Part shown: positions 1 through 64,000 of the stretch, one piece after another | How the letters are laid out: the number at the start of each line of letters is the position of its first letter | How positions within the stretch are numbered: the first letter of the stretch is position 1 | From: Bdellovibrio bacteriovorus | GTDB lineage: Bacteria; Bdellovibrionota; Bdellovibrionia; Bdellovibrionales; Bdellovibrionaceae | NCBI RefSeq assembly: GCF_001592755.1 | Contig: NZ_LUKF01000019.1 | Span: forward strand, 248,001 to 312,000 | Direction: 5' to 3' | Length of the DNA stretch: 64,000 nt | The notes under the pieces: model-generated | The model's database searches: none | The model's input: the letters and a program-made list of their open reading frames with translations, nothing else | What the model was told of the DNA's origin: nothing | Made by a program: the position numbers and the translations under genes

Positions 1-473
1 ACCTCAGGAGAGTTGATAAGGCCACGCGCAATCGCCAGACGACGTTTCATGCCGCCACTTAAGGTTTCTACCGAGCGATCTTGGTATTCTTCAAGCTTCA
101 TCAAACGTAACAAAGCCTGAGCACGAAGCTCGGCTTCTGCTTTAGGAATTTTATGATAGCTAGCGTAGACCAGAAGATTTTCAAGGACGGTGAAGTCAGG
201 ATCTAGGCCGTCCTCTTGCGGGACGACCCCGATGCGATTTTTGATTTCGCGATAATTCTTTTTAACATTCAGACCGAGGACGTAAAGCTCCCCGCTGGTA
301 ACGAGGGCTGAGCAATACATCATTTTCATGGTTGTAGATTTGCCCGCCCCGTTGGGACCTAAGAGACCGAAACATTCGCCTTTGTAAATCTCCAGATTTA
401 TTCCATCGACAGCGACTTTATCGTCGTATTTTTTGGTTAAATCTTTGATCTCAATGGCGACGTTTGTACTCAT
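1..473 (-). CDS. ABC transporter ATP-binding protein, partial (C-terminus beyond window)
   Basis: The first 157 or so codons of an ABC ATPase are visible; the rest lies beyond base 1. Reading back from ATG at 473-471 the protein has a Walker A motif GPNGAGKST at about residues 39-47, a Q-loop region (VVPQED) and the signature LSGGMKRRLAIARGL. The GLLGPNGAGKSTTMKMM context is typical of ATPases that pair with ABC-2 type permeases (DrrA/NodI group), but the permease is not in view and the substrate cannot be told. The ATG overlaps the typA stop codon (TAATG), so the two are probably translationally coupled. Cellular role: energises export or import at the inner membrane. Confidence 0.9.
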   Translation of the reverse strand, partial: MSTNVAIEIKDLTKKYDDKVAVDGINLEIYKGECFGLLGPNGAGKSTTMKMMYCSALVTSGELYVLGLNVKKNYREIKNRIGVVPQEDGLDPDFTVLENLLVYASYHKIPKAEAELRAQALLRLMKLEEYQDRSVETLSGGMKRRLAIARGLINSPE

Positions 474-2287
474 TATTCCTTCGCTGCTCTTGCACGTTTG
501 TGTGGGTCTAGTTCTTTCAAACGAAGACGGATGTTCTTCGGAGTGACCTCGATCAACTCTGAATCTTTAATCCATTCCATCGCTCTTTCCAAAGTCATTT
601 TCTTAACTGGAACCAGACGGATAGCTTCATCAGAACCTGAAGCACGTACGTTCGTCAATTTTTTCTCGCGAGTGATGTTTACTTCTAGATCATTCTCTTT
701 TGCGTGCTCGCCTACGATCATGCCTTCGTACACATCATCACCGTGCTCAACCATCATGATACCGCGCTCTTGAAGATTCCAGATCGCGTAGGCAGTTGCT
801 TGGCCTTTGCGGTCAGAAATCATCGCACCGTTCATACGGTGTTCGATTTCACCACGGTAGTCATCCCAACCGTCGAATTGTGTATTCAAAAGACCTGTAC
901 CACGAGTGTCAGTCAAGAAGTCGGAACGGTAACCGATCAAACCACGAGAAGGGATACGGAACTCAAGACGTGTACGACCAGATCCTTTTTGAACCATGTT
1001 CGTCATCACACCTTTACGTTTACCAAGTTTTTCAGTAACCGCACCCACGAAGCTATCTTCGATATCGATAACCGCGATTTCCATCGGTTCCAATTTTTTA
1101 CCGTTTTCTTCTTTGAAAACAACTGTCGGCTTAGAAACTAGAAGCTCGAAGTTTTCACGGCGCATTTGTTCGATCAAAACGCCCAATTGCAACTCACCAC
1201 GACCGACAACTTTGAACGCGTCAGTGCTGTCAGTTTTTTCTACGCGGATTGCAACGTTATACAAAAGCTCTCTTTCAAGACGCTCAAGGATCTTACGAGA
1301 CGTTACGTTCTTACCATCCAAACCTGCAAAAGGTCCGTTGTTCACCGAGAACACCATACCTACTGTTGGCTCTTCTACACGGATACGCTCAAGTGGACGA
1401 GGATCCGTAACCGAAGTGATAGTATCACCGATAGTGAAGTCTTCCATACCCGCGATAACTACGATGTCACCCGCGCCAACTTCTTGCGCCGGAACTTGCG
1501 AGTTCACTTTGTACTGGAATAAAGCTGAAACTTTCACTTTCTTTTGAGTGTTCGCTTGAACACAAAGAACATCGTCACCCACTTTGATAGTTCCCGCTCT
1601 CATACGACCGATCGCCAAACGACCTACGTAGTCATTGTATGAAATGTTAGAAACCATAACTTGAAGTGGAGCGTTCTCTTCAATTTTTGGAGGAGGAACT
1701 AGATTTACGATAGCATCGTAAAGAACTTCCAAAGAACCTGTGTTCACTTTTGGATCTAGAGTCGCCATACCTTCACGCGCGATAGCGTAAACAGTGTGGA
1801 AATCACATTGCTCTTCTGTTGCATCTAGGTCGATGAACAAATCGAAAAGTTCATTGTGAACTTCTTGAATACGAGCATCGGCACGGTCAATTTTGTTAAT
1901 ACAAACGATAACTTTTTTGCCGCCCTCAAGAGCTTTTTTCAATACGAAACGAGTCTGTGGAAGTGGACCTTCGGAAGCGTCGCAAAGAAGGATACAACCA
2001 TCCACCATGTTCAAGATACGCTCAACTTCACCACCGAAGTCACTATGTCCCGGTGTATCTACGATATTTACTTTGATGTCTTTGTACATGAACGAAGCGT
2101 TCTTCGCTGCGATCGTGATTCCGCGCTCTCTTTCAAGATCCATGGAGTCCATCAAACGTTCTTCAACGTGTTCGTTGTCACGGAAAGTACCTGCTTGTTT
2201 AATCAAGTGGTCAACAAGCGTCGTCTTTCCGTGGTCGACGTGCGCGATGATAGCAATATTTCTAATTTTCTTTGGATCTTGAACCAT
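473..2287 (-). CDS. typA: TypA/BipA ribosome-associated GTPase
   Basis: 604 residues, the usual TypA length. Translation-factor GTPase motifs are all present: G1 AHVDHGKTT at 15-23, G2 RGITI at 55-59, G3 DTPGH at 77-81 and G4 NKID at 131-134. EF-G-like domains II, III and V follow, and the family-specific C-terminal domain starts near residue 480. TypA binds the 70S ribosome and is needed for growth under stress and at low temperature. The start ATG at 2287 has a GAAGGG Shine-Dalgarno sequence a few bases upstream. The stop overlaps the start of the ABC ATPase gene. The upstream gap to dus holds one arm of a large palindrome. Confidence 0.97.
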   Translation of the reverse strand: MVQDPKKIRNIAIIAHVDHGKTTLVDHLIKQAGTFRDNEHVEERLMDSMDLERERGITIAAKNASFMYKDIKVNIVDTPGHSDFGGEVERILNMVDGCILLCDASEGPLPQTRFVLKKALEGGKKVIVCINKIDRADARIQEVHNELFDLFIDLDATEEQCDFHTVYAIAREGMATLDPKVNTGSLEVLYDAIVNLVPPPKIEENAPLQVMVSNISYNDYVGRLAIGRMRAGTIKVGDDVLCVQANTQKKVKVSALFQYKVNSQVPAQEVGAGDIVVIAGMEDFTIGDTITSVTDPRPLERIRVEEPTVGMVFSVNNGPFAGLDGKNVTSRKILERLERELLYNVAIRVEKTDSTDAFKVVGRGELQLGVLIEQMRRENFELLVSKPTVVFKEENGKKLEPMEIAVIDIEDSFVGAVTEKLGKRKGVMTNMVQKGSGRTRLEFRIPSRGLIGYRSDFLTDTRGTGLLNTQFDGWDDYRGEIEHRMNGAMISDRKGQATAYAIWNLQERGIMMVEHGDDVYEGMIVGEHAKENDLEVNITREKKLTNVRASGSDEAIRLVPVKKMTLERAMEWIKDSELIEVTPKNIRLRLKELDPHKRARAAKE

Positions 2288-2363
2288 ATTTACCCTTCGT
2301 TTTTACTTAAAACTCAAAACACTTTTTTAAAACAAAAAATCAAATTTAAATTCATACAAACAG

Positions 2364-2480
2364 CACGGTTAGACCGTGTCCTGCAGCGAGTTCCGCAGGG
2401 AGGCTAGAAGCGCCTGCGAAGCCAATTCCATACAACTACGAGCGAGGACTGTCCGAGCGAAAGGACACGGTCTAACCGTG
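2364..2480. repeat. 117-bp palindromic element with perfect 19-bp terminal arms
   Basis: Bases 2364-2382 and 2462-2480 are perfect 19-base reverse complements (arm begins cacggttagacc). The right arm carries the last codons and the TAG stop of dus, so the element overlaps coding DNA. The 79-base interior contains shorter imperfect stems. There is no T-run after the stem, so it is not an ordinary terminator. The size and shape suit a REP/MITE-like dispersed palindrome, but only this copy is visible. Confidence 0.75.
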
Positions 2481-3485
2481 GCCGCCCATTAGGAACTCGT
2501 CTTGGCTTTGATCTTCCTGTTCGGCCTCACCGATACCTGCGAAGAATTCGTTCGCCAAAGTCATGATCTCTTCGTTGCTTTTGGATTGGAAAAGATTCTT
2601 TCTGAACTGTGCCGCTCCAGGATAACCTGTTGAGAACCAAGCTGCAAACTTTCTCAATTGAATACCCGTGATATGAGCATCACAATGCGCCACAATCTCA
2701 CGTTCCAGACCCTGGAATAAGCTAACAAAGTCACGTTTCACGTTCTTAACTGGTTCCCCACGCCACATTGAAAGCGCATCCATGAAAATAAACGGATTTT
2801 TAAGGCAACCACGACCGATCATAACGCCGTCACAACCAGACTGTTCTAGTCTTAGGTTGGCTTGACGAGGTGTGAGAATGTCTCCATTTCCCAAGATAGG
2901 AAGCTTGGCTTGGTTTTTCACTTCAGTGATGAAATCCCAATCAGCTAAACCAGAATAACCTTGGGCGCGAGTGCGACCATGGATGGCCACCCACTCAATG
3001 CCCTCGTTATAGGCGATGTTGCAAACCTCGATGGCATTAAGAGTATTCGCATCCCATCCCGTACGGATTTTAATCGTCAAAGGAATCTTGATCGCGGATT
3101 TCACTGCCGACAAAACTTTTTGCAGCTGAACCGGATCCTTCAGCATCGCGGAACCCGCGCCTTTTTTTACTACCTTCGGTACTGGGCAACCGAAGTTCAA
3201 GTCAACGAAGTCACACCCTTCCGCTTCGGCTACTTGCGCAGCACGAGCGATGACTTCAGGTTCTTCTCCGAAAAGTTGAATTCCGATCGGTCTTTGCGAC
3301 TCATCAAAACTCATCAACTTCATCGTACGTTCGGACTTGTATTCAATGCCGTTTGCACTCACCAGTTCGGTGACGACAACACTGGTATCAAGTTTTTTCA
3401 TGAAAGTACGGAAGGCGTGATCCGTAATCCCTGCCATAGGGGCAAGAACAAACGGGTTCGTCTTAAGGGCTTGAACTGGATTCAT
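2472..3485 (-). CDS. dusB: tRNA-dihydrouridine synthase (DusB/NifR3-like)
   Basis: 337 residues of a TIM-barrel flavoprotein that reduces uridine to dihydrouridine in the tRNA D-loop. The FMN-binding N-terminus APMAGITDHAFR (15-26), the VDLNFGCPVPKV block with catalytic Cys100, and IHGRTRAQGYSG are characteristic. The Cys region with the following KKGAGSAM resembles DusB/NifR3 more than DusA or DusC, so the paralogue assignment is likely but not certain. The C-terminal tail (about 25 residues, Gln/Asp/Glu-rich, ending GGHG) is variable, and its last codons lie in the arm of the palindromic element. No strong Shine-Dalgarno sequence precedes the ATG at 3485. Confidence 0.93.
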   Translation of the reverse strand: MNPVQALKTNPFVLAPMAGITDHAFRTFMKKLDTSVVVTELVSANGIEYKSERTMKLMSFDESQRPIGIQLFGEEPEVIARAAQVAEAEGCDFVDLNFGCPVPKVVKKGAGSAMLKDPVQLQKVLSAVKSAIKIPLTIKIRTGWDANTLNAIEVCNIAYNEGIEWVAIHGRTRAQGYSGLADWDFITEVKNQAKLPILGNGDILTPRQANLRLEQSGCDGVMIGRGCLKNPFIFMDALSMWRGEPVKNVKRDFVSLFQGLEREIVAHCDAHITGIQLRKFAAWFSTGYPGAAQFRKNLFQSKSNEEIMTLANEFFAGIGEAEQEDQSQDEFLMGGHG

Positions 3486-3602
3486 AGGTCGACGGATATA
3501 GCAAAATCGTAATGAAAAGGATACTGGAGTTTTTAAAAAATGACCTTATTTCATGGGCTTAGGCGTTCATAACGAATGTATTGGATCTGGCAATGGCGGC
3601 GG

Positions 3603-3629
3603 AAAAAGAAAAGGCCTCGTAAGAGGCCT
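3603..3629 (-). terminator. Rho-independent terminator after the 3654-4019 gene
   Basis: On the minus strand a GAGGCCTCTTACGAGGCCT hairpin (3612-3629) is followed by TTTTCTTTTT. It lies 25 bases past the stop of the small secreted-protein gene. Confidence 0.8.
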
Positions 3630-3653
3630 CCGTTCATCTTTGGGGGAGTTGAA

Positions 3654-4019
3654 CTATTTGGGACTAATTACGTTTGAGACCTCAAGAATCACAAACACCG
3701 TTCTTTTCACCGTTGGGTTCGGGAAAACCCCTTTTTCGATGAAATAGCCTCGAACTGTAAAAGGCTGTGTTTTGCGAATCTTGTGGAATTGGTTTGCGCC
3801 GATCAAAGCGTTGATGGATTGCTCGGCATCGCGAGAATCTTCATCAATCGCCATCGCAAATTTTTTGCCATCAAGATTGATAGTGTGAGCACAACCAACA
3901 ATACCTTTCGGGCACACATTGATCGTTGCTTCTTCGAAAGTGGGAGTCGGAATAATACTACGTGCAGATGCCGTTGTTCCCAGAAATACAGAAAGCATAA
4001 CAAACATTAGCTTCTTCAT
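3654..4019 (-). CDS. Small secreted protein of unknown function
   Basis: 121 residues. A Sec signal peptide (MKK, hydrophobic core, probable cleavage after TASA at about residue 19) targets it to the periplasm or beyond. The mature part has two Cys (in NVCPKGIVGCAH) that could form a disulphide. The C-terminal half is beta-rich (VRGYFIEKGVF, TVFVILEVSNV). I do not recognise a family. The ATG at 4019 has a good AGGAG site, and a terminator follows, so it is a monocistronic unit. Confidence 0.8.
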   Translation of the reverse strand: MKKLMFVMLSVFLGTTASARSIIPTPTFEEATINVCPKGIVGCAHTINLDGKKFAMAIDEDSRDAEQSINALIGANQFHKIRKTQPFTVRGYFIEKGVFPNPTVKRTVFVILEVSNVISPK

Positions 4020-4115
4020 ACGTTCTCCTAATTTTTTTAAGAGCGCACAAGATAAGCGAAGGCTTTTTACTTTTCCCTATTCATTTCTGTAATGGAAAAA
4101 AAGGAAGGACTGTCT

Positions 4116-4143
4116 AAAACCAGTACAGGTAGGCACTGGTTTT
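4116..4143 (-). terminator. Hairpin terminator after the nitroreductase gene
   Basis: A nine-base stem aaaaccagt (4116-4124) pairs with actggtttt (4135-4143). Read on the minus strand, the stem ends in TTTT six bases past the gene's stop. Confidence 0.65.
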
Positions 4144-4148
4144 CAATT

Positions 4149-4748
4149 TTATTCTAGCCAGGTAACACGGCCTTCAAGTTGGCGCGGAGCTTTGGGGGGA
4201 TTGTGATCGGGGTAACCACACACCATCGCACAAAGAAGCTCAAGCTCTCCACGTTGGTATTCCGGAAGTTTATCCACACCTAAAAACTTATCCACATCTT
4301 CTTTGATTTCTAAAGGCGCACCCATAGTGCAAGAACCTAAACCTTCTACCAAACACGCTAGATTCATGTTTTCCACAGCCATATACACAGAGCCAATGCT
4401 GGTGTGATAGCGCTCTTCGGAATCATTGTGGGAATAGGCAAAGATGATCACGGGAGCATCGCCTAAGGTATAAAAAAATCTTTCTGTGAACTGATACAAA
4501 GATGGTTTCAGTCTTTGCGACAGGATGTCTTTAATGCCCAACCAGGATTTTTGTGAATAAGACAAATACTCATCACGCTTTTTTCCAGTAACGACGAAGA
4601 AGCGCCAGTTCTGCCGATTTTTTCCTGATGGTGCATGCATTCCGGCCATCAGAATTTTTTCGATGATCTCTTTAGGAACTTCATCCGTTTTATATTTACG
4701 GACCGACTTGCGTGATTCTAGTAACTGATAGAATTCTTCTTTGTTCAT
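4149..4748 (-). CDS. Nitroreductase-family FMN oxidoreductase
   Basis: 199 residues. The N-terminal ESRKSVRKYK (11-20) and HAPSGKNRQNWRFFVVTGKK segments are the FMN-phosphate and substrate-site hallmarks of the nitroreductase fold, and GLGSCTMGAP is the usual mid-protein FMN-contact region. Such enzymes use NAD(P)H to reduce nitro, quinone or flavin substrates, and sequence alone does not give the true substrate. The ATG at 4748 overlaps the lysC stop codon (TAATG), so it is translated as the second gene of a lysC operon. Why an aspartokinase should be coupled to this oxidoreductase is not clear. Confidence 0.9.
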   Translation of the reverse strand: MNKEEFYQLLESRKSVRKYKTDEVPKEIIEKILMAGMHAPSGKNRQNWRFFVVTGKKRDEYLSYSQKSWLGIKDILSQRLKPSLYQFTERFFYTLGDAPVIIFAYSHNDSEERYHTSIGSVYMAVENMNLACLVEGLGSCTMGAPLEIKEDVDKFLGVDKLPEYQRGELELLCAMVCGYPDHNPPKAPRQLEGRVTWLE

Positions 4749-6130
4749 TACGCCATCTCTTCCGTTCCAGCTTCAATAAATGTCTCGTGCAAACGACGAA
4801 TGGCGTCTGTGCTTTGCTCTTCATTCACTAAAAAGCAGAAATTGTGCTTACTCGCGCCCAGACAGATCATACGCACGTTGATGTCGGAAATAGCATCAAA
4901 AATGATTTTACCCAAACCCGGCGTATGATTGATGTTGTTTCCAATCAAAGACACCAAAGTTAAGTTCTCTTCGACTTGCACATCCGCAATCTGTGAAAGA
5001 TCGGCGATCAGTTTTTTATTCAAGAGTGTCGAGTCATCCAACGTCACACTGACTGAAATTTCAGATGTCGTGATCGCATCGATACTGACTTTGTGATCGT
5101 TGAAAATTTTGAAAATCTGGAACAAGAAACCATGCGCGTGCAGCATTTCTGGAGTGGATAAGGTCACCAAGACTTGTTTTTTTCTTAAAGCCATTGCGCG
5201 AATTAATGGAAGGTCCTTTACATCTTTACGCACCCATGTGCCGCGCGCCTCGGAATCAAAACTAGATCCGACAAAAACAGGAATATTCTTACGAATCGCT
5301 GGCAAAAGCGTCGCCGGATGAAGGACTTTAGCTCCGAATGTTGCTAGCTCAGATGCTTCTTTAAATGAAATTTCACTGATAGGCTTTGCCTTCGGGCAGA
5401 TACGCGGATCGGTTGTCGCGATGCCGGCCACATCCGTCCAAATTTCTAAAACATCGGCCGAAACACCTTCAGCAAGAATAGCCGCCGAATAATCACTGCC
5501 GCCTCGGCCCAGCGTTGTTGTGACGCCCTCTTCGGTCATTCCAATATAACCTTGAGTGACGACCACTTTCTGACCTTGGCGCAAAAATCCCAAGTGCTTT
5601 TGACAAAGAGAGGCCACTTCAGCGGTGATAGGTTTTGCTTTTCCAAAGGAGTCATCGGTGCGAAGGACCTGACGGACATCAAAAAGTTCTGCGGATTTTG
5701 CAGAAGAATGTTTTTTTAGAACTTGCATCATCGCTTCCGTGAAAAGCACCGAGGACATTCTTTCGCCCAAGCTCATCAATGTATCCATAGCTTTCACTGA
5801 GCAGTCTCGCAACAAGTGAACACCTTTAGCGATAGAATTCATTTCTTCAAAAAGAGTTTCTAGTTTTTTTCGAGAGTCTTCAGAGACCTTCAGATCATTG
5901 GCAATCTTGATGTGTTTGTCTTGAATTTTTGAAAGAATTTTTTCTGCCTCGGCCCATCCCTGAGACTCGGCGTTCTTACCCAAAGCAATCAGGTCATTCG
6001 TTGTTCCGGAGGTTGCGGATACCGCTACAAGACTGGAGCCTTGGCGAAAGCTGACTTCCGCACTGCGAAGCATACACTCCGCATCTCCCATTGAAGTTCC
6101 ACCAAATTTAGAAACAATCAATTGCGCCAC
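4748..6130 (-). CDS. lysC: Lysine-sensitive-type aspartokinase (LysC class)
   Basis: 460 residues from a GTG start at 6130-6128, preceded by GAGGAG five bases upstream. The reading frame is open to 6193, but the extra 21 residues do not resemble the family and lack a ribosome site. The enzyme phosphorylates aspartate, the first step to lysine, threonine, methionine and diaminopimelate. KFGGTSMG at residues 8-15, TTLGRGGSDYSAA and FGAKVLHPATLLPA match the E. coli AKIII catalytic domain closely. Two C-terminal ACT domains (VSIDAITTSE; VRMICLGASKHN) bind the feedback amino acid. It is monofunctional, with no homoserine dehydrogenase domain. Confidence 0.95.
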   Translation of the reverse strand: MAQLIVSKFGGTSMGDAECMLRSAEVSFRQGSSLVAVSATSGTTNDLIALGKNAESQGWAEAEKILSKIQDKHIKIANDLKVSEDSRKKLETLFEEMNSIAKGVHLLRDCSVKAMDTLMSLGERMSSVLFTEAMMQVLKKHSSAKSAELFDVRQVLRTDDSFGKAKPITAEVASLCQKHLGFLRQGQKVVVTQGYIGMTEEGVTTTLGRGGSDYSAAILAEGVSADVLEIWTDVAGIATTDPRICPKAKPISEISFKEASELATFGAKVLHPATLLPAIRKNIPVFVGSSFDSEARGTWVRKDVKDLPLIRAMALRKKQVLVTLSTPEMLHAHGFLFQIFKIFNDHKVSIDAITTSEISVSVTLDDSTLLNKKLIADLSQIADVQVEENLTLVSLIGNNINHTPGLGKIIFDAISDINVRMICLGASKHNFCFLVNEEQSTDAIRRLHETFIEAGTEEMA

Positions 6131-6221
6131 ATTAACTCCTCGGTCAAAGGCCTGGAAAACCAGTAGAATCTTATTCCTTTTCTGCTTCTTCATTCAATGA
6201 CTTTTATGGCAGACTTTAAAG

Positions 6222-6716
6222 ATGACTTCCTCTGATACGACATTCAAAAACAAAGAACTCGCACTCATGGCCGTTTTGGCCCTAGTAGCAATGGCTCTAG
6301 TGACCATCGCCGTGATCCCTTCCCTGCGCACCAAGGTGAAAGACGTCTTTCTTTCATCCGATAGAAATATTGTGGCTAAGGTGAGCGGCTCACTGACGCC
6401 GGAAGGACCCCGAGTCACGGTTTTAAAAATTCAGAGTAAAAACTCTTTGAGTGTCGAAGTCTTTTCCCAAAATGAAGGTGGCGAAATGCTTCTTCTGGCG
6501 AAGCTTCCTTTGTTTGAAAATCGTGACGGGTATTTTCTTTTTAAGGGAAATGCGACGAATCTCGCGCTAACCGATGTCGATAAAGATGGAAGCCTTGAGA
6601 TTGTCGCACCGACTTACGATGACCAGATGGTTCCGCGCCTTAATATTTTTCGTTTCAATCCTACAACGAAGTCTTTTGACCGCGTCACGGCCCCGGAAGG
6701 TTTTGAAGCAAAGTGA
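6222..6716 (+). CDS. Membrane-anchored protein with FG-GAP/VCBS-like calcium loop
   Basis: 164 residues. One N-terminal transmembrane helix (about 13-33) leaves a soluble domain outside the cytoplasm. Near the C-terminus the segment LTDVDKDGSLEIVAP has the DxDxDG spacing of an FG-GAP/VCBS beta-propeller calcium-binding loop, but only one such repeat is visible. No family name is offered. It is divergent from lysC (28 bases from the end of that open frame) and its stop abuts the stop of the convergent histidine kinase gene with no terminator between. Confidence 0.8.
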   Translation: MTSSDTTFKNKELALMAVLALVAMALVTIAVIPSLRTKVKDVFLSSDRNIVAKVSGSLTPEGPRVTVLKIQSKNSLSVEVFSQNEGGEMLLLAKLPLFENRDGYFLFKGNATNLALTDVDKDGSLEIVAPTYDDQMVPRLNIFRFNPTTKSFDRVTAPEGFEAK

Positions 6717-8498
6717 TCAGCTGACAGTTTCGGAACGGCGAAGAATTTCGCTAAGAAGATTCATATCGACGGGCTTACTTAAATACCCGTCAAATCCAAG
6801 CTCAAATGACTTTTGCTGCCCATCCACGCTGGCTTGTGCGGTGAGGGCGACAATCGGGTGACGATAGCCTTTTTCACGAAGCACCGAGGTTGCTTTATAG
6901 CCATCCATCACGGGCATTTTAATATCCATGAGAATGACGTCGAAAGGTTGATTTAAGGCGTACTCTACCGCTTGCGCCCCGTTTTCAGCGGTTTCTACTT
7001 CAGCTCCCGAGCGACTTAAGAACCTTTTCATCAAGACTCGCAAATCTACAGAATCATCCACAACGAGAACGCGACGCCCTTTTAAAAATTCCGCCTCTTT
7101 AGCAATCTTGATTTTTTCTTGGAAAATCATTTTTGGATGCTCGGGCTTCATCAAACGAAGCTCTTGGGAATTCCCTAGCTTCATAGACATTTCAAAAGAA
7201 CTGCCTTGTCCTAACACGGAAGAGACCAAGCGGAGATCTCCTCCCATCATTTTCATAAGACTTAAAGACAAGGCTAATCCTAAGCCCGACCCCTGCACCC
7301 TTTGCACATCGGGATGCTCGCCACGTACGAATGGTTGGAAAAGATTTTGTTGAGTGAGCTTATCCATGCCCAGACCCGTATCTGTCACCGTGATATTTAA
7401 GGTCCCTTGATGGTGTATGTCGCTAGTAAAATTCACTAGGACTTCCACCGATCCTTCGGAGGTGAATTTCACCGCGTTTGTCAGCAAGTTGATAAGCACC
7501 TGACGAAAACGCACGGAATCAGCCATAATACTTTCGGGCACAAGGCTGAGGTATTTTACCTCTAGTTGCACCTTTTTTTCTGCGGCTACAGGGCGAATCA
7601 CCGAAAGGGACTCGTCAATTTCCCGAATCGGAGACATGGGAGCTTTTTGAATATAAAGACGATTGGTTTCAATTTTAGAAAGATCTAAGAGATCATTCAC
7701 CAACGACACCATGTAATTACTTTGACGATGAATAGCTTGAACATCGTGGCGATTCTGTTCACTTAAAGAATCACTTCTTAAAAGAGCTTCAGAAAAACCC
7801 AAAATAGCTGAAAGAGGCGTGCGAATTTCGTGACTGGCATTAGCTAGAAAAACCGATTTTGCACGATTGGCGGCTTCATGAAGATCTCTTTCTTTACGAA
7901 GCACATCCAACGACAAAGATTTCATCACCGCGAGATTTAAATTTTTCCCGATCAGAACTAAAAGTCCCGAGTAAAGAATAATTAAAGTCCCCATAAGCAT
8001 CGAGAATTCGGCCCGCGAAATGAAAGTGCCCAATCCCCACAAGAACATCGCGGGCACAATCACACACGCCATCGCTAGCCTCGAAGAGACATAGGTGACT
8101 AACGCACCGGCCACCATGCAGGACACCAACAAAGCCGTTAAAACTTGTTGTTGCAAACTTCCGGTGTGAGAGATCAGCCCGATGGCCCCCCATCCACAAC
8201 CCGAGATAAAAAGAGAAGTGAACATGAAGTAAAGCCAGGGACGCGTTTCTTCAAAACTGCGAATGGAGTTCCGAGAGCGGTTCCAACGATAATAGGCAAA
8301 GAACCTGGCCAAGGCAGAAAGATTTAGAACCGAAAACCAGATAGTAATAAAGATCGGTGAAAGAGATCCCCACGCCACTGTCGCAAAGGCGATAGTGTTA
8401 AAAAATATGGCCAGCATTCCGGCGATATTTTGTTTGTAAAGAAGATCTATACGGCGAACTTCCAGTTCCAAAGAGCCGTGATTGGAATTATCCGACAT
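6717..8498 (-). CDS. Membrane hybrid histidine kinase with C-terminal receiver
   Basis: 593 residues from ATG 8498 (a TTG two codons upstream is a less likely start). About six hydrophobic helices fill residues 25-190, followed by HisKA with phospho-accepting His223 in NASHEIRTP, a HATPase domain (N-box NLLTNAVKFTS, G-boxes DTGLGM and GSGLGLAL), then a receiver domain with phosphorylatable Asp525 in LMDIKMP and the Lys in YLSKP. No extracytoplasmic loop is long, so the stimulus may be sensed within the membrane. No histidine phosphotransferase or partner regulator is adjacent, so the output is unknown. Confidence 0.93.
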   Translation of the reverse strand: MSDNSNHGSLELEVRRIDLLYKQNIAGMLAIFFNTIAFATVAWGSLSPIFITIWFSVLNLSALARFFAYYRWNRSRNSIRSFEETRPWLYFMFTSLFISGCGWGAIGLISHTGSLQQQVLTALLVSCMVAGALVTYVSSRLAMACVIVPAMFLWGLGTFISRAEFSMLMGTLIILYSGLLVLIGKNLNLAVMKSLSLDVLRKERDLHEAANRAKSVFLANASHEIRTPLSAILGFSEALLRSDSLSEQNRHDVQAIHRQSNYMVSLVNDLLDLSKIETNRLYIQKAPMSPIREIDESLSVIRPVAAEKKVQLEVKYLSLVPESIMADSVRFRQVLINLLTNAVKFTSEGSVEVLVNFTSDIHHQGTLNITVTDTGLGMDKLTQQNLFQPFVRGEHPDVQRVQGSGLGLALSLSLMKMMGGDLRLVSSVLGQGSSFEMSMKLGNSQELRLMKPEHPKMIFQEKIKIAKEAEFLKGRRVLVVDDSVDLRVLMKRFLSRSGAEVETAENGAQAVEYALNQPFDVILMDIKMPVMDGYKATSVLREKGYRHPIVALTAQASVDGQQKSFELGFDGYLSKPVDMNLLSEILRRSETVS

Positions 8499-8517
8499 GT
8501 ACAAGAGATACAGGCCC

Positions 8518-8541
8518 TACGCAGACTGGTCAAACTGCGTA
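8518..8541. other. Seven-base-pair inverted repeat between mltG and the kinase gene
   Basis: tacgcag (8518-8524) and ctgcgta (8535-8541) form a hairpin about 20 bases upstream of the kinase start. There is no T-run on either strand, so it could be a weak processing site or operator. It is recorded only as a visible structure. Confidence 0.4.
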
Positions 8542-8584
8542 AGGCGCCGCTTCATTACGGTTAGGAAAGCATTAGATAAGATAG

Positions 8585-9667
8585 CTAGTTTTTAGCGGGA
8601 GTCAGTTCGCGTTTTTTCAGATCTCTCCACGACTTACCCTCGCGCGCTTTACGGTCGAGCTGATATTTTTGAACGGCCGCAGAGTGCCCTTTGTAGTCAG
8701 AAGAAAATACATGAGTTCCGTCATTCTGACTGACGAAAAAGAGATAATCACTCGTCTCGGGTCTCAGTGCAGCCAACAAAGCCTCTCTGCCTGGATTCGC
8801 AATAGGACCTGGCGGAAGCCCGTAGATCACATAGGTATTATACCGAGTCGGCGTTGTTAAATCCGCACGCGTGATATTGATCTCGATTTTTCCCGTACGC
8901 TCGGCTTTTCCGTAGATCACTGTAGGGTCCGTTTGCAAACGCATTTTCTTCATCAAACGGTTGTGGAACACCGATGAGATCAACGAGCGCTCTTCGGGAG
9001 CACCCGTTTCTTTTTCGATGATACTTGCTAACGTGACCACTTGGTGGCGCTTCCATCCCATAACAGTCGCCTGTGCTAGAACTTCTTCGTACACGTACAA
9101 AAAGCGTTTCACCATGTTTGTGATAAGAGCTCGAGCATCCGTGTATTTAGTCAGCATGTAAGTTTCGGGGAACAGATAACCTTCAAGTGTTTCTTGGTTC
9201 TCACCTAAAAGACTTTTCACGAAGGCAGGATCGCGTACTAATCCTAAAAACTCTGTAGCAGTACCGAATCCTTGCTTTTCATAAAGATCGGCAATTTCGT
9301 AAATGCTTAGGCCTTCACTGACAGTAAAGCTACGAGCAATGCTTTTTCCCGAAGTGATCGTGGAAAGAACTTCTGCAGGAAGCATGTCTGTTCTTAAAAG
9401 ATATTCACCCACTTTTAGTTTTGAGCGATCTCCTTTAAAACGAGCATACACCGAAAAAAAGAAACCATTGCGAACAATGCCTTTTCTTTCAAGATCAGCG
9501 GCGATCGTGTTAAAGCCCGCTCCAGGACTGACCTCGTACACCACGTCCGAAGCCGTCGTACTAGGAGGCGTATTCAAGAAATTATAGCTAACATAAGCCA
9601 AGCCTCCGCCCACAGCGATAAGCAACGCCACAATAGCCAAACTAAAAACCAAAATAGTTTTTTTCAT
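8585..9667 (-). CDS. mltG: Endolytic murein transglycosylase MltG (YceG)
   Basis: 360 residues, the normal MltG length. A single N-terminal membrane anchor (about 5-28) is followed by a LysM-like subdomain and the catalytic domain. The active-site glutamate is Glu218 in ASIIEKETG, the same position as in E. coli, and LQTDPTVIYG and YNTYVIYGLPPGPIANPG are family blocks. MltG cuts nascent glycan strands in the periplasm and sets strand length. The ATG overlaps the stop of astD (TAATG), so it is the last gene of the catabolic operon; in a predator this coupling is an odd mixture of cell-wall and amino-acid functions. Confidence 0.96.
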   Translation of the reverse strand: MKKTILVFSLAIVALLIAVGGGLAYVSYNFLNTPPSTTASDVVYEVSPGAGFNTIAADLERKGIVRNGFFFSVYARFKGDRSKLKVGEYLLRTDMLPAEVLSTITSGKSIARSFTVSEGLSIYEIADLYEKQGFGTATEFLGLVRDPAFVKSLLGENQETLEGYLFPETYMLTKYTDARALITNMVKRFLYVYEEVLAQATVMGWKRHQVVTLASIIEKETGAPEERSLISSVFHNRLMKKMRLQTDPTVIYGKAERTGKIEINITRADLTTPTRYNTYVIYGLPPGPIANPGREALLAALRPETSDYLFFVSQNDGTHVFSSDYKGHSAAVQKYQLDRKAREGKSWRDLKKRELTPAKN

Positions 9668-11184
9668 TATTTCATGTCCAAATTCATACCCGGCAAAACT
9701 TTTGTCGGATCAAATGCAGTTGGGTCCTCAAGACTTGCCACCGGCATTGTGCAATATTGAATTGCAAAGTGCGCCGAAGGACGGTCATTGCCAGATTTTC
9801 CAAAACCACCAAATGGCAAACGAGAACTTGCACCGTTTGTTGTACGATTCCAATTCAATAGGCCTACACGTGCTTTGAAAAGAGCATCTTCATAAAGAGC
9901 TTTATCTTTCGAGAAGAGCGCCATCACCAAGCCATAGCCGATAGAATTCACGATCTCCATCGCGTGATTCCAATCGTCTGTTTGATAGATTGCTACGTTA
10001 GGACCAAAGATTTCACTTTTTTGATACACGCTATTAGCATCAAACTTTTTCACCAAGTGAATACTTGGAGTCACGTAGTAACCCTTGTGTTTTAAATCCA
10101 ACAATTTACCACGCATTAAGCTTTCCGCATTCTCGCGATTTGCGATCTCTTGGAAGCGGATGTATTTTTCTACCGCGGCCGCGTTGATAAGTGGACCCAT
10201 GAAAGTGTTTTCTTTCCAGTGACCAATCGTTAGCTTCTTCGCGGCTTGATAGAATCTTTCAGTAAACTCTTCAGCAATTTTCGGATGAAGGATAATACGG
10301 CTTGTGCATGAGCAGCGTTGACCCGCTGTCATGTAGGCACCGACTAAGCTTTCATAAACTGCTTTATCCAAATCCGCATCTTCCCAAACAACCGTGGCAT
10401 TCTTACCGCCCATTTCCAGAGCTAAAATCTTCCAGTAATGAGTCAAAGTCTCTTGCTTGATTTTAAGTCCGACTTCGTAAGAACCCGTGAATAAGATCCC
10501 GTCGACGTGTTCGTTCGCGACCAAGCGCCCACCGGCAGCGCCATCTCCTTGCACCAAGTTGAATACACCTGGAGGGAATTGCGCTTTTTCAAAAAGCTCT
10601 GCCATGAATTGACCCACGGCTGGAGTTTGTTCTGACGGTTTAAAGACCACCGTGTTTCCAGCGATCAAAGCGGGAATGATATGCCCATTAGGTAAATGCG
10701 CCGGGAAATTGAAAGGACCTACAACCGCCATGACACCGCGAGAGCGATGGCGAATAACGCCTTCCACCTGAGGAAGAGCGTTAGGAATTCTTTCGTCTGC
10801 GATCAAAGCCAGCGAGTGATTCAGAGTGATATCAATTTTTGCACCCAAAGCTTTTGCTTCAGTCATCGCCTCCCAAGACGGTTTACCCGTGTCACGAGAA
10901 ATGATTTGTGCCATTTGCTCTGCATGCGCATCGAAAAGTTCTTTCAAACGCATCAAGTAGCTTTTTCTTTCGTTCATCGGCAAAGTTGCCCAGCCCGGAT
11001 AGGCTTTCTTCGCCGCCACACAGGCTTCGTCAATATGGTCATGCTTAAACGGCACAGTCATCACAAGATCATTCAGATCCGACGGACTGATGTCTTTAAA
11101 CTCTCCATCCCCTTTCGTCACAGGAACGAAACGGTTGTTGATAAAATCACCTTTGTATTGAACGTCAAATAGGGTGGTGTTCAT
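9667..11184 (-). CDS. astD: Succinylglutamate-semialdehyde dehydrogenase (AstD-type)
   Basis: 505 residues. NAD-dependent aldehyde dehydrogenase with catalytic Cys291 in TAGQRCSC, general base Glu257 in LEMGGKN, and cofactor-loop FTGSYEVG. The C-terminal FGGFGKSGNDRPSAHFA segment closely matches AstD, which oxidises N-succinylglutamate semialdehyde in the arginine succinyltransferase pathway. If the operon handles lysine instead, the substrate would be the one-carbon-longer succinyl-aminoadipate semialdehyde. GAGGG precedes the ATG, which starts three bases after the astA stop. Confidence 0.92.
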   Translation of the reverse strand: MNTTLFDVQYKGDFINNRFVPVTKGDGEFKDISPSDLNDLVMTVPFKHDHIDEACVAAKKAYPGWATLPMNERKSYLMRLKELFDAHAEQMAQIISRDTGKPSWEAMTEAKALGAKIDITLNHSLALIADERIPNALPQVEGVIRHRSRGVMAVVGPFNFPAHLPNGHIIPALIAGNTVVFKPSEQTPAVGQFMAELFEKAQFPPGVFNLVQGDGAAGGRLVANEHVDGILFTGSYEVGLKIKQETLTHYWKILALEMGGKNATVVWEDADLDKAVYESLVGAYMTAGQRCSCTSRIILHPKIAEEFTERFYQAAKKLTIGHWKENTFMGPLINAAAVEKYIRFQEIANRENAESLMRGKLLDLKHKGYYVTPSIHLVKKFDANSVYQKSEIFGPNVAIYQTDDWNHAMEIVNSIGYGLVMALFSKDKALYEDALFKARVGLLNWNRTTNGASSRLPFGGFGKSGNDRPSAHFAIQYCTMPVASLEDPTAFDPTKVLPGMNLDMK

Positions 11185-11186
11185 TT

Positions 11187-12215
11187 TTATTTCCCTCGAT
11201 TGTAATTAAATGGAGCTACATAAACTTCTTCGCCGACTTCGACACCCAAGAGTTGTCTTGAGATCGGTGCAATAGCGATTTCTTGGCCTCGAATATCAGC
11301 GGATGCAAGGCAGGCCTTAAATTCCTCGCCCGTTGCGGCCACAAGACTTTGTTCCTTATAGGCGGCATCCTTAAACTCGGTGACCTTTAAACGTTTTCCG
11401 TACTTAATTGGCAAAATATCTTCTGTATTCGCACCGTAGTGAGGACCGCCATCAAATGGATCCACCTCATCCAGGTAGTTAAAGCCAATGCTCTCTAAAA
11501 GATGTTGAGCCGGCTTCGTCGCTTCCCCGACTCGGCCTAAAACCAAGCGCGCTTTTGCATCAAGAAGAGCCAGATAAATATCGTCTTGCGGAAAGAGACT
11601 TTCGATAAACTCTTTGTGTGACTGACTAAGAAGATCTGCCTCTTGATAAGGAAGACCTGTGAATCTGCGCCCCAGAGCTTCCCAAAATTCACTGCGTCCT
11701 TCGTCCGTCAATGGAGGAGTCAGTTCACAAAGAACACGATCCTCAAATTTTTCACGATGGAGACCCATGTACAAAAAGCGTGAAAGACTGATTTGCTTTC
11801 CCAACTTTTCAGGACGGCGACGATAGGTTTTATCGACAAGAAGTCCTCCGATTTCTGTTGGGCCGTCAAAGTCCAATTGAAAGCGCAAAACTTGATGGAT
11901 AAAGCCGATGCCAAGATCTTGAGAGAAGTGATCACGCTTAAAGATCTTAAAGAAACTGTGCGGAACTTCTTCCGTTCCATGCTTCGCAATCACCAGCGAA
12001 CTTCCCACAACCAGCTTTTCTTCGACGTCTTCAACGACAAAGATATACTCTGTCTTGTGCTTAGGAAGTTTTCCCGCAAATGACTCTTCACTGCGTTCAA
12101 TTTTTTCACTGATAACTTTTTTATCTCCGGGCAAATTCAGCAGATTAAACTGCTTTGCTAAATCCACGAGCTGACCTAAGTCATCATACTGCACGGGACG
12201 AATTATAAAACTCAT
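11187..12215 (-). CDS. astA: Arginine N-succinyltransferase family protein (AstA)
   Basis: 342 residues from ATG 12215, whose ATGA overlaps the stop of the upstream peptidase gene. It transfers succinyl from succinyl-CoA to the alpha-amino group of arginine (or ornithine in some homologues). Diagnostic blocks are EIGGLLVDKTYRRRPEKLGK (CoA-binding, GNAT-like), FWEALGRRFTGL and DPFDGGPHYGA. No AstB (succinylarginine dihydrolase) is adjacent, so the natural acceptor here could be ornithine or lysine rather than arginine. Confidence 0.93.
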   Translation of the reverse strand: MSFIIRPVQYDDLGQLVDLAKQFNLLNLPGDKKVISEKIERSEESFAGKLPKHKTEYIFVVEDVEEKLVVGSSLVIAKHGTEEVPHSFFKIFKRDHFSQDLGIGFIHQVLRFQLDFDGPTEIGGLLVDKTYRRRPEKLGKQISLSRFLYMGLHREKFEDRVLCELTPPLTDEGRSEFWEALGRRFTGLPYQEADLLSQSHKEFIESLFPQDDIYLALLDAKARLVLGRVGEATKPAQHLLESIGFNYLDEVDPFDGGPHYGANTEDILPIKYGKRLKVTEFKDAAYKEQSLVAATGEEFKACLASADIRGQEIAIAPISRQLLGVEVGEEVYVAPFNYNRGK

Positions 12216-13558
12216 ACACAAAACCTTTCGATGACCCTTTTGTAGAAAGCGATGGCTTTATCTAAATCCTCTAAAGCCACGTGTTCTTGTGTGGTGTGCA
12301 CATTACCCTCCCGCTTACCGGGACCAAAGCACACACATTCCACTCCGATACGCGAAAATATACTGGCTTCGTTTGTTGAAGCCTGCGTGATAGGTCGGTC
12401 ACTTAAACCCATCGCTCGAAGCTCATCTAGACACCCCTTCACCAAGATGGAATTCACCTCTGTGCGGAAGGGTTTTTTATAATCATTCACTCTGAAACTT
12501 GCGCCGTTCATTTCGCAAACGCGACGCAAACGATCCATCCAGCCTTCATAAATCTCGTGAGAGATAATGGGCGGAATACGACAAGTTCCTGAAATTTGAA
12601 CATCGTCTTCATTTGTTCTTATCAAGCCGATGTTCAAAGTGGGAGTGCTTGGATGGAAATCATTATCTTTGTAATCCAAGAACTCTAGTTCCAACTCTTT
12701 GACCGCGCGGTAGATATTAGAAACCTTTTTAGAGATAGGATTCTTAATCTGCGTCACCATATCGATTTCTAAAAACGCATGACTTGGAATCGTATTAAAG
12801 TTGTTCCCACCGTCCATCTCCATGATGTTCACAGAATCGGGAAGCATCATCAGATACTCTAACATTTTTGCAATGGCACTTTCACCCAAGTGAGGTGTTG
12901 ACGAGTGCGCTGCTTTCCCACGGAAAAGCTTTGATTGCGTCGACGTACTTTCGCGCAAGTTGTGTTCGTGGCGATAGTGCATCTCTTCATCAGAAAACGG
13001 CACGCGAATTTCGACGCTCGCATAGCCTTTTGCTGCATTGATCACTTTCAGATCACTGGGCTCTCCGATAAGAGCCATTTTTGCGGCGATTTTATTTTTA
13101 CGAATCAGCTTTAGCGCCCCTTGCATGCCAGACTCTTCACCGAAGGTTCCAACAAGAACTGGAGGCAAGCGCCAGCTCTTTTGATTTACAAAAGCCGCCA
13201 TCGCTTCAAGCTTACAAAGAAAATCCAGCTTTACATCTGCGGCACCCAGACCGTGAATCTTTCCCTCAATGATGTGAGCATCAAACGGATTAGCACCGGT
13301 TTCAGTCCACAAAGAAAAAGGGCCCGGGTCGACAGTGTCTAAATGCGTTTGCAATAAGAACTCAGCATCAGGTCGCTCTGCCACAGGGCGAGCAATCACA
13401 TTCACTTGAAGCAGGTCGCCGACGATTTCTTCTTGTTCTTCGACGTGCAAACCCTTTTGCCGACAAAATGCCGCCACCCACTTCGCAATATCTCTATTGC
13501 CGTGAGTAGGCGTGCTATCGATAGCGATCAATTGGCGGCAAGCTTCAATGAAATCCAA
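12212..13558 (-). CDS. M20-family metallopeptidase (ArgE/DapE-like desuccinylase/deacylase)
   Basis: 448 residues. The M20 di-zinc centre is visible: His72 and Asp74 in QTHLDTVDPG, Asp108 in GAADVK, catalytic Glu141 and Glu142 in GEES, Glu166 in GEPS, and the terminal His in VHTTQEH. A central dimerisation lid interrupts the catalytic domain (about 190-330). The family hydrolyses N-acyl amino acids such as succinyl-diaminopimelate and acetylornithine. In this operon it is well placed to remove succinate at the final step in lieu of AstE. The start is TTG directly after the aminotransferase stop (TAG-TTG), with AAGGAG five bases before it. Confidence 0.88.
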   Translation of the reverse strand: MDFIEACRQLIAIDSTPTHGNRDIAKWVAAFCRQKGLHVEEQEEIVGDLLQVNVIARPVAERPDAEFLLQTHLDTVDPGPFSLWTETGANPFDAHIIEGKIHGLGAADVKLDFLCKLEAMAAFVNQKSWRLPPVLVGTFGEESGMQGALKLIRKNKIAAKMALIGEPSDLKVINAAKGYASVEIRVPFSDEEMHYRHEHNLRESTSTQSKLFRGKAAHSSTPHLGESAIAKMLEYLMMLPDSVNIMEMDGGNNFNTIPSHAFLEIDMVTQIKNPISKKVSNIYRAVKELELEFLDYKDNDFHPSTPTLNIGLIRTNEDDVQISGTCRIPPIISHEIYEGWMDRLRRVCEMNGASFRVNDYKKPFRTEVNSILVKGCLDELRAMGLSDRPITQASTNEASIFSRIGVECVCFGPGKREGNVHTTQEHVALEDLDKAIAFYKRVIERFCV

Positions 13559-14935
13559 CTAGACTCCTTCAAGCAAAGTCTTTTCGATCATCTTCAATGC
13601 GATATCAATATCCGCATCTTGGATGATCGCAGGAATCAAGAAACGAGCACGGACAGGATCTTTACCGCAAGGGAAAGCGATCACGCCGTTCGCGTAAAGT
13701 TTGTTAAGGAATGCATTCACAGTTTCTTTTTTTCCATCAAGTGGAGTGAACGCCACCATCAAGCCCATGCCACCAGCATCTTGGGCGATGCCTTTGCAAG
13801 TCGTTTCATTCAAACGGTTGATGCCGTCGATGAAGCGACGATGAATTTGATTAATACGTCCATCAGGACCGATATAACCTTCACCCAACATGTCGAGCAT
13901 TTCCATACCCGCACAAAGCGATGGAGTAGAGCCCGAGAATGTTCCCGCAATCAAGCCTGGTTTTGGATTGTATTCTTCAGTGTAAATAGTGGCGCCGATT
14001 TGAGCGGTCTTAGCGATAGTACAGATGTCGATGTATTGACCGATATCTAAAGTTTCAAACGCGAAGTATTCGCCCGTGCGTGTGAAAGTTTGAACTTCAT
14101 CCGCCCAGATCGCGATATTTTTTGATTTACAGAAATCTAAAAGCGGAACGAAGAATTCACGAGGCGCTGCTTGGTAACCACCTTCACCCAACATCGGTTC
14201 AAAACCGAAAACAGAAATATTGCCTTCGTGTTTTGCTACGTGTTCTTTCATCACGTTCAAAGCTTTTTCGCCCGAACGAGGATCACGCTTGTCATAGAAT
14301 GGAACACGCAAGACTTCGTTGTACTCTGGAAGACCTTGCTTATAAGCCGGATTGTCGGTCACTTCGGCCATCATTGTTGAACGACCTGCGAAGGCATCTT
14401 TAAAGCCCATCACAAATCTTGCCGGAGAATTTTTTTGACGAGAAAGTTTCAACGCATTTTCATTGGCCATCGTTCCACAAGTGGCAATCCAAGCGTACTT
14501 CATACGACTTTTTTTGCTGGCTAGCTTTACGATTTTTTCTGTGAACAAACGGTATTCGTTATTCGGTTGAAGATTCCCTTGAGTCAAAATGTCTGCAAGA
14601 GAACCACGAACCGCAGCGGCCATCACGCGAGGATTTGCGTGACCCATCAAGTGAATACCGATGCCGTTAATCAAATCTAATTTCACGCTGCCGTCTTCAA
14701 GCTCTACGTAAGGTCCACGACCCGCGCCTGTGCCCATGTATGGATAGTGCAAAGGACGACCACGAAACTGACCGGCTAGATCGATTTTTTGTTTGCCCGC
14801 ACCTTTGAATTCTTCCATCGGCGAACGGATGCCAGACAATTGCGAGTTCAACTTTGTGACTTCATTCACAAGATCTTGAACCATGGTTTTCACTTTTTCG
14901 GATTGTTGTATTTGATGACCTACAAGAGAACTCAT
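13559..14935 (-). CDS. Class III PLP aminotransferase (ornithine/lysine/GABA omega-aminotransferase group)
   Basis: 458 residues from ATG 14935 (AAAGG five bases upstream); the frame is open to a TTG at 14992, giving 19 more residues. Fold-type I PLP motifs: TCGTMANENALKLSR (phosphate-contact region), Asp279 in WADEVQTFTRTG and Schiff-base Lys309 in IAKTAQIG. The protein resembles lysine 6-aminotransferase and other class III enzymes more than a typical AstC, but I cannot separate lysine from succinylornithine specificity by eye. It heads the operon aminotransferase-M20-astA-astD-mltG and would supply the semialdehyde oxidised by AstD. Confidence 0.85.
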   Translation of the reverse strand: MSSLVGHQIQQSEKVKTMVQDLVNEVTKLNSQLSGIRSPMEEFKGAGKQKIDLAGQFRGRPLHYPYMGTGAGRGPYVELEDGSVKLDLINGIGIHLMGHANPRVMAAAVRGSLADILTQGNLQPNNEYRLFTEKIVKLASKKSRMKYAWIATCGTMANENALKLSRQKNSPARFVMGFKDAFAGRSTMMAEVTDNPAYKQGLPEYNEVLRVPFYDKRDPRSGEKALNVMKEHVAKHEGNISVFGFEPMLGEGGYQAAPREFFVPLLDFCKSKNIAIWADEVQTFTRTGEYFAFETLDIGQYIDICTIAKTAQIGATIYTEEYNPKPGLIAGTFSGSTPSLCAGMEMLDMLGEGYIGPDGRINQIHRRFIDGINRLNETTCKGIAQDAGGMGLMVAFTPLDGKKETVNAFLNKLYANGVIAFPCGKDPVRARFLIPAIIQDADIDIALKMIEKTLLEGV

Positions 14936-15071
14936 AATACCTTTCGCGACGGCCTGCCCTGTCAGACTGTCCTTTGTTATTGAAATGCCCAATTAGGATA
15001 CTCCCGGGCCCAGACTAAGACAAGACACGTGGTAGACACGGAAAGACTTTTATCTGTAAACTTAGAGGGCT

Positions 15072-15857
15072 ATGTCGAAACTGAAATCTCTCTCTGTGTT
15101 CTTTCTGTCACTCATTTTGCCCGCTCTATGTATGGCGCAGACGGCAACTTCTGCAGAGCTGTTTAAGCAAGGCACGCAGTTGTATCTTGCAAAAGATTAC
15201 GCGAAAGCTCGCGAGTCATTCACGCAAGCACTAGACCAAGATCCCCATAACGCCGTCGTATTGACGAATTTAGCGCTCGCTGAGTTTCAATTGGGAAAAA
15301 AACCACTCGCTGTCGGCCTTCTGCGCAAAGCTCTGACTTCGGATCCTGAATTATCGACGGCTGAAGCAGGTCTCAAATTTGTTCTGTCACAACTTGGAGT
15401 GCGCGAAGTTCCTCGCCAAATCGAAACGTATGAATCGGTGCGCACAAAATTGATTCAGCCTGTTCCTCTGTATGCCTATTTGATTTTATCCGCGCTCACG
15501 TTTTTTGCTGCGGGATGGACACTGATTTCTTATGGTGGGCGTCGAAGAAAAGCGATGCAGGAAGAAACGTCTGCTCCCGGGTTTCCGATGGTCAGCGCAC
15601 TTCTAACACTGAGCTTTGTGATATTTACAGGGCTTTTGGCGCTGAAAGTCTATGATTCCACTATTTTACGAGGGACGATCATCGAAGAAAAAGTCTCTTT
15701 ACAGACCGCGCCTGGGGACAATCAAGTGGCTATTCTTGAGCTCTTTGGCGGCATGGAAGTCGTTGCTCACCAAACTCAAGGCGAGTGGGTGCAGATTACT
15801 TACCCCGGATCTCTTACTGGATGGGTTAAAAAAGCCTCTGTGTTGATGACGCGTTGA
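15072..15857 (+). CDS. BatE-like TPR/SH3-domain membrane protein
   Basis: 261 residues. Signal peptide or anchor (1-22), two TPR motifs (about 27-95: LFKQGTQLYLAKDYAKARES...), two transmembrane helices (about 134-153 and 175-195) and a C-terminal bacterial SH3 domain (KVSLQTAPGDN...EWVQITYP..GWV). This order is that of BatE proteins of the Bacteroides aerotolerance locus, but batA-D are not adjacent. Probably a periplasmic scaffold. It starts 11 bases after an AGAGGG sequence and is divergent from the aminotransferase operon. Confidence 0.8.
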   Translation: MSKLKSLSVFFLSLILPALCMAQTATSAELFKQGTQLYLAKDYAKARESFTQALDQDPHNAVVLTNLALAEFQLGKKPLAVGLLRKALTSDPELSTAEAGLKFVLSQLGVREVPRQIETYESVRTKLIQPVPLYAYLILSALTFFAAGWTLISYGGRRRKAMQEETSAPGFPMVSALLTLSFVIFTGLLALKVYDSTILRGTIIEEKVSLQTAPGDNQVAILELFGGMEVVAHQTQGEWVQITYPGSLTGWVKKASVLMTR

Positions 15858-15891
15858 CAGCAGGACCTGGACCTTAATATGATTTACTTCT

Positions 15892-16632
15892 ATGCTAAAA
15901 ACGCTCCGAGTCATAACTATCGTCGCGGCTATGGGACTTCTTGTTTCGGGCTGTTCAACTACTGAGAAAAACTCCGACACTCCAGACGGAGCCTTCGCGA
16001 TCGCACAAGAATACGACGAAGGAGAGCGCTATGAAGAAGCCATTCGTCGTTACACAGAAGTAAAAAATAAATTCCCGTACAGCAACTTCGCGACAAAAGC
16101 AGAACTTGCCATCGCCGATGTGTACTTCAAACAAGAATCTTACGCGGAATCGCAAGTCGCTTACCAGATGTTCAAAGAGCTTCATCCAACGGCTCCGCAA
16201 TCTGATTACGTTCAATTCCGTATCGGCATGAGCTACTACAATCAGCTACCAACGACGATTGATCGCGATTTAACTCTGGCGAATGATGCGATTCTAAATC
16301 TATCGGAAGTTATTAAGAAATATCCAAACTCTCAGTACGTGACTGAAGCCAAAGAAAAGCGCAGTGCTGCGATAAAAATGTTGGCGGAAAAAGAAGAATA
16401 CATCGCTGATTTTTACTTTAAACGCAAAATCTTCGACAGTGCTCTTCCACGTTACGAAGGACTTTATAACAACTATCGCAATCTAGGTTTTGATGCGAAA
16501 GCGCTTTCTCGCGCAGCTATTTGTGCGGCAAAGATCGGCGACTCTGCTCGCGCTAAAAAATACCAAGAGTTGTTAGCCAAAGACTTCCCGGACAGCAAAG
16601 AATTTAAAGCCGCTACGAAGGAGATCGAGTGA
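15892..16632 (+). CDS. bamD: BamD-like TPR lipoprotein (outer-membrane protein assembly)
   Basis: 246 residues. A lipoprotein signal ends in LVSG-Cys21. The mature protein is a chain of TPR-like repeats (AIAQEYDEGERYEEAIRRYTEVKNKFP..., SYYNQLPTTIDRDLTLA...) with the FPYS and YYNQ features of BamD/YfiO. BamD docks on BamA at the periplasmic face of the outer membrane and receives beta-barrel substrates. Length and repeat pattern fit, but TPR lipoproteins are easily confused, so the orthology is probable rather than certain. It is followed by a co-translated TPR gene (TGATG overlap). Confidence 0.82.
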   Translation: MLKTLRVITIVAAMGLLVSGCSTTEKNSDTPDGAFAIAQEYDEGERYEEAIRRYTEVKNKFPYSNFATKAELAIADVYFKQESYAESQVAYQMFKELHPTAPQSDYVQFRIGMSYYNQLPTTIDRDLTLANDAILNLSEVIKKYPNSQYVTEAKEKRSAAIKMLAEKEEYIADFYFKRKIFDSALPRYEGLYNNYRNLGFDAKALSRAAICAAKIGDSARAKKYQELLAKDFPDSKEFKAATKEIE

Positions 16633-17354
16633 TGAATGCTCTTCACGACGATATGCTTTCTGAAGCCCGTGGATACTTTATCAACGGGAACTACAAAATG
16701 GCTGAACCCATTTTGAATCAGATGCTTTTGCAGAACACTCGCAATCCTGAAGTTTATCAAATGCTTGCAACGATCTTTTACGATAAGGGTCAGTTCAGTA
16801 AAGCCATCAAAACATTCAAACGCGCTTTAGAAATCGATCCGACTTACACGGATGCCAGCGTGGGTCTTTCAATCATCTTGAATGATTTAGGTAAATACGA
16901 CGAAGGAAAGCAGGTTTTCCTAGATGCCCAAGTGCAACTGGAAAAGAAATCTGGCAAACAAGATCCGTTCGTCGATGAAAAGCTCGCTTCTAAACACGAA
17001 GAATTGGCGGATCTTTACTATCAATACAAACGCTACAACGAAGCTCTTGAACAGCTGCTTAAGGCACAGAAACTTTCCAGCAGAAAAGCGGAAGTCACTA
17101 TGCGCATCGCAGAGGTTCACGTGCAATTGGGACAACATGATCGCGCTATTAAGGACTTAAAGGCGTTGATTCGTGAGTATCCGCACTTAATTCCAGCTCG
17201 CCTAAAGCTCGGTGCTATATATTACAACTCAAACAATATTGCTGAAGCCACTGAACAATGGGAGAATATTCTTATCCGGGACCCACAACACCCCGAAGCC
17301 TTACGCTATTTGAAAATGGCGCAAGCAGCTGGCATTACTTCAATTGATTTGTAA
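16632..17354 (+). CDS. Cytoplasmic TPR-repeat protein
   Basis: 240 residues from ATG 16632, which shares its A with the bamD stop (TGATG). The whole protein is TPR arrays (ARGYFINGNYKMAEPILNQM, ATIFYDKGQFSKAIKTFKRA, ADLYYQYKRYNEALEQLLKA and later units). No signal peptide. LapB/YciM-like in pattern but without the rubredoxin motif, so no name is given. Coupling to bamD suggests a role in envelope biogenesis; hpt follows 12 bases downstream. Confidence 0.85.
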   Translation: MNALHDDMLSEARGYFINGNYKMAEPILNQMLLQNTRNPEVYQMLATIFYDKGQFSKAIKTFKRALEIDPTYTDASVGLSIILNDLGKYDEGKQVFLDAQVQLEKKSGKQDPFVDEKLASKHEELADLYYQYKRYNEALEQLLKAQKLSSRKAEVTMRIAEVHVQLGQHDRAIKDLKALIREYPHLIPARLKLGAIYYNSNNIAEATEQWENILIRDPQHPEALRYLKMAQAAGITSIDL

Positions 17355-17366
17355 CCGAGGCACGAA

Positions 17367-17885
17367 ATGGCACAACTAAAAGAACAGATGGTTCCCTTCC
17401 TTACTAGCGACGAAATTGCAGAGATTGTTGAAAGCTTAGCTGAACAAATCGAAAGCGATTACGATGGAAAGGATGTGGTTTTTATCTGTCCTCTTCGTGG
17501 CTCTATCCATTTCACTGCAGATTTGATGCGCAAAGTGGATCTTCCACAACAAGTGGACTTCGTTCACGTGCAAGCCGTTGAAAAAGGTGGCGCGATTAAA
17601 ATCGTTAAAGATATTTCCGTTAATATCGCAGGAAAACACGTTTTGATCGTAGAAGAAATCATCGATACCGGTCGCACACTGAGCTTTTTAAGAAGCCGTT
17701 TATTTGCTTCAGCTCCGGCTTCTTTGAAAATCGTCACACTTTTAGATAAACCCGCACGCCGTGAATTGCCTATTAAGGCTGATTACATCGGTAGAACTAT
17801 TGATGATCGCTATGTTGTTGGATACGGAATGGATTCCGAAGAAGTCGGAAGAAATTATCCAGATATCTATACAATGAAGAACTAA
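17367..17885 (+). CDS. hpt: Hypoxanthine phosphoribosyltransferase
   Basis: 172 residues, normal length. The PRPP-binding loop VEEIIDTGRTL (95-105) and the PLRGS pyrophosphate loop at 42-46 identify the type I phosphoribosyltransferase, and DKPARRELPIKADYIGRTI with DDRYVVGYGMD is HPRT-specific. It salvages hypoxanthine (and guanine) to IMP/GMP, useful for a predator consuming prey nucleotides. GAGG lies upstream of the ATG. It is the last gene of the bamD-TPR-hpt run. Confidence 0.93.
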   Translation: MAQLKEQMVPFLTSDEIAEIVESLAEQIESDYDGKDVVFICPLRGSIHFTADLMRKVDLPQQVDFVHVQAVEKGGAIKIVKDISVNIAGKHVLIVEEIIDTGRTLSFLRSRLFASAPASLKIVTLLDKPARRELPIKADYIGRTIDDRYVVGYGMDSEEVGRNYPDIYTMKN

Positions 17886-17994
17886 GAGACCGCGACGTTT
17901 ACTAGAAACAAGATTACGACGCAAAAGGCATAAAGGAACACAAGTTGTTTTGGCATGCTGAAGATCTCCCTTAAAGCCAATCTAATGAGTCTTA

Positions 17995-18030
17995 AGACCT
18001 TCGTCAATAGGGTGACCCCAACGAAGGTCT
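17995..18030. other. Perfect 10-bp inverted repeat between hpt and the chemotaxis receptor gene
   Basis: agaccttcgt (17995-18004) and acgaaggtct (18021-18030) are perfect reverse complements around a 16-base loop. An A-rich run follows on the plus strand and there is no T-run, so it is not a standard terminator for hpt. It may be an operator or an mRNA 3'-end stabiliser. The rest of 17886-18160 holds no gene that I can see. Confidence 0.5.
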
Positions 18031-18160
18031 ATAAAAATAAACCAATTCCAGTTACATTTAGTCAACTTCCCCTCGCATTCGTCCGTCAAAGGCTCATTTT
18101 TTGGCCTTAGGACTTCTTATTTCTATAAGCACTCCGAAATAGAAATGGGAGGTCTTTTCC

Positions 18161-19645
18161 ATGAACCACATCTCTTTAAAAAGTCGCTTCCTGTTTGTGA
18201 CAGGCCTGCTGATCCTGATTGCACTGGTCACTAACATCCTGTCGTTAGATCGCTTGCGCTATCAAAACAAGGTTACTAGTGAAATTGGAGAAATCTGGCT
18301 TCCCGCCGTCAGCAAATCTGCAGACATCAATTTGAATCTTGTTAATTACCGAAAGCTCGAATTCAACCTTTTGGCGACCCAAAGTACGGATGAACGAAAA
18401 ATCATTCTTGAGGAAATGGACAGTCTTTTAGGAAACATCACGATTTATTCGAAGGTTTTAGATCCTTTACTTACGACTGATGAGCTTAGAAAGTCGTATG
18501 ACATTTTTCTAACTGCCTGGGACGAATACCAGCTTGAGAGCGAAAAGTTCAAAGAAGCGGTAGATAAAGAAGATGAATCAAAGGCAGAAGAAATCCTGAC
18601 TAGCAGTTCTCAAAAGGCTTTTTCACAAGCCTACGATGCTCTTAAAAAACTCTCTGACGATAGTTACATGATTGGAGTTCAAGACACCGAGAACGTAGCC
18701 AAAAGCTTCAAAGTAACAATGTATGCGCTGATTTCAATCGTATCATTTTGTATTCTTATTGGTGCGACTGCAAGCATCTGGAATATCCGTAAAGTTCAAT
18801 CCTCTTTAAAAAATGTCGCCGAAGGTTTAGAAAGCAGTTCCGAAACTATTCGCAGCCGGGCCCACGAGCTTGTCCAGTCCAGCGATCAGATTTCAGCAAA
18901 TTCCACTTCGACGGCGGCCTCACTAGAAGAAATTGTCGCCTCGATGGAAGAGCTGACAGCCACAGTCCGACAGAATTCTTTGAACTCAAACCAAGCTGCT
19001 GAAATTTCTAAAGAAGGTGAAGGCACGGTTCACCATGGGCAAATGAAAATTCAAGAGCTTATCAAAGTCATGAGTGAAATTTCAAAAAGCTCTTCGAGGA
19101 TCGGTGAGATCTTAACCTTGATTGATGACATCGCCTTTCAAACAAATCTTTTGGCATTAAACGCGGCCGTAGAGGCTGCACGAGCAGGAGAACAAGGAAA
19201 AGGCTTTGCTGTCGTGGCCGATGCTGTTCGTGCTCTAGCGCAAAAAAGCGCGGGAGCCGCTAAAGAAATCGGCGGACTTATCGAAGAGGCCACCACGAAA
19301 AGTAAAACCGGCGTTAACCTGGCCGCTCAAAGTGAAGAGTCGTTGAATGCCATCGTCGCAAATTCACACAAAGTCGCCGAACTCATTCAAACCGTCGCGC
19401 AGGGTTCTCACGAACAGTCTCAAGGCATTGAACAAATGAATAAAGCGCTTTCCGAGATTGATCGCAGCATTCAGGCCGTCGCTACCTCGATGGGTACGGT
19501 GTCGACTTCCTCAGAAGAAATGCAAAAACAATCGGAAGAACTTCATCGCATGATGAAAGACCTGCACGTCTTGGTTGGAAAAAACAAAAAGGGAAAACAA
19601 GAAGCAAATCAAAACGCAGACGAAGAAGATTCTTCTGCGGCATAA
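18161..19645 (+). CDS. Methyl-accepting chemotaxis protein
   Basis: 494 residues. TM1 at about 11-28, a roughly 150-residue helical periplasmic domain of the four-helix-bundle type, TM2 at about 187-206, then a long cytoplasmic coiled coil. The invariant hairpin tip [20 protein letters not shown] lies near residues 325-345, followed by [18 protein letters not shown]. No NWETF CheB/CheR-tether pentapeptide at the C-terminus. It clusters at a pole and controls CheA. A GGGAGG site lies nine bases before the ATG. Confidence 0.95.
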
Positions 19646-19661
19646 TTTAAAAGGAGAAAAG

Positions 19662-19967
19662 ATGAAAAAAACCACTTTGGTAGCAGCCTTGCTACTTATG
19701 AGTTCCGTGTCTTATGCAGGTGACTGCGTAATTACGATCGAACGCAAGGCTTGTGCCGGGAAAGAAACAGAAGCTTTCAAACCATACAATGGTAAAAATC
19801 CGACGGAAGAAACCAAGAAATTGGATTCTGCCGAAGCTTGTACAAAATGGGCTGAAAAAAGCTCTAAAATCGTGCGCAAAGGGACTTTGACTGAAAAGAA
19901 AGTCACAGGCAAATTCGATGGTGCTGATCTAGGTAAAACTTTTGCCGATAAGGCCGAGTGCAAATAA
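19662..19967 (+). CDS. Small secreted Lys/Cys-containing protein
   Basis: 101 residues from ATG 19662 (AAGGAG upstream), 16 bases after the receptor gene. Signal peptide 1-19 (cleavage after SYA). The mature protein is lysine-rich with four Cys (GDC, KACAG, EACTK and the penultimate AECK), enough for two disulphides. No family recognised. Co-transcription with the receptor and the terminator just downstream suggest a two-gene operon; it could be a periplasmic accessory to the receptor, but nothing in the sequence proves that. Confidence 0.8.
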   Translation: MKKTTLVAALLLMSSVSYAGDCVITIERKACAGKETEAFKPYNGKNPTEETKKLDSAEACTKWAEKSSKIVRKGTLTEKKVTGKFDGADLGKTFADKAECK

Positions 19968-19974
19968 TTTTTCC

Positions 19975-20006
19975 GGGGTTTTTCGAGCAGCGAAAGACCC
20001 CTTTTT
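19975..20006 (+). terminator. Rho-independent terminator of the receptor operon
   Basis: ggggtttttcg (19975-19985) pairs with cgaaagacccc (19991-20001) with one mismatch, followed by TTTTT. Confidence 0.8.
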
Positions 20007-20180
20007 CCCGCTTAAAGTCCTGTGCAATCTTTGGACGATTCGACCTAAGCCCCAAGTGAAATTCAGTCGAAATAGCTTTGTCCAAAACTTTTTCAATTTT
20101 CCCGACTTTCTGATTTTCTGAATTTTACCAACATTCCCAGATTGAGACAGCATTCCTGCGGCGTTTTGTAATGCTCGCTC

Positions 20181-20208
20181 TAAAGAGAATCCCAAAATTA
20201 GCCGATAT
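20181..20208 (+). promoter_or_regulatory. Sigma-28 (FliA)-like promoter of the Tad/Flp locus
   Basis: TAAA at 20181-20184 and GCCGATAT at 20201-20208 are separated by 16 bases. The FliA consensus is TAAA-N15-GCCGATAA. The expected start would give a leader of about 15 bases before the flp ATG at 20230, with AAAGGGGG as ribosome site. Attack-phase genes of Bdellovibrio are reported to use FliA-like promoters. Confidence 0.6.
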
Positions 20209-20229
20209 TGATCTAAAGGGGGAACATCC

Positions 20230-20412
20230 ATGAAGAAGTTTAAGAATTTTTCTAAGAATCTTTTGAAGAACAAACAAGGTCAAGGTGCGACTGAGTACAT
20301 CCTATTGCTTGTCGTTGTCGTGGCTCTAGTTGTTATGTTCAAAGATAGAATTAAGCAAACTATGGAAGGCAAAATCGAAGCTCTTTCTAGCTCGATCATG
20401 TCTGTTGAGTAG
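20230..20412 (+). CDS. flp: Flp-type type IVb major pilin
   Basis: 60 residues. A basic leader ends in KQG, and prepilin peptidase would cut G|QGATEYILLL, leaving Glu at mature position 5 and the EY pair typical of Flp pilins, then a hydrophobic helix (LLLVVVVALVVMF) and a short tail. Subunits are extracted from the inner membrane and stacked into thin adhesive Tad pili. First gene of the pilus locus, with a FliA-like promoter upstream. No prepilin peptidase gene lies in the window. Confidence 0.92.
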   Translation: MKKFKNFSKNLLKNKQGQGATEYILLLVVVVALVVMFKDRIKQTMEGKIEALSSSIMSVE

Positions 20413-20440
20413 TTTAATTCGCGTTTAATCGGGAGATTAA

Positions 20441-20632
20441 ATGACCGTTGAGTATGTCCTGTTACTATTCTGCGTGTTCTTCTTTGGGCTGAAAGCTTTC
20501 TTATCAGCCCCAGGAAATGCATTTCGCAATTCGGGCCCGATGTTAGGTGCTCGTATCGAACAACAAATTGCAACAGGCGACGGATTTAAACCACAAGGTG
20601 GTAACCACGTTCAATGGGCAGGTGACAATTGA
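20441..20632 (+). CDS. Pilin-like short protein lacking a prepilin leader
   Basis: 63 residues. The N-terminus MTVEYVLLLFCVFFFGLKAF looks like the mature Flp sequence (ATEYILLL): Glu and Tyr at positions 4-5 then a hydrophobic helix, but there is no basic leader or Gly for prepilin peptidase. GGGAG lies five bases before the ATG, supporting this start. The soluble tail (LGARIEQQIATGDGFKPQ) resembles no family that I know. It may insert directly as an unprocessed pseudopilin or act as an assembly initiator. Its stop overlaps the TTG start of the next gene. Confidence 0.7.
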   Translation: MTVEYVLLLFCVFFFGLKAFLSAPGNAFRNSGPMLGARIEQQIATGDGFKPQGGNHVQWAGDN

Positions 20633-20886
20633 GACACGATCCTCTTCGTAACCGAAAAGGTCAGTTCGTAATTGAAGCCGTTCTTTTGATGGTTGTCGGT
20701 GTGAGCTTTTTTATCTGGGGAACCAATCAGCTGCGTGAACAAAAGATTCTCGCCAAACTGATCGGTGGCCCTTGGGAAAAGGTCTCCGGCATGATTGAGT
20801 CGGGAGTATGGGAAACGCCGGATAAGGCGCGCGCCAATCATCCGAATCAGATCGACCGCTCACTGACTATCGATCCGAAAGGTTAA
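20629..20886 (+). CDS. Short pseudopilin with prepilin-peptidase site
   Basis: 85 residues from a TTG start overlapping the upstream stop (TTGA). Leader MRHDPLRNRKG, then the processing site G|QFVIEAVLL with Glu5, a hydrophobic helix to about residue 31, and a basic soluble tail. Translational coupling and the weak TTG suggest low, stoichiometric expression relative to flp. Probably a minor pilin of the Tad system. Confidence 0.75.
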   Translation: MRHDPLRNRKGQFVIEAVLLMVVGVSFFIWGTNQLREQKILAKLIGGPWEKVSGMIESGVWETPDKARANHPNQIDRSLTIDPKG

Positions 20887-20898
20887 GAAAGATTGGGA

Positions 20899-21543
20899 AT
20901 GAAAGCGTTCAAAAGAATACTTAAACCAGTGCAGAATGAAAGCGGATTGATCTCCGCTGAGTTCATTTTTGCCCTCGTGTTATGCGCAGGCATGTGCATT
21001 ATTCTTTTCGCTTTGAACTTCACTCTTTCAATGGCTGAAGTCGCTCAATACATCGCCTTTTCGGCGGCTCGAGCGCATGCTGCTAGCCATGTCGATCCGA
21101 CAAAACAACAGCAGCTCGCTAAAGACAAGTATAACGAGCTTGTGAACAACCCTACATTAAAACCTCTTTTCAACAGTTCCAACGACGGAGCCTGGTTTAA
21201 ACTTGGCGCTTTGGACGTGCGAAGTGGTCTTGATGGAAGTGATTTTAGCGGTGATTACAAATACACCGAAGACCGCGTTCCGCAGGTCGGTGTTCGCTTC
21301 GATTTTCAAACGCGCATTTTAAATATGAAAATCGCGTTCCTAGGTTCCACGGCCGAAGATCCAGACAGAGGATTTTCCGCTAAAGTAACAGGTCTTTTGA
21401 TTCGCGAGCCCACGCAGAAAGAGTGCTGGGAACAACAAATCAAACCTCGTTACTCAAATATTCTAAAACTTGATTCTCGCTATAAGGTGTTGGGCGGAAT
21501 CGGAGAGAACCAGTACACACCGATGGAGGATAACGGATGTTAA
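20899..21543 (+). CDS. TadE-like pseudopilin
   Basis: 214 residues from ATG 20899 (a TTG at 20893 is the alternative). The site ESG|LISAEFIFAL places Glu at +5, followed by a long hydrophobic helix and a 160-residue soluble domain with Cys near the C-terminus. The pattern fits TadE/TadF pseudopilins, which assist pilus assembly at the outer face of the inner membrane. Its stop overlaps the next start. Confidence 0.8.
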   Translation: MKAFKRILKPVQNESGLISAEFIFALVLCAGMCIILFALNFTLSMAEVAQYIAFSAARAHAASHVDPTKQQQLAKDKYNELVNNPTLKPLFNSSNDGAWFKLGALDVRSGLDGSDFSGDYKYTEDRVPQVGVRFDFQTRILNMKIAFLGSTAEDPDRGFSAKVTGLLIREPTQKECWEQQIKPRYSNILKLDSRYKVLGGIGENQYTPMEDNGC

Positions 21544-22013
21544 AAAAACAACGTCGTCCTTCCATCATCAATAACGAAAAAGGCATGGCGGTCTTTGAAA
21601 TGATCCCCATCATCGTCGTTATTGTTTTGTTTTTGAATTTTTCGTTGGGTTTTTTTGGCGCCATTCATACGGGTATTTTGAACTCGATTGCCGCGCGCAA
21701 CTACACTTTTGAAACTTTCCGCCATCGCGCGAACCTGACGTATTTTAGAAATTCGGACTTTAACTTTAAAGATATCGGAATGCGTTTCCATGGAACGACT
21801 TCTGAAAAAGTCCGTGGTGAAAAGTGGATTGCCTCCACTCGCCTGATTGATTTTATGAATTTTGATACTCGAGCAACGGTGTTTGACAGCAAGAGTGATC
21901 ACGAAAAGACCAGAGGGCTTGGCGACGGACGAAATCAAACTGTCGGTGCCAACCCGATCTGGATTAAGACTGCCTATGGTATCTGTTTGGATGCCAAGTG
22001 TGGCGGGTCATAG
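21537..22013 (+). CDS. TadE/TadF-like pseudopilin
   Basis: 158 residues. The leader ends NEKG and the predicted cut is G|MAVFEMIPII with Glu at +5, then a hydrophobic helix (VVIVLFLNFSLGFFG) and a soluble domain ending CLDAKCGGS, where two Cys may pair. The ATG at 21537 overlaps the TAA of the preceding pseudopilin by seven bases. This is the third gene in the locus with an intact G|xxxxE site after flp. Confidence 0.8.
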   Translation: MLKKQRRPSIINNEKGMAVFEMIPIIVVIVLFLNFSLGFFGAIHTGILNSIAARNYTFETFRHRANLTYFRNSDFNFKDIGMRFHGTTSEKVRGEKWIASTRLIDFMNFDTRATVFDSKSDHEKTRGLGDGRNQTVGANPIWIKTAYGICLDAKCGGS

Positions 22014-22026
22014 AAAGTAGGACGTG

Positions 22027-22941
22027 ATGGGATCTAATGAGACTCGAAATCTTTGGCTTTCGATTGCAGCAGGGGTTTTTGCAACCTTCCTGCTGTATAG
22101 CTATTCGCAAGAAAAGAAAGCCGAGTATGACAAACGTTACGGCACAACGAAACGCGTGGTCGTTGCTAAAGAAGATATCGCAGAGATGCAAACTATCTAC
22201 GATACGATGGTAGAAACTAAAGAATTGCCTGCTGACTTCATTCAACCGGATGCCATCACCATCCCAGATGAAATCATCGGTAACGTAGCCGCAGTTCCTA
22301 TTCGTAAAGGTCAAATGGTTGTAAAGAATAATCTTCTTACACCAGGCCCAGACACAGGTATCGCATTGCAAGTAGCACCAAGTAAACGTGCGGTGGCCAT
22401 TCCTGTGGATGAAGTTCGTGGTGTCGCAAAATTAATTCGTCCTGGTGATCGCGTGGATATTTTTGCCGCTGTTGACAGTGGTAAGGGTGTGAATCAACGC
22501 CGTGAAGTCTTTACGATGCTTTCTGACGTTGTCGTTTTGGCAACGGGTGTGAGTGTTATGAATAACATTCCACGTATGTTTGAGTTGGATTCAACAGGTA
22601 AGAACTTAACGCAAATCGCTTTAACTGGTGACACGAAGTATACGACGATCACGGTTGAGGCAACGCCGAAGGAAGCTCAAGACTTGTTTTACATCTTGTC
22701 GACAGCTCCAGGGAATATTTTCTTTGCTTTAAGAAATCCGAACGACAGAACCGTTCCGCCGCGCATGCCTAGCTCGACGGCTGAGTCTGTTGCCGGAAAA
22801 CCAATGGTATCGATGGATACGCCAGCGGCGCCTCCGATTGCGATGCCACAAAGACCCGTATATACACCACCAGTACAACAACAAAGAACTGCGCCTCCGC
22901 CAGCACAAAGACCGCGCACCAATGGATTTCAAACACTGTAG
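22027..22941 (+). CDS. cpaB: CpaB/RcpC pilus assembly protein
   Basis: 304 residues from ATG 22027 (AGGA just upstream). N-terminal membrane helix (about 7-22), then an SAF-type beta-clip domain (VVVAKEDIAEMQTIYDTMVE ... VPIRKGQMV) and the family block KRAVAIPVDEVRGVAKLIRPGD. A Pro-rich tail (about 255-304) is likely disordered. CpaB stabilises the secretin and links it to the inner-membrane platform. It precedes the secretin gene, as in other tad loci. Confidence 0.9.
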   Translation: MGSNETRNLWLSIAAGVFATFLLYSYSQEKKAEYDKRYGTTKRVVVAKEDIAEMQTIYDTMVETKELPADFIQPDAITIPDEIIGNVAAVPIRKGQMVVKNNLLTPGPDTGIALQVAPSKRAVAIPVDEVRGVAKLIRPGDRVDIFAAVDSGKGVNQRREVFTMLSDVVVLATGVSVMNNIPRMFELDSTGKNLTQIALTGDTKYTTITVEATPKEAQDLFYILSTAPGNIFFALRNPNDRTVPPRMPSSTAESVAGKPMVSMDTPAAPPIAMPQRPVYTPPVQQQRTAPPPAQRPRTNGFQTL

Positions 22942-22974
22942 ATGGGTCGACCAAGGGGAACGAAGGGGGAACAT

Positions 22975-24504
22975 ATGAGACGAAATATACTGACTGCAGG
23001 ACTGCTGTTAAGTCTCGCCGTGGGACCATACACAATGGCCCAGGAAGAACTCGTTGCTGAACCATCTTCGGCTGTGGCTGATGAAGGTACTGGCGTTTAT
23101 CGTTCCCGCAAATTCATCAACCTGACATTAGGAATTGAACAGGACGAAAAACTTCCGCCTCTTCCCGACAGCATTGAGTTTAAAGGTGATTTCCGCCGTG
23201 TCGTCACTGCGGCTTATGCTAAAGATCTCAATGTCATTCGTTTCTCTCCGAAAGCGGAAGGCTTTGCTACTTTAACTATTCATGACAAACGTAACGGCAA
23301 GGTCGTTGCGGAATTCCGTATTGACGTTAAGAAAAGCAAACTCGACAAAGTCGTGCGTGAAATGCGTGCTCTTTTGGGCGATATCGAAGGTATCAATATC
23401 AAGATCGTGAACAACAAAGTCGTTGTCGATGGTCAGATCCTTCTTCCAAAAGATTTAGCGCGCATCTTTAACGTCGTAAAACAATTCGGCGATCAGGCTT
23501 CTTCGCTAGTGACTTTAAGTCCCCTAGCACAAAAGAAAATCGCGGAGTTTATCGCTCGTGATATTAACAACCCAGAGATCGAAGTCCGCGCTGTGAATGA
23601 TAAAATCATTCTGCAAGGTTGGGCGAACAGTGATGAAGAGGCTAAGCGTGCTGAGATCATCGCGAAAACCTATCTTCCAGATATCGTGATTGACGCTGCC
23701 GAAGACGGCGGTCCGATCAAGAAGCGTCGTCCTTTGAATGATGGTGTTATCAACCTTATTCAAATTAAAGAGGCGGCTCCTCGTCCACCAGCGAAGATGA
23801 TCCAAATGGTTATTCACTATGTGGAGTTGAATAAGGACTACTCAAAAGCCTTTAAGTTCCAGTTCACTCCAGAGTTGGGTGATAACTCGCAGATGACTTT
23901 CCAAACCGGCGGCGACAGTCCGGGTGGAGTTATCAGTTCAATCACGGGAACAGTTTCTAACTTGTTACCTAAGCTGAACTGGGCAAAACAACACGGTCAC
24001 GCTCGCGTACTTGAAAGTACAAGTTTGATCGTTGAAGACGGTAAAAAGGGTGAGATCAAACAGGTGACGGACCAACCTTACCCGGTCATCGGTAAAGACG
24101 GTACACAAGGAACGGCGTTTGCCTCTGTGGGTATCGTGACAGCTATCACTCCATCACTTCTAGGTGAAAAATCTGGAAGCGTGAAAATGGACATGAGCTT
24201 TGAAGTGAGCAGCTTATTGGGTAATACGCCACTAGGTGCTCCGATCGTCAGTAAAAATCAAATGTCGAGTACCGTGACTGTTCGTGACCGTCAAAGTGCC
24301 GCAGTGGGTGGTTTGATCCGTAACTCCACTTCGACTGGTTACAATCGTCCGGCTGGACAAAAGAACCCGATCATCAGCCTTTATGCATCTAAAGATTTCA
24401 TCAAGCAACAAAGCCAGTTTGTGGTCTTTGTGACTCCAATTGTGAAGACCTCAGCGAGCTCGGGTGCGGAGCAAATTAAGAAGAAGTTCCGTTTACGCGA
24501 CTAA
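22975..24504 (+). CDS. cpaC: CpaC/RcpA outer-membrane secretin
   Basis: 509 residues from ATG 22975 (GGGGGA eight bases upstream). Signal peptide about 1-22. A BON-like/N-domain region (about 60-230: IEGINIKIVNNKVVVDGQIL, PEIEVRAVNDKIILQG) precedes the secretin domain (about 255-500) with LESTSLIVEDGKKGEIKQV, the VGIVTAITPSL strand and SSTVTVRDRQSAAVGGLIRN. The protein forms the ring through which the Tad pilus crosses the outer membrane. A 9-bp hairpin spans its stop codon. Confidence 0.93.
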   Translation: MRRNILTAGLLLSLAVGPYTMAQEELVAEPSSAVADEGTGVYRSRKFINLTLGIEQDEKLPPLPDSIEFKGDFRRVVTAAYAKDLNVIRFSPKAEGFATLTIHDKRNGKVVAEFRIDVKKSKLDKVVREMRALLGDIEGINIKIVNNKVVVDGQILLPKDLARIFNVVKQFGDQASSLVTLSPLAQKKIAEFIARDINNPEIEVRAVNDKIILQGWANSDEEAKRAEIIAKTYLPDIVIDAAEDGGPIKKRRPLNDGVINLIQIKEAAPRPPAKMIQMVIHYVELNKDYSKAFKFQFTPELGDNSQMTFQTGGDSPGGVISSITGTVSNLLPKLNWAKQHGHARVLESTSLIVEDGKKGEIKQVTDQPYPVIGKDGTQGTAFASVGIVTAITPSLLGEKSGSVKMDMSFEVSSLLGNTPLGAPIVSKNQMSSTVTVRDRQSAAVGGLIRNSTSTGYNRPAGQKNPIISLYASKDFIKQQSQFVVFVTPIVKTSASSGAEQIKKKFRLRD

Positions 24505-24518
24505 GATCTCGTAAACGG
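24489..24518 (+). promoter_or_regulatory. 9-bp hairpin spanning the cpaC stop codon
   Basis: ccgtttacg (24489-24497) and cgtaaacgg (24510-24518) are perfect complements around a 12-base loop that contains the TAA at 24502-24504. There is no T-run, so it may attenuate or protect the upstream mRNA. Confidence 0.6.
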
Positions 24519-24539
24519 ACCTCCCATTCCAGCCGATAA
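24512..24539 (+). promoter_or_regulatory. Second FliA-like promoter motif, before the fused ATPase gene
   Basis: TAAA at 24512-24515 and an exact GCCGATAA at 24532-24539 are 16 bases apart, the same spacing as the motif before flp. It would allow separate expression of the ATPase-TadB-YD part of the locus. Confidence 0.5.
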
Positions 24540-24553
24540 AGGAACTGGAGGTC
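24518..24553 (+). promoter_or_regulatory. Stem-loop sequestering the Shine-Dalgarno of the fused ATPase gene
   Basis: gacctcccattcc (24518-24530) pairs with ggaactggaggtc (24541-24553) with two mismatches. The right arm includes GGAGG (24547-24551), the ribosome site for the TTG start at 24558. Folding would hide it, suggesting translational control. Confidence 0.6.
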
Positions 24554-24557
24554 TGCA

Positions 24558-26774
24558 TTGGCTATTAATCCGAATTGTAATCTCATCGCAGTTGTTGGCG
24601 GTAAAGGCGGCGTAGGTAAGTCTGTCTTTGCGGCTAACTTTGCTTGCACGCTCATGAACGAACTTCGCTCTCAGGTTCTTTTGATCGATGCTGACAGTAA
24701 AAGCGTCGGCGATCAAAACGTGATCATGGGTATTAAGCCTCAGAAAACTCTGAAAGAACTTGCAAGCTTCCAAGGATCCTTAAACTCTCAACCAATGAAC
24801 TCTCTCGTAACAATGCACCAATCCGGTCTTGCTTACGTGGGTGCGGTTCGTGGACCTGAAGAATCTTTGACGATCTCTCCAGATCTTCTAGGTAAACTTT
24901 TAGAATTCTTCTCTCGTGCATTTAAATTCGTTGTTGTCGATGTCGGAACTGATTTGGGTCCCGCGCAGATGGCGGTTCTTCAAGAAGCAACGGCTATTAT
25001 GATCGTGACCAGCCCCGAGGTTCTGGTCGTTACGCAAACTCAACGTCTTATCAACGAACTTCTTTCTGCGACTTTACCAAAAGATATGTTCCAGCTTGTG
25101 ATTAACAAAGCTTCTCCGACAGGCTTGTCGCCACAAACTATTTCAAACCAATTGCAACTTCCGTTTTTAGGAATCATTCCTCAAGACGAAGCCACTTCGA
25201 TGATGGCTTTGCAAAAGTACACCCCATTTGTATTGGCCGCTCCGAAAGCGCCAATCACTGCGGCCTACTACGATGTCGCTCGTAAACTCAGCGGTGGTAT
25301 CTTACAAAGATTGAAATCGATTTCCCGTCCGAAGCCGGCTCCGGCTGCAGATTCTTCTTCGTCCGCTGCGGGTGCCGCTCTTCCAGTGAATGGAATGGAT
25401 CCGCGCACACTATTAAAAATTCGTGTGCATAATGAACTTATTAGAACTGTCGATCTTAAAAAACTTCTTCTTGATACCAAACAAGATGAAGGCAAAGAAA
25501 AAGAAATTCGCGAAAAAACAAAACGTGAAATCACGTTGATTGTGGACCGTGAAGCTCCAGACACTGCTCGTGATGAGCGCTCTAAGATTATTAAAGAGGT
25601 TTTGGAAGAGGCTTTGGGCCTAGGGCCTTTAGAAGATCTTCTTGCCGATGCCGATGTTTCCGAGATCATGGTGAATGGTTTTAGAAAAATCTTTATCGAG
25701 AAAAGCGGTAAAGTTCAGTTGAGTCCCGTGACGTTTACTTCAAACGATCACCTTCGCCGTATCATCGAACGTATCGTGACTCCACTGGGTCGTCAGATCA
25801 ATGACTCAACCCCTTACGTCGACGCCCGTCTTAAAGACGGTTCGCGTGTGAACGCGGTGATTGAACCTTTAGCGATTGATGGACCCGCGCTCACCATTCG
25901 TAAATTTAAAAAGGGTGGTATCACTCCAGAAAAATACGTTAACTATGGCAGTGTGACCAAGAACATGATCGACTTTCTTCGCATCTGCGTGGAAAACGGT
26001 CTAAACGTGGTGATCTCGGGTGGTACCGGTTCCGGTAAAACCTCACTTCTGAATATGCTTTCTTCGTTCATTCCATCTAATGAACGTGTGATCACCGTCG
26101 AGGACGCGGCCGAGCTGCAACTTCAACAGGAACACGTCGTGCGCTTAGAGACTCGTCCTCCTTCAATGGAAGGATCTAATGCCGTCACGATTCGTGATTT
26201 GATTAAAAATGCCCTGCGTATGCGTCCCGATCGTATCATCGTCGGTGAGTGCCGTGACGGCGCCGCCCTAGACATGTTGCAAGCCATGAACACGGGTCAC
26301 GATGGTTCAATGACTACGACTCACGCCAACAGTCCGCGTGAGTGTATCGCTCGTCTAGAAACTCTTTGTATGATGTCAGGAATGGAACTTCCCGTTCGTG
26401 CGATCCGTGAACAGATTTCGGGCGCAGTGAACTTGATTGTGCAGATTTCTCGTCTGTCAGACGGAAGCCGTAAAATCTTAAGCATCACTGAAGTTGCGGG
26501 CATGCAAGGTGATGTCGTGACTTTGGCGGAAATCTTCCGTTTCAAAGAAACAGGTTACGATAAGAATAGAAAAATCAATGGTGTCTTCCAGGCAACTGGT
26601 ACGATTCCAAGCTTTATCCAAAAACTAAGCGATAAAGGTGTCGTGATTCCTCGAGAGATCTTTGCCAATGATCCAACGACGAACACACCAGGCACACCTG
26701 CGTCGCAAAAACCACCTATCGCAGCCGCAATGCCAAAAATGCCAGGCGTCGCTCCGGTAAAGAAATCGGGATAG
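24558..26774 (+). CDS. cpaF: Fused CpaE-CpaF (TadZ-TadA) pilus ATPase
   Basis: 738 residues, TTG start with GGAGG six bases upstream. Residues 1-250 are a MinD/ParA-like domain (deviant Walker [11 protein letters not shown] at 14-23; [12 protein letters not shown]), as in the polar localiser CpaE/TadZ. An Ala/Ser/Pro linker (about 262-280) leads to a secretion ATPase domain: Walker [11 protein letters not shown] near 486-495, the Asp box region [11 protein letters not shown], and Walker [16 protein letters not shown] near 558-572 plus TTTHANS. It powers Flp assembly and possibly retraction. In most tad loci these are two separate genes; here they are one polypeptide, which would fix ATPase and localiser 1:1. 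Confidence 0.92.
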
Positions 26775-26777
26775 TGT

Positions 26778-27653
26778 ATGAGTTTTCTGTTTAACGAATG
26801 GATTATGATTCCTCTTTTTGGCGTATGCGTGTTCGTCATAGTTATTCTATGGGCGGACAAAGCTATCGACTGGCTTCATAAGCGCAGTTTGGGCCAAAGA
26901 GATGAAGTCATTCGTCTTCTTCGTTTGATGGGAAATGAAGTGGATGAAAGAAAGATCACGATCTTGATCCTTCTTATGAGCTTCGGCGTTGGTGCCTTGG
27001 CATTCTTAGCGTTGTGGCCCAGTGTCTTAATGGGATTTGTTTTCGGAGCTTCATTAACCGTCGCCGGTTGGCAGCTTCCACTTCTTTTAGTTCGTCTGAC
27101 TTATGAGCAACGCTGCTCTAAATTCACTGATCAAATGGTGGATGGTCTTACGATCATGGCCAACGGTATTAAAGCCGGTTCCAATCCTCAGGAATCGATG
27201 AAGCGTGTTGTAGAAATCATGGGAAATCCTATCAGCCAAGAATTCGCACAAGTTCTTTATCAGATGCAAGTCGGTGATAGCTTTGAAGGTGCTCTGAACG
27301 ACTTAGGCACGCGCATTCCACGTCCTGACGTTCAGATGTTTGTGACCGCGATCAATATCTTAAAAGAAACCGGCGGTAACTTGGCAGAGACTTTCCAGAC
27401 CATCGTCTTAACGATTCGTGAAAGACAAAAGGTAGAGAAAAAAATTCAAGCGCTCACTGCGCAAGGTCTCATGCAAGGGATCATCGTCACTCTGATTCCG
27501 TTCATCTTGATGGGCGTCTTTTTCATGGTGGATCCGGGTTTTATCAAACCCATGTTTAGCACAACCCTAGGTCTAGTGTTGCTATTCGTGATGCTAGCGT
27601 TGCAAGTAATTGGTGGCGTAGTAATTAAAAAACTTGTTACCATCAAAGTGTAG
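26778..27653 (+). CDS. tadB: TadB-like inner-membrane platform protein (T2SF domain)
   Basis: 291 residues. Two N-terminal helices, a cytoplasmic T2SF/GspF domain (about 120-240: DQMVDGLTIMANGIKAGSNPQ, FVTAINILKETGGNLAE) and two C-terminal helices. It forms the platform that couples the ATPase to pilin extraction. Canonical tad loci have a pair, TadB and TadC; only this one is present, and the next gene encodes a YD-repeat protein. The start is three bases past the ATPase stop, with no strong ribosome site, so coupling is likely. Confidence 0.9.
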   Translation: MSFLFNEWIMIPLFGVCVFVIVILWADKAIDWLHKRSLGQRDEVIRLLRLMGNEVDERKITILILLMSFGVGALAFLALWPSVLMGFVFGASLTVAGWQLPLLLVRLTYEQRCSKFTDQMVDGLTIMANGIKAGSNPQESMKRVVEIMGNPISQEFAQVLYQMQVGDSFEGALNDLGTRIPRPDVQMFVTAINILKETGGNLAETFQTIVLTIRERQKVEKKIQALTAQGLMQGIIVTLIPFILMGVFFMVDPGFIKPMFSTTLGLVLLFVMLALQVIGGVVIKKLVTIKV

Positions 27654-27684
27654 TTTGTCAGTTTCAAGGAAGAGGTAAATTATA

Positions 27685-29337
27685 ATGAAGAAAGCAATAT
27701 TGGCGTTCGCTTTTCTTTTTTCAGCACAAGCTTATGCGCTTGTGGATATGAAAAATGCCAACTATTCCAATACATGGATTGATATGGATGTTCCAGGAAG
27801 TGGTTATGATCTTAAGATCATTCGCACTTACAACAGCCGTTCTTTGTTCAATGGTATGTTCGGATTCGGCTGGTGTTCTGATTTTGAAACTTCCATGGAA
27901 GTAAATGCCGAAGGCAACATCAAAGTTAAAGAGTGCGGTGGCGGTTTAGAAGTGACCTTCTCTCCTCGCGAAGTGACTCGTAAAGATGTTGAAAGCACTA
28001 TTGCTCAAATCATCAACCGCATGAAGGCTGAAAAGAAAGTCGGATTGACGGAAGCGGCGATCAATAACTTGAAAACGCAAATGCTTGAAGATGACAGCGT
28101 TCGTTCTGAGTACGCAGCTCAATATGGAATCAAAGTTCCGGTTAAAGAAGGCACGAAGTTCTATGCCAACGGCCGCGAGGTTGAGCACTTCATCTTTAAT
28201 AAGACTTACTACACTCGCAATCTTCCCGATGGCAGCGCTCAACGCTATAGCCCTCAAGGAAAACTGACTCATATCTACGACAAAAACGGAAACTACCTGA
28301 AGTTTGATTATGACAAAGACGTTATCGCCTCTATCCAGGATAATAACGGCCGTCGTTTGGGCTTTAAGTACTATCAAAACAAAAAAGTAAAATCCATCAC
28401 GGGCCCGAATGGCTTGATGGCGGAATATAAGTTTGCAAACCTTGACGATCTTTCTTCGGTGAAAAATGCGTGGTTAAAAACTTATACTTACGAATACGAT
28501 GAGCTTCACAACTTAACAAAAGCTTCTTGGCCGGATAAAACATTCGTTTCCATCAAATACGATAAAAAGAACGACTGGGTTGTGGCTTTCGCAGACCGCG
28601 ATAAATGTATCGAGTCTTATAAGTACGAATCCTCTACAAACGATCCCAAAAATCACTATTGGTCGACAGTAAAGAAAACTTGCGGCAAAGAAGTGATGGC
28701 TGACAATAAATACGAATTCTGGCACCAGCAACGCGCTGACGGTCAGTACTTCTTGCAACGTGTGATGACCACTGTCAGCGGCAACGTGACAGACATCACT
28801 TACCACGAAGTATTTGGCAAACCTGTTTCTATCCGTAGAAATGCCGACCGCGTTTCTTACGAATACTATCCAGATGGACTAGTAAAAGTAAAAGCAGCAC
28901 CCAATGTTCGTATGGCTTACGAATATGATCCAAAAGTAAAAAAAGTAAGCTCGGTAACAAGCACTTTCTTTAACGAAAAAGGTGCTAAGGTTGCCACCAA
29001 AACGACTCAGTTTAAATGGGACGGTAAAGGCAACCTGGCTTTTGCTCAAAACAGTGATGGTCAGAAAATCAATATGACTTACGATAACCGTGGTCGTATT
29101 GCGACAATCACCGACCAAGCTAAAAAAGTAGTTAAAATCGAGTACGAAGAGCGCTACGGAAAACCTGCCGTCGTAACTCGCCCTGGCTTGGGGACTATTG
29201 TGGTAAGCTATAAACCAAATGGCGAAATCAACAAAGTAGACAGCAAAGAAGGTCCTTCAGTTGCAATGCAAGTCGCTAGTACCTTTAATAACTTGTTAGA
29301 TATTATTGCCCCTGCAACCGCAGAAATGTATCTATAA
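27685..29337 (+). CDS. Secreted YD-repeat (Rhs-like) protein, candidate Bd0109 counterpart
   Basis: 550 residues. Signal peptide 1-18 (cleavage after AYA). The mature start contains a DUF6531-like opening (DLKIIRTYNSRSLFNGMFGFGW), then a string of divergent YD repeats (YDKNGNYLKFDYD, YEYDELHNLTKASWPDKTF, YDNRGRIATITDQAKKVVKI). It lacks the long repeat array and C-terminal toxin of true Rhs proteins. From memory, Bdellovibrio Bd0109 is such a protein, sits beside the Flp operon and binds Bd0108. Its position right after TadB fits a pilus-sensing or envelope role. AAGGAAGAGG precedes the ATG. Confidence 0.82.
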   Translation: MKKAILAFAFLFSAQAYALVDMKNANYSNTWIDMDVPGSGYDLKIIRTYNSRSLFNGMFGFGWCSDFETSMEVNAEGNIKVKECGGGLEVTFSPREVTRKDVESTIAQIINRMKAEKKVGLTEAAINNLKTQMLEDDSVRSEYAAQYGIKVPVKEGTKFYANGREVEHFIFNKTYYTRNLPDGSAQRYSPQGKLTHIYDKNGNYLKFDYDKDVIASIQDNNGRRLGFKYYQNKKVKSITGPNGLMAEYKFANLDDLSSVKNAWLKTYTYEYDELHNLTKASWPDKTFVSIKYDKKNDWVVAFADRDKCIESYKYESSTNDPKNHYWSTVKKTCGKEVMADNKYEFWHQQRADGQYFLQRVMTTVSGNVTDITYHEVFGKPVSIRRNADRVSYEYYPDGLVKVKAAPNVRMAYEYDPKVKKVSSVTSTFFNEKGAKVATKTTQFKWDGKGNLAFAQNSDGQKINMTYDNRGRIATITDQAKKVVKIEYEERYGKPAVVTRPGLGTIVVSYKPNGEINKVDSKEGPSVAMQVASTFNNLLDIIAPATAEMYL

Positions 29338-29353
29338 AGGAGTAGGTGATTAT

Positions 29354-29647
29354 ATGAAAAGACTTTTAGCCTTATCTATTTTGTTAGCCGCTCTAGGTAC
29401 CTCTTTCGTAGCCACCTCTTCTTTTGCACAAGAAGACGCGGGACGCACGGTAAACCCAGGGGAAGACCCAAATGAAGCCAAAAGCCCTAAGCCTTTAGAG
29501 GCGGACGTGGCTTCTACAGGCATCTGCCCTGAGTGTACGGCTCGTATGAAACATACACGTCTTAACGACGATACGACTTTTAGACCTCAAGGAACTGCAG
29601 CTCCAGGAGCTAATGGTTCTGGCTCACCTGCTGATGGTAATAGATAG
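29354..29647 (+). CDS. hit: Small secreted protein, candidate hit-locus (Bd0108) counterpart
   Basis: 97 residues from ATG 29354 (AGGTGA six bases upstream). Signal peptide about 1-25 (cleavage after SFA), a low-complexity acidic mature region, one CxxC (GICPEC), and a Gly/Ala/Pro-rich C-terminus. Position after the YD-repeat gene, size and secretion match the Bdellovibrio host-interaction gene bd0108, whose mutations favour prey-independent growth. The assignment rests on synteny and character, not alignment. Two near-identical nonamers gct(a/g)atggt (29609-29617 and 29630-29638) lie near the 3' end; direct repeats in bd0108 are reported deletion hot-spots. Confidence 0.7.
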   Translation: MKRLLALSILLAALGTSFVATSSFAQEDAGRTVNPGEDPNEAKSPKPLEADVASTGICPECTARMKHTRLNDDTTFRPQGTAAPGANGSGSPADGNR

Positions 29648-29682
29648 ACTGTCTAATCAGTTATCACTCGGTGAACGTAAAA

Positions 29683-29710
29683 GGGCTTTGGATACCAAAG
29701 CCCTTTTTAT
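29683..29710 (+). terminator. Terminator at the end of the Tad/hit locus
   Basis: gggctttgg-atac-caaagccc hairpin (29683-29703) followed by TTTTTATTT. Confidence 0.9.
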
Positions 29711-29774
29711 TTCTCCTTATTCCTTCCTTATTTGATCCTGCCTTCTCAATTTGAGACATCTGAACAAGACCTTG

Positions 29775-29792
29775 CTGGCACACCCAGTGCAA
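29775..29792 (+). promoter_or_regulatory. Sigma-54-like promoter before the 29847 gene
   Basis: ctggcacacccagtgcaa has GG at 29777-29778 and GC at 29789-29790 with the required 10-base spacing, close to TGGCACG-N4-TTGCA. It ends 54 bases before the ATG. Confidence 0.55.
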
Positions 29793-29846
29793 TGAACCTT
29801 CTTTGAGTAGATTTTATTGTTTGATACTCGTGATAAGGAGTTTTCT

Positions 29847-30041
29847 ATGAAGAAGATGTTCGGATCTATTATTGCTCTTTCTATTATTGCATCAGCCTCT
29901 ATGTCTGTTGCCGGTACATCTGCGGTGTGCAATCACCAAACGAAGAGCGGTCGCTTCGCATCCACGAACCCGGAAAAAGTAAGAGTTGCTAAATCGACGG
30001 CGAAAGCCGGAGCTGAAGCAGCAGCCTCAGGTCAGAAATAG
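29847..30041 (+). CDS. Small secreted protein
   Basis: 64 residues from ATG 29847 (AAGGAG eight bases upstream). Signal peptide about 1-22 (cleavage after SVA), then a 42-residue basic, Ala-rich mature chain with one Cys (SAVCNHQTKSGRFAS) that is likely partly helical at the C-terminus (VRVAKSTAKAGAEAAAS). No family recognised. A sigma-54-like promoter upstream and a terminator downstream make it an independent unit next to the hit-like gene. Confidence 0.75.
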   Translation: MKKMFGSIIALSIIASASMSVAGTSAVCNHQTKSGRFASTNPEKVRVAKSTAKAGAEAAASGQK

Positions 30042-30067
30042 TCGACCTGAATTCGAAATGCCCCCGA

Positions 30068-30117
30068 AGGAAGAGTGTCTATCCCCCCCCTTGGATGCTC
30101 TTCCTTTCCCTTTTTTT
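30068..30117 (+). terminator. Terminator with C8 tract in the loop
   Basis: aggaagag (30068-30075) pairs with ctcttcct (30098-30105), followed by ttccctttttt. Eight consecutive C lie in the loop at 30083-30090. Confidence 0.75.
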
Positions 30118-30122
30118 AAGAC

Positions 30123-30383
30123 CTAGCGCACAGCTTTTTCGTGAGCGCCTTCTTGAAATCCATCCACTGTACTGGCTACGCCATCTTTCAACGTACGACC
30201 CAAGTTACGAATAGCCATTGCACCACCAGCGGCAGCACTCTGCACATATTCAGAAACCGTCGATCTTTGCAACCAGCGGAACGAATGATATTCGATCGAA
30301 GCGCCACCAATTTTGACCTGCATAAGCATGATCAAAAGCATTGTGAAGCACAAGCATTTGGCTACAAATTTAAGTTCTTCCAT
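30123..30383 (-). CDS. Small membrane or secreted protein co-translated with a CheY-like regulator
   Basis: 86 residues. One hydrophobic N-terminal segment (CLCFTMLLIMLMQV, about 10-24) acts as an anchor or signal. The rest is polar with a Gly/Ala-rich stretch (AAAGGAMAIRNLG). No family recognised. Its ATG at 30383 lies 14 bases inside the end of the response-regulator gene, so the two are translationally coupled. Function unknown. Confidence 0.65.
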   Translation of the reverse strand: MEELKFVAKCLCFTMLLIMLMQVKIGGASIEYHSFRWLQRSTVSEYVQSAAAGGAMAIRNLGRTLKDGVASTVDGFQEGAHEKAVR

Positions 30384-30762
30384 GAGTGGATTCTCCCTGC
30401 TGCGGTAATACTTTGGAAATAGCTTCTAAGATTTGTTCTTTGCTGAAAGGCTTCGTCACATAGGCATCAAATCCCGCCTCGTAAGCCTTTTGTACATAAG
30501 CTTCTTGATCGATCGTCGAACAACCAATGATTTTAATTTCAGGATGAAGTTCTTTTAAAACTTTGGCAGTTTCAATGCCGTTTCGAAGAGGCATGACCAT
30601 ATCAAGAAATACAAGTTCAGGTAGGGTGGATTCAACAAGTGTGATGGCTTCATCACCATTGGCAGCTTCACCGACGCAAACGCCACCGGCCGAAGTTACA
30701 ATATTCTTCACCAGTTCACGCAAGAAAGCGGCATCGTCGATAACAGCAAAACGTATCTTCAT
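30370..30762 (-). CDS. CheY-like single-domain response regulator
   Basis: 130 residues, a receiver domain only. The acidic pair is IDDAAF (9-10), the phosphorylation site is Asp in FLDMVMP (about 54), the conserved Thr/Ser is in GCSTIDQ and Lys in VTKPF. No DNA-binding domain, so it works by protein contact, as CheY or a phosphorelay shuttle. No cognate kinase is adjacent; the orphan hybrid kinase at 6.7-8.5 kb is far away and no link is claimed. Confidence 0.93.
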   Translation of the reverse strand: MKIRFAVIDDAAFLRELVKNIVTSAGGVCVGEAANGDEAITLVESTLPELVFLDMVMPLRNGIETAKVLKELHPEIKIIGCSTIDQEAYVQKAYEAGFDAYVTKPFSKEQILEAISKVLPQQGESTHGRT

Positions 30763-30805
30763 ACCGCTCAGTATAGATTTTAGTTCTTAGTTTGATGAGA
30801 GGATT

Positions 30806-32023
30806 TTAGTGTCCCCAACGATAGCCTAGGGAGAACATGTAAACCGAGTTCGTCACACTGACATTCGAAGGCGTCGTCCCCGTACTAGGGTCGGGAAGAC
30901 CTGCGGCGCCATCGAAGACGTTTCGTTCCGCACTGACCCCCAGATTCCAAATCATCTGGCCTTCACGCGAAAACTTCCATTCTCCCCCAACGTCCACACC
31001 AATGCGGATAGATTCTTCTGAAGATCCCGAACGCATATCAGCACCGGTAACTGATTCAGAGTGCTGCAAACGCGGAAAGAAAGTTCCACCCACAACCCAG
31101 GAATGATTCACTGATGTCGGGATACGAGCTTTCAGACCCACACCGACGCCTGAAGTTTTAAGACGAGCGCGAGACGTGTTGTCGCTAGGCACGTTCATTT
31201 TATTTTCACTAAATAGAAGGGAAAATTCGACTGAACTTGATTTGCGAGAAACACCAAAGAACTTTCTGAAGTTCAAACCCAAATCCAAATATTCGTACTT
31301 CGCCGGAATTCGAGAGCTATCCACTAAAGAATCCACATCAGCCGCTAAAGAAAACATCATTTGTCCGCTCACACCAATTCGAGGTGTGAACCACACATTG
31401 GTTTTTAGCTTTAAAGCATTAAAGAAGCTTTGATAGTCGCGGAAAGAATAGTTGGACTGAGACTCGTTGTAAGCCACAACCGGCGTCACATCCAGTTCTA
31501 CCTTATTGTTACGAATATCATCGGGATGAATTTGTTCACGATAAAAATCATAGATGCGATCTGCTTGGCTGGAAAACAGGCTTTCCGCATGCTCTGACAA
31601 AGTGGGCTCCTGGACCTCTGCATCTACTGTGATTTCCTTTACAGGGATCGGTGGGTGCGCCGGAACAGGACTAGACGTCACCGTCGGCGGAGCCGTTAAT
31701 TGCGTCGCCTTTTCTTTTGCTAGCTTTTCTTCCGCGGCTTTCTTTTCAGCCTCTTTACGTGCGGCCTCGGCTTTTGCAAGCTCGGCGGCTTCTTCGGCTT
31801 TCTTTTCAGCTTCTAATTCGCTTTCTTTAAGAGTTCTTATTTTAACTCCGTCAGCATCAGTCACAACAGGAGTCGCTTCGCCCTCGGACGCAGGTTTACG
31901 AGAAGCTTTTTTACGAACTTCATAACGTCCAGATGAAAAGCCTTCAAGACCCATTTGCGCAAAAGAGATTTCAGCTGATGCTAACAGGGACACGGCAGTG
32001 AAGATTGAAACAAAGATTTTCAT
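30806..32023 (-). CDS. Outer-membrane beta-barrel-type protein with Lys/Glu/Ala-rich N-terminal region
   Basis: 405 residues. Signal peptide 1-22 (cleavage after SFA). Residues about 65-105 are a charged helix (EAEKKAEEAAELAKAEAARK), probably a coiled coil, then a Pro-rich linker, then a beta-rich region from about 165 to the end with alternating hydrophobic strands, ending MFSLGYRWGH. This suggests a barrel preceded by a periplasmic helix, but the last residue is not Phe or Trp. No family recognised. It is divergent from another outer-membrane-type protein gene with a 77-base shared upstream region. Confidence 0.75.
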   Translation of the reverse strand: MKIFVSIFTAVSLLASAEISFAQMGLEGFSSGRYEVRKKASRKPASEGEATPVVTDADGVKIRTLKESELEAEKKAEEAAELAKAEAARKEAEKKAAEEKLAKEKATQLTAPPTVTSSPVPAHPPIPVKEITVDAEVQEPTLSEHAESLFSSQADRIYDFYREQIHPDDIRNNKVELDVTPVVAYNESQSNYSFRDYQSFFNALKLKTNVWFTPRIGVSGQMMFSLAADVDSLVDSSRIPAKYEYLDLGLNFRKFFGVSRKSSSVEFSLLFSENKMNVPSDNTSRARLKTSGVGVGLKARIPTSVNHSWVVGGTFFPRLQHSESVTGADMRSGSSEESIRIGVDVGGEWKFSREGQMIWNLGVSAERNVFDGAAGLPDPSTGTTPSNVSVTNSVYMFSLGYRWGH

Positions 32024-32100
32024 AGGAAATTCTTCGGCTCTCGGTCCGAATTACTTGACGCCAAATTGACGAGTTTTCAGAGGCAGTGCAGAATAAATTT

Positions 32101-33699
32101 ATGAAATCATTTCTTCTTAGTTTCCTCTTCGTCGCGTCCTGTTTCATTTCTATATCCTCGACGGCGTTCGGCCAGACTATTGCCCAGAACACTTACGTCA
32201 GCACCGTTGACCAAGATCTAGCAATTAAGTCTATCGTCCTTGTCCCCACGACGGACAACGTTGGTGGAATTTATTCTCGTCCCGTAGAAGAAGAACTAAG
32301 AAAAGTTTTGAACGAAGATAAGCAGTGGTCGTTGGCGAATTATCCTTCCGACGTAAAAGTGAATTCAGCGTTACTTGATGAAAAGCCTCAAGACGTGCAA
32401 AAAATTTTAGAAGCCTCAAAGAGCGAAGCCGCCTTAACTTCTAAAATCATCCGCGGCCCTCGAGGAATTTCGATCACGCTAACACTTTTTGTAGGCCGTG
32501 AAGGTTTGCCTTTGTTGCGGGAATCATTAAACGACTACAAAGGTTTTGAAACAGCGGAAATCAGAAACGAAGCTAGAAAGCTATTTGAGAATTTAAAATA
32601 TCGAATGCCATTTCGCTCGACCATTTTAAGTCGTCGCGGTCAGCAAGTGACATTGAACTTAGGAAGCGCTTACGGTCTAAAACCTGAAAGCCGCGTTTCC
32701 GTTGTTCAAATCATCAAAGTAAATCGCCATCCCAAATTGAAGTTCATGGTCAGCACAGAAAAAGAAGTTCTGGGCCGCGTGAAACTTTTTAAAGTAGAGC
32801 CTTATCTAAGCTTCGGTTACGTCGAAATGGAAAAAGAACCAGGAGTCATCGCCGTAGGATCGAAAGTCATGCCGGATGAGTTTGTGAAATACTCCGTCCC
32901 AGTGACAACACCTTCAGGAAAGGTTCTTCAAGACATCTCAACAAGACCCGACAAAGAAGTCGCTTTTGGTGAAGACCCCCAAGAATGGTTACCAACGATG
33001 CCTCCTCAATTCGGAAAAATCGAATTGATGGCCGGCTTTGCAAGCTACACTCAGAACGTAAACCTACAAACCGCAGGCTCCATCAGCGGCAGCAGCAACC
33101 TAGCACCAAATATTTTGGTACGCGGTGAAATCTGGCTGAACCCCCAATGGTACGTAGGCGTCCTATTACGCCAATCCGTATTTTCAATCGACAACGACCT
33201 AGCCGGATCCTCCCCCGGAAGCTTGAACATGTCGATGGGCCAATACGGCGTTAACTTCGGTTACAACTTCCTATTAACAAACGATTTCTTCGGCCCAAAA
33301 CTACAAATCGCCGGCGGTTACACGAACACAAACTTCAGCGTCGACGACAGCACCCCAACAGCCTTCACCACAATGAAATACGGCGGCTTCGCCCTAAGCG
33401 TAGCCGGCCAATTCCCATTATCCGAAGAACTCCCCATAGACATAGGCGGCAAACTAGATTTCTATCTAAACCCATCCCTAAGCGAAAACAAAACCAGCGG
33501 AGCTTCCTCCGACAACAAGATCAACAGCTTCAGCTTCTTCGTAGACTATAAACTAAAAACCCGCTTCAAAATCAGAGGAGAACTCCTCCTAGAAAACTAC
33601 ACATCCGACTTCACCGGCACCGGCCAAAGAACCGACCCAGCCACAAGCACCAGCCACAAAATGACAACCCTAATGGCCGGCGTACAATACCTATTCTAA
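32101..33699 (+). CDS. Predicted outer-membrane beta-barrel protein
   Basis: 532 residues from ATG 32101; an in-frame GTG at 32086 is also possible, and neither has a clear ribosome site. Signal peptide about 1-24 (cleavage near AFG). The N-terminal half (about 25-290) is a mixed periplasmic region. From about 300 it is a barrel of alternating strands (FAGFASYTQNV-like pattern) ending with the beta-signal MAGVQYLF. A TTGACG-N17-CAGAAT promoter can be drawn at about 32065-32093. The last 600 bases use codons unlike the first 950, with CTA as the main Leu codon. No family recognised. Confidence 0.8.
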   Translation: MKSFLLSFLFVASCFISISSTAFGQTIAQNTYVSTVDQDLAIKSIVLVPTTDNVGGIYSRPVEEELRKVLNEDKQWSLANYPSDVKVNSALLDEKPQDVQKILEASKSEAALTSKIIRGPRGISITLTLFVGREGLPLLRESLNDYKGFETAEIRNEARKLFENLKYRMPFRSTILSRRGQQVTLNLGSAYGLKPESRVSVVQIIKVNRHPKLKFMVSTEKEVLGRVKLFKVEPYLSFGYVEMEKEPGVIAVGSKVMPDEFVKYSVPVTTPSGKVLQDISTRPDKEVAFGEDPQEWLPTMPPQFGKIELMAGFASYTQNVNLQTAGSISGSSNLAPNILVRGEIWLNPQWYVGVLLRQSVFSIDNDLAGSSPGSLNMSMGQYGVNFGYNFLLTNDFFGPKLQIAGGYTNTNFSVDDSTPTAFTTMKYGGFALSVAGQFPLSEELPIDIGGKLDFYLNPSLSENKTSGASSDNKINSFSFFVDYKLKTRFKIRGELLLENYTSDFTGTGQRTDPATSTSHKMTTLMAGVQYLF

Positions 33700-33704
33700 A
33701 AAAG

Positions 33705-33721
33705 AAGGTGCAAAGCACCTT
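33705..33721 (+). terminator. Short hairpin after the barrel gene
   Basis: aaggtgc (33705-33711) pairs with gcacctt (33715-33721) six bases past the stop. No T-run follows on the plus strand. Confidence 0.45.
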
Positions 33722-33765
33722 CCCAAAAAAACACACCGATGTAAGGCCCGAACATCAAACTTAAT

Positions 33766-33799
33766 AAAAGGCAGGAATCACTCCTGCCTTTTATTTTTT
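33766..33799 (+). terminator. Strong Rho-independent terminator
   Basis: aaaaggcagga (33766-33776) pairs perfectly with tcctgcctttt (33782-33792), then ATTTTTT. Confidence 0.9.
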
Positions 33800-33825
33800 G
33801 AAGCATGTGATGATTATAGCGAAGA

Positions 33826-33977
33826 TTTTCTTAGATTCCCTATTTGGGTGTTTACCCGAAGGCTCGGGCCTTTGCCGGCGCCACGACGGCGCGAACCGCA
33901 CGAAGTGCGGCGGCAACTGAGCCCGGATGGCGTGCCCGACCGAAGCGGTAAATACCCGAATAGGGAATCTAAGAAAA
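33826..33977. repeat. 152-bp palindromic element with 32-base near-perfect arms
   Basis: The arm at 33826-33857 (ttttcttagattccc...) matches the reverse complement of 33946-33977 with about three mismatches. The GC-rich interior holds smaller stems (for example ccgcacgaagtgcgg). It stands out from the AT-rich surroundings. Candidate REP/MITE element between two terminators; no target-site duplication is evident. Confidence 0.75.
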
Positions 33978-34007
33978 TCCCCCGCTCGAAGCCAGTTCCA
34001 GAAAGCC

Positions 34008-34041
34008 AAAAAAAAAAGCCCAGGAATAATCCCAGGCTTTT
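34008..34041 (-). terminator. groEL terminator
   Basis: On the minus strand AAGCCTGGGA and TCCTGGGCTT pair (two G-U wobbles), followed by a run of ten T. Confidence 0.85.
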
Positions 34042-34071
34042 CGAAAAGAACAAAGATGTTCGGCAAGCCGA

Positions 34072-35718
<1,647 letters not shown>

Positions 35719-35743
35719 TTACTCCGTTTTTTATTTAATTGAA

Positions 35744-36046
35744 TTAGTTGAATACGCCTAAGATGTCTTCTTCGCGCATCATTAGGTATTCGTCGCCCTC
35801 AAGTTTCAACTCTGTGCCTGCGTATTTTCCGAAAAGCACTTTGTCGCCAACTTTCACTTCAAGAGGAAGTACTTTTCCGTCTTCAGTGATACGGCCTTTG
35901 CCAGTAGCGATGATTTCGCCACGTTGTGGTTTTTCTTTTGCTGTATCTGGGATGAAAAGTCCGCCAGCGGTTTTTTCTTCTTCCGCCATTCTGCGAACTA
36001 GAATTCTGTCATGAAGTGGACGAACGCCAATTTCGTTCTTAGCCAT
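35744..36046 (-). CDS. groS: 10-kDa co-chaperonin GroES
   Basis: 100 residues from ATG 36046, preceded by GGAGG; the frame is open upstream to 36130 but the extra 28 residues are not GroES-like. [11 protein letters not shown], the mobile loop [19 protein letters not shown], and [15 protein letters not shown] identify it. It caps GroEL. First gene of the operon. Confidence 0.98.
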
Positions 36047-36078
36047 AGTAATTGCCTCCGTGTTTAAATCACGAAGGT

Positions 36079-36106
36079 AATATGAATCGGCTGGGATAGG
36101 AGTCAA
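36079..36106 (-). promoter_or_regulatory. Sigma-70-like promoter of groES-groEL
   Basis: On the minus strand TTGACT (36106-36101) and CATATT (36084-36079) are 16 bases apart, about 30 bases upstream of the groES ATG. No CIRCE inverted repeat (TTAGCACTC-N9-GAGTGCTAA) is present. Confidence 0.5.
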
Positions 36107-36179
36107 GGTCGGGTGCCCAATTTTTCTCATGACACGCCGATTAATTTCAGAAATTTCAGGAACTTATAATATCAGAAAA

Positions 36180-36683
36180 TTATTTCGGTTCTTTAGCTAC
36201 GTTATTAGCGCTGACAGGCAGATCTGAGGCATGGGCCCCAAAGACGGAGTTTGCATAAGCCGTCATAAGTTCAGCCACTTCTTCAGGGCTTAATTTGCCA
36301 GCAACCTCATTAAAGGCTGCCTTTTTGTCCTGAACTTTTGTGAGGTAACCTACAAAGTAATCAGTCACAGAAAGGTCTTTAGCTACTTCTAAATCGTATT
36401 GTTCTTCACGAAGACGGCGTTCTAGTTTTTCTACGCCCATGTCTGTCGAGGAAACGGCCTCTACAGCTGCCTTATTAGAAAGATTTGGATCCGTTCCTTG
36501 CGCCATCGCGCGAGAAGCTTTTTTAAGATCAATTTGTGCTTTTAAATTCATGACGTCAGCTTGAGCTAGCTGAACACGCTCTGTTTTCCATTCACGATAG
36601 CTCTTTACCTCTGCTCCCGCTTTCATAGCAAAAGCGGTCATAGACCAAAAGGCGATAAGAGGTAAAATTTTAAGAAAGCTCAT
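36180..36683 (-). CDS. Secreted helical protein of unknown function
   Basis: 167 residues from ATG 36683, with GGAGGAGCC just upstream (the frame is open four residues further). Signal peptide about 1-24 (cleavage after AGA). The mature chain is mostly helical and Ala/Glu/Lys-rich (MNLKAQIDLKKASRAMAQ, MGVEKLERRLREEQYDLEVAKDL) and contains no Cys. The C-terminus is predicted to be unstructured. No family recognised. It lies upstream of groES in the same direction with a 134-base gap. Confidence 0.75.
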   Translation of the reverse strand: MSFLKILPLIAFWSMTAFAMKAGAEVKSYREWKTERVQLAQADVMNLKAQIDLKKASRAMAQGTDPNLSNKAAVEAVSSTDMGVEKLERRLREEQYDLEVAKDLSVTDYFVGYLTKVQDKKAAFNEVAGKLSPEEVAELMTAYANSVFGAHASDLPVSANNVAKEPK

Positions 36684-36774
36684 TGGCTCCTCCAACAGAC
36701 GTCCACAATTCCAAGGAGGCTTATTACAAGGGTTGTGCCCAGGGAAACATGTCTCATTTGCAATATAAACGACC

Positions 36775-36794
36775 TGGGCCCCTTTGGGGGCCCA
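36775..36794. other. Perfect 8-bp hairpin downstream of the carbonic anhydrase gene
   Basis: tgggcccc (36775-36782), loop tttg, ggggccca (36787-36794). It lies 54 bases past the carbonic anhydrase stop on the minus strand. Without a T-run it is a weak terminator candidate. Confidence 0.4.
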
Positions 36795-36847
36795 AATGTG
36801 TTACTTTGAGACGAAATTGGCTTTACAGGAAAAACCTACATTTAAAT

Positions 36848-37615
36848 CTAGTGGCCGTGCTCTGCATGAGCGTGTTCATCGTGAGCTTTTTTATCCGCTT
36901 TTTTTGGTTCGTCAACGCTTGCAGGAATACGCATTTGCAGAGTCGGCTCCGTCTTAAACGCTACATGGCCTGACTCTAAATCATAGAGTGAAGACACAAT
37001 TCGAAGGTCACCACTTTCTACTTTTTTGCGAATCATTTCTGAGCGAGTGACAAGATCTTTCGCAACGCCCTCGGTATTCGCCCAAGACTCTGTTTCAAAA
37101 TTCTTGCTGGGCTTTTTATCTTTGAATTGAGAAATGCGTGGTTGAATGTCCTTCACTAAACCATCAAGCGCCGGCGTACCTAAGCTTGATCCATTCAAAG
37201 TGCTATGAGCAGCTTTCACAGCTCCACAAGAGGTGTGGCCCATAACTACCAAGAGCTTTGATCCCAAATGTTCAACGGCGTATTCAATACTTCCGATAGC
37301 ATTATCTCCAAGAGCTTCACCAGCGGTTCTGACGACAAAGATCTCTCCCAATTTTTGGTCAAAGACGACTTCAGGAGGAACACGCGAATCACTGCAACTT
37401 AGGACAATAGCATGAGGTTTCTGCCCCGTACTTAAACGATGCACATCACCTTGTGATTGACCATCGCTGCGAAGCTTTGCGCCTGTAAAACGGCTGTTTC
37501 CATTTTGCAGCCAACGCAAAGAAGTTTCTGCATCCACTCCGGCAGGAGCATGATCATTAGCGAATAACGAGAGCGAAAACGCTGAGACAACTAGAAACGA
37601 AAAGATAGCTTTCAT
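36848..37615 (-). CDS. Periplasmic beta-class carbonic anhydrase with His-rich tail
   Basis: 255 residues. Signal peptide about 1-19 (cleavage after LFA). Zinc ligands and active-site residues: Cys and Asp-Arg in VLSCSDSRVPPE, His and Cys in MGHTSCGAVKA. NAIGSIEYAVEHLG is a family block. It interconverts CO2 and bicarbonate. The last 19 residues (KKADKKAHDEHAHAEHGH) are a His/Asp/Glu metal-binding-like tail not part of the fold. A periplasmic location is unusual but known for some beta carbonic anhydrases. Confidence 0.92.
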   Translation of the reverse strand: MKAIFSFLVVSAFSLSLFANDHAPAGVDAETSLRWLQNGNSRFTGAKLRSDGQSQGDVHRLSTGQKPHAIVLSCSDSRVPPEVVFDQKLGEIFVVRTAGEALGDNAIGSIEYAVEHLGSKLLVVMGHTSCGAVKAAHSTLNGSSLGTPALDGLVKDIQPRISQFKDKKPSKNFETESWANTEGVAKDLVTRSEMIRKKVESGDLRIVSSLYDLESGHVAFKTEPTLQMRIPASVDEPKKADKKAHDEHAHAEHGH

Positions 37616-37804
37616 TGGGAAAGTCCCTTGGTAAGAAGTTACTTTCTTTTCGGGAGTAGCAAGCCAGAAGTTAAGCTTTGTTTAGTGAAAGTGAATACAC
37701 TCTGATCGTAATCAAGATTTTGGGGATTTCTTGTTCGATCTTCAAGTTTTAGTAACATTTGGAAGCGGGTTGCGTGTTTCAAATTGTCTGAATAGTATAC
37801 TTGT

Positions 37805-38557
37805 ATGAATCTTTCAGAAGAGCAGAAAAAAATATTTCAAGAAACCGGGATTCTTCATCTCAAAAAAGCTCTTCGTCCGAATGATGTCTCGATTGTGCAA
37901 CAAGCAATTCTTTCAGAACTTGAAAGATTAAAACTTAAAGTCGGCAGCAAACTTTCTTCTTCTAAGATCAATGACCTTCCTCTTTTTCAGCAAACCGGCA
38001 GGCTGGGCCAGATGGTGAAGGTGGAGTCCCAACTTACCACCTTGTTTCGTCATGACGTTATTGTGGCTGCGGTCCGCTCGTTAGTGTCGAATAACTCTCC
38101 AGCTCTTTCGATTCACCCCCAACTTTTACTGTCTTTTCCACATAAAGCAGAATGGTCTTTAGCGAAATTGAATTGGCACCTCGACATCACCGTACCCAAA
38201 CAAAATGTTTTAGTCGGTGTTCAGGCGTTTGTTCTTATTGACGATGTTCAGACTCGTGGTGGCGCGACACTCGCGATTGCAGGCTCTCATCAGCTTCACT
38301 ACTTACCGCAAGCTCAGGGAGGGAATGCCCACAAATTGCTGAGGGACGATCCGCTATTTACTCAGCTTTACAGTGGTGATTCCGTTGATGCAGAAAAGTT
38401 AGCGAAGCCACACAATATTCATGGAGTCGATGTCTTGGTCATTGAAATGGCGGGAAAAGCCGGCGACGTCTTTTTTATGGATATGAGAGTACTCCATGCT
38501 CCGTCGGTCAACGCGACAAAGAAGATCCGCATGATGGCTACGAATAGATTTATTTAA
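37805..38557 (+). CDS. PhyH-family Fe(II)/2-oxoglutarate dioxygenase
   Basis: 250 residues. Iron ligands His and Asp in NWHLDIT (about 121-123) and a distal His in RVLHAPSVN, with Arg in KKIRMMATNRF as the 2-oxoglutarate clamp. The central GVQAFVLIDDV and GGATLAIAGSHQLH are typical of phytanoyl-CoA dioxygenase-like enzymes, which hydroxylate varied small molecules. The substrate is unknown. A TATACT box (37796-37801) sits just before the ATG with no Shine-Dalgarno sequence, so the message may be nearly leaderless. Confidence 0.85.
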   Translation: MNLSEEQKKIFQETGILHLKKALRPNDVSIVQQAILSELERLKLKVGSKLSSSKINDLPLFQQTGRLGQMVKVESQLTTLFRHDVIVAAVRSLVSNNSPALSIHPQLLLSFPHKAEWSLAKLNWHLDITVPKQNVLVGVQAFVLIDDVQTRGGATLAIAGSHQLHYLPQAQGGNAHKLLRDDPLFTQLYSGDSVDAEKLAKPHNIHGVDVLVIEMAGKAGDVFFMDMRVLHAPSVNATKKIRMMATNRFI

Positions 38558-38572
38558 GGTGCTGAAAATAAA

Positions 38573-38601
38573 AAAACCAAGCCTTGTGGACTTGGTTTTC
38601 T
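38573..38601 (+). terminator. Terminator after the dioxygenase gene
   Basis: aaaaccaag (38573-38581) pairs with cttggtttt (38591-38599), followed by CTT. Confidence 0.75.
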
Positions 38602-38625
38602 TAATCACATTTATTGAAAAATAAA

Positions 38626-38701
38626 TGGCTCAGAAGGAGGGACTCGAACCCCCGACCCAGCGGTTAACAGCCGCTTGCTCTACCGACTGAGCTACTTCTG
38701 A
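38626..38701 (-). tRNA. tRNA-Asn (GUU anticodon)
   Basis: A 76-base cloverleaf on the minus strand. Acceptor TCAGAAG pairs with CTTCTGA, discriminator G and encoded CCA. Anticodon loop CTGTTAA gives GUU, so it reads Asn codons AAC/AAU. The T-loop TTCGAGT is standard. Confidence 0.97.
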
Positions 38702-38759
38702 ACTCGGTGAAGAACTATAATTAGGGCTTTGGGCGTTTCTTGTCAAACAGAAATCGCGG

Positions 38760-39212
38760 TTACGGAGCCTCCAGCCGCTCCAAAGCCTTGGTCAGCATCG
38801 GCGAACTAAAAGGCATCCCTTGGGCTCTAAAAACCGGTATTTTTTCGTTCTGTTCCAGGGTTTTCGACTCTCCAGATGAAGTTAAAGCCACTAGGCGCTT
38901 TTTATAAGCCGCTTCTTCGATACCTTCGCTAGTGAAACCGCCCAGCATAATTTCGCAAACGCTGCTGATTTCTGAAGAACTTGTAAGAGTCTTTTTTAGC
39001 TCCCCCGACAACGAATAAATCTCAACTTTAGAGGTTTCGGGCGGGCACCAGTTCATCGGGCGATAGTCGCTCCCGATCAACATACCCAAAGCACTTTGTG
39101 GGTCAGAAAGTTTTTGTTTGAACTCGCGGGTTTGCAAAGCGCGGATCGCATAAAGGACAACGCCCAAAGAAACGATCATCATGGCGATTTTAAAATAGAA
39201 AGAAATCTTCAT
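38760..39212 (-). CDS. Membrane-anchored protein of unknown function
   Basis: 150 residues. A single N-terminal helix (about 5-23) anchors a small domain outside the cytoplasm. Two Cys (NWCPPE and SVCEIM) may bond. No family recognised. It lies between the tRNA-Asn and tRNA-Arg genes on the same strand. Confidence 0.7.
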   Translation of the reverse strand: MKISFYFKIAMMIVSLGVVLYAIRALQTREFKQKLSDPQSALGMLIGSDYRPMNWCPPETSKVEIYSLSGELKKTLTSSSEISSVCEIMLGGFTSEGIEEAAYKKRLVALTSSGESKTLEQNEKIPVFRAQGMPFSSPMLTKALERLEAP

Positions 39213-39279
39213 GACGCTACGTTAACTCGGCGAGTTGAAAACGGTCTAGTTATAACGTGAAGTTTAATAAGGAAAAAAA

Positions 39280-39356
39280 TGGTGCACTCGAGAGGATTCG
39301 AACCTCTGACCACATGATTCGTAGTCATGTACTCTATCCAGCTGAGCTACGAGTGC
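39280..39356 (-). tRNA. tRNA-Arg (ACG anticodon)
   Basis: A 77-base cloverleaf. Acceptor GCACTCG pairs with CGAGTGC, discriminator A and encoded CCA. Anticodon loop CTACGAA, ACG (normally deaminated to ICG). D-arm GTAGCTCAGCTGGATAGAG and T-loop TTCGAAT are canonical. Confidence 0.97.
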
Positions 39357-39500
39357 ACTGTGAAAGAGAAGTATAGATAGACTGCGGCCAGGGAAAAATC
39401 AAGCATTCTTGCTAAATTTACAAAAAGAATAAGGCCAAATCCTTGATTAAAGGGGCTCGCTATGGCAGTTTGGTTTCTCAGTCGAATTAAAACCGACCGC

Positions 39501-39593
39501 GGAAAGGTGGGTGAGTGGCTGAAACCAAGCGTTTGCTAAACGCTCGTACACTCAAAAGGTGTACCGCGGGTTCAAATCCCGCCCTTTCCGCCA
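39501..39593 (+). tRNA. tRNA-Ser (GCU anticodon)
   Basis: A 93-base class II tRNA with a long variable arm. GGAAAGG pairs with CCTTTCC, discriminator G, encoded CCA. Anticodon loop TTGCTAA gives GCU (codons AGC/AGU). A T-run follows directly. Its 3' 22 bases are also the antisense end of the kinase-GNAT gene. Confidence 0.97.
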
Positions 39594-40816
39594 TTTTTTA
39601 TCTTTTTCGTAAATCGTACCGCACCAATATAATCGTTTCCTGGCGACTGAATCCAATCGTGTTTTTGATAAAACCGAATAGCTCTTTCGTTGCTTTCGGT
39701 AACATTCAGAGTCGCCATTTCAAGGTTATTATCTATAAAAAACTTTAAGGCTGATCTTTCCAAAATTTCAGCCCCACCCTTGCCACGATGTCCGGGAGAG
39801 AGAAAAATCGAACTTATCATGCCGAGGCCACTATCCTTAATGGTAGCTTCACAGATTCCGACAAGATCGGATCCGAACCTTAAATGGACAAGATGCATTT
39901 TTTTACCCAACCAGTTCTTCAATCTTTCATAATACTTTATCCCCCATGGGCCTACAAACGCTTCAAAATCTGCAGTGGACCGATTGCTCTCTAGAAAAAT
40001 AGCTCTCATGCATTCAAGATAGAACTCGAAGTTAGAATTCAAATCGTAAGGTTCGCTGCTTAATATGGAATCAAGAGAAGAACCAGCGAGAAAATTAATA
40101 GCCTGATTTGCACTTTTAAAACGATAAAGTGCAGAGGGTTCTGTCGCGACTGAAATGAATTTTAAAAGATGAGGATCGTATCTTTTAGATTCAGGTATTT
40201 TCTCAAAGTCCCGACCTGCCATTTGATACTTTTTTAAAAAATCTATTCCAAACAGAAGCTGAAATGCTAGTACGCCTATAGAATAAATATCTAACTGAGG
40301 ACTTATGGTCATATCAGGGGGAGTATGTTGTGACAGACTACTTATTCTGTGAGGAGCAAAAGTTCCCATCCGCACAGATTTTCCAAAATCTGCAAGGAAT
40401 ACATGCAGACCATCCTCTTCATAAACTCGCACATTTTCTAATTTTACGTCGCCGTGAATATAACCAGCATTGTGTATTGAACTTAGAGACTTCAGAAGCG
40501 GAAGTAGAATCTCTGACACTAACTTCGCTTGGGTTATCTTGCCGATATAATCAAAAAGATCCTCTTTGATAAACGGAAATACGAGAAAATTTTGTCCTAA
40601 AATATCTTTCGTGCCTAGTAGGGGCATCACATTTTTAATACCACTAAGGGCCTGGTATGCAGTTGCTTCTCGATTTATGTGCTCATTGGAAATCGGATCC
40701 GGTCGAGATGATTTCAAAAAAAACTTCCCATCAAGATTTTCTGCTATATGACCTATAGATAAGCGGTAAACATTTACCGGCGAAATCTCGGTGAACTCAA
40801 AATTCTTTTTAAGCAT
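39572..40816 (-). CDS. Protein kinase-GNAT acetyltransferase fusion
   Basis: 414 residues from ATG 40816 (GGAG seven bases upstream), eight bases inside the preceding HExxH gene. The N-terminal eukaryotic-type kinase has Lys35 in KFFLKSS, catalytic loop HGDVKLEN (122-129, Asp123), ADFG (142-145) and a DIYSIGVLAFQLLFG helix. The C-terminal GNAT domain (about 265-400) has the CoA loop LSPGHRGKGGAEIL and TESNERAIRFYQKHDW. Both look catalytically complete. It is the last gene of the cassette with the HExxH protein and repeat peptide. The end GGKGGI is encoded by the antisense of tRNA-Ser, suggesting the cassette was inserted next to that tRNA. Likely peptide modification, but substrates are unproven. 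Confidence 0.85.
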   Translation of the reverse strand: MLKKNFEFTEISPVNVYRLSIGHIAENLDGKFFLKSSRPDPISNEHINREATAYQALSGIKNVMPLLGTKDILGQNFLVFPFIKEDLFDYIGKITQAKLVSEILLPLLKSLSSIHNAGYIHGDVKLENVRVYEEDGLHVFLADFGKSVRMGTFAPHRISSLSQHTPPDMTISPQLDIYSIGVLAFQLLFGIDFLKKYQMAGRDFEKIPESKRYDPHLLKFISVATEPSALYRFKSANQAINFLAGSSLDSILSSEPYDLNSNFEFYLECMRAIFLESNRSTADFEAFVGPWGIKYYERLKNWLGKKMHLVHLRFGSDLVGICEATIKDSGLGMISSIFLSPGHRGKGGAEILERSALKFFIDNNLEMATLNVTESNERAIRFYQKHDWIQSPGNDYIGAVRFTKKIKNGGKGGI

Positions 40817-41720
40817 AAACAACTCCGGTAAAGTCGAAGATAAGATCCGAAAGAGAAGCCGTTTTTAGTTTCAAAATCAATGTTCTCGCAGCTTCAGGAG
40901 ACATGGCACATGGAATATCTCGAGAGTTGTTTAAGACATTTTCTTGCGCAAAAGATCGATGCTTAATAAGGGTGTCACTTGATATTAGATCGTAGACTTC
41001 CGCATACTCTTTTTCAGCCAAAAAAACTGAGCGAAATTTATCGGCAAAACTGTTAATTGAGCCGATACTGAGGCAATACTTAATAAAGATATTAGCGTCA
41101 CTCTTCTTGCTCGGAACCCGACAAAGCTCTTCAAAGCAATAGGTCATTCCAGTGCGAATTAAATCGTAAGCCAAAATTAAATCCATTGATATACAAAACC
41201 ATTCAATCAAAATAATTAATTCGTGCATTTCCCTGTCTTCGATTTGAATATTTGAATACGCATCTTTGAAATAAAGGTGCGTATTCTCATGATTAAAAGT
41301 GTAAAAAGGAATTCGAATTTGCCCATCTAAGGATGAATAAAACTTCCTTCCCAATGTAACTGTACTATTCCAAGGGCAAAATTCACCAAAATCATCTTGA
41401 ACAAAATGATACAACGTTTTGCCTGCGGAAGCCTCGTTGTTAATCGCTCTATAGTAAGGGGAGTTGTACATAAGACTCGCGTGCCCCGAGACCCAAAAAT
41501 TTTTCTGAATTAATGTGTTTCGGCTAGCCTCCCGCAAAAAATTTAGAGCATCACATTCCTGCGTTGTCAGGGTATCTGTAGGTCTAAAAAAAGTTTCCAC
41601 CGAAAGATTTTTAATTTTTTCAAGACCGTCTAGCCAAATGGAGGTGCCTATGGGATGCTTTAAAGCATTCTTGGAATCAGACATCAAATTCAGCCAATCA
41701 TTAAAGATTTGAGCGTCCAT
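40809..41720 (-). CDS. HExxH-motif protein, putative peptide-modifying metalloenzyme
   Basis: 303 residues from ATG 41720 (AAGGAAG six bases upstream), 15 bases after the precursor gene stop. A clear HExxH (HENTH, residues 144-148) sits in YTFNHENTHLYF, and acidic residues that could be a third ligand follow (EDREMHE; CFEEL). No signal peptide, so it acts in the cytoplasm. It resembles the HExxH-motif peptide-modification proteins found beside RiPP precursors rather than secreted proteases. The reaction is unknown: hydroxylation and proteolysis are both possible. AT-rich, unlike its flanks. Confidence 0.7.
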   Translation of the reverse strand: MDAQIFNDWLNLMSDSKNALKHPIGTSIWLDGLEKIKNLSVETFFRPTDTLTTQECDALNFLREASRNTLIQKNFWVSGHASLMYNSPYYRAINNEASAGKTLYHFVQDDFGEFCPWNSTVTLGRKFYSSLDGQIRIPFYTFNHENTHLYFKDAYSNIQIEDREMHELIILIEWFCISMDLILAYDLIRTGMTYCFEELCRVPSKKSDANIFIKYCLSIGSINSFADKFRSVFLAEKEYAEVYDLISSDTLIKHRSFAQENVLNNSRDIPCAMSPEAARTLILKLKTASLSDLIFDFTGVVYA

Positions 41721-41735
41721 AGGCACTTCCTTTCC

Positions 41736-42092
41736 TTAAGTATTTCCGTATGGAACAAATCGCGTAGTTAATGCATCTACGAGATTCTTGTGCTCAATAC
41801 TTACTTCATCGTCTGTCTGTCCGTATGGTACGAAACGCGTTGCCGTTTTTTGAGCCTCTTTAGCAAGTGACTGTGCTTGAAAAGGATCTCTGAGCATTGA
41901 ATCAAGTTTTCGAATATTTAATACCGCTTTATTGTCATGGATTCGGACGGCGCCTTGACTAACCAAAATTGAAAGTTCAGACGCAGAAATACTCTGCAAA
42001 CGTCTTTCTGATACAATAACCTCATGCGCTGAGGCCATATGGCCATAAAGATTGGCTGTTAGTAAAAGTGCTAAAATTGTCTTTTTATTCAT
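41736..42092 (-). CDS. Secreted precursor peptide with two TRFVPYG repeats
   Basis: 118 residues from ATG 42092 (AGGAG eight bases upstream). Signal peptide about 1-22 (cleavage after ASA), a charged middle region (23-83), then two near-identical decapeptides ATRFVPYGQT (84-93) and TTRFVPYGNT (109-118, the extreme C-terminus), 25 residues apart. The DNA of the two copies differs at synonymous sites (CGT/CGA, TTC/TTT, GTA/GTT) while the peptide is kept, indicating selection on the protein. First gene of the cassette. Best read as a RiPP-type precursor with two cores. A small secreted protein with a duplicated interaction motif is the alternative. Confidence 0.75.
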   Translation of the reverse strand: MNKKTILALLLTANLYGHMASAHEVIVSERRLQSISASELSILVSQGAVRIHDNKAVLNIRKLDSMLRDPFQAQSLAKEAQKTATRFVPYGQTDDEVSIEHKNLVDALTTRFVPYGNT

Positions 42093-42132
42093 AAAGCTTC
42101 TCCTTGTATAAGCTGTTTGATGCTTGTACGAA

Positions 42133-42145
42133 GCACGGACCGTGC
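42133..42145. promoter_or_regulatory. Perfect palindrome gcacggaccgtgc upstream of the repeat-peptide gene
   Basis: Six-base arms gcacgg and ccgtgc around a single A, 41 bases upstream of the ATG. Candidate operator; the protein that would bind it is not encoded nearby. Confidence 0.4.
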
Positions 42146-42362
42146 CCGTCTTCAAATCAAAGGAAATGGGTTTCTGCGGCAATGTCAGCGATTTTGTCCA
42201 ACTTTAAGTACCCGGCGTCCGAAGATTAGGAATATTAGATTCGGCAGTTCATAAGTCGCTAGCTCAATGGGATAGTGGCCTTTCGTTCGCAGGACTATTG
42301 AATTCAAAGATCGTTAACTAGTTAGATTCCTAAAGAATTTTCAAAATTACCAATCCACTTCA

Positions 42363-42388
42363 TAATAGACGGCATTCAGATTATAAAT
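42363..42388 (+). promoter_or_regulatory. Sigma-70-like promoter giving a nearly leaderless slyX message
   Basis: TATAAA at 42382-42387 lies seven bases before the ATG at 42394, with a weak TTCATA 17 bases upstream. No Shine-Dalgarno sequence is present. Confidence 0.4.
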
Positions 42389-42393
42389 GACTC

Positions 42394-42603
42394 ATGGACG
42401 AAACACGCTTAATCGATATCGAAACAAAATTGGCTCACCAAGAAATGATCGTGGAAGAACTGAACCAGGTTCTTTACCAACAACAAAAGACCATCGACCA
42501 ACTTGAAAAGATGGTTCAGGGATTAACGGCGAAATTGAAAGAGCTGATGACGGATGAAAGCGGCCTTGAGATTCGTGGTCACGAAAAGCCGCCTCACTAC
42601 TAG
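42394..42603 (+). CDS. slyX: SlyX-family protein
   Basis: 69 residues. A single amphipathic coiled coil (LAHQEMIVEELNQVLYQQQK, then IDQLEKMVQGLTAKLKEL) and a C-terminus ending KPPHY match SlyX, a small protein of unknown function in proteobacteria. It has no visible ribosome site, and its promoter abuts the ATG. It converges on queF with a three-base gap. Confidence 0.88.
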   Translation: MDETRLIDIETKLAHQEMIVEELNQVLYQQQKTIDQLEKMVQGLTAKLKELMTDESGLEIRGHEKPPHY

Positions 42604-42606
42604 ATT

Positions 42607-43119
42607 CTAATAAAGCTTTGAAAGCTCCATGGAGTACTTGCCTGGAGCGTATTCGCTCAAGCGCTTCTTATACAAATCTTGGAAGAACTTATCTTTGACG
42701 GCATAACTTGCGTAAGGATAAATGGCGATGCCTCCGCGCGGAGTGAACTCCCCAACGACTTCGATATATTTCGGCTTCATGAGCGCTACAAGATCATCAC
42801 AAATTGTTTGCACACAGTCTTCGTGGAAATCACCGTGATTGCGGAAGCTGAAAAGATAAAGTTTTAACGACTTTGATTCGACCATCTTTTTGTCAGCGAT
42901 ATAGTTAACAAAAATTTTAGCGAAATCAGGTTGGCGAGTCTTCGGACACAAAGAAGTGAACTCGGTACAAACAAATGTTGTCCAAGCAATCTTGCCTGGA
43001 TTCTTATTGTCGAAAGCTTCTAAAATCTCCGGCGCATAGGTCTCGGGATATTGAGTTTGGTTTTCGCCTAATGCGAAGTTAGCTAATTCTTTTGCGTCTC
43101 TGCCGTTTTTCTTTTTCAT
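42607..43119 (-). CDS. queF: NADPH-dependent 7-cyano-7-deazaguanine reductase (QueF, short form)
   Basis: 170 residues, the unimodular YkvM-type length. It reduces preQ0 to preQ1 in queuosine synthesis. Nucleophile Cys58 in [13 protein letters not shown] motif ESKSLKLY (81-88), and NHGDFHEDC with its catalytic Asp and Glu. The gene is alone on its strand; the other queuosine genes are not in the window. Confidence 0.96.
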
Positions 43120-43159
43120 GGGCGCTCTTTTATTTCAATGAGTGATGAATAGCAATGCC

Positions 43160-43645
43160 TTACTTCTTTTTAGGCTTCTTCGAGGAGGATTTTTCAGCCT
43201 TCCGATCGCAGCTTTCCGCTTTTACGAGCTTCATTCCTGAATCCATATCCGGATGAAGAGGATCTGGGACTCTTTCTTTTATATCGTCCCTCATAAAACG
43301 GGCCGTATAAGGTTTGTCTTCTGAAGTAAGCTCTTTGATTTCTTCAGCCGTTTTTGTTGATTCAATTTTTCCACGATAATTTTTTGCAGGCTCGAACAGT
43401 TTCCCTTTAAGCGTGACGGCAGAGTCTTTGTACACACTTGCCACTTCTGCTAGGTCCGGAGCCAACGAAAATACCGTCTCACTCATGGAACCTTCATACA
43501 GCTTGAGGACGGAATTTCCATCCACTTGTTTGATGACGCCTTTGAATTCGTACTCGCCGCATTTGAATTTTTCGTCTGCGTTAGATATGCAAGACGTACT
43601 CAGAATCCACATCATCAACAGACTTTTCCACAGGTGTTTTTTCAT
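43160..43645 (-). CDS. Predicted lipoprotein of unknown function
   Basis: 161 residues. Lipoprotein-like signal ending LSTS-Cys19. Acidic/basic mature chain with a Lys/Ser-rich C-terminal tail (KAEKSSSKKPKKK) and two further Cys (FKCGEY and ESCDRK). No family recognised. Its ATG overlaps the stop of the caspase-like gene (ATGA), so it is the third gene of that operon and may be a partner of the protease. Confidence 0.75.
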   Translation of the reverse strand: MKKHLWKSLLMMWILSTSCISNADEKFKCGEYEFKGVIKQVDGNSVLKLYEGSMSETVFSLAPDLAEVASVYKDSAVTLKGKLFEPAKNYRGKIESTKTAEEIKELTSEDKPYTARFMRDDIKERVPDPLHPDMDSGMKLVKAESCDRKAEKSSSKKPKKK

Positions 43646-44979
43646 AATTTAAAGTCCCTACAGGGATTAGGTTTTTTGTTTTCACTCGAATAAACTTTAT
43701 AAAGTTCGTCGTAAACTTCACGCTCGGCCCTAGCGACGTTCATTGCCTTGTCATGCAATGTCTTGTCATTTCGAAAGTTTGAACGAAGCGACTGCCATGT
43801 TTTGAAAGCGTCGGTATTCACGTACTTTTGATACATAGAAAGTTCTGTTTGTTCTCTTACGGTCAACCCTTTCAGCTTTTTTTTCTCTGTCAGTGCGGTG
43901 ACGCCCGCAATAAATTGCTCTTTCGTTCCACACATTTTCGTATCAGCAACATTGATGCATTCACTCTTATTAAGCTTTTCGGCTTGTTCGTGTGCCTTTA
44001 CTATCTTGTCCCTAGCAGAATTGTAATCGTCTAAAGCTGCTTTCAGTTTATCGATGACAGGCTGATTTTTACTTTTATCAAGACCCATTTGAACGCGCGC
44101 GTACTTATAATAGCTTTGAAAGCCTGCCGCTTTATCAACCTCTTTAAGATCACTGACAAGGCGAAGATACGGAATTGAATTAGTACCGTAGCAAGACATT
44201 TTGCTTAACGGAATTTCTGCAAGTTGATCAGCAGCCATCAGCGAGTTCGTTAAGAACTTTGTGGCGCTAAAGGCTTTTTTGCCAGCGTCCGTAGAAATTT
44301 GCGGAGCCCCTAGCACCAATGCTTTCGGGTCCTTTCTACTAGCCAAGAATGCGCTTTCTAACGAGTTTCCTTTTGTAAGTAACTGACCAAATTTATCTCC
44401 GGATACATTCCAGGCGACTCCTTCGCCACCCATCGAAACGACACATGTTTTGTCAGAGCCTAGCGAAGTCACAGGGCCTGAATGGCAAGACATATCGACG
44501 ATTCCAAGCTGCACACCTTTGGCTTCGGCAAGATCACGAAGCTGTTTAAGTTCATCCATGTTGAATTTGTTGTCGGTCGTGGCAACACTGTGAGTGCGTT
44601 GACCGTCTTTTTGTTTTGCTCCATGCGTGGCGACGGTAATAAGTAATTGATCTCCGGATTTAAGATCCCCGCTTTGAATGCGTTTCTTAAGAGATGCAAC
44701 CTCTGCCTTCATGTTTTCGGCAGTCATCGGTTTATTTGCGCCTTTAAACATATCTTCCGCAAGGGCTTCGGAAATATGATGTCCTCCATCGAAGTACGAG
44801 CGGGCTTTCCAACCGCTGCCTTCTCTGAAAGGCGCAAAGTTTCCATAGGTGGCATCAAAGATCGTCGTTTGGCCGTCGGGCTCGCCGCCACCGCCAAAAA
44901 AGACAATTTCTTTTTTTGCCCAAGCTAAAAATGAAACCGCCGTAACAAAAATTCCCAGGGCGATTTTTTTACTGAACAT
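43642..44979 (-). CDS. Secreted caspase-like (clan CD) cysteine peptidase
   Basis: 445 residues. Signal peptide about 1-21. The clan CD dyad is visible: His119 in LLITVATHGAK and Cys165 in GIVDMSCHSGP, each after a hydrophobic beta strand as in caspase and legumain folds. Helical C-terminal region (about 290-445) with KDKIVKAHEQAEKLNKSE. Function is likely proteolysis outside the cytoplasm. It overlaps the upstream lipoprotein gene by 11 bases and the downstream gene by four, a tight operon. Substrate and maturation are unknown. Confidence 0.82.
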   Translation of the reverse strand: MFSKKIALGIFVTAVSFLAWAKKEIVFFGGGGEPDGQTTIFDATYGNFAPFREGSGWKARSYFDGGHHISEALAEDMFKGANKPMTAENMKAEVASLKKRIQSGDLKSGDQLLITVATHGAKQKDGQRTHSVATTDNKFNMDELKQLRDLAEAKGVQLGIVDMSCHSGPVTSLGSDKTCVVSMGGEGVAWNVSGDKFGQLLTKGNSLESAFLASRKDPKALVLGAPQISTDAGKKAFSATKFLTNSLMAADQLAEIPLSKMSCYGTNSIPYLRLVSDLKEVDKAAGFQSYYKYARVQMGLDKSKNQPVIDKLKAALDDYNSARDKIVKAHEQAEKLNKSECINVADTKMCGTKEQFIAGVTALTEKKKLKGLTVREQTELSMYQKYVNTDAFKTWQSLRSNFRNDKTLHDKAMNVARAEREVYDELYKVYSSENKKPNPCRDFKL

Positions 44980-47005
44980 CCCTCACTCCAGAGTATCGTG
45001 CTAACCAATATGCATAAAGATAATCGACACCTGCTTGTTCAACACCCCGATTGTGGGATTCTGTATAAGCAAAAGCCGAATCTTTCCAAAGAAATCCGCT
45101 GGAGAAAGCACTCAGTTCAAACACCGGATAGCTGTAAAGACCTTGATAGAAATAAGAAACAGGAGGTTCTGGTTTTTTCAAAGATTTCCAGAAGAGTCTT
45201 GGAATCGGTGACATACACCACTCGGGACGAAGTGAATGATCGATATTCACATCTAAGTTTGGACGAGGATAAGGAATTTCTCTTAAACCCCAAATTGACT
45301 CTCTGAGCGCTTCGCTGAAGCGAACCTCACTGCTTTCTTTGCGGAAGTCACCACCACGCGTTCCATGTCGGTATGCAAAGCCGTAAGCTGCAATCGTCAG
45401 CAGATGTCTGCGTGCCGGCTGATACGTGACCCAGGCATCCATCAGGCGTTCGCGCATTTTATCGCGAAGCTCTGTTTCTTTAAGCATATCTGCGACCATA
45501 ATGTCAGTAACGTCGCCCACCATGCTTAAGTTAATTCCGCTCCAATCAGCAGAGCCATGCCAATAGAAAGTTGTATCGAAGTTCAAACCCACTTTGACTT
45601 TCAGTTTATTGAAAGACTTTAGATAACGCTCTTTGTACGACGCATCTCCCGTGAATAACGTCGCAAGCCCTAAGGCCGCTGGCATATTCTGCGGTTTTTC
45701 TGACATGATTCTTAAGTCGGGAAGACGACGAGATTTTTCGCGAAGTTCGTTCCAGATTTCTGTGTCTGAAGTTGGAATGACAAGACTTGCCCAAAGAAAT
45801 CCATGAGTGATTCCCTTGACCATGTCGTTATTCCCGCCCTCTAACCAAATAAGATTTGCGAATTTGCCCGTCCCACGGTGCCATTTTTGAGGAACCGGAT
45901 TTTGCGGATTGTATATCGCAAGAGTGCGGGCGAATTCTTTGTTATCGCCCGTAATCTCCATCAAAGTCATAAGTCCCTTAAGAGATTTACGAACATTTTG
46001 CAGGGCTTCTGATTCTTTCGTGTTCAAATAGCGCATGGCTTGGGAGGCGACATACATACCAGTCCATAATGCAGAGTCGCCATCAGGACTATAGGAAACA
46101 AATCTTCCTTGCTCATCCAAAACCGCGTGCGAAACCATACCGGCTTCGTTGATATGGAAATCTTTCGCATTCTTATCATACCCTTGAGCTTTGTCAGGCA
46201 AAGTGGGTGAGTAAGCATTACGTTTCACCACAGCCTCTGTGATGCTAATATCGTCGGTAATTTTATTTGTTACGCGAATGATGTCCTTGTTATTTCGATA
46301 AAACTCAAAGTCCGTAGGATCAAAAACGACATAAGGATGTTCGTCTTTAAACTCGAGCCGGTTTTTATACGATTTTACCAATGGATCCTTGTCGTAACCG
46401 ATATCCATCTTAAATAACTTGATGACTCCACGAACAGCGACAGGAATGGACTTGCCTTTCGCATCTAGATTTTTTCGTTCATTCACCCACAATGGACGAG
46501 CTTCCAGATTTCGGCGCGTGGTAATCCACTCCGAGTATTCAGATTCTTTTTTGTCGCTAAACTTCGTCGATAGTCCCGCAGGCGATGTCACGAATCTTGA
46601 TAGCACAGTGACGGGCGCACGAAACTCTGAGGGATCTCTTTTGAGAGTTCCAAGTTTTGTGATGAAATCGGCTTGCTTGATGTCATAAGAAATTGTGAGC
46701 GTATTTGCGGAAGCCACGGCTTTACCAGTCCACACTTCCTGCACTCTGAGCCCATCAAAGAAATAATTAATATAGGTGACAACACGGACGACGTTGAATG
46801 TGCCATCGTTTGATTTGCGGAGTTCTAATTCACCGTTGTAAGGCCCACGCGTGGAAGATGTTCCTTGAAGAAACCAAATGCCCTCCATACCGCCCGAGGC
46901 TTGCAAAGAAGCGATATCACGCGGAATCTGCTTTTCTTTGTGAGTGCACGATCCTAAAACAACAACGCTCAAAAATAAAAAGAGGAATGAACTCAATAAT
47001 TTCAT
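44969..47005 (-). CDS. Large predicted lipoprotein of unknown function
   Basis: 678 residues. Signal with lipobox VVLGS-Cys20. The N-terminal third is beta-rich (GIWFLQGTSSTRGPYNGELEL). From about 270 onward repeated helical segments with Trp (SALWTGMYVASQAMRYLN, LIWLEGGNNDMVKGI, DWSGINLSMVGDVTDIM) suggest an alpha/alpha toroid, as in some polysaccharide-active enzymes, but no catalytic motif was identified. First gene of a three-gene operon with the caspase-like peptidase. The ribosome site AGAGGA abuts the ATG, and both lie in an 11-bp hairpin. An in-frame TTG at 46996 is an alternative start. Confidence 0.78.
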   Translation of the reverse strand: MKLLSSFLFLFLSVVVLGSCTHKEKQIPRDIASLQASGGMEGIWFLQGTSSTRGPYNGELELRKSNDGTFNVVRVVTYINYFFDGLRVQEVWTGKAVASANTLTISYDIKQADFITKLGTLKRDPSEFRAPVTVLSRFVTSPAGLSTKFSDKKESEYSEWITTRRNLEARPLWVNERKNLDAKGKSIPVAVRGVIKLFKMDIGYDKDPLVKSYKNRLEFKDEHPYVVFDPTDFEFYRNNKDIIRVTNKITDDISITEAVVKRNAYSPTLPDKAQGYDKNAKDFHINEAGMVSHAVLDEQGRFVSYSPDGDSALWTGMYVASQAMRYLNTKESEALQNVRKSLKGLMTLMEITGDNKEFARTLAIYNPQNPVPQKWHRGTGKFANLIWLEGGNNDMVKGITHGFLWASLVIPTSDTEIWNELREKSRRLPDLRIMSEKPQNMPAALGLATLFTGDASYKERYLKSFNKLKVKVGLNFDTTFYWHGSADWSGINLSMVGDVTDIMVADMLKETELRDKMRERLMDAWVTYQPARRHLLTIAAYGFAYRHGTRGGDFRKESSEVRFSEALRESIWGLREIPYPRPNLDVNIDHSLRPEWCMSPIPRLFWKSLKKPEPPVSYFYQGLYSYPVFELSAFSSGFLWKDSAFAYTESHNRGVEQAGVDYLYAYWLARYSGVRDVQ

Positions 47006-47011
47006 TCCTCT
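46981..47011 (-). promoter_or_regulatory. 11-bp hairpin hiding the start codon of the large lipoprotein gene
   Basis: agaggaatgaa (46981-46991) and ttcattcctct (47001-47011) are perfect reverse complements. On the mRNA the 5' arm holds the AGAGGA ribosome site and AUG; the 3' arm lies about four codons inside the gene. Confidence 0.65.
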
Positions 47012-47065
47012 ATTGTCTCTAAACTCATCTGTGGGCAGGAGTCCTGAAAGTCCTATTCCCCGTCT

Positions 47066-47533
47066 TTAGTAGGGTACTTTGTCTGCTTTTGTTTGCCACT
47101 CTTTGAATACCGCTAGGGCTTCTTGGTGAGCGCATTGTTCCATCGGGACTTTGCGGTCTGAAATGGCTTTAGGGATTTCTTCATAGATGAAGTCATCATC
47201 GAAATTGATTTCTGCCGCATCTTTTCTGGTATTGGCGTAATAAATTTTACCGATGCGCGCCCAGTAAATTGCTGAAAGGCACATAGGGCAAGGTTCACAG
47301 CTTGTGTATATTTCTGCGCCATCCAGGCTGAAGTTTTTTGCGCTTTCGCAAGCGTTACGGATGGCCACAACTTCCGCATGGGCCGTAGGGTCGTTCGAAG
47401 AGGTTACTTTATTCCAACCTTCTCCGATAACTTTACCATCTTTGACGATGACAGCTCCAAAGGGGCCCCCAGCGCCAGCCTGCATGTTTTTTCTAGAGAG
47501 CTCAATGGCTCTAAGCATGAATTCCTTTTTCAT
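47066..47533 (-). CDS. guaD: Guanine deaminase (cytidine deaminase fold)
   Basis: 155 residues, close to the B. subtilis GuaD length. Zinc site His52 with catalytic Glu54 in TAHAEV, and Cys82, Cys85 in CEPCPMCL. GGPFGAVIVKDG and NFDDDFIYEEI are GuaD-specific blocks. Converts guanine to xanthine in purine breakdown. It sits 60 bases upstream of the lipoprotein-peptidase operon on the same strand; a functional link is not evident. Confidence 0.92.
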   Translation of the reverse strand: MKKEFMLRAIELSRKNMQAGAGGPFGAVIVKDGKVIGEGWNKVTSSNDPTAHAEVVAIRNACESAKNFSLDGAEIYTSCEPCPMCLSAIYWARIGKIYYANTRKDAAEINFDDDFIYEEIPKAISDRKVPMEQCAHQEALAVFKEWQTKADKVPY

Positions 47534-47778
47534 AGGGGACCCATACTGGCGGGACTCGGGGGATTAGTCAACCCTCGAGCCTGGGTTGAGTCGTCCTCAG
47601 GTTTCTGCTGTCCCCAGTTAAATTAAATTGCCTTAAATGAATGTATCTCCGTCCCGAAGTCCCTTGGGTTCCTTAAATGACCACCGCCTTGTCAGTATTG
47701 AATTAAGTACCTGTACAAAAAACTGACAGTAGAAACAAACACATAATTTGATTTATAACTCTGCTGCTAGGGGATTTC

Positions 47779-49023
47779 ATGACATTGCGACTTCTATCAT
47801 TAATTATTTCAGCGTTATTGATTCAAGCGTGTTCTTTTAAGAAGGACGATGGCGAAGCATCGCCTGCAGTTCCTGCGAATAGCGATGTTATTGAAACCAT
47901 CCAGAAGGAACAGGAAAAGCAAGCCTTTGAGGGTAAGCTTACGGAGCAGAATGTTTCTGTGAAGTTCGAAGAAACTCCAGACCCTCTCGGATATAAAATG
48001 GTCATTTCATGGCCTGAGGAAGCTAAGCGAGTGCAAATTTCCATAAACGGAAAAGTTAAAAAGATCTATAACTCAACCGATCTTCAGAGTAGCCATAGTG
48101 AAGTAGTCAGTTCGGGAGAAAATTTCGAGATTACTTTGATTGCTTTCGACAGTCTTGGCATGGCTCCATATTCCGCTTTAACACTGGTTAAAACAGCCCC
48201 TACAGATTTTGTTGTAAGTAAGCCTCTAGAGCTTACCGAAAGTCGTACCATTGAAATCAATGGACGTTTTTACTTTCTGAAGAACGGTAAAATAAAAACA
48301 AATGGCCACAATCTATCGATCAAAGCTAAAAAGTTAATTATTGAAAGTGATGATAGGCCAAGCGCTCTATTCTCGTCGCACATAGTGACTCGTTTTCCTG
48401 GTGAGTCTATGGAAGAACCGCATGAAGTTTCTGGATCCACCGTCTTAATCCGAGCCTCCTTGGGAAAAGGTCATCTTCAAGTATCTATGGTCGGCGGAGC
48501 AGGCAAAGACGGTCTTCACGGCAATGACCTAGAAGCGGTTATGGGAGTTGAGTCAGCTAAAAATGGATTGGATGGATTAGCAGGTACTACGACAAAGGTT
48601 TCTAAGCCATGCCCTCGACGATTGGGCATCGACGCACCTCCATGTGAGGGTGAAACTACTTTATGCGTAAAGCCTCCAGAAAACGGACAACCTGGCAAAG
48701 ATGGTACGCCTGGGCGCGATGGACAAAACGGACAAGATGGCGGTAGCACTGGCAACCTCACCATCTTCATCGAAGACCAAACAGAATTCTCTGCGTATGT
48801 ATTCCAGCGCAAAGGCCTACCTGGTAAAGGCGGAAAAGGTGCTCCTGGTCATCCAGGAGGTATCGGCGGTTCGCCGGGAGCAAATCCAGCCCCATGCCCT
48901 CCTGCCGCAAAAGGTGCCGACGGCAAGCGCGGGCCAGATGGTAAAGATGGTTTAGACGGAGCACCTGGCTTGCTCGGGGAGATCTTTCACAATATTAAAA
49001 ATATCTACGTTGAAAAGCAGTAG
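47779..49023 (+). CDS. Collagen-like lipoprotein
   Basis: 414 residues. Lipoprotein signal ending LIQA-Cys18. The middle is beta-rich. The C-terminal part (about 235-405) has Gly-X-Y runs: GLDGLAG, GQPGKDGTPGRDGQNGQDGG, GLPGKGGKGAPGHPGGIGG, GADGKRGPDGKDGLDGAPG, interrupted by Cys-containing segments. Such runs form collagen-like triple helices on bacterial surfaces. It converges on the papain-like gene with a three-base gap. Possible adhesive or spacer role; no partner known. Confidence 0.85.
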   Translation: MTLRLLSLIISALLIQACSFKKDDGEASPAVPANSDVIETIQKEQEKQAFEGKLTEQNVSVKFEETPDPLGYKMVISWPEEAKRVQISINGKVKKIYNSTDLQSSHSEVVSSGENFEITLIAFDSLGMAPYSALTLVKTAPTDFVVSKPLELTESRTIEINGRFYFLKNGKIKTNGHNLSIKAKKLIIESDDRPSALFSSHIVTRFPGESMEEPHEVSGSTVLIRASLGKGHLQVSMVGGAGKDGLHGNDLEAVMGVESAKNGLDGLAGTTTKVSKPCPRRLGIDAPPCEGETTLCVKPPENGQPGKDGTPGRDGQNGQDGGSTGNLTIFIEDQTEFSAYVFQRKGLPGKGGKGAPGHPGGIGGSPGANPAPCPPAAKGADGKRGPDGKDGLDGAPGLLGEIFHNIKNIYVEKQ

Positions 49024-49026
49024 GAC

Positions 49027-50124
49027 CTATTGGCTTTGTTCTAACCAAGAGAGACTGTTCTTTTCAAAGAACGTTCTACTCAGCAGCTCCTTTGCGTCAA
49101 CCCATCCATCATTGGTGCTATCTTGCCAGCTCTGTCCCCAGGAATTGTGCACTTGAAGTGCATCGTAACATTGATTCTTGCTGTTACATACCTTGCGATA
49201 ACCCTTTATGACTACAGCATGTCCTTCGCCCTCAAGTTTACCATCTTTCATCGTGCCACAGTTCTTTTGAGATTTAGCTTTTAAAGGAGTTTGTGTGCAA
49301 AATCCCAAAGCAATCGGTCGCTTTTTCGTGCCTAATACCTCTTTGATTTTACCTAAAGTTGCATCGTAGTTCGACTTACTATCAGGGAAAGTTTGTACTT
49401 TCCAAGATCCCTTCAAACTAACTTGATTGTTTAAGTCCCAACAGTTGTCAGGGATAAGAAGTTTGTCTAAGAATTTTGAATAAGTTTTTTCAGCGAAAGC
49501 TTGGAGTATCTCTTGATTGGATGGCTTTAAGTTAAATTCTTCACGCAAACTATTTGCGGTCGCTGTCGCGTACTCCAACGCACAATCAGCGCATTTTGCC
49601 TGCTTTCGTTTATACTCATTGAATACATCTTGAAAACGTTGCCACATGGCCAACTCCGTTTTTTGTGCTTGAGCTGGGTCAGAAATTCTGGCGACAACTT
49701 GGTCAAACGGCGCACATGACTCTTTAGCGACTTGATTTGATTGAATAGCATTGTGGAGCGTAAATGCCTCTGCTCCTCCTGCCGTATTAAGACCTTCATA
49801 ATTAAATCTGTCGCTTATGTCCGCTTCTTGCGGCAATTCAGAAGCAAATCTAGTCATATCTAAAGGAGATGCTTTTTGATCTGGGCTCACCGACGAACAA
49901 TCAGTAATTTTTTTAGCAACACAGTTCGCTTCATCATAAAGGGTACTAGCAACAAACGAATAGCAAATACCAATGCTATCTTGCGAACGAATGGATGGCA
50001 TATTTTTGATAATAAGTTCAGAGCTTTTATCTGGCGAAAACTCTGAACCAAAAGGATTTAATCCTTGAGCACCATAGCTGATATTCGTCAGGAAGATTCC
50101 TATTAGTAAAACCAATCTATTCAT
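49027..50124 (-). CDS. Secreted papain-like (C1) cysteine protease
   Basis: 365 residues from ATG 50124 (GAGG upstream; a start four codons earlier is less likely). Signal peptide 1-18 (cleavage after SYG). C1 hallmarks: Cys54 in RSQDSIGICYSFVAS with the oxyanion Gln, catalytic His in GHAVVIKGY (about 303) and Asn in HNSWGQSW (about 327). The protein is Cys-rich, in keeping with a disulphide-bonded extracytoplasmic enzyme. Preceded by a DUF333-like gene ending 12 bases upstream, so they form a pair. Confidence 0.88.
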   Translation of the reverse strand: MNRLVLLIGIFLTNISYGAQGLNPFGSEFSPDKSSELIIKNMPSIRSQDSIGICYSFVASTLYDEANCVAKKITDCSSVSPDQKASPLDMTRFASELPQEADISDRFNYEGLNTAGGAEAFTLHNAIQSNQVAKESCAPFDQVVARISDPAQAQKTELAMWQRFQDVFNEYKRKQAKCADCALEYATATANSLREEFNLKPSNQEILQAFAEKTYSKFLDKLLIPDNCWDLNNQVSLKGSWKVQTFPDSKSNYDATLGKIKEVLGTKKRPIALGFCTQTPLKAKSQKNCGTMKDGKLEGEGHAVVIKGYRKVCNSKNQCYDALQVHNSWGQSWQDSTNDGWVDAKELLSRTFFEKNSLSWLEQSQ

Positions 50125-50132
50125 GGTCAACC

Positions 50133-50510
50133 TCATTTATGATGCCCATTATAAAGAGTCCAAGCATCGATCATGGAACCATCAGGAAAAACGCAATAGT
50201 CATACTCCCTGGCCTTTTCGTCCTTCAAAATTCTGTTGTTAGCGTCAAAAACGCTGCAATACTTCGCTGCGGGATTTCCTATCAACGGACCCACTTGAGG
50301 AGTTTTCAAACTTCCCTTAGCCGCCTTCCAAGCCAAACAATCTAGCTTTCCACTTTTGAGACAGTTAGAAGAAATCTTAAATCCGTCTTTTGTTACGATT
50401 TTAATTATTTCATATTTATTAGTTTTCGGAGAAAACAGTTTTAGGGCGTCGTCTTTGCACAAGGCTGCCAAGGAAAAGAACAAACTGCTCAAAAATATCA
50501 ATAACTTCAT
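50133..50510 (-). CDS. DUF333-like small secreted protein
   Basis: 125 residues. Signal peptide about 1-18. The C-terminal segment NPAAKYCSVFDANNRI...YCVFPDGSMIDAWTLY matches the DUF333 pattern NPAxxYC...CxFPDGS..D.W. The N-terminal half contains two more Cys. It stands directly upstream of the papain-like protease gene on the same strand, and its stop lies within the protease leader. Some proteins of this sort sit near proteases or hemolysins; a role as inhibitor or chaperone is only inference. Confidence 0.75.
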   Translation of the reverse strand: MKLLIFLSSLFFSLAALCKDDALKLFSPKTNKYEIIKIVTKDGFKISSNCLKSGKLDCLAWKAAKGSLKTPQVGPLIGNPAAKYCSVFDANNRILKDEKAREYDYCVFPDGSMIDAWTLYNGHHK

Positions 50511-50637
50511 ATTTATAATAATAGTGAAATTTAACGCAATCTGGGAGTGGCCCTGACGGGCTGAAAAAAAACTAGTCTTAGATACAGCAGGACTTTCGCC
50601 TTATTTAAATTATATAAATTATTCCGAGAAGTTGTCT

Positions 50638-52587
50638 GTGAGAATTATACTCGCTTTTGTTTTTATCTTTAATTCCTCGGCTCCGGGAAGTGCCAGCACT
50701 TCTCGGTTCACACCTATATATAATCCAGGCGGAAACATTCCTGGTAGATTTATAGTTGCCAATGAAGATTATGAAGATATTCGAATTGATTCTGATTTAG
50801 ATGGCTTCGTAGACATCTGGCATCTTGAAAAAGGATCACTCACAATAAATATCAGGTATGAGCTGGGTAGAGTAAGTAGCTACGTGATTAGAAAAATCGA
50901 AAACAATACCGCTACCGAGATCCTTTATGTTGAGGACTCAAAAGCACTGACTTTACGAGAGGCCAAACTCCGACCACTTTTAGAAATGGGATTCACGGAT
51001 AAAGACCTTTGCACAGAGAACGTTAAGTCTGCACAAGAAGAATTAAAAAAATTTTCAGAAAATATAAATGAAGCAGTGGCATTTGAAGCCGCAGGCAAAA
51101 TGATTGATGCTAGCTGCTCATCGCTCATGGATCGCAAATCGCTAAAGCTTTTAAAAAATAATCTTGCAAAAGTTTTACTTGATGGGAATCCGTACGATAA
51201 ATGCTTCAATAGTGCAGAATTCAAAAAGGCATTTCAAAAAACAAAGAATAATGAAGTTTTCTTAGAGCTTTTAAAATCTCGAGACGCCCTTCAAAGAAAA
51301 AAATTGGTGTCCTCCCCCCCAGAATCTCTAATTAGATGTGAGAATGAAAAAGAAAGTAAGTCGGTAGCTAAAACAAACGAAAAAGGCCAAATTACACTTT
51401 TCGTTCCCGAATCAAAATCCTTAGAAATTCAGCCTGTGCATTTACAGCATGAATTTCTACATAGAATAGGCGTGGTAGAGGACAAAGACGTCAATAACAT
51501 TCTCAATTCATGCAAAAAAGGTGCAATTCAAAATGGTGTTCCGAAGTTTGTGGGGGCTTTGCTTCCAAACTCTACAACGGCATTTAGCCAGGTCAACGCC
51601 AAGGAATCAGCGAACGTAAAAACCGACAAGGTTGAAACGGTGAAGCGTCCTGTGGCGACTTCGACTGCGAAAGAATCGAATGTGCCGACAGCTAAGGCGG
51701 CCGCTCGAAGTGTTGCATCAGAAAACACTGCGAATGTTCCAAAATCTTTGGTGGATTCACAAACCGGCTCACCACCTCCAGCACAATTAGCGCAAGTTAT
51801 TTCCAATCCGCCGCCGCAAACCGAAGCTGGTGCTCAGCAAGCATACGAGACATCCACTTCACAAAGTGGCGGTGTTTTTAGAGCGGCAAATAATTTAATG
51901 GGCTCGATGAACACTCCTGCTGAAGCGAGTACTCGCTTGGCGAAACAGGGAAGTGATTCCGAGATCGGCGAAACTACATCTTCAAGTCTAAAGAAATCAT
52001 CTGTAACTTCATCAAGTGTTCCAGCCACAGCTGCGCTGCGCTCGCGTAACACAATAGGGTCCGATGAAAGAATAGTTGAAAGCATTACACTAGACGGCTC
52101 AGGCTCCACTGTCGTAACACCTACGCCCGTACAACAACGAAACCAACAGGTTTCGAGCACAAATCCAACAAACACTAGGCAAACCGTCTCAAACGAATCT
52201 AAGCAGCAGCAACGTATGCCTTCGAGCGAGCTTGGCTCTGCACCCAGTGTCTCTTCGGGAGGAAGCACGGGTGGTGCATCTAGTGCCTCCCTTGGCAACA
52301 GCTCACCAAACATCAGTGGAACACAGCAGATCCCAAGCAGGGCAAGTAACAAGTCTTCGGGTGGTTCAGCTAATAATCAAAATAGCGCATCAAAAGAAGA
52401 GGTTATTACCTTCATCAGTCGTAGTGAATATGCCTCAGCGAAAAGAAAGTTGAAAGACCCTGATTTCAGCAAGCAGCTCGAAGCACAAAGCATCTCGATC
52501 TACGATCTTTATGGAAATACGTATGGAGCGAAAAAGGGCGAAGTCATTTTCCTAGATCAAGGAGACAAGTTTGTTCGTCAAAAATAA
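50638..52587 (+). CDS. Secreted metzincin-like HExxH protein with long Ser/Thr-rich region
   Basis: 649 residues from GTG 50638 (AGAAG eight bases upstream). Signal peptide about 1-20. A zinc-type motif HEFLHRIGVVED (about 271-282) matches HExxHxxGxx with Glu-Asp where metzincins have His or Asp. Residues about 325-575 are Ser/Thr/Gln/Ala/Pro-rich and probably disordered, then a C-terminal domain (SKEEVITFISRSEYASAKRK...) of about 65 residues. AT-rich at the 5' end. Its last 17 bases overlap the start of the cyclase gene. Confidence 0.75.
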   Translation: MRIILAFVFIFNSSAPGSASTSRFTPIYNPGGNIPGRFIVANEDYEDIRIDSDLDGFVDIWHLEKGSLTINIRYELGRVSSYVIRKIENNTATEILYVEDSKALTLREAKLRPLLEMGFTDKDLCTENVKSAQEELKKFSENINEAVAFEAAGKMIDASCSSLMDRKSLKLLKNNLAKVLLDGNPYDKCFNSAEFKKAFQKTKNNEVFLELLKSRDALQRKKLVSSPPESLIRCENEKESKSVAKTNEKGQITLFVPESKSLEIQPVHLQHEFLHRIGVVEDKDVNNILNSCKKGAIQNGVPKFVGALLPNSTTAFSQVNAKESANVKTDKVETVKRPVATSTAKESNVPTAKAAARSVASENTANVPKSLVDSQTGSPPPAQLAQVISNPPPQTEAGAQQAYETSTSQSGGVFRAANNLMGSMNTPAEASTRLAKQGSDSEIGETTSSSLKKSSVTSSSVPATAALRSRNTIGSDERIVESITLDGSGSTVVTPTPVQQRNQQVSSTNPTNTRQTVSNESKQQQRMPSSELGSAPSVSSGGSTGGASSASLGNSSPNISGTQQIPSRASNKSSGGSANNQNSASKEEVITFISRSEYASAKRKLKDPDFSKQLEAQSISIYDLYGNTYGAKKGEVIFLDQGDKFVRQK

Positions 52588-54541
52588 AAAGAACAAATCT
52601 ATTGTCTTCTTAATCGTTTTCACCTTCTGGGTTGGTTACATTTCGGTAGGTCTTACTGAATTCTACGCGAACATCAGTAAACTCACCGACGCACAAATGA
52701 ACGAGCGAAAAAATGAACTCGTATATCTTCAGGAAAGCTTCATTCCTTTAGTGATAGAAGAAAATTACAGCCTATTAACGGATCGATTAAACAGCGCACG
52801 GCAATTGCAATTTTTAGACTTCTTCATTGTCCAAAGAAACGGAGAGGTTCTTACTTGGTATAACAACTTTGACAACCTTGATGGAATTAACGTTGATTAT
52901 AAAAAGTTTAACGCTGTTGTCGAAAATGATCATCTTGCACTTCGAACCGTGAAAATCGGCGACACAAAGTTCACGGTTGGTATTTTTCAAGATAAAGCGA
53001 AATACATCCGTGCAATGGCCTGGATGATGAAAGGCCCTATCCTTCGGGAGATTTTGCTAGTTACGATACTATTGAGCGTCGTAGTTTACATCTACCTCAA
53101 AGACATCATCGACCTTTCTAAAATTCTCGCAAGTCGGTCGCGCGAAAAAATTGCTGAGATTAAAACAAACTCCAAAGAAGCCGAAACTATTCTTCAGGCC
53201 TCTATGGGTCTTGAGGGAGAGCGTGTTCGTCTAGAAAAACTAAGTGAGGTCTATAGCGAGACTGTAGGCCCCGCGATTCTTCACGAACTGAAAAGTGGCA
53301 AGGAAGCGCCATACAATTTCGAAGCAACAATGTGCCGGGTGGATCTGAACGGATACACTCAGATGTTCCTTGAAAAGGACAACACTTATTTAATTACTAT
53401 ACTGAACCAGTACTTCGCTCGCGCAAGGGAAGTCATTCAACGTTATGATGGTTTGATTTATCAATTCGTCGGTGACGAGATCGTATTTCATTTTAAAGAC
53501 GACATGACTCCGGGGCTTTCCACTGAATCTTTGGCGGCCGCCTGCATTCGCGATTTGTTTTATGAAGCAACCGTGATTGAAAACGGCCTTCCTGAAGAAG
53601 CCAATTATTACTTCAAATTGAAGGGCTCCTTCGCGCACGGAGTAATGCGTTTCATCAAATTAGATGAAGGTCACGCTATGAGTGGCCTTCCGCTTATCGA
53701 GTCTGTAAGACTGCTTTCATTAGTAGATGACAAAAGTCATCAAGTTCTAACATTCTTTCAAGATGCCTCTCAGAATACCGAAGGCTTGCTTTTTGTTTTT
53801 GATCGCAAGGTGAATCAACTCAAAGGATTCAAAGAAGAATCTATGATCTGTCGCGCGCGCGATTTCAACTCGATTGAATGGATTTTTGAATCTGCGATGT
53901 GGGATCGTCTTTCCTATTTCCGCGCCGATGCTCACATGCTCTTCACATTAAAAAAGTTAAGATTGATGGCGATCACTCGCAGAGACGATGATTTAGTTAA
54001 GATTCTTCACGCTCTTCGCTTCCATAAGTTTGAAACGACACTTGAAGAGATCTCAAAAGAGGCTGAAACAACATTTCATTCCTTTTTTACTGCTGAACAA
54101 GAAAAGCTTCTTAGCACAAAAGTCCTTTCTGCTTACGTGAGCCTTATAGGCAGAATCATACCTAAAGAACATTGGACGAAGACCTTAGAGGACCAATTAG
54201 CTAAACTTCTTGATCACGATGACTACCGCGTTCAGGCAAACACGATCGTTGTTTTAGGAAAATACGGATATCCAGCAAGAAAGATCTGGGAAAACATGTT
54301 TTCTAAGAACAACCGCGTGGCCGCTGACACCATCGTGGAGGTCGCAAAACAACAGCTGAATGCCGATGTTTGGGACGCATTACACAGATTGCTATCAAGC
54401 ACTCAGGCAAGCCACCGCAGTTCAGGAGATTTCGCGTTAGAAAGTATTCTGAAATATTATGGGGAATTGGATCCGGTCTATTTGAAAACGAATCCGTTCC
54501 TTATCAAAATGCAGGGATTAAGAAAACCGAAGGCGGCCTAG
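52571..54541 (+). CDS. Membrane-bound class III adenylate/guanylate cyclase with HEAT-like C-terminus
   Basis: 656 residues from TTG 52571 with AAGGAG seven bases upstream, inside the previous gene. TM1 about 10-28, an extracytoplasmic sensor of about 130 residues, TM2 about 160-178, then a coiled-coil linker. The cyclase domain has the metal-binding Asp in CRVDLNGYTQM (about 257) and the GDE hairpin in FVGDEIVFHF (about 300). The C-terminal 200 residues are helical with HEAT-like units (LLDHDDYRVQANTIVVLGKYG). Its base choice cannot be told. It converges on the dedA-like gene with a four-base overlap of stops. Confidence 0.88.
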   Translation: MFVKNKKNKSIVFLIVFTFWVGYISVGLTEFYANISKLTDAQMNERKNELVYLQESFIPLVIEENYSLLTDRLNSARQLQFLDFFIVQRNGEVLTWYNNFDNLDGINVDYKKFNAVVENDHLALRTVKIGDTKFTVGIFQDKAKYIRAMAWMMKGPILREILLVTILLSVVVYIYLKDIIDLSKILASRSREKIAEIKTNSKEAETILQASMGLEGERVRLEKLSEVYSETVGPAILHELKSGKEAPYNFEATMCRVDLNGYTQMFLEKDNTYLITILNQYFARAREVIQRYDGLIYQFVGDEIVFHFKDDMTPGLSTESLAAACIRDLFYEATVIENGLPEEANYYFKLKGSFAHGVMRFIKLDEGHAMSGLPLIESVRLLSLVDDKSHQVLTFFQDASQNTEGLLFVFDRKVNQLKGFKEESMICRARDFNSIEWIFESAMWDRLSYFRADAHMLFTLKKLRLMAITRRDDDLVKILHALRFHKFETTLEEISKEAETTFHSFFTAEQEKLLSTKVLSAYVSLIGRIIPKEHWTKTLEDQLAKLLDHDDYRVQANTIVVLGKYGYPARKIWENMFSKNNRVAADTIVEVAKQQLNADVWDALHRLLSSTQASHRSSGDFALESILKYYGELDPVYLKTNPFLIKMQGLRKPKAA

Positions 54542-55185
54542 TGATTGGCGCCTTTTAGTTTTTTCAAGTAGCCATTAACCATCGGCCACACTACCGGAAT
54601 CAAAGAGACGCCAATAACTCCGAAGATCACGATGTGGAAATTTCTTTTTACAACGGGAAGATTTCCAAAGAAGTGACCCGCCAGAATAAAGATAAAGACC
54701 CAAGCGATCGCACCAATAATGTTGTATGAAACGAACTTACGATAATTCATTGAACCGATGCCCGCTACAAACGGTGCAAATGTTCTTACAATCGGTGCAA
54801 AACGAGCGGCCACAATAGTGAATGCTCCCCACTTCGCGTAAAACTCTTGAGTTTGCAGTAGATATTGTTTTTTAAAGAAGCGGCTGTCTGATTCAAAAAC
54901 CTTCGGTCCTAAATATTTGCCGATATGATAATTCACGGTATCGCCAAGAATTCCCGCAATAGTTAAACTCCCCAGCAAAATCCAAAGATTCAAGCCGCCC
55001 TCTACCGTCGTCAGTGCGCCAAGCGCGAACAACAAAGAGTCCCCAGGCAAGAAAGGAGTTACAACCAATCCCGTCTCACAGAAGATAATCAGGAACATGA
55101 TCACATAGATCCAAGGACCAAACAAAGCCATCCATTCCACAAGATGCTGATCTAAGTGCAAAATAATATCGATGAGTGTTCCCAT
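54538..55185 (-). CDS. DedA-family inner-membrane protein
   Basis: 215 residues. Multi-pass membrane protein with the DedA blocks ETGLVVTPFLPGDSLLF, GDTVNYHIGKYLG, FTIVAARFAPIVRTFAPFVAG and IGAIAWV. The conserved Glu and Arg residues of the first and third blocks are present. DedA proteins are lipid (undecaprenyl-phosphate or phospholipid) flippase-related. The gene overlaps the end of the cyclase gene, and the region upstream is shared with the divergent hydrolase. Confidence 0.93.
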   Translation of the reverse strand: MGTLIDIILHLDQHLVEWMALFGPWIYVIMFLIIFCETGLVVTPFLPGDSLLFALGALTTVEGGLNLWILLGSLTIAGILGDTVNYHIGKYLGPKVFESDSRFFKKQYLLQTQEFYAKWGAFTIVAARFAPIVRTFAPFVAGIGSMNYRKFVSYNIIGAIAWVFIFILAGHFFGNLPVVKRNFHIVIFGVIGVSLIPVVWPMVNGYLKKLKGANH

Positions 55186-55344
55186 GTATCGCCCTTCCGT
55201 TGAGTCGCCAGTTTGTCGAACTTAGTGGCGAAACTCAATGTTTTCGCACAGCAAGAATGTAATTACTCACAAATTAGGCGCCTTAATGGCATGTAGGCGT
55301 AACTCGCATAACAATTATTTCCATCGAAAAACAGAGGAGCTCAC

Positions 55345-56247
55345 ATGGAATTCTTTAAGGCAAAAGATCAAGCCCGCATTTTTTTCCGCGACATGGGCGA
55401 AGGTGCGCCCGTGATTTTGATTCACGGATGGCCGCTGAACGCCGACATGTTCGAATATCAAACTCTAGATCTCTTAAAGAAAGGATTTAGAGTTATTACC
55501 TATGACCGCCGTGGGTTCGGTCGATCCGAACAAACCGCAAGCGGAAATGACTACAACACTTATGCGGATGATCTGGATTCTTTAATCAACCACTTAAAAC
55601 TCGAAAAAGTATCCCTTGTCGGTTTTTCAATGGGCGGAGGAGAAATCGCGAGATATTTAGGTCGTTACGGCTCTTCCAAAATCTCTAGTGCCATTCTTTT
55701 AGGAGCGGTGACTCCTTATCTTTTGCAAGACGATAGCAATCCCGACGGAGTGGAGCCGAAAGTCTTCGCACAAATGATTTCGCAAATTGAAGAGGATCGC
55801 CCCGCATTCTTTGCCCAGTTTACGAAAATGTTCTTCGGCGTGAACGTGGTAAAACATCCTGTCTCGGATGAAACTCAACAATGGTGTTTTAACATGGCGA
55901 CGATGGCTTCGCTGAAAGCGACTTTAGATTGCGTCACGGCATTCGGCCACACTGACTTTCGTAAAGACATGAAGGCGTTTGATATTCCAACACTTATTAT
56001 TCACGGTACTGACGATAAGATCGTTCCTTTGAAAACCTCAGGTGAGGCGGCCGCTAAGCTAGTACCCCAAGCGATTTTCAAAAAGTATGATGGAGCTCCC
56101 CACGGACTATTCATCACTCACAAACAACAACTGAATTCAGAAATTTCGAAGTTTCTTGATCAGAACAAAGGATCCGTAATTTCAAAACGCATACGAACTG
56201 ACGAAACGATTGATAAAACCGGTTCTGCGATCAGTAGAGGTCATTAA
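55345..56247 (+). CDS. Alpha/beta hydrolase (non-heme peroxidase/esterase type)
   Basis: 300 residues. Nucleophile Ser95 in GFSMGG, oxyanion HGWP (27-30), acid Asp in HGTDDKIV (about 223) and His in GAPHGLF (about 252). The sequence GFRVITYDRRGFGRSEQ is typical of the cofactor-free chloroperoxidase/esterase branch. A C-terminal tail of about 25 residues after the fold (GSVISKRIRTDETID...) is not conserved in the family. AGAGGAGCT precedes the ATG. Substrate unknown. Confidence 0.9.
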   Translation: MEFFKAKDQARIFFRDMGEGAPVILIHGWPLNADMFEYQTLDLLKKGFRVITYDRRGFGRSEQTASGNDYNTYADDLDSLINHLKLEKVSLVGFSMGGGEIARYLGRYGSSKISSAILLGAVTPYLLQDDSNPDGVEPKVFAQMISQIEEDRPAFFAQFTKMFFGVNVVKHPVSDETQQWCFNMATMASLKATLDCVTAFGHTDFRKDMKAFDIPTLIIHGTDDKIVPLKTSGEAAAKLVPQAIFKKYDGAPHGLFITHKQQLNSEISKFLDQNKGSVISKRIRTDETIDKTGSAISRGH

Positions 56248-56283
56248 TTTTTTGGGATTTTAAATCGGACTGGAAGCCCTAAA

Positions 56284-56373
56284 TGGCGGAGAGTGAGGGA
56301 TTCGAACCCTCGAGCCCCGCGAAGGGCTGCCAGTTTTCAAGACTGGTGTATTCAACCACTCTACCAACTCTCC
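56284..56373 (-). tRNA. tRNA-Ser (UGA anticodon)
   Basis: A 90-base class II tRNA on the minus strand. Acceptor GGAGAGT pairs with ACTCTCC, discriminator G and encoded CCA. Anticodon loop CTTGAAA gives UGA (codons UCA and others by wobble). Long variable arm GCCCTTCGCGGGGC. It lies 87 bases downstream of serS. Confidence 0.97.
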
Positions 56374-56460
56374 GTCGACCGTTTTATGGGTTTTGACGTG
56401 AGACTTCAAGCAGTTGTTGCGCTTAACGCATTACAGTACAAAAAAGAAGCAGGCACCTTT

Positions 56461-57753
56461 TTAGCGGATTTCTTTGCGACCGCCCATGTAGGGCTGAAGT
56501 GCTTTCGGAATCGCGACGGAGCCATCTTCACGTTGGTTGTTTTCAAGGATTGCAACCAGTGTTCTGCCTACGGCCAAGGCAGATCCGTTCAATGTGTGAA
56601 CGAATTGAGGTTTTCCACCTGCAGAACGGAAGCGGATGTTGGCGCGACGAGCTTGGAAGTCTTCGAAGTTAGAACATGAGCTGATCTCGCGGTACGTGTT
56701 TTGACCAGGCAACCAAACTTCAAGGTCGTGAGTCTTCGCGGATCCAAAACCCATGTCGCCGGTACAAAGAAGCATACGGCGGAATGGAAGCTCAAGATCC
56801 ATCAACACTTGTTCCGCGTGAGACGTTAAAGCCTCGTGCACTTCGTAAGACTTATCAGGATGACAGAACGTCATCAGTTCCACTTTGTCGAACTGATGCT
56901 GACGAATCAAACCCTTCGTATCACGGCCAGCACTGCCTGCCTCGGAACGGAAGCAAGGAGAGTAAGCACAGAAGCTAGAAGGAAGATCTTTTTCATCCAG
57001 AATTTCGTTATTAAAGTAATTCGTCACTGGAACTTCCGCCGTCGGAATCAAATAAAGATCAGAGCCTTCCAAGTGGAAAACGTCTTCTTTAAATTTCGGG
57101 AAGTTCCCAGTACCGAGCAAACTGTTACTGTTCACCATGAACGGCGGAATCATCTCGGTATAACCATGCCGAGTTGAGTGCATATCCATCATGAATTGAA
57201 TCAAAGCACGTTCCATTTGTGCTGCCGCCCCTTTAAGGAAGGCAAAGCGAGTTCCGGTAGTTTTACCTGCGCGCTCAAAATCAATGATGTTTAAAGATTC
57301 GCCCAATTCCCAGTGTTCTTTAGCTTTAAAAGAAAATTTCGGAGGCTCACCCCAAGTTTTTAAAACTTTGTTTTCTTTTTCAGAAGAGCCCACTGGCACA
57401 GAGGCATTAGGTTTATTAGGAATAATCAAAGCCAAGTTATAAACTTGTTGGTCCGCCTCGGCCGCTTTTGCCTCAAGCTCTTTCACTTGAGTTTTCAAAG
57501 TATCAACTTCCGCAAGAACCGCAGAAGCATCTTTACCTTCACGCTTTAGCTTACCAATCTCACCACTCAATTTATTCTGATTCGCTTTCGCTGTTTCAGC
57601 CTGAGTGATCATCTCTTTACGTTTTTTATTAAGCTCCATGATCTGCTCAAGCACATCCGTCGAAGCCCCACGATTGATCAACCCCTGCTTATACTCATCA
57701 AAATAAGAAGTCCCATTTTCAGCTTTTTTCTCAAGAAGTTTAATATCAATCAT
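56461..57753 (-). CDS. serS: Seryl-tRNA synthetase
   Basis: 430 residues from ATG 57753 (the upstream TTG adds only two residues). N-terminal long antiparallel coiled coil (about 30-105) that grips the tRNA variable arm, then class II motifs: motif 2 [19 protein letters not shown] and motif 3 [18 protein letters not shown]. It charges tRNA-Ser, and a tRNA-Ser gene lies just downstream in the same direction. Confidence 0.97.
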
Positions 57754-58067
57754 CGTCAACGTCCTTCACTTAACAATCACAAAAACAAAATTAAAATATT
57801 ATAGAATACAGTGATTCGAATTTTAGATGGAACGAATCACGATTCAGAGCTCGTCAGATTAGTTTCTAAAGAAACTCTTCTCAGACTTATGCTCTCTCGG
57901 AAACCCAAAATAAATTTCCCAAGTTCCCAATACCCAGAACCAAGGCTGTTCAAAAAGGTCCAAGCGCAAGGCGGAGGGTCTTTTGAGCAGCGGAGGCGTA
58001 CTCCAAGTACGTCGGAGCGGAACAAAAGGCCCGACAACGCAGTCGATGGGGCCTTTTTCAACAGCCG
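57754..58067. other. 314-base gene-free region with a palindromic repeat
   Basis: Between serS and the small membrane protein gene. It is dominated by a 123-bp palindrome at 57944-58066; the remainder shows no gene. Both neighbours are on the minus strand. Confidence 0.75.
57944..58066. repeat. 123-bp imperfect palindrome of the ggctgtt...aacagcc type
   Basis: The arm ggctgttcaaaaaggtcc (57944-57961) matches the reverse complement of about 58048-58066 with two mismatches. A central cgtact-cca-agtacg hairpin sits in the middle. It resembles palindromic repeats with aaaaagg...cctttttcaacagc ends that I recall from other delta-type and gamma-proteobacterial genomes. Confidence 0.7.
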
Positions 58068-58376
58068 CTACGGAGCCACTAATATATACATTCTTAGTAG
58101 CATCCCTACAAGAACGCATATCAAGTCAAAGATCAAAATCTGCCCAAAGCTCCAACTCGATTGGAGTTTAAGAATCACTGCGGTGACCACAACCATTACG
58201 AAAATAAGGGCAAAAGTTCCGTAGCCCATCAATTCTTGGCCGATTAAGCCCAAGACAAGGCCTAAAAGAATCCCTGTGATAAAACGCAAAGTGAAGTGGA
58301 AGAAAGAAAGAGTGCTGGATTTGACTCCCTCTTGAGCGCTGCTTGCCAGCCCTCTCATTTTGTCGCCGATTCCCAT
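58068..58376 (-). CDS. Small membrane protein with three hydrophobic segments
   Basis: 102 residues. Helices at about 31-47, 50-70 and 77-97 (GLVLGLIGQELMGY, FALIFVMVVVTAVILKL, ILIFDLICVLVGMLL). Basic/polar N-terminus about 1-25. No family recognised. Located 26 bases downstream of the large TPR gene on the same strand, so it is probably its operon partner. Its stop touches the end of the palindrome. Confidence 0.75.
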   Translation of the reverse strand: MGIGDKMRGLASSAQEGVKSSTLSFFHFTLRFITGILLGLVLGLIGQELMGYGTFALIFVMVVVTAVILKLQSSWSFGQILIFDLICVLVGMLLRMYILVAP

Positions 58377-58402
58377 GGCTGAATTTCTCCTGACGTCCGT
58401 CC

Positions 58403-61303
58403 TTAGTTGCCGAGCCGTGAAAGTTTGTTTTCTATTTCAACACGATCTGGGGCATTTGGCGAGAGGCCTAAATATTTATTATAAGCCTGCGCCGCAGAGC
58501 GAGCATCCCCTTTAAGTTCGTAGATCGCCCCTTGCTCACGATAAATTTCTGCAAATCCGCTTTCGCGGCTAGAAGCCAAAGCCAACATGTCTTCAGCAAC
58601 TTCCAATGAGCCCGACTGACGATAGCAGGTCGCGGACTTCACATAAATATCCGCACCTTGAGGACGAAGCTTCATGGCTTGAGAGTATTCTGCCGCACAT
58701 TCCGCAAACTGTTTGCGAGCTGTATAAACTTCCGCCGCCAGGATATATGAATCAGCGACGTTAGGATTTAGTTTCTTTTCAGATTTCGAAGCCTCAAGTG
58801 CCGTCGTAAAATCACCTGAAGAAAAGGCTGCTTTACCAATATAATAGTGCGTTCTTGGATAGTTCGGATTTAAACGTTGAACCCGCTTAAACTGCTGAAT
58901 GGCTTCTTCAAAACGACTTGTTTCCAAATAAAGTTTCCCGGCTTGGAACAAGGCTTCACCATCCGTTGGATCAAGAACGGCCGCGCTTAAAAAAGCTTTC
59001 AAAGCTTTGTCATTAAGACCCAAAGCCTTTTCACTTTCGCCAAGCCCTAGCCATGCTTTTTTATTCTTAGGATCGGCTTCAACCACACGCTCATAAATCT
59101 CTTTGGACTGACTGTAGCGGTCTTCCGATTTATAAACTTCGGCTAAGGCCACGCGATAATCCAAAGTATAAGAGAATCGTTTGATCAACTCATTCAGGTA
59201 ATTAATCCCTGAATCCACACCGTTGGTTTGCGCCAGCATTTTAGCATAAGTGATCTGCGCCTCAGGGTTGGTCGCATCGATCTCAACCGCTTTCGTGGCA
59301 TAGCGAATGGCATCTTTGGCAGCATTTTCTTTTCGTTCAATTTCTTTTTTGTTCAAAGGAATAATCGAACGAGCTAGCAAAGCATTCGCTTTAGATAACA
59401 AGATGTGCGTTTCGATATCGCCGTCGTAAGCTTTCACGGCGCGAAGGGCATAGTTCACGGTGCCAACCATATTGTTTTTTCTAAACTCTAAAAGAGCTAA
59501 ACCACGCAAAACTTCATAGTTATTAGGGGCGATTCGAATGGCATTTGTTAGAATCTGAGTGGCGCCAACGAAATCAAATCTTTGCGACATATAGTCCGCC
59601 TGTAAAACGTAAGCGGACACAAGCTTCGGCTCTGCTTTGATGGCTTTATTCAGCCACTCAATCGCCTCGAAGCTTTGATTTAATTGCCACAAACATTTTG
59701 CCGCTTTCATTGCCGCAGTTCCATTCTTAGGATCTACTTCAAAAGCCGCTTTGAACTCGGCTTGAGCCGCTAAGAAGTCCCCTTGACGCACGTATTGGTC
59801 ACCTAAATAAAGAAGCTCATTGTTACGGCCTTTATCGCCCTTCACTTTATCAGATCCACCTAGGCGGATTACGAGTTGACGAAGTTCCGTATTATTAGGA
59901 TTTAGCGCAAAACCTTTTTGAGCCGCTTCTAGGGCTTTTTTCTTTTCTCCGCGAAGAACGAAGATTTCTGAAAGAACGGAATAACCATCAGCTTCGACAA
60001 GCTGAGAAACTTTCCCCTTCGCATCTAATGCCGTACTTAAATAGCTGTACGCTGTATCTGATTTTTTAAAACCGCGATACTCAACAATCCCTAACAGGAT
60101 TTTAGCTTCACGATGTTTAGGATTTTTCTTAATTACGTTAGTTAAGATCGCTGACGACGAAGTGAAGTCGCCTTGCTCAAAGAAAACTTTGCCCAACGCC
60201 ACTTGGGGACCTAACCATTTATCCCAAAGTTGGGCGGCTTTTTCATAGTAGGGCATGGCATTGTTAAAGTCTCGTTCGCCATCAAGCAGCTCCGCTTTGA
60301 ACGCATACAATACAGGAAGCAAAGAGAACGGCTCGCTGCTTTCAAGGGTCGCTTCGACAACACCTTTGGCTTCTTTGTATCTTCCAGAAGTCATCAGCTT
60401 TACGGCTTCACAGACTTGTCCAAACGGACTGACAACATTTAAAGCACGTGTTGATTGAGTCGCTGTGGCCACTGTCTTAATGTCTTGCGCATCTTGAACG
60501 GCAAAAGGCCAAAGCTCTTTATAAACGACGCAAAGAAGAGCGCGCACTTCGATATTCATCGGCGCACCTTCAACAAGGCTGACAAGTTTATTTTGAGCCG
60601 ACACGTAAGAATCAAAAGTGTCTTGCTCCATTGCGAAAAGAGCTTCGTTTAATTTTTCTTTCACAGCTTGATCAGACAACGTATTTGCCGACTTACCCGG
60701 AGCTAACAAATGAATTTTAGATCCATCATCGGGACCGGCATCCCAGAATAATAAAGCCCCACCAATCACAACGACTGCGATAAGAATAATAAATGGCAGC
60801 TTTAAGTTTTTACGAAGCTCGCCGCCTTCCATGTTATCGACATTGGACAATTCAATAACAGAATCAGATTTTCCAGAGCCTGCGTTTGAAACCGAAGAGA
60901 TTTTCGCTGCCGGTGGCACATAAGCCGGAGTTTCATAGATATCCACCTGCTGCTTTGGCTTATCGATTTTAATATTCGCAAAACTATCCGGAGTCGGAGT
61001 TGGAATTTGTGTATTCGTTTTCGCTGAAGGACGGGGAGGCTGCACAATGACAGTTTCAGCTTCCATCTTCTGAGCTTTTTTTGGATCGACATCAACGATG
61101 CCTTCCAGAGCTTCAAGAAGTTTGTCGTAAAATGCAGGCTCTTTCGAAATCAAAGTCCACTGGCCATCAGGCAACTTCGAGATCATCTCTTGACCCGAAA
61201 AAACACCCTCACCAATCATGCGAAGAATGGCTTCAGTAGAATACGGTCCCTTAACCTGACCATTCCGTGTTTTTACGACCCAAGTGACTTGTATACGCGA
61301 CAT
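58403..61303 (-). CDS. Large TPR protein with N-terminal GYF_2 (DUF4339) domain
   Basis: 966 residues from ATG 61303 (AGGTG upstream); the frame remains open to 61483 but the added residues lack domain support. Residues 1-60 form a GYF_2-like domain (WVVKTRNGQVKGPYSTEAIL...SKLPDGQW). A disordered linker is followed by one membrane helix (about 163-182, LPFIILIAVVVIGGALLF) and at least 15 TPR units across about 210-966. The topology is cytoplasmic GYF_2 and periplasmic TPR. Possible scaffold for a trans-envelope machine; no close homologue is named. Confidence 0.85.
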   Translation of the reverse strand: MSRIQVTWVVKTRNGQVKGPYSTEAILRMIGEGVFSGQEMISKLPDGQWTLISKEPAFYDKLLEALEGIVDVDPKKAQKMEAETVIVQPPRPSAKTNTQIPTPTPDSFANIKIDKPKQQVDIYETPAYVPPAAKISSVSNAGSGKSDSVIELSNVDNMEGGELRKNLKLPFIILIAVVVIGGALLFWDAGPDDGSKIHLLAPGKSANTLSDQAVKEKLNEALFAMEQDTFDSYVSAQNKLVSLVEGAPMNIEVRALLCVVYKELWPFAVQDAQDIKTVATATQSTRALNVVSPFGQVCEAVKLMTSGRYKEAKGVVEATLESSEPFSLLPVLYAFKAELLDGERDFNNAMPYYEKAAQLWDKWLGPQVALGKVFFEQGDFTSSSAILTNVIKKNPKHREAKILLGIVEYRGFKKSDTAYSYLSTALDAKGKVSQLVEADGYSVLSEIFVLRGEKKKALEAAQKGFALNPNNTELRQLVIRLGGSDKVKGDKGRNNELLYLGDQYVRQGDFLAAQAEFKAAFEVDPKNGTAAMKAAKCLWQLNQSFEAIEWLNKAIKAEPKLVSAYVLQADYMSQRFDFVGATQILTNAIRIAPNNYEVLRGLALLEFRKNNMVGTVNYALRAVKAYDGDIETHILLSKANALLARSIIPLNKKEIERKENAAKDAIRYATKAVEIDATNPEAQITYAKMLAQTNGVDSGINYLNELIKRFSYTLDYRVALAEVYKSEDRYSQSKEIYERVVEADPKNKKAWLGLGESEKALGLNDKALKAFLSAAVLDPTDGEALFQAGKLYLETSRFEEAIQQFKRVQRLNPNYPRTHYYIGKAAFSSGDFTTALEASKSEKKLNPNVADSYILAAEVYTARKQFAECAAEYSQAMKLRPQGADIYVKSATCYRQSGSLEVAEDMLALASSRESGFAEIYREQGAIYELKGDARSAAQAYNKYLGLSPNAPDRVEIENKLSRLGN

Positions 61304-61399
61304 AGACACCTGATTATACTGAGGTTTTTGACAAAGGACTATGGCCCTGCGGACCAGGCCCCAAGGTCTGTGCTTTAGTCGCGGAAATGCCCTTAAAAT

Positions 61400-61428
61400 G
61401 GTTCCAGAATAGAACCCCCGTTCCAGAA
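61400..61428. promoter_or_regulatory. Repeated gttccagaat boxes upstream of the 61576 gene
   Basis: gttccagaat occurs at 61400-61409 and 61419-61428, 19 bases apart, roughly two helical turns; a related ggttccgat is at about 61441. Candidate binding sites of a regulator. The rest of 61304-61575 holds no gene that I can see. Confidence 0.4.
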
Positions 61429-61575
61429 TGGAATTACCTTTGGTTCCGATTTGAGTTGAGCTCTTACAACCACCGGATTCCAAATCGAAATTAAGGCACT
61501 TTTAGACCTGTCTCAGTTTGGCACACGACTTGCTTTATAGACTTTCGTTAGTTGTTACTTTTGGGGAGTACGTAA

Positions 61576-61971
61576 GTGATTCGTAACGCATTGATTGCTG
61601 TCTACATCTTGGTTGTTCTTGCGATTTCAGCAGTAGCTCGCGCAGGAGTTCTTCCAAATAATGCTCTTGGTGAAGACATCACTTCTACGGAACTTCAAAA
61701 CTACAACTTCAAAACACACGTTGGTGAGATCGTGGCTTTGGCTGATGGATCGCTTGTGTTGGCGATGGAAGATCAGCAAACATTCTTCGTATTGAAGTCA
61801 CAAATCGAACTTACACCTTTTGTTGGTTCTAAAGTTATGGTTAGCGGTATTGAACTTGAACATCAACTTGCTCCCAACTTCGAGCTTGAAACTGTGGACC
61901 CCCTCCCTAGTTTCGGTTCTGGGAACAAAGCAGTCGTCTTCTTTGTGTTCGGTATCAGCGAGGTTAGATAA
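61576..61971 (+). CDS. Small secreted protein
   Basis: 131 residues from GTG 61576 with GGGGAG nine bases before. Signal peptide about 1-23 (cleavage after ARA). The mature region is beta-rich (VGEIVALADGSLVLAMEDQQTFFVL..SKVMVSGIELEH), resembling an OB-like or small beta-barrel fold. No family recognised. Independent unit with candidate operator boxes upstream and a strong terminator after it. Confidence 0.78.
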   Translation: MIRNALIAVYILVVLAISAVARAGVLPNNALGEDITSTELQNYNFKTHVGEIVALADGSLVLAMEDQQTFFVLKSQIELTPFVGSKVMVSGIELEHQLAPNFELETVDPLPSFGSGNKAVVFFVFGISEVR

Positions 61972-61988
61972 TAACCTCTGATCATAGG

Positions 61989-62030
61989 GTCTCAGCCCCA
62001 TCCCCTCCGCGGGCTGAGACTAGTTTTTTT
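61989..62030 (+). terminator. Strong Rho-independent terminator
   Basis: gtctcagccc (61989-61998) pairs perfectly with gggctgagac (62011-62020), followed by TAGTTTTTTT. Confidence 0.92.
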
Positions 62031-62034
62031 CTCT

Positions 62035-62075
62035 AAAAAAGGCCTACGGATCCCCCTCCTTGTAGGCCTTTTTCT
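62035..62075. terminator. Second, bidirectional terminator
   Basis: aaaaaaggcctac (62035-62047) pairs with gtaggcctttttc (62062-62074); A-runs and T-runs on both sides. Confidence 0.85.
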
Positions 62076-62114
62076 TTTTTGCCCTCACATCATTCCTGTT
62101 TTAGTCTTTGATGC

Positions 62115-63014
62115 ATGCAACAATTGTTATTTGTTTTCCTTTTAGTTTTTTCGTCTTCTTCTTTTGCCGCAAAGATCAGTATCACTATGGACGACTTCAA
62201 TGTTCATGAAGAAACTTTGCTCACGGCACCTGAAAGAAATAAGAAGCTGCTATCGGTTTTAAAAAAGCATCGCGCGAAGGCCGCGATGTTCGTGGCCTGC
62301 AAACACTTAAAAACAGATCGAGATCAAAATCTTCTTCGAGATTGGGCGACCGCAGGCCATATGGTTGGCAGCCACACGGTAAATCATAAAAAATTTGACG
62401 CCAAAGTTTTGGTCGAAGATGAAATCAACGATATTCAGGCTTGTCATGAGCGACTTAAAGGCGAAGCTGGTTACGTTAAAATATTCCGCTTCCCGATGCT
62501 TGCCGAAGGAGACACCGTCGAAAAGCGCGATGCGGTTCGAGAGTGGCTTAAGAAAAACGACTATCGCTTCGGTCACGTCACGATTGATGCTTCCGACTGG
62601 TACATCGATCAGCGCTTGCGTCAGAAGCTTCAAGCAGACCCGAAATTTGACCTTAATAAATTTAAAGACTTTTATCTTCAACACATGTGGGAGCGGGCAC
62701 AGTACTACAACGACCTTTCAAAGAAGGTCATGGGTCGAGAGGTTACACATACTCTTCTTGTTCACTACAATCTTTTGAATGCGCTTTTTTTGGATGACTT
62801 GATAACTATGTTTAAGCGTCAGGGCTGGAAAGTCGTCGATGCTAAAAAAGCCTTTCAAGATCCTGTGTTTGGGATTCTTCCCAACAGCATGCCTTCAGGG
62901 CAAAGTGTATTGTGGGGATTAGCTAAGGAAAGCGGCAAGTTTGAAAACATCCTTCGTTATCCTGGCGAAAACGATACATATGAAAAAGAAAAGATGGATG
63001 CTTTAGGATTATAG
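62115..63014 (+). CDS. Secreted polysaccharide deacetylase (NodB domain)
   Basis: 299 residues. Signal peptide 1-18 (cleavage after SFA). NodB motifs: MT1 TMDDF (24-28) with catalytic Asp, MT2 HMVGSHTVNH with metal His residues, and FRFPMLAEG as MT3. The family removes acetyl groups from chitin, xylan or peptidoglycan in a divalent-metal-dependent way. In a predator, peptidoglycan deacetylation of prey or self is likely, but the substrate is not proven here. It is monocistronic, bounded by terminators. Confidence 0.9.
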   Translation: MQQLLFVFLLVFSSSSFAAKISITMDDFNVHEETLLTAPERNKKLLSVLKKHRAKAAMFVACKHLKTDRDQNLLRDWATAGHMVGSHTVNHKKFDAKVLVEDEINDIQACHERLKGEAGYVKIFRFPMLAEGDTVEKRDAVREWLKKNDYRFGHVTIDASDWYIDQRLRQKLQADPKFDLNKFKDFYLQHMWERAQYYNDLSKKVMGREVTHTLLVHYNLLNALFLDDLITMFKRQGWKVVDAKKAFQDPVFGILPNSMPSGQSVLWGLAKESGKFENILRYPGENDTYEKEKMDALGL

Positions 63015-63025
63015 CTCCAGAAACT

Positions 63026-63064
63026 AAAAAGCCCTGATGTTACTCAGGGCTTTTTGTTTTTTTT
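63026..63064. terminator. Bidirectional terminator between deacetylase and murA
   Basis: aaaaagccctga (63026-63037) pairs with tcagggcttttt (63044-63055), then GTTTTTTTT. It serves the plus-strand gene and, from the other side, murA. Confidence 0.9.
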
Positions 63065-64000
63065 AGTCGATACGGCGGATCTTAGCGCCGAGAGAAGAAA
63101 GCTTGTCTTCCAGTTTTTCGTAACCGCGATCCAAGTGATAGATACGGTTTACCACAGTTTCTCCGCTAGCCACTAGGCCCGCAAGAACCAAAGAAGCACT
63201 TGCACGAAGATCTGTCGCCATCACTGGTGCGCCTGTCAGTTGACCTGGTTTACCACGAACAACGGCAACACGTGTCTTAGGAGTGATATCAGCACCCAAA
63301 CGAATTAACTCTTGAACGTGCATGAAACGGTTTTCAAAAACAGTTTCAGTGATAACACTTGTTCCACGCGCCACAGTCATCAAAGCCATGAATTGAGCTT
63401 GAAGGTCTGTCGCAAAAAGTGGGTGTGGAGCCGTTGTGATATCAACAGCATTCCAAGAATCTGTTTTAAAGACTGTCATGGAATCTTTTGTCGTGTCGAC
63501 TTTGAAACCCGCCTCACGCATTTTTAGAATCAAAGTTTCCAAATGCGCAGGAACACACTTTTCAACAGTCACTTGACCATGAGTGATAGCACCCGCGATC
63601 AAAAGTGTTCCAGCCTCAATACGGTCAGGCATGATGGAGTGCTCGGCAGGATGCAATTTATCTACACCATCAATAACGATAACACTTGTTCCGTGGCCCG
63701 TGATCTTTGCGCCCATCTTAATAAGATATTCCGCAAGATCTACGATCTCGGGCTCTTTCGCAGCATTTTCAAGAACCGTGCGCCCTTGAGCTAAAGCAGC
63801 GGCCATCATCACGTTTTCAGTTCCGCCCACAGTCACTGTTTCAAATAAGAAGTTAGCACCTTGTAAGCGCTTTGAAGCGGCGTGAACGTAACCTTCTTTT
63901 TGCGTGATCTCTGCACCCAAGGCTTTGAAACCTTCTAAGTGAAGATCGATAGGACGGCTTCCGATCGCACAACCACCAGGTTGAGAAACCACGGCTTCAC
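63063..64000 (-). CDS. murA: UDP-N-acetylglucosamine 1-carboxyvinyltransferase MurA, partial
   Basis: The C-terminal three-quarters of MurA are visible; the 5' end lies beyond base 64000. The active-site loop [18 protein letters not shown] with the catalytic Cys, [21 protein letters not shown] and the C-terminal domain are all intact. It adds enolpyruvate to UDP-GlcNAc, the first committed step of peptidoglycan synthesis, and is the fosfomycin target (the Cys is present, so sensitivity is expected). The stop is directly followed by a terminator. Confidence 0.96.

Follow-up and report, generated by a model that had tools for sequence, protein, structure and literature searches.

A putative minimal RiPP-like pathway on a three-gene cassette of Bdellovibrio bacteriovorus that joins a Sec-signal peptide, an HExxH protein and a kinase-GNAT fusion

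In a 64,000-nucleotide stretch of Bdellovibrio bacteriovorus DNA (the window, always meant at its full length), three closely packed genes encode a precursor-like peptide with a putative Sec signal, a cytoplasmic HExxH protein and a protein kinase-GNAT fusion, and are moderately well explained as a minimal RiPP-like pathway on a mobile cassette, in which the peptide would be modified in the cytosol before Sec export. That the peptide is the substrate is our inference, and so are the individual modifications, the order in which they occur, and the nature and role of the product. If the reading is true, the trio represents a peptide pathway of three genes whose two enzymes, a kinase-acetyltransferase fusion and an HExxH protein that falls outside the known peptide-hydroxylase family, have not been described together. 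It would also be a second instance, after the bufferins, of one sequence doubling as export signal and as leader for modification. Little has been described of such pathways in Bdellovibrio-type predators, and with only three small genes this one can be rebuilt and tested directly in E. coli.

The first gene (41736-42092, minus strand) has a ribosome-binding site (AAGGAG) before its ATG and encodes the peptide of 118 aa, followed by the genes for the HExxH protein of 303 aa (40809-41720, minus strand) and the fusion of 414 aa (39572-40816, minus strand). The initial annotation had described three tightly packed genes, and all three open reading frames were recovered on the minus strand, with a gap of 15 bases from the peptide stop codon to the ATG of the HExxH gene and an overlap of 8 bases between the latter and the kinase gene. 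An ATG at 40816 starts the fusion and makes the longer, TTG-initiated version in the list of open reading frames unnecessary; the final codons of the fusion lie in the antisense of the 3' end of a tRNA-Ser (gct; 39501-39593, plus strand; ARAGORN).

The same trio in the same order is found in two further genomes of the family, G003 (loci L002/L006) and G042 (L003), with peptide-HExxH gaps of 17 and 26 bases and HExxH-kinase overlaps of 8 and 11 bases, respectively. Identity to the genome of the window (G000) is 51 and 44% for the peptide, 47 and 43% for the HExxH protein, and 48 and 42% for the fusion. A profile search for the HExxH protein in 369 genomes of the phylum yielded only these three genomes above noise (very short matches at L005 and L014 were set aside), and among 66 family genomes the full peptide and the full fusion were each found in the same three only, other matches being weak or, for the fusion, weak or confined to one domain. 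Two of the weak peptide matches (L012 and L013) were rejected, as the common part is only a signal-peptide-like start. No cassette relatives were found in viral contigs, plasmid records or phage records, and a search of genome contigs gave no relatives with the single sequence and just the two loci already known with the alignment. The initial annotation had asked whether the HExxH protein always has such a peptide as its neighbor; for each of the three homologs, the HExxH gene immediately follows that of an RFVPYG peptide and is itself followed by the gene of the kinase-GNAT fusion. At three of three loci, a conserved small precursor gene thus stands beside putative modifying enzymes, as is expected of a RiPP pathway. 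The conservation is that of three homologs, one of which (G042) is from a mislabelled MAG and lies on a contig of 3.1 kb: this contig (L008, CALQIT020000147.1) is titled Streptomyces griseus, the genome is placed in the Bdellovibrio family, and the title looks wrong.

The trio is a mobile or repeatedly lost cassette, as follows from four observations. In the closest relative, G018, a stretch of 2,777 bases (39604-42380) is missing, since its flanks (blastn against L100) match the window at 38601-39603 (96.5%) and 42381-43640 (89.5%) with 76 bases between them. The tRNA-Ser lies at one edge of this stretch, and queF (42607-43119, minus strand; TIGR03139), which is present in 24 of 24 genomes of the genus, marks the other side of a variable interval that holds other genes in other genomes of the genus. 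The AT-richness claimed in the initial annotation is borne out by a GC content of 0.390 in the inserted stretch vs 0.448 in the rest of the window, the third lowest value among 1,225 segments of equal length. Finally, in G003, which belongs to the same genus, the trio occupies another place in the genome, with queF on a separate contig. We rejected insertion by an element that targets tRNAs and has a repeated attachment site, because the tRNA 3' end occurs only once in the window. Beyond queF, a 445-aa protein with a signal-like start is encoded at 43642-44979 (minus strand) and has a sub-threshold match to a caspase domain (Peptidase_C14, E 0.006).

The peptide consists of a putative Sec signal peptide (residues 1-22; MNKKTILALLLTANLYGHMASA), a middle part of 62 residues, the nonapeptide TRFVPYGQT (85-93), a linker, and TRFVPYGNT (110-118), which forms the C-terminus. 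The claim of two C-terminal TRFVPYG copies applies to the window peptide, where they begin at residues 85 and 110, but copy 1 is degenerate in one homolog. A repeat of seven residues arose in 4 of 200,000 shuffles of the peptide, and at the DNA level the two copies show synonymous differences only. The first repeat reads STQFIPYGHT in G003 and is degraded to SPKSIPGYT in G042, so that only the second unit, at the C-terminus, is constant: RFVPYG(N/C)T is kept in all three homologs, with R, F, V, P, Y, G and the last T constant and N, N and C before that T. Among the three homologs, identity amounts to 15-17 of 22 residues in the signal, 24-26 of 62 in the middle, 2-4 of 16 in the linker and 7-8 of 9 in the last nonapeptide, and conserved ends with a variable link between them are the pattern of a leader/core precursor. 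By inspection, all three signals have an n-region with NKK, a hydrophobic stretch and an AxA/SxA site. Signal peptides normally keep general properties only, and conservation as high as here is unusual. It is, however, what would be predicted if the signal also served for enzyme recognition, as in the bufferins, where a Sec signal is present on a RiPP precursor and preliminary evidence places the signal within the recognition sequence (PMC12452194).

For the HExxH protein, no match was returned by Pfam, NCBIfam (none at E <= 1), PHROGs or PADLOC. The HENTH motif reported in the initial annotation was located at residues 144-148, and in the three homologs HEN(T/A)H is invariant at H144, E145 and H148, as are E173, 25 residues further on, and D180. 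The proposed link to the NCBI family 'HEXXH motif-containing putative peptide modification protein' (TIGR04267, aKG-HExxH), in contrast, found no support at the sequence level. In 23 of 23 TIGR04267-type proteins from the order, a His follows the HExxH motif by 31-45 residues, with RP just before it in nearly all, and both this third His and the RP motif are absent from the present family, which instead has the invariant E173 and D180, the placement of their helix being ambiguous. We therefore do not assign the protein to TIGR04267. When profiles were compared, the match to the TIGR04267 set was limited to 33 columns around HExxH (prob 3.7, E 0.012), and the profile of the HExxH family (A1) found no meaningful match in the PDB, where the profile of the TIGR04267 set (A4) finds ChlH at once. 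No TIGR04267 copy was detected in G000 or G003. An equation of E173 with the third His of TIGR04267, drawn by eye (EWFCISMDL / HSIIVSMEL), was rejected, since an ungapped scan over all positions does not pick that alignment, and E173 is only a candidate metal ligand.

One of five AlphaFold2 models of the HExxH protein was usable (pLDDT 71, pTM 0.73) and predicts mixed strands, the HExxH helix (139-155) and a long helix (162-189) that would carry E173 and D180. A Foldseek search with this model returned nothing at E <= 0.001. With VIA-align, the HExxH domain of ChlH (8S5F) ranked first of 808 chains (Z 4.9, rmsd 4.6, 153 residues, 12% identity), although a Z below 8 may reflect a common arrangement; with a poorer model of the G003 homolog (pLDDT 57), 8S5F had rank 16 and Z 3.3. 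The likeness to ChlH is suggestive only, and the protein could be either a distant aKG-HExxH relative with a changed metal site or a peptidase. As a variant within the RiPP-like reading, which it overlaps, a plain zincin metallopeptidase could trim the precursor in the cytosol and leave the kinase-GNAT as sole modifier. We regard this as rather unlikely: the zincins ArdC (6SNA, Z 3.2) and Zmp1 (5A0S, Z 2.8) appear in the same fold list, the protein lacks the third His and the RP motif that mark the aKG-HExxH set, and PflC is itself able to hydrolyze peptide bonds (PMC12636437), yet ChlH ranked higher than either zincin, and export would fail if a peptidase cut off the Sec signal in the cytosol.

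A role in peptide signalling was also considered, in which the exported propeptide is cut to a C-terminal nonapeptide pheromone, the HExxH protein acts as maturation or degrading peptidase, and the kinase-GNAT transduces the signal. This role would suit a secreted propeptide whose C-terminal unit is short, conserved and, in two of the genomes, present twice, and the invariant Glu 25 residues past HExxH in the next helix, as found in gluzincin peptidases, would agree with it as well. However, by inspection the HExxH protein and the kinase have neither signal peptides nor transmembrane segments and would thus not meet an exported peptide, and the window has no receptor, importer or target regulator next to the trio, so that signalling appears improbable.

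The third protein is, as stated in the initial annotation, a kinase fused to a GNAT, with Pfam matches to Pkinase (PF00069, E 1.7e-13; about residues 35-195) and Acetyltransf_1 (PF00583, E 8.8e-13; about 285-391) in the same protein. Catalytic residues had been described as kept in both domains, which is true of the kinase in three of three homologs (K35, D123, K125, N128 and D143-F-G, covering the HxDxKxxN loop and DFG), whereas the acetyl-CoA motif of the GNAT (RxxGxG/A) fits G000 and G042 but not G003, which suggests that acetylation may not be essential in all genomes. The kinase domain has a weak match to the LanKC/LanL models and also matches several defence kinase models. GNAT-mediated self-immunity is known for other peptide toxins, and the trio lies in a variable interval beside a tRNA, which together with the defence kinase matches could indicate toxin-immunity or defence, with the peptide being toxic or sensed and the kinase-GNAT protecting the producer or arresting the infected cell. 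These matches cover just the kinase domain common to most Ser/Thr kinases, while the peptide and the HExxH protein match none of the defence models, and a Sec signal is ill-suited to an intracellular sensor; we judge such a function to be very improbable.

For the favored RiPP-like pathway, the Sec signal would direct export and, together with the region just behind it, also be the leader that the enzymes recognize, and the core would be formed by one or more RFVPYG-x-T units at the C-terminus. The HExxH protein is predicted to be metal-dependent, most likely an oxygenase distantly like ChlH/PflC, and would hydroxylate or cleave at a core residue, candidates being Phe, Pro and the variable position that precedes the final Thr. 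Among the residues that aKG-HExxH enzymes are known to target are His, Asp, Phe, Gln and Pro (PMC13060819). Of these, Phe and Pro occur in every C-terminal core, and some copies carry Gln or His at the variable position. The kinase-GNAT would phosphorylate Thr or Tyr and acetylate an amine or hydroxyl. As the kinase needs ATP, the GNAT needs acetyl-CoA and the enzymes have no signal peptide, any action of theirs on the peptide must take place in the cytosol and precede Sec export. Signal peptidase would then cut off residues 1-22, and an unlinked protease may free the core. That the peptide and the fusion adjoin the HExxH protein in all three known homologs sustains the RiPP-like reading of the initial annotation, but not its tie to a named NCBI family. 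Points against the pathway are that the HExxH protein has no sequence tie to any peptide-modifying family, that its fold match to ChlH is in the range of common arrangements, that the homologs number only three, that the second core is not conserved and that the exporter seen in G003 was not found in G000 or G042. It is conceivable, if somewhat doubtful, that the trio of this predatory bacterium defines a new RiPP class, in which a Sec signal is the enzyme-recognition leader, and the RFVPYG-x-T core is processed by a new HExxH family with a different metal site (perhaps with Glu as third ligand) and decorated by one kinase-acetyltransferase fusion.

Among known systems, the aKG-HExxH peptide beta-hydroxylases (TIGR04267/IPR026337; ChlH 8S5F, PflC/PosC, BpmH, PesO) likewise pair a small precursor with an adjacent HExxH protein of roughly 300 aa, the ChlH domain is the best fold match, and the pfl cluster also has a GNAT; in contrast, the HExxH protein described here has no sequence match to them and does not have the third His and RP, and neither the kinase fusion nor the Sec signal was found described for their clusters. 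In the pfl/pos clusters of Pseudomonas, precursor, GNAT and HEXXH enzyme occur in one cluster, with the GNAT and the HEXXH enzyme of pfl beside the precursor, but these clusters have a nitrile hydratase-type leader, an MNIO-nitroreductase fusion and transporters, whereas here a kinase is fused to the GNAT (PMC12636437). The bufferins and oxazolins (MNIO RiPPs) resemble the trio in their precursor, whose Sec signal (putative in the trio) probably takes part in recognition too, but the trio has no MNIO (DUF692) or DUF2063 gene (Pfam), the window peptide contains no Cys and its core no Cys motif. Kinase-bearing RiPP enzymes (LanKC/LanL; lasso peptide kinases) also have a Ser/Thr kinase domain in a peptide pathway; the fusion differs in having a GNAT instead of a cyclase or lyase domain.

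In G003, an ABC transporter gene of the same orientation lies 1.1 kb upstream of the trio, separated from it by the gene of a single HTH protein. The exporter family occurs in 15 of 66 family genomes, with two copies in the 3.2 Mb of G003, and its closeness to the trio is unlikely to be due to chance (about one in a thousand by our own estimate). The exporter was not found in G000 or G042, and hence Sec alone must serve there if the RiPP-like reading holds. Exporter relatives in other Bdellovibrionaceae adjoin genes of the TIGR04267, YhhC-like 2OG oxygenase and tetrapyrrole-methylase types, together with peptides of 35-53 aa. At two loci (L049:4383-7892, L058:592-2932), a TIGR04267 HExxH protein precedes the same ABC family, with a candidate precursor ORF of 40-42 aa in front; L049 also encodes, in between, a 367-aa protein without family match. 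Seven clusters (L055:6658-8797, L061:6271-8408, L051:444-2554, L053:6534-8669, L050:7219-9308, L063:6465-8558, L060:6946-9072) combine a peptide of 35-49 aa that has a shared IPxE(I/V)xxLL-like motif with a 2OG-Fe(II) oxygenase of 180-209 aa and an exporter with a short ATPase domain; the L055 oxygenase matches the cyclophane-peptide oxygenase YhhC at E 4e-10, below the cut-off of that model. We know of no published description of such peptide/2OG oxygenase/ABC exporter clusters in the Bdellovibrionaceae. At three further loci (L056:8956-10746, L054:1923-4889, L062:5111-9958), the same ABC family lies beside tetrapyrrole-methylase-type enzymes, a fold used by borosin methyltransferases, and short peptides with a similar (I/V/L)P motif, and L054 additionally encodes a radical SAM protein.

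Follow-up and report, generated by a model that had tools for sequence, protein, structure and literature searches.

A three-gene operon beside a tRNA-Ser gene in the window (the whole 64,000-nucleotide stretch of Bdellovibrio bacteriovorus DNA analysed here) encodes a small signal-peptide-bearing protein with a duplicated C-terminal motif (P0001), an HExxH protein (P0002) and a kinase-acetyltransferase fusion (P0003). On balance we lean, with modest confidence, towards reading it as a rare mobile cassette for a RiPP-like (ribosomally synthesised, post-translationally modified) peptide, whose precursor would be modified in the cytoplasm by two enzymes and then exported. The features are as follows.

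39501..39593, plus strand: tRNA-Ser(GCT), adjoining the operon
39604..42380, no strand: operon-bearing cassette of 2,777 bp, absent from the closest relative, G061
39572..40816, minus strand: P0003, eukaryotic-like protein kinase fused to a GNAT acetyltransferase
40809..41720, minus strand: P0002, 305-aa HExxH (HENTH) metalloenzyme-like protein, likely start at ATG 41720
41736..42092, minus strand: P0001, putative precursor gene (118 aa) with a signal peptide, a middle leader-like part and two TRFVPYGxT copies
41739..41765, minus strand: core copy 2, TRFVPYGNT, aa 110–118, the exact C-terminus
41814..41840, minus strand: core copy 1, TRFVPYGQT, aa 85–93
42027..42092, minus strand: Sec-type signal peptide, aa 1–22, MNKKTILALLLTANLYGHMASA, unusually conserved

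The P0001 reading frame runs on the minus strand from an ATG at 42092 to a stop at 41736, and the Shine-Dalgarno-like sequence AAGGAGAAG, read directly, lies immediately 5' of the ATG. A longer frame starting at a TTG was unsupported and was dropped because both relatives described below begin at a conserved MNKKT. The two motif copies are spaced 75 nt apart, with a linker of 16 aa. The first-pass annotation had described a decapeptide in two copies, differing at four synonymous positions and one residue, with the second copy exactly at the C-terminus. Codon comparison bore out the differences (synonymous at R, CGT/CGA; F, TTC/TTT; V, GTA/GTT; and the last T, ACA/ACT; non-synonymous solely at Q/N; identical codons at the first T, P, Y and G), and the terminal position also held. 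The duplication itself stands; its length does not, since the tenth, preceding residue differs (A/T), leaving a nonapeptide with eight of nine residues identical. The best 9-mer self-match in P0001 scored 8/9, against 3–6 in 300 shuffles of the protein, none of which reached it, ruling out a chance origin of the repeat. No direct repeat in the operon DNA is longer than this copy pair (26 nt, 81%). Recent DNA duplication, which the same annotation had argued against, is ruled out as well, with 8 of 30 aligned nucleotides differing, mostly silently.

Convincing homologues of P0001 or P0002 were found in just two further genomes, G259 and G269, among 291 genomes sampled from the phylum, and the two proteins co-occur exactly, in the same 3 of 291. 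Profile searches of these 291 genomes gave no further homologues of either protein, two scans of genome contigs gave none outside the same two relatives, and none were found in the plasmids or viral contigs searched. The relatives' records are MAG contigs, CANFQX010000003.1 (titled Bdellovibrionaceae) and CALQIT020000147.1. The latter (L016) is titled Streptomyces griseus, yet carries a Bdellovibrio-type operon; the title is evidently wrong, since its genome falls in the same family as the window.

The P0001 homologues share 44–51% overall identity (n = 3). Invariant positions number 17 of 25 over aa 1–25, 3 of 9 in the inner copy, 1 of 16 in the linker and 7 of 9 in the C-terminal copy, and pairwise identity over residues 70–84 is merely 13–20%. 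G259 carries TQFIPYGHT at the inner position and ARFVPYGNT at the terminal one, followed by ID. In G269 the terminal copy reads IRFVPYGCT and the inner copy has decayed to KSIPGYTE. Alignment of the related precursors therefore agrees with the earlier proposal that core number varies while the motif is kept: there are two intact copies in the window, two in G259, and one plus the decayed one in G269. The C-terminal copy uses different codons at 4–5 of 7–8 shared residues, a gauge of constraint preferred to dN/dS because silent sites in three sequences at 44–51% identity are too diverged for the latter to inform, and conserved P0001 residues often show silent codon changes along the whole protein.

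The duplicated motif had been ascribed to selection for a peptide product or a bound epitope. The terminal copy behaves as selection for a peptide would have it; the inner copy does so less. Because the inner copy drifts more, selection may act mainly on the terminal copy, a modest claim from three sequences, and the conservation of the motif rests on these three because the family has only three members. Between product and epitope, a peptide product accords better with the genes that share the operon and with the unusually high conservation of the signal peptide. The peptide reading of P0001 is partly supported, mainly for the terminal copy.

By inspection, the P0001 N-terminus (MNKKTILALLLTANLYGHMASA followed by HE) is a classical Sec signal peptide, and inspection together with a crude script places an AXA-like site and a hydrophobic core within it. 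The signal peptide is 77% identical between the window and G259, against 45% for the remainder of the protein. As controls, ten orthologue pairs of signal-peptide-like proteins were taken from these two genomes: their signal parts averaged 11 points below the remainder in conservation and lay at most 24 points above it, and P0001 exceeds every pair in this gap. This pattern, opposite to that of typical orthologues, suggests that the P0001 signal peptide is read by something specific. Preliminary data on bufferins, a RiPP group with Sec signal peptides, indicate that the signal peptide belongs to the recognition sequence (PMC12452194).

The second gene, P0002, is likely to start at the ATG noted above because its homologues begin at that Met. 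It carries NHENTHL, with HEN(T/A)H invariant in all three homologues, and an invariant Glu175 lies 25 residues after HExxH in a conserved helix. P0002 matched no Pfam or NCBIfam model, TIGR04267 included, and its two homologues were likewise unmatched at the TIGR04267 cut-off. TIGR04267 HExxH proteins are alphaKG-dependent RiPP modifiers, and they are common in the phylum (44 of 144 genomes above cut-off); a convincing match is absent from G000 and G259, and G269 has one elsewhere in its genome. RPx5H, a downstream motif in most of 20 aligned TIGR04267 members, is absent from P0002, whose Glu175 falls near the position of the RPx5H His in that alignment. An hhalign comparison of P0002 with TIGR04267 aligned the two HExxH motifs in register and scored 26.1, against 18.6 ± 2.2 in shuffles that kept HExxH, but at a probability of 7%, which makes the link to the family weak. 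We do not assign P0002 to TIGR04267, because it fails the model and lacks RPx5H. Fold prediction was poor, with model confidence falling from 67.1 to 59.8 when family members were added, and fold searches with P0002 returned nothing with E under 0.5 or Z over 3.6. P0002 combines the gluzincin features of HExxH and an invariant downstream Glu with a fold search at noise level. Association would suggest an oxygenase for P0002, and its HExxH-plus-Glu layout a protease.

If P0002 were a gluzincin-like metalloprotease, it would cut the precursor at RFVPYGxT and free an unmodified signalling peptide, with P0003 as regulator. The conserved helix with Glu175 fits such an enzyme, as do the missing RPx5H of the oxygenase family and the weak structural matches, which include HExxH proteases such as PPEP-1 (Z 2.5–2.9); moreover, the HEXXH enzyme PflC can itself hydrolyse peptide if the leader is missing (PMC12636437). 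We nonetheless regard this account as unlikely: P0002 lacks a signal peptide, whereas the precursor has one, the structural matches are at noise level, and simple cleavage needs no kinase-GNAT fusion.

The three genes are tightly packed. The P0002 ATG lies 15 bp after the P0001 stop, and P0003 overlaps the P0002 stop by 8 nt. The order precursor-HExxH-kinase/GNAT is kept in all three genomes, whose proteins are only 42–51% identical, with gaps of 15–26 bp and overlaps of 8–11 bp at the junctions. As in RiPP clusters, a short precursor gene is conserved beside putative modifying-enzyme genes in three genomes, and the operon strengthens the peptide reading of P0001. It also weighs against the view that P0001 is an exported adaptor, with its duplicated motif serving for docking and the other two operon proteins as unrelated passengers. 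Retention of the motif under silent drift is epitope-like, and passengers are conceivable because the operon is a mobile cassette, but the three genes stay together, ordered and with tight junctions, in three diverged genomes, and the one intact copy in G269 speaks against bivalent docking; we consider an adaptor improbable.

P0003 matches the Pfam models Pkinase (1.7e-13) and Acetyltransf_1 (8.8e-13), and its catalytic Lys, HxDxKLEN and DFG are invariant in the three homologues. No other kinase-GNAT fusion was seen, the next-best matches spanning one domain or the other but not both; the neighbours of the GNAT homologues L100 and L101 are unrelated.

Relatives carry different genes or nothing 3' of tRNA-Ser(GCT), marking this site as a hotspot. 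In the window, the operon sits between this tRNA gene and slyX, and the final codons of P0003 overlap the 3' end of the tRNA in antisense orientation. In G061 the corresponding flanks, at 96.5% and 90.5% identity, lie 76 bp apart, compared with 2,777 bp in the window, as determined by blastn of the flanks against L174 together with tRNA order and the sequences. GC content is 37–40% within the cassette versus 42–47% across most of the flanks. There is no integrase gene within the cassette and no att-like direct repeat of at least 12 nt at its two ends, and promoter and terminator scans gave no excess over chance. From its sequence, the cassette looks like an acquisition at a tRNA hotspot. That it instead serves in anti-phage defence or as a toxin system, the kinase being the effector, is very unlikely: its 2.8 kb at the tRNA-Ser 3' end, a site occupied by other genes in relatives, would suit this, and the kinase domain matches defence kinases such as MkoA, Mad6 and PD-T4-6 in PADLOC, but those matches are confined to the generic kinase domain, P0001 and P0002 have no PADLOC match, and we know of no anti-phage defence or toxin system that features a signal-peptide-bearing repeat peptide. 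Beyond the cassette, window positions 43642–44979 encode a 445-aa protein that matches the caspase-like model Peptidase_C14 weakly, scoring under its curated cut-off.

Under the favoured reading of a RiPP-like peptide cassette, P0001 would be a precursor in which the signal peptide is followed by a middle part and by one or two short cores, R-F-V-P-Y-G-x-T, at the C-terminus, with the Sec signal peptide probably doubling as recognition leader. Before its export, the core would be processed by P0002, a putative cytoplasmic HExxH metalloenzyme that might hydroxylate or cleave it, and by P0003, which might transfer phosphoryl or acetyl groups to it. The product would be exported by Sec, or in G259 possibly by an ABC transporter encoded upstream. 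That P0001 is the substrate of the operon enzymes, which chemistry they carry out and that a peptide is released are inferences; the product might serve as a signal, as an antibacterial or in metal binding. Modification in the cytoplasm is hard to reconcile with a Sec signal unless export is delayed, and a search for a dedicated protease or recognition-element domain found none. The G259 transporter gene, 1.1 kb upstream of the operon, is homologous to TIGR04267-adjacent transporters in five other genomes (25–34% identity, E down to 4e-68); this homology is independent support for a link to TIGR04267 systems. A transporter of this type is missing from the window's genome and from G269.

More tentatively, the family may represent a new class of ribosomal peptide system in predatory bacteria, in which Sec-exported precursors bearing one or two RFVPYGxT cores are matured by an undescribed HExxH family and a kinase-GNAT fusion, and which has spread on a cassette linked to a tRNA gene. 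To our knowledge, Sec-signal RiPP precursors are rare and to date tied mainly to MNIO enzymes. If the reading is true, the P0001 system would broaden that group by an example that lacks a Cys motif and pairs a kinase-GNAT fusion with a divergent HExxH enzyme, and P0002 would add an enzyme family that has no existing model. A peptide product in predatory bacteria could then act between predator cells or on prey.

Other HExxH loci in the phylum were also noted. In Bdellovibrionota, TIGR04267 genes often adjoin genes for a signal-peptide mini-protein, a family-5 solute-binding protein and a histidine kinase (L062:1183–7233, L060:3027–9080, L054, L065, L145, L064 and L066), some with a sigma-54 response regulator; these loci are possibly a modified-peptide signalling system. 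Signal-peptide mini-proteins are modestly enriched beside HExxH genes (6/28 versus 11/166, p = 0.02). At L053:4253–4465, a 70-aa ORF lying 49 bp upstream of a TIGR04267 enzyme gene contains two perfect copies of the long repeat LVDEVFGESRVNGVIIDI and is by its sequence a candidate for another two-core precursor. A family of ABC transporters of ∼450 aa ending in E(V/S)RH repeatedly adjoins HExxH genes (L014:5688–7070, L050, L051, L057, L063 and L067).

HExxH enzymes are established RiPP modifiers, one of whose clusters includes a GNAT (PMC12636437), and one HExxH enzyme hydroxylates a conserved Pro near a C-terminal motif (PMC13060819). The alphaKG-HExxH RiPP clusters (pfl/pos, pes; TIGR04267 mod_HExxH) resemble the P0001 operon in that a small precursor adjoins an HExxH protein. 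The pfl cluster has a GNAT, which in P0003 is kinase-fused; precursors of these clusters end in a short conserved motif (ARMD, R(V/T)DN), as P0001 does in RFVPYGxT; and a related ABC transporter occurs in one P0001-bearing relative, G259. Unlike the alphaKG-HExxH enzymes, P0002 fails the TIGR04267 model and is without RPx5H, and unlike their clusters the P0001 operon has a Sec signal peptide on the precursor, a kinase-fused GNAT and no MNIO.

Bufferins and other MNIO-modified RiPPs of the Sec-signal type share with P0001 a Sec signal peptide on the precursor, apparently part of recognition (PMC12452194). The P0001 operon differs from bufferins in its enzymes and in having neither an MNIO or DUF2063 partner nor a conserved Cys motif; in place of an MNIO with a Cys-rich core, it encodes only HExxH and kinase-GNAT proteins, and the window precursor has no Cys. 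The Bdellovibrionota mini-proteins (L054, L065, L145 and L060/L062/L129) are, like P0001, small Sec-signal proteins beside an HExxH gene. A comparison of the P0001 leader with the other HExxH-associated mini-proteins gave no clear case of homology, L060 alone being marginal (2 of 200 shuffles as good), and the mini-protein operons differ from that of P0001 in adding a solute-binding protein, a histidine kinase and sometimes a response regulator.
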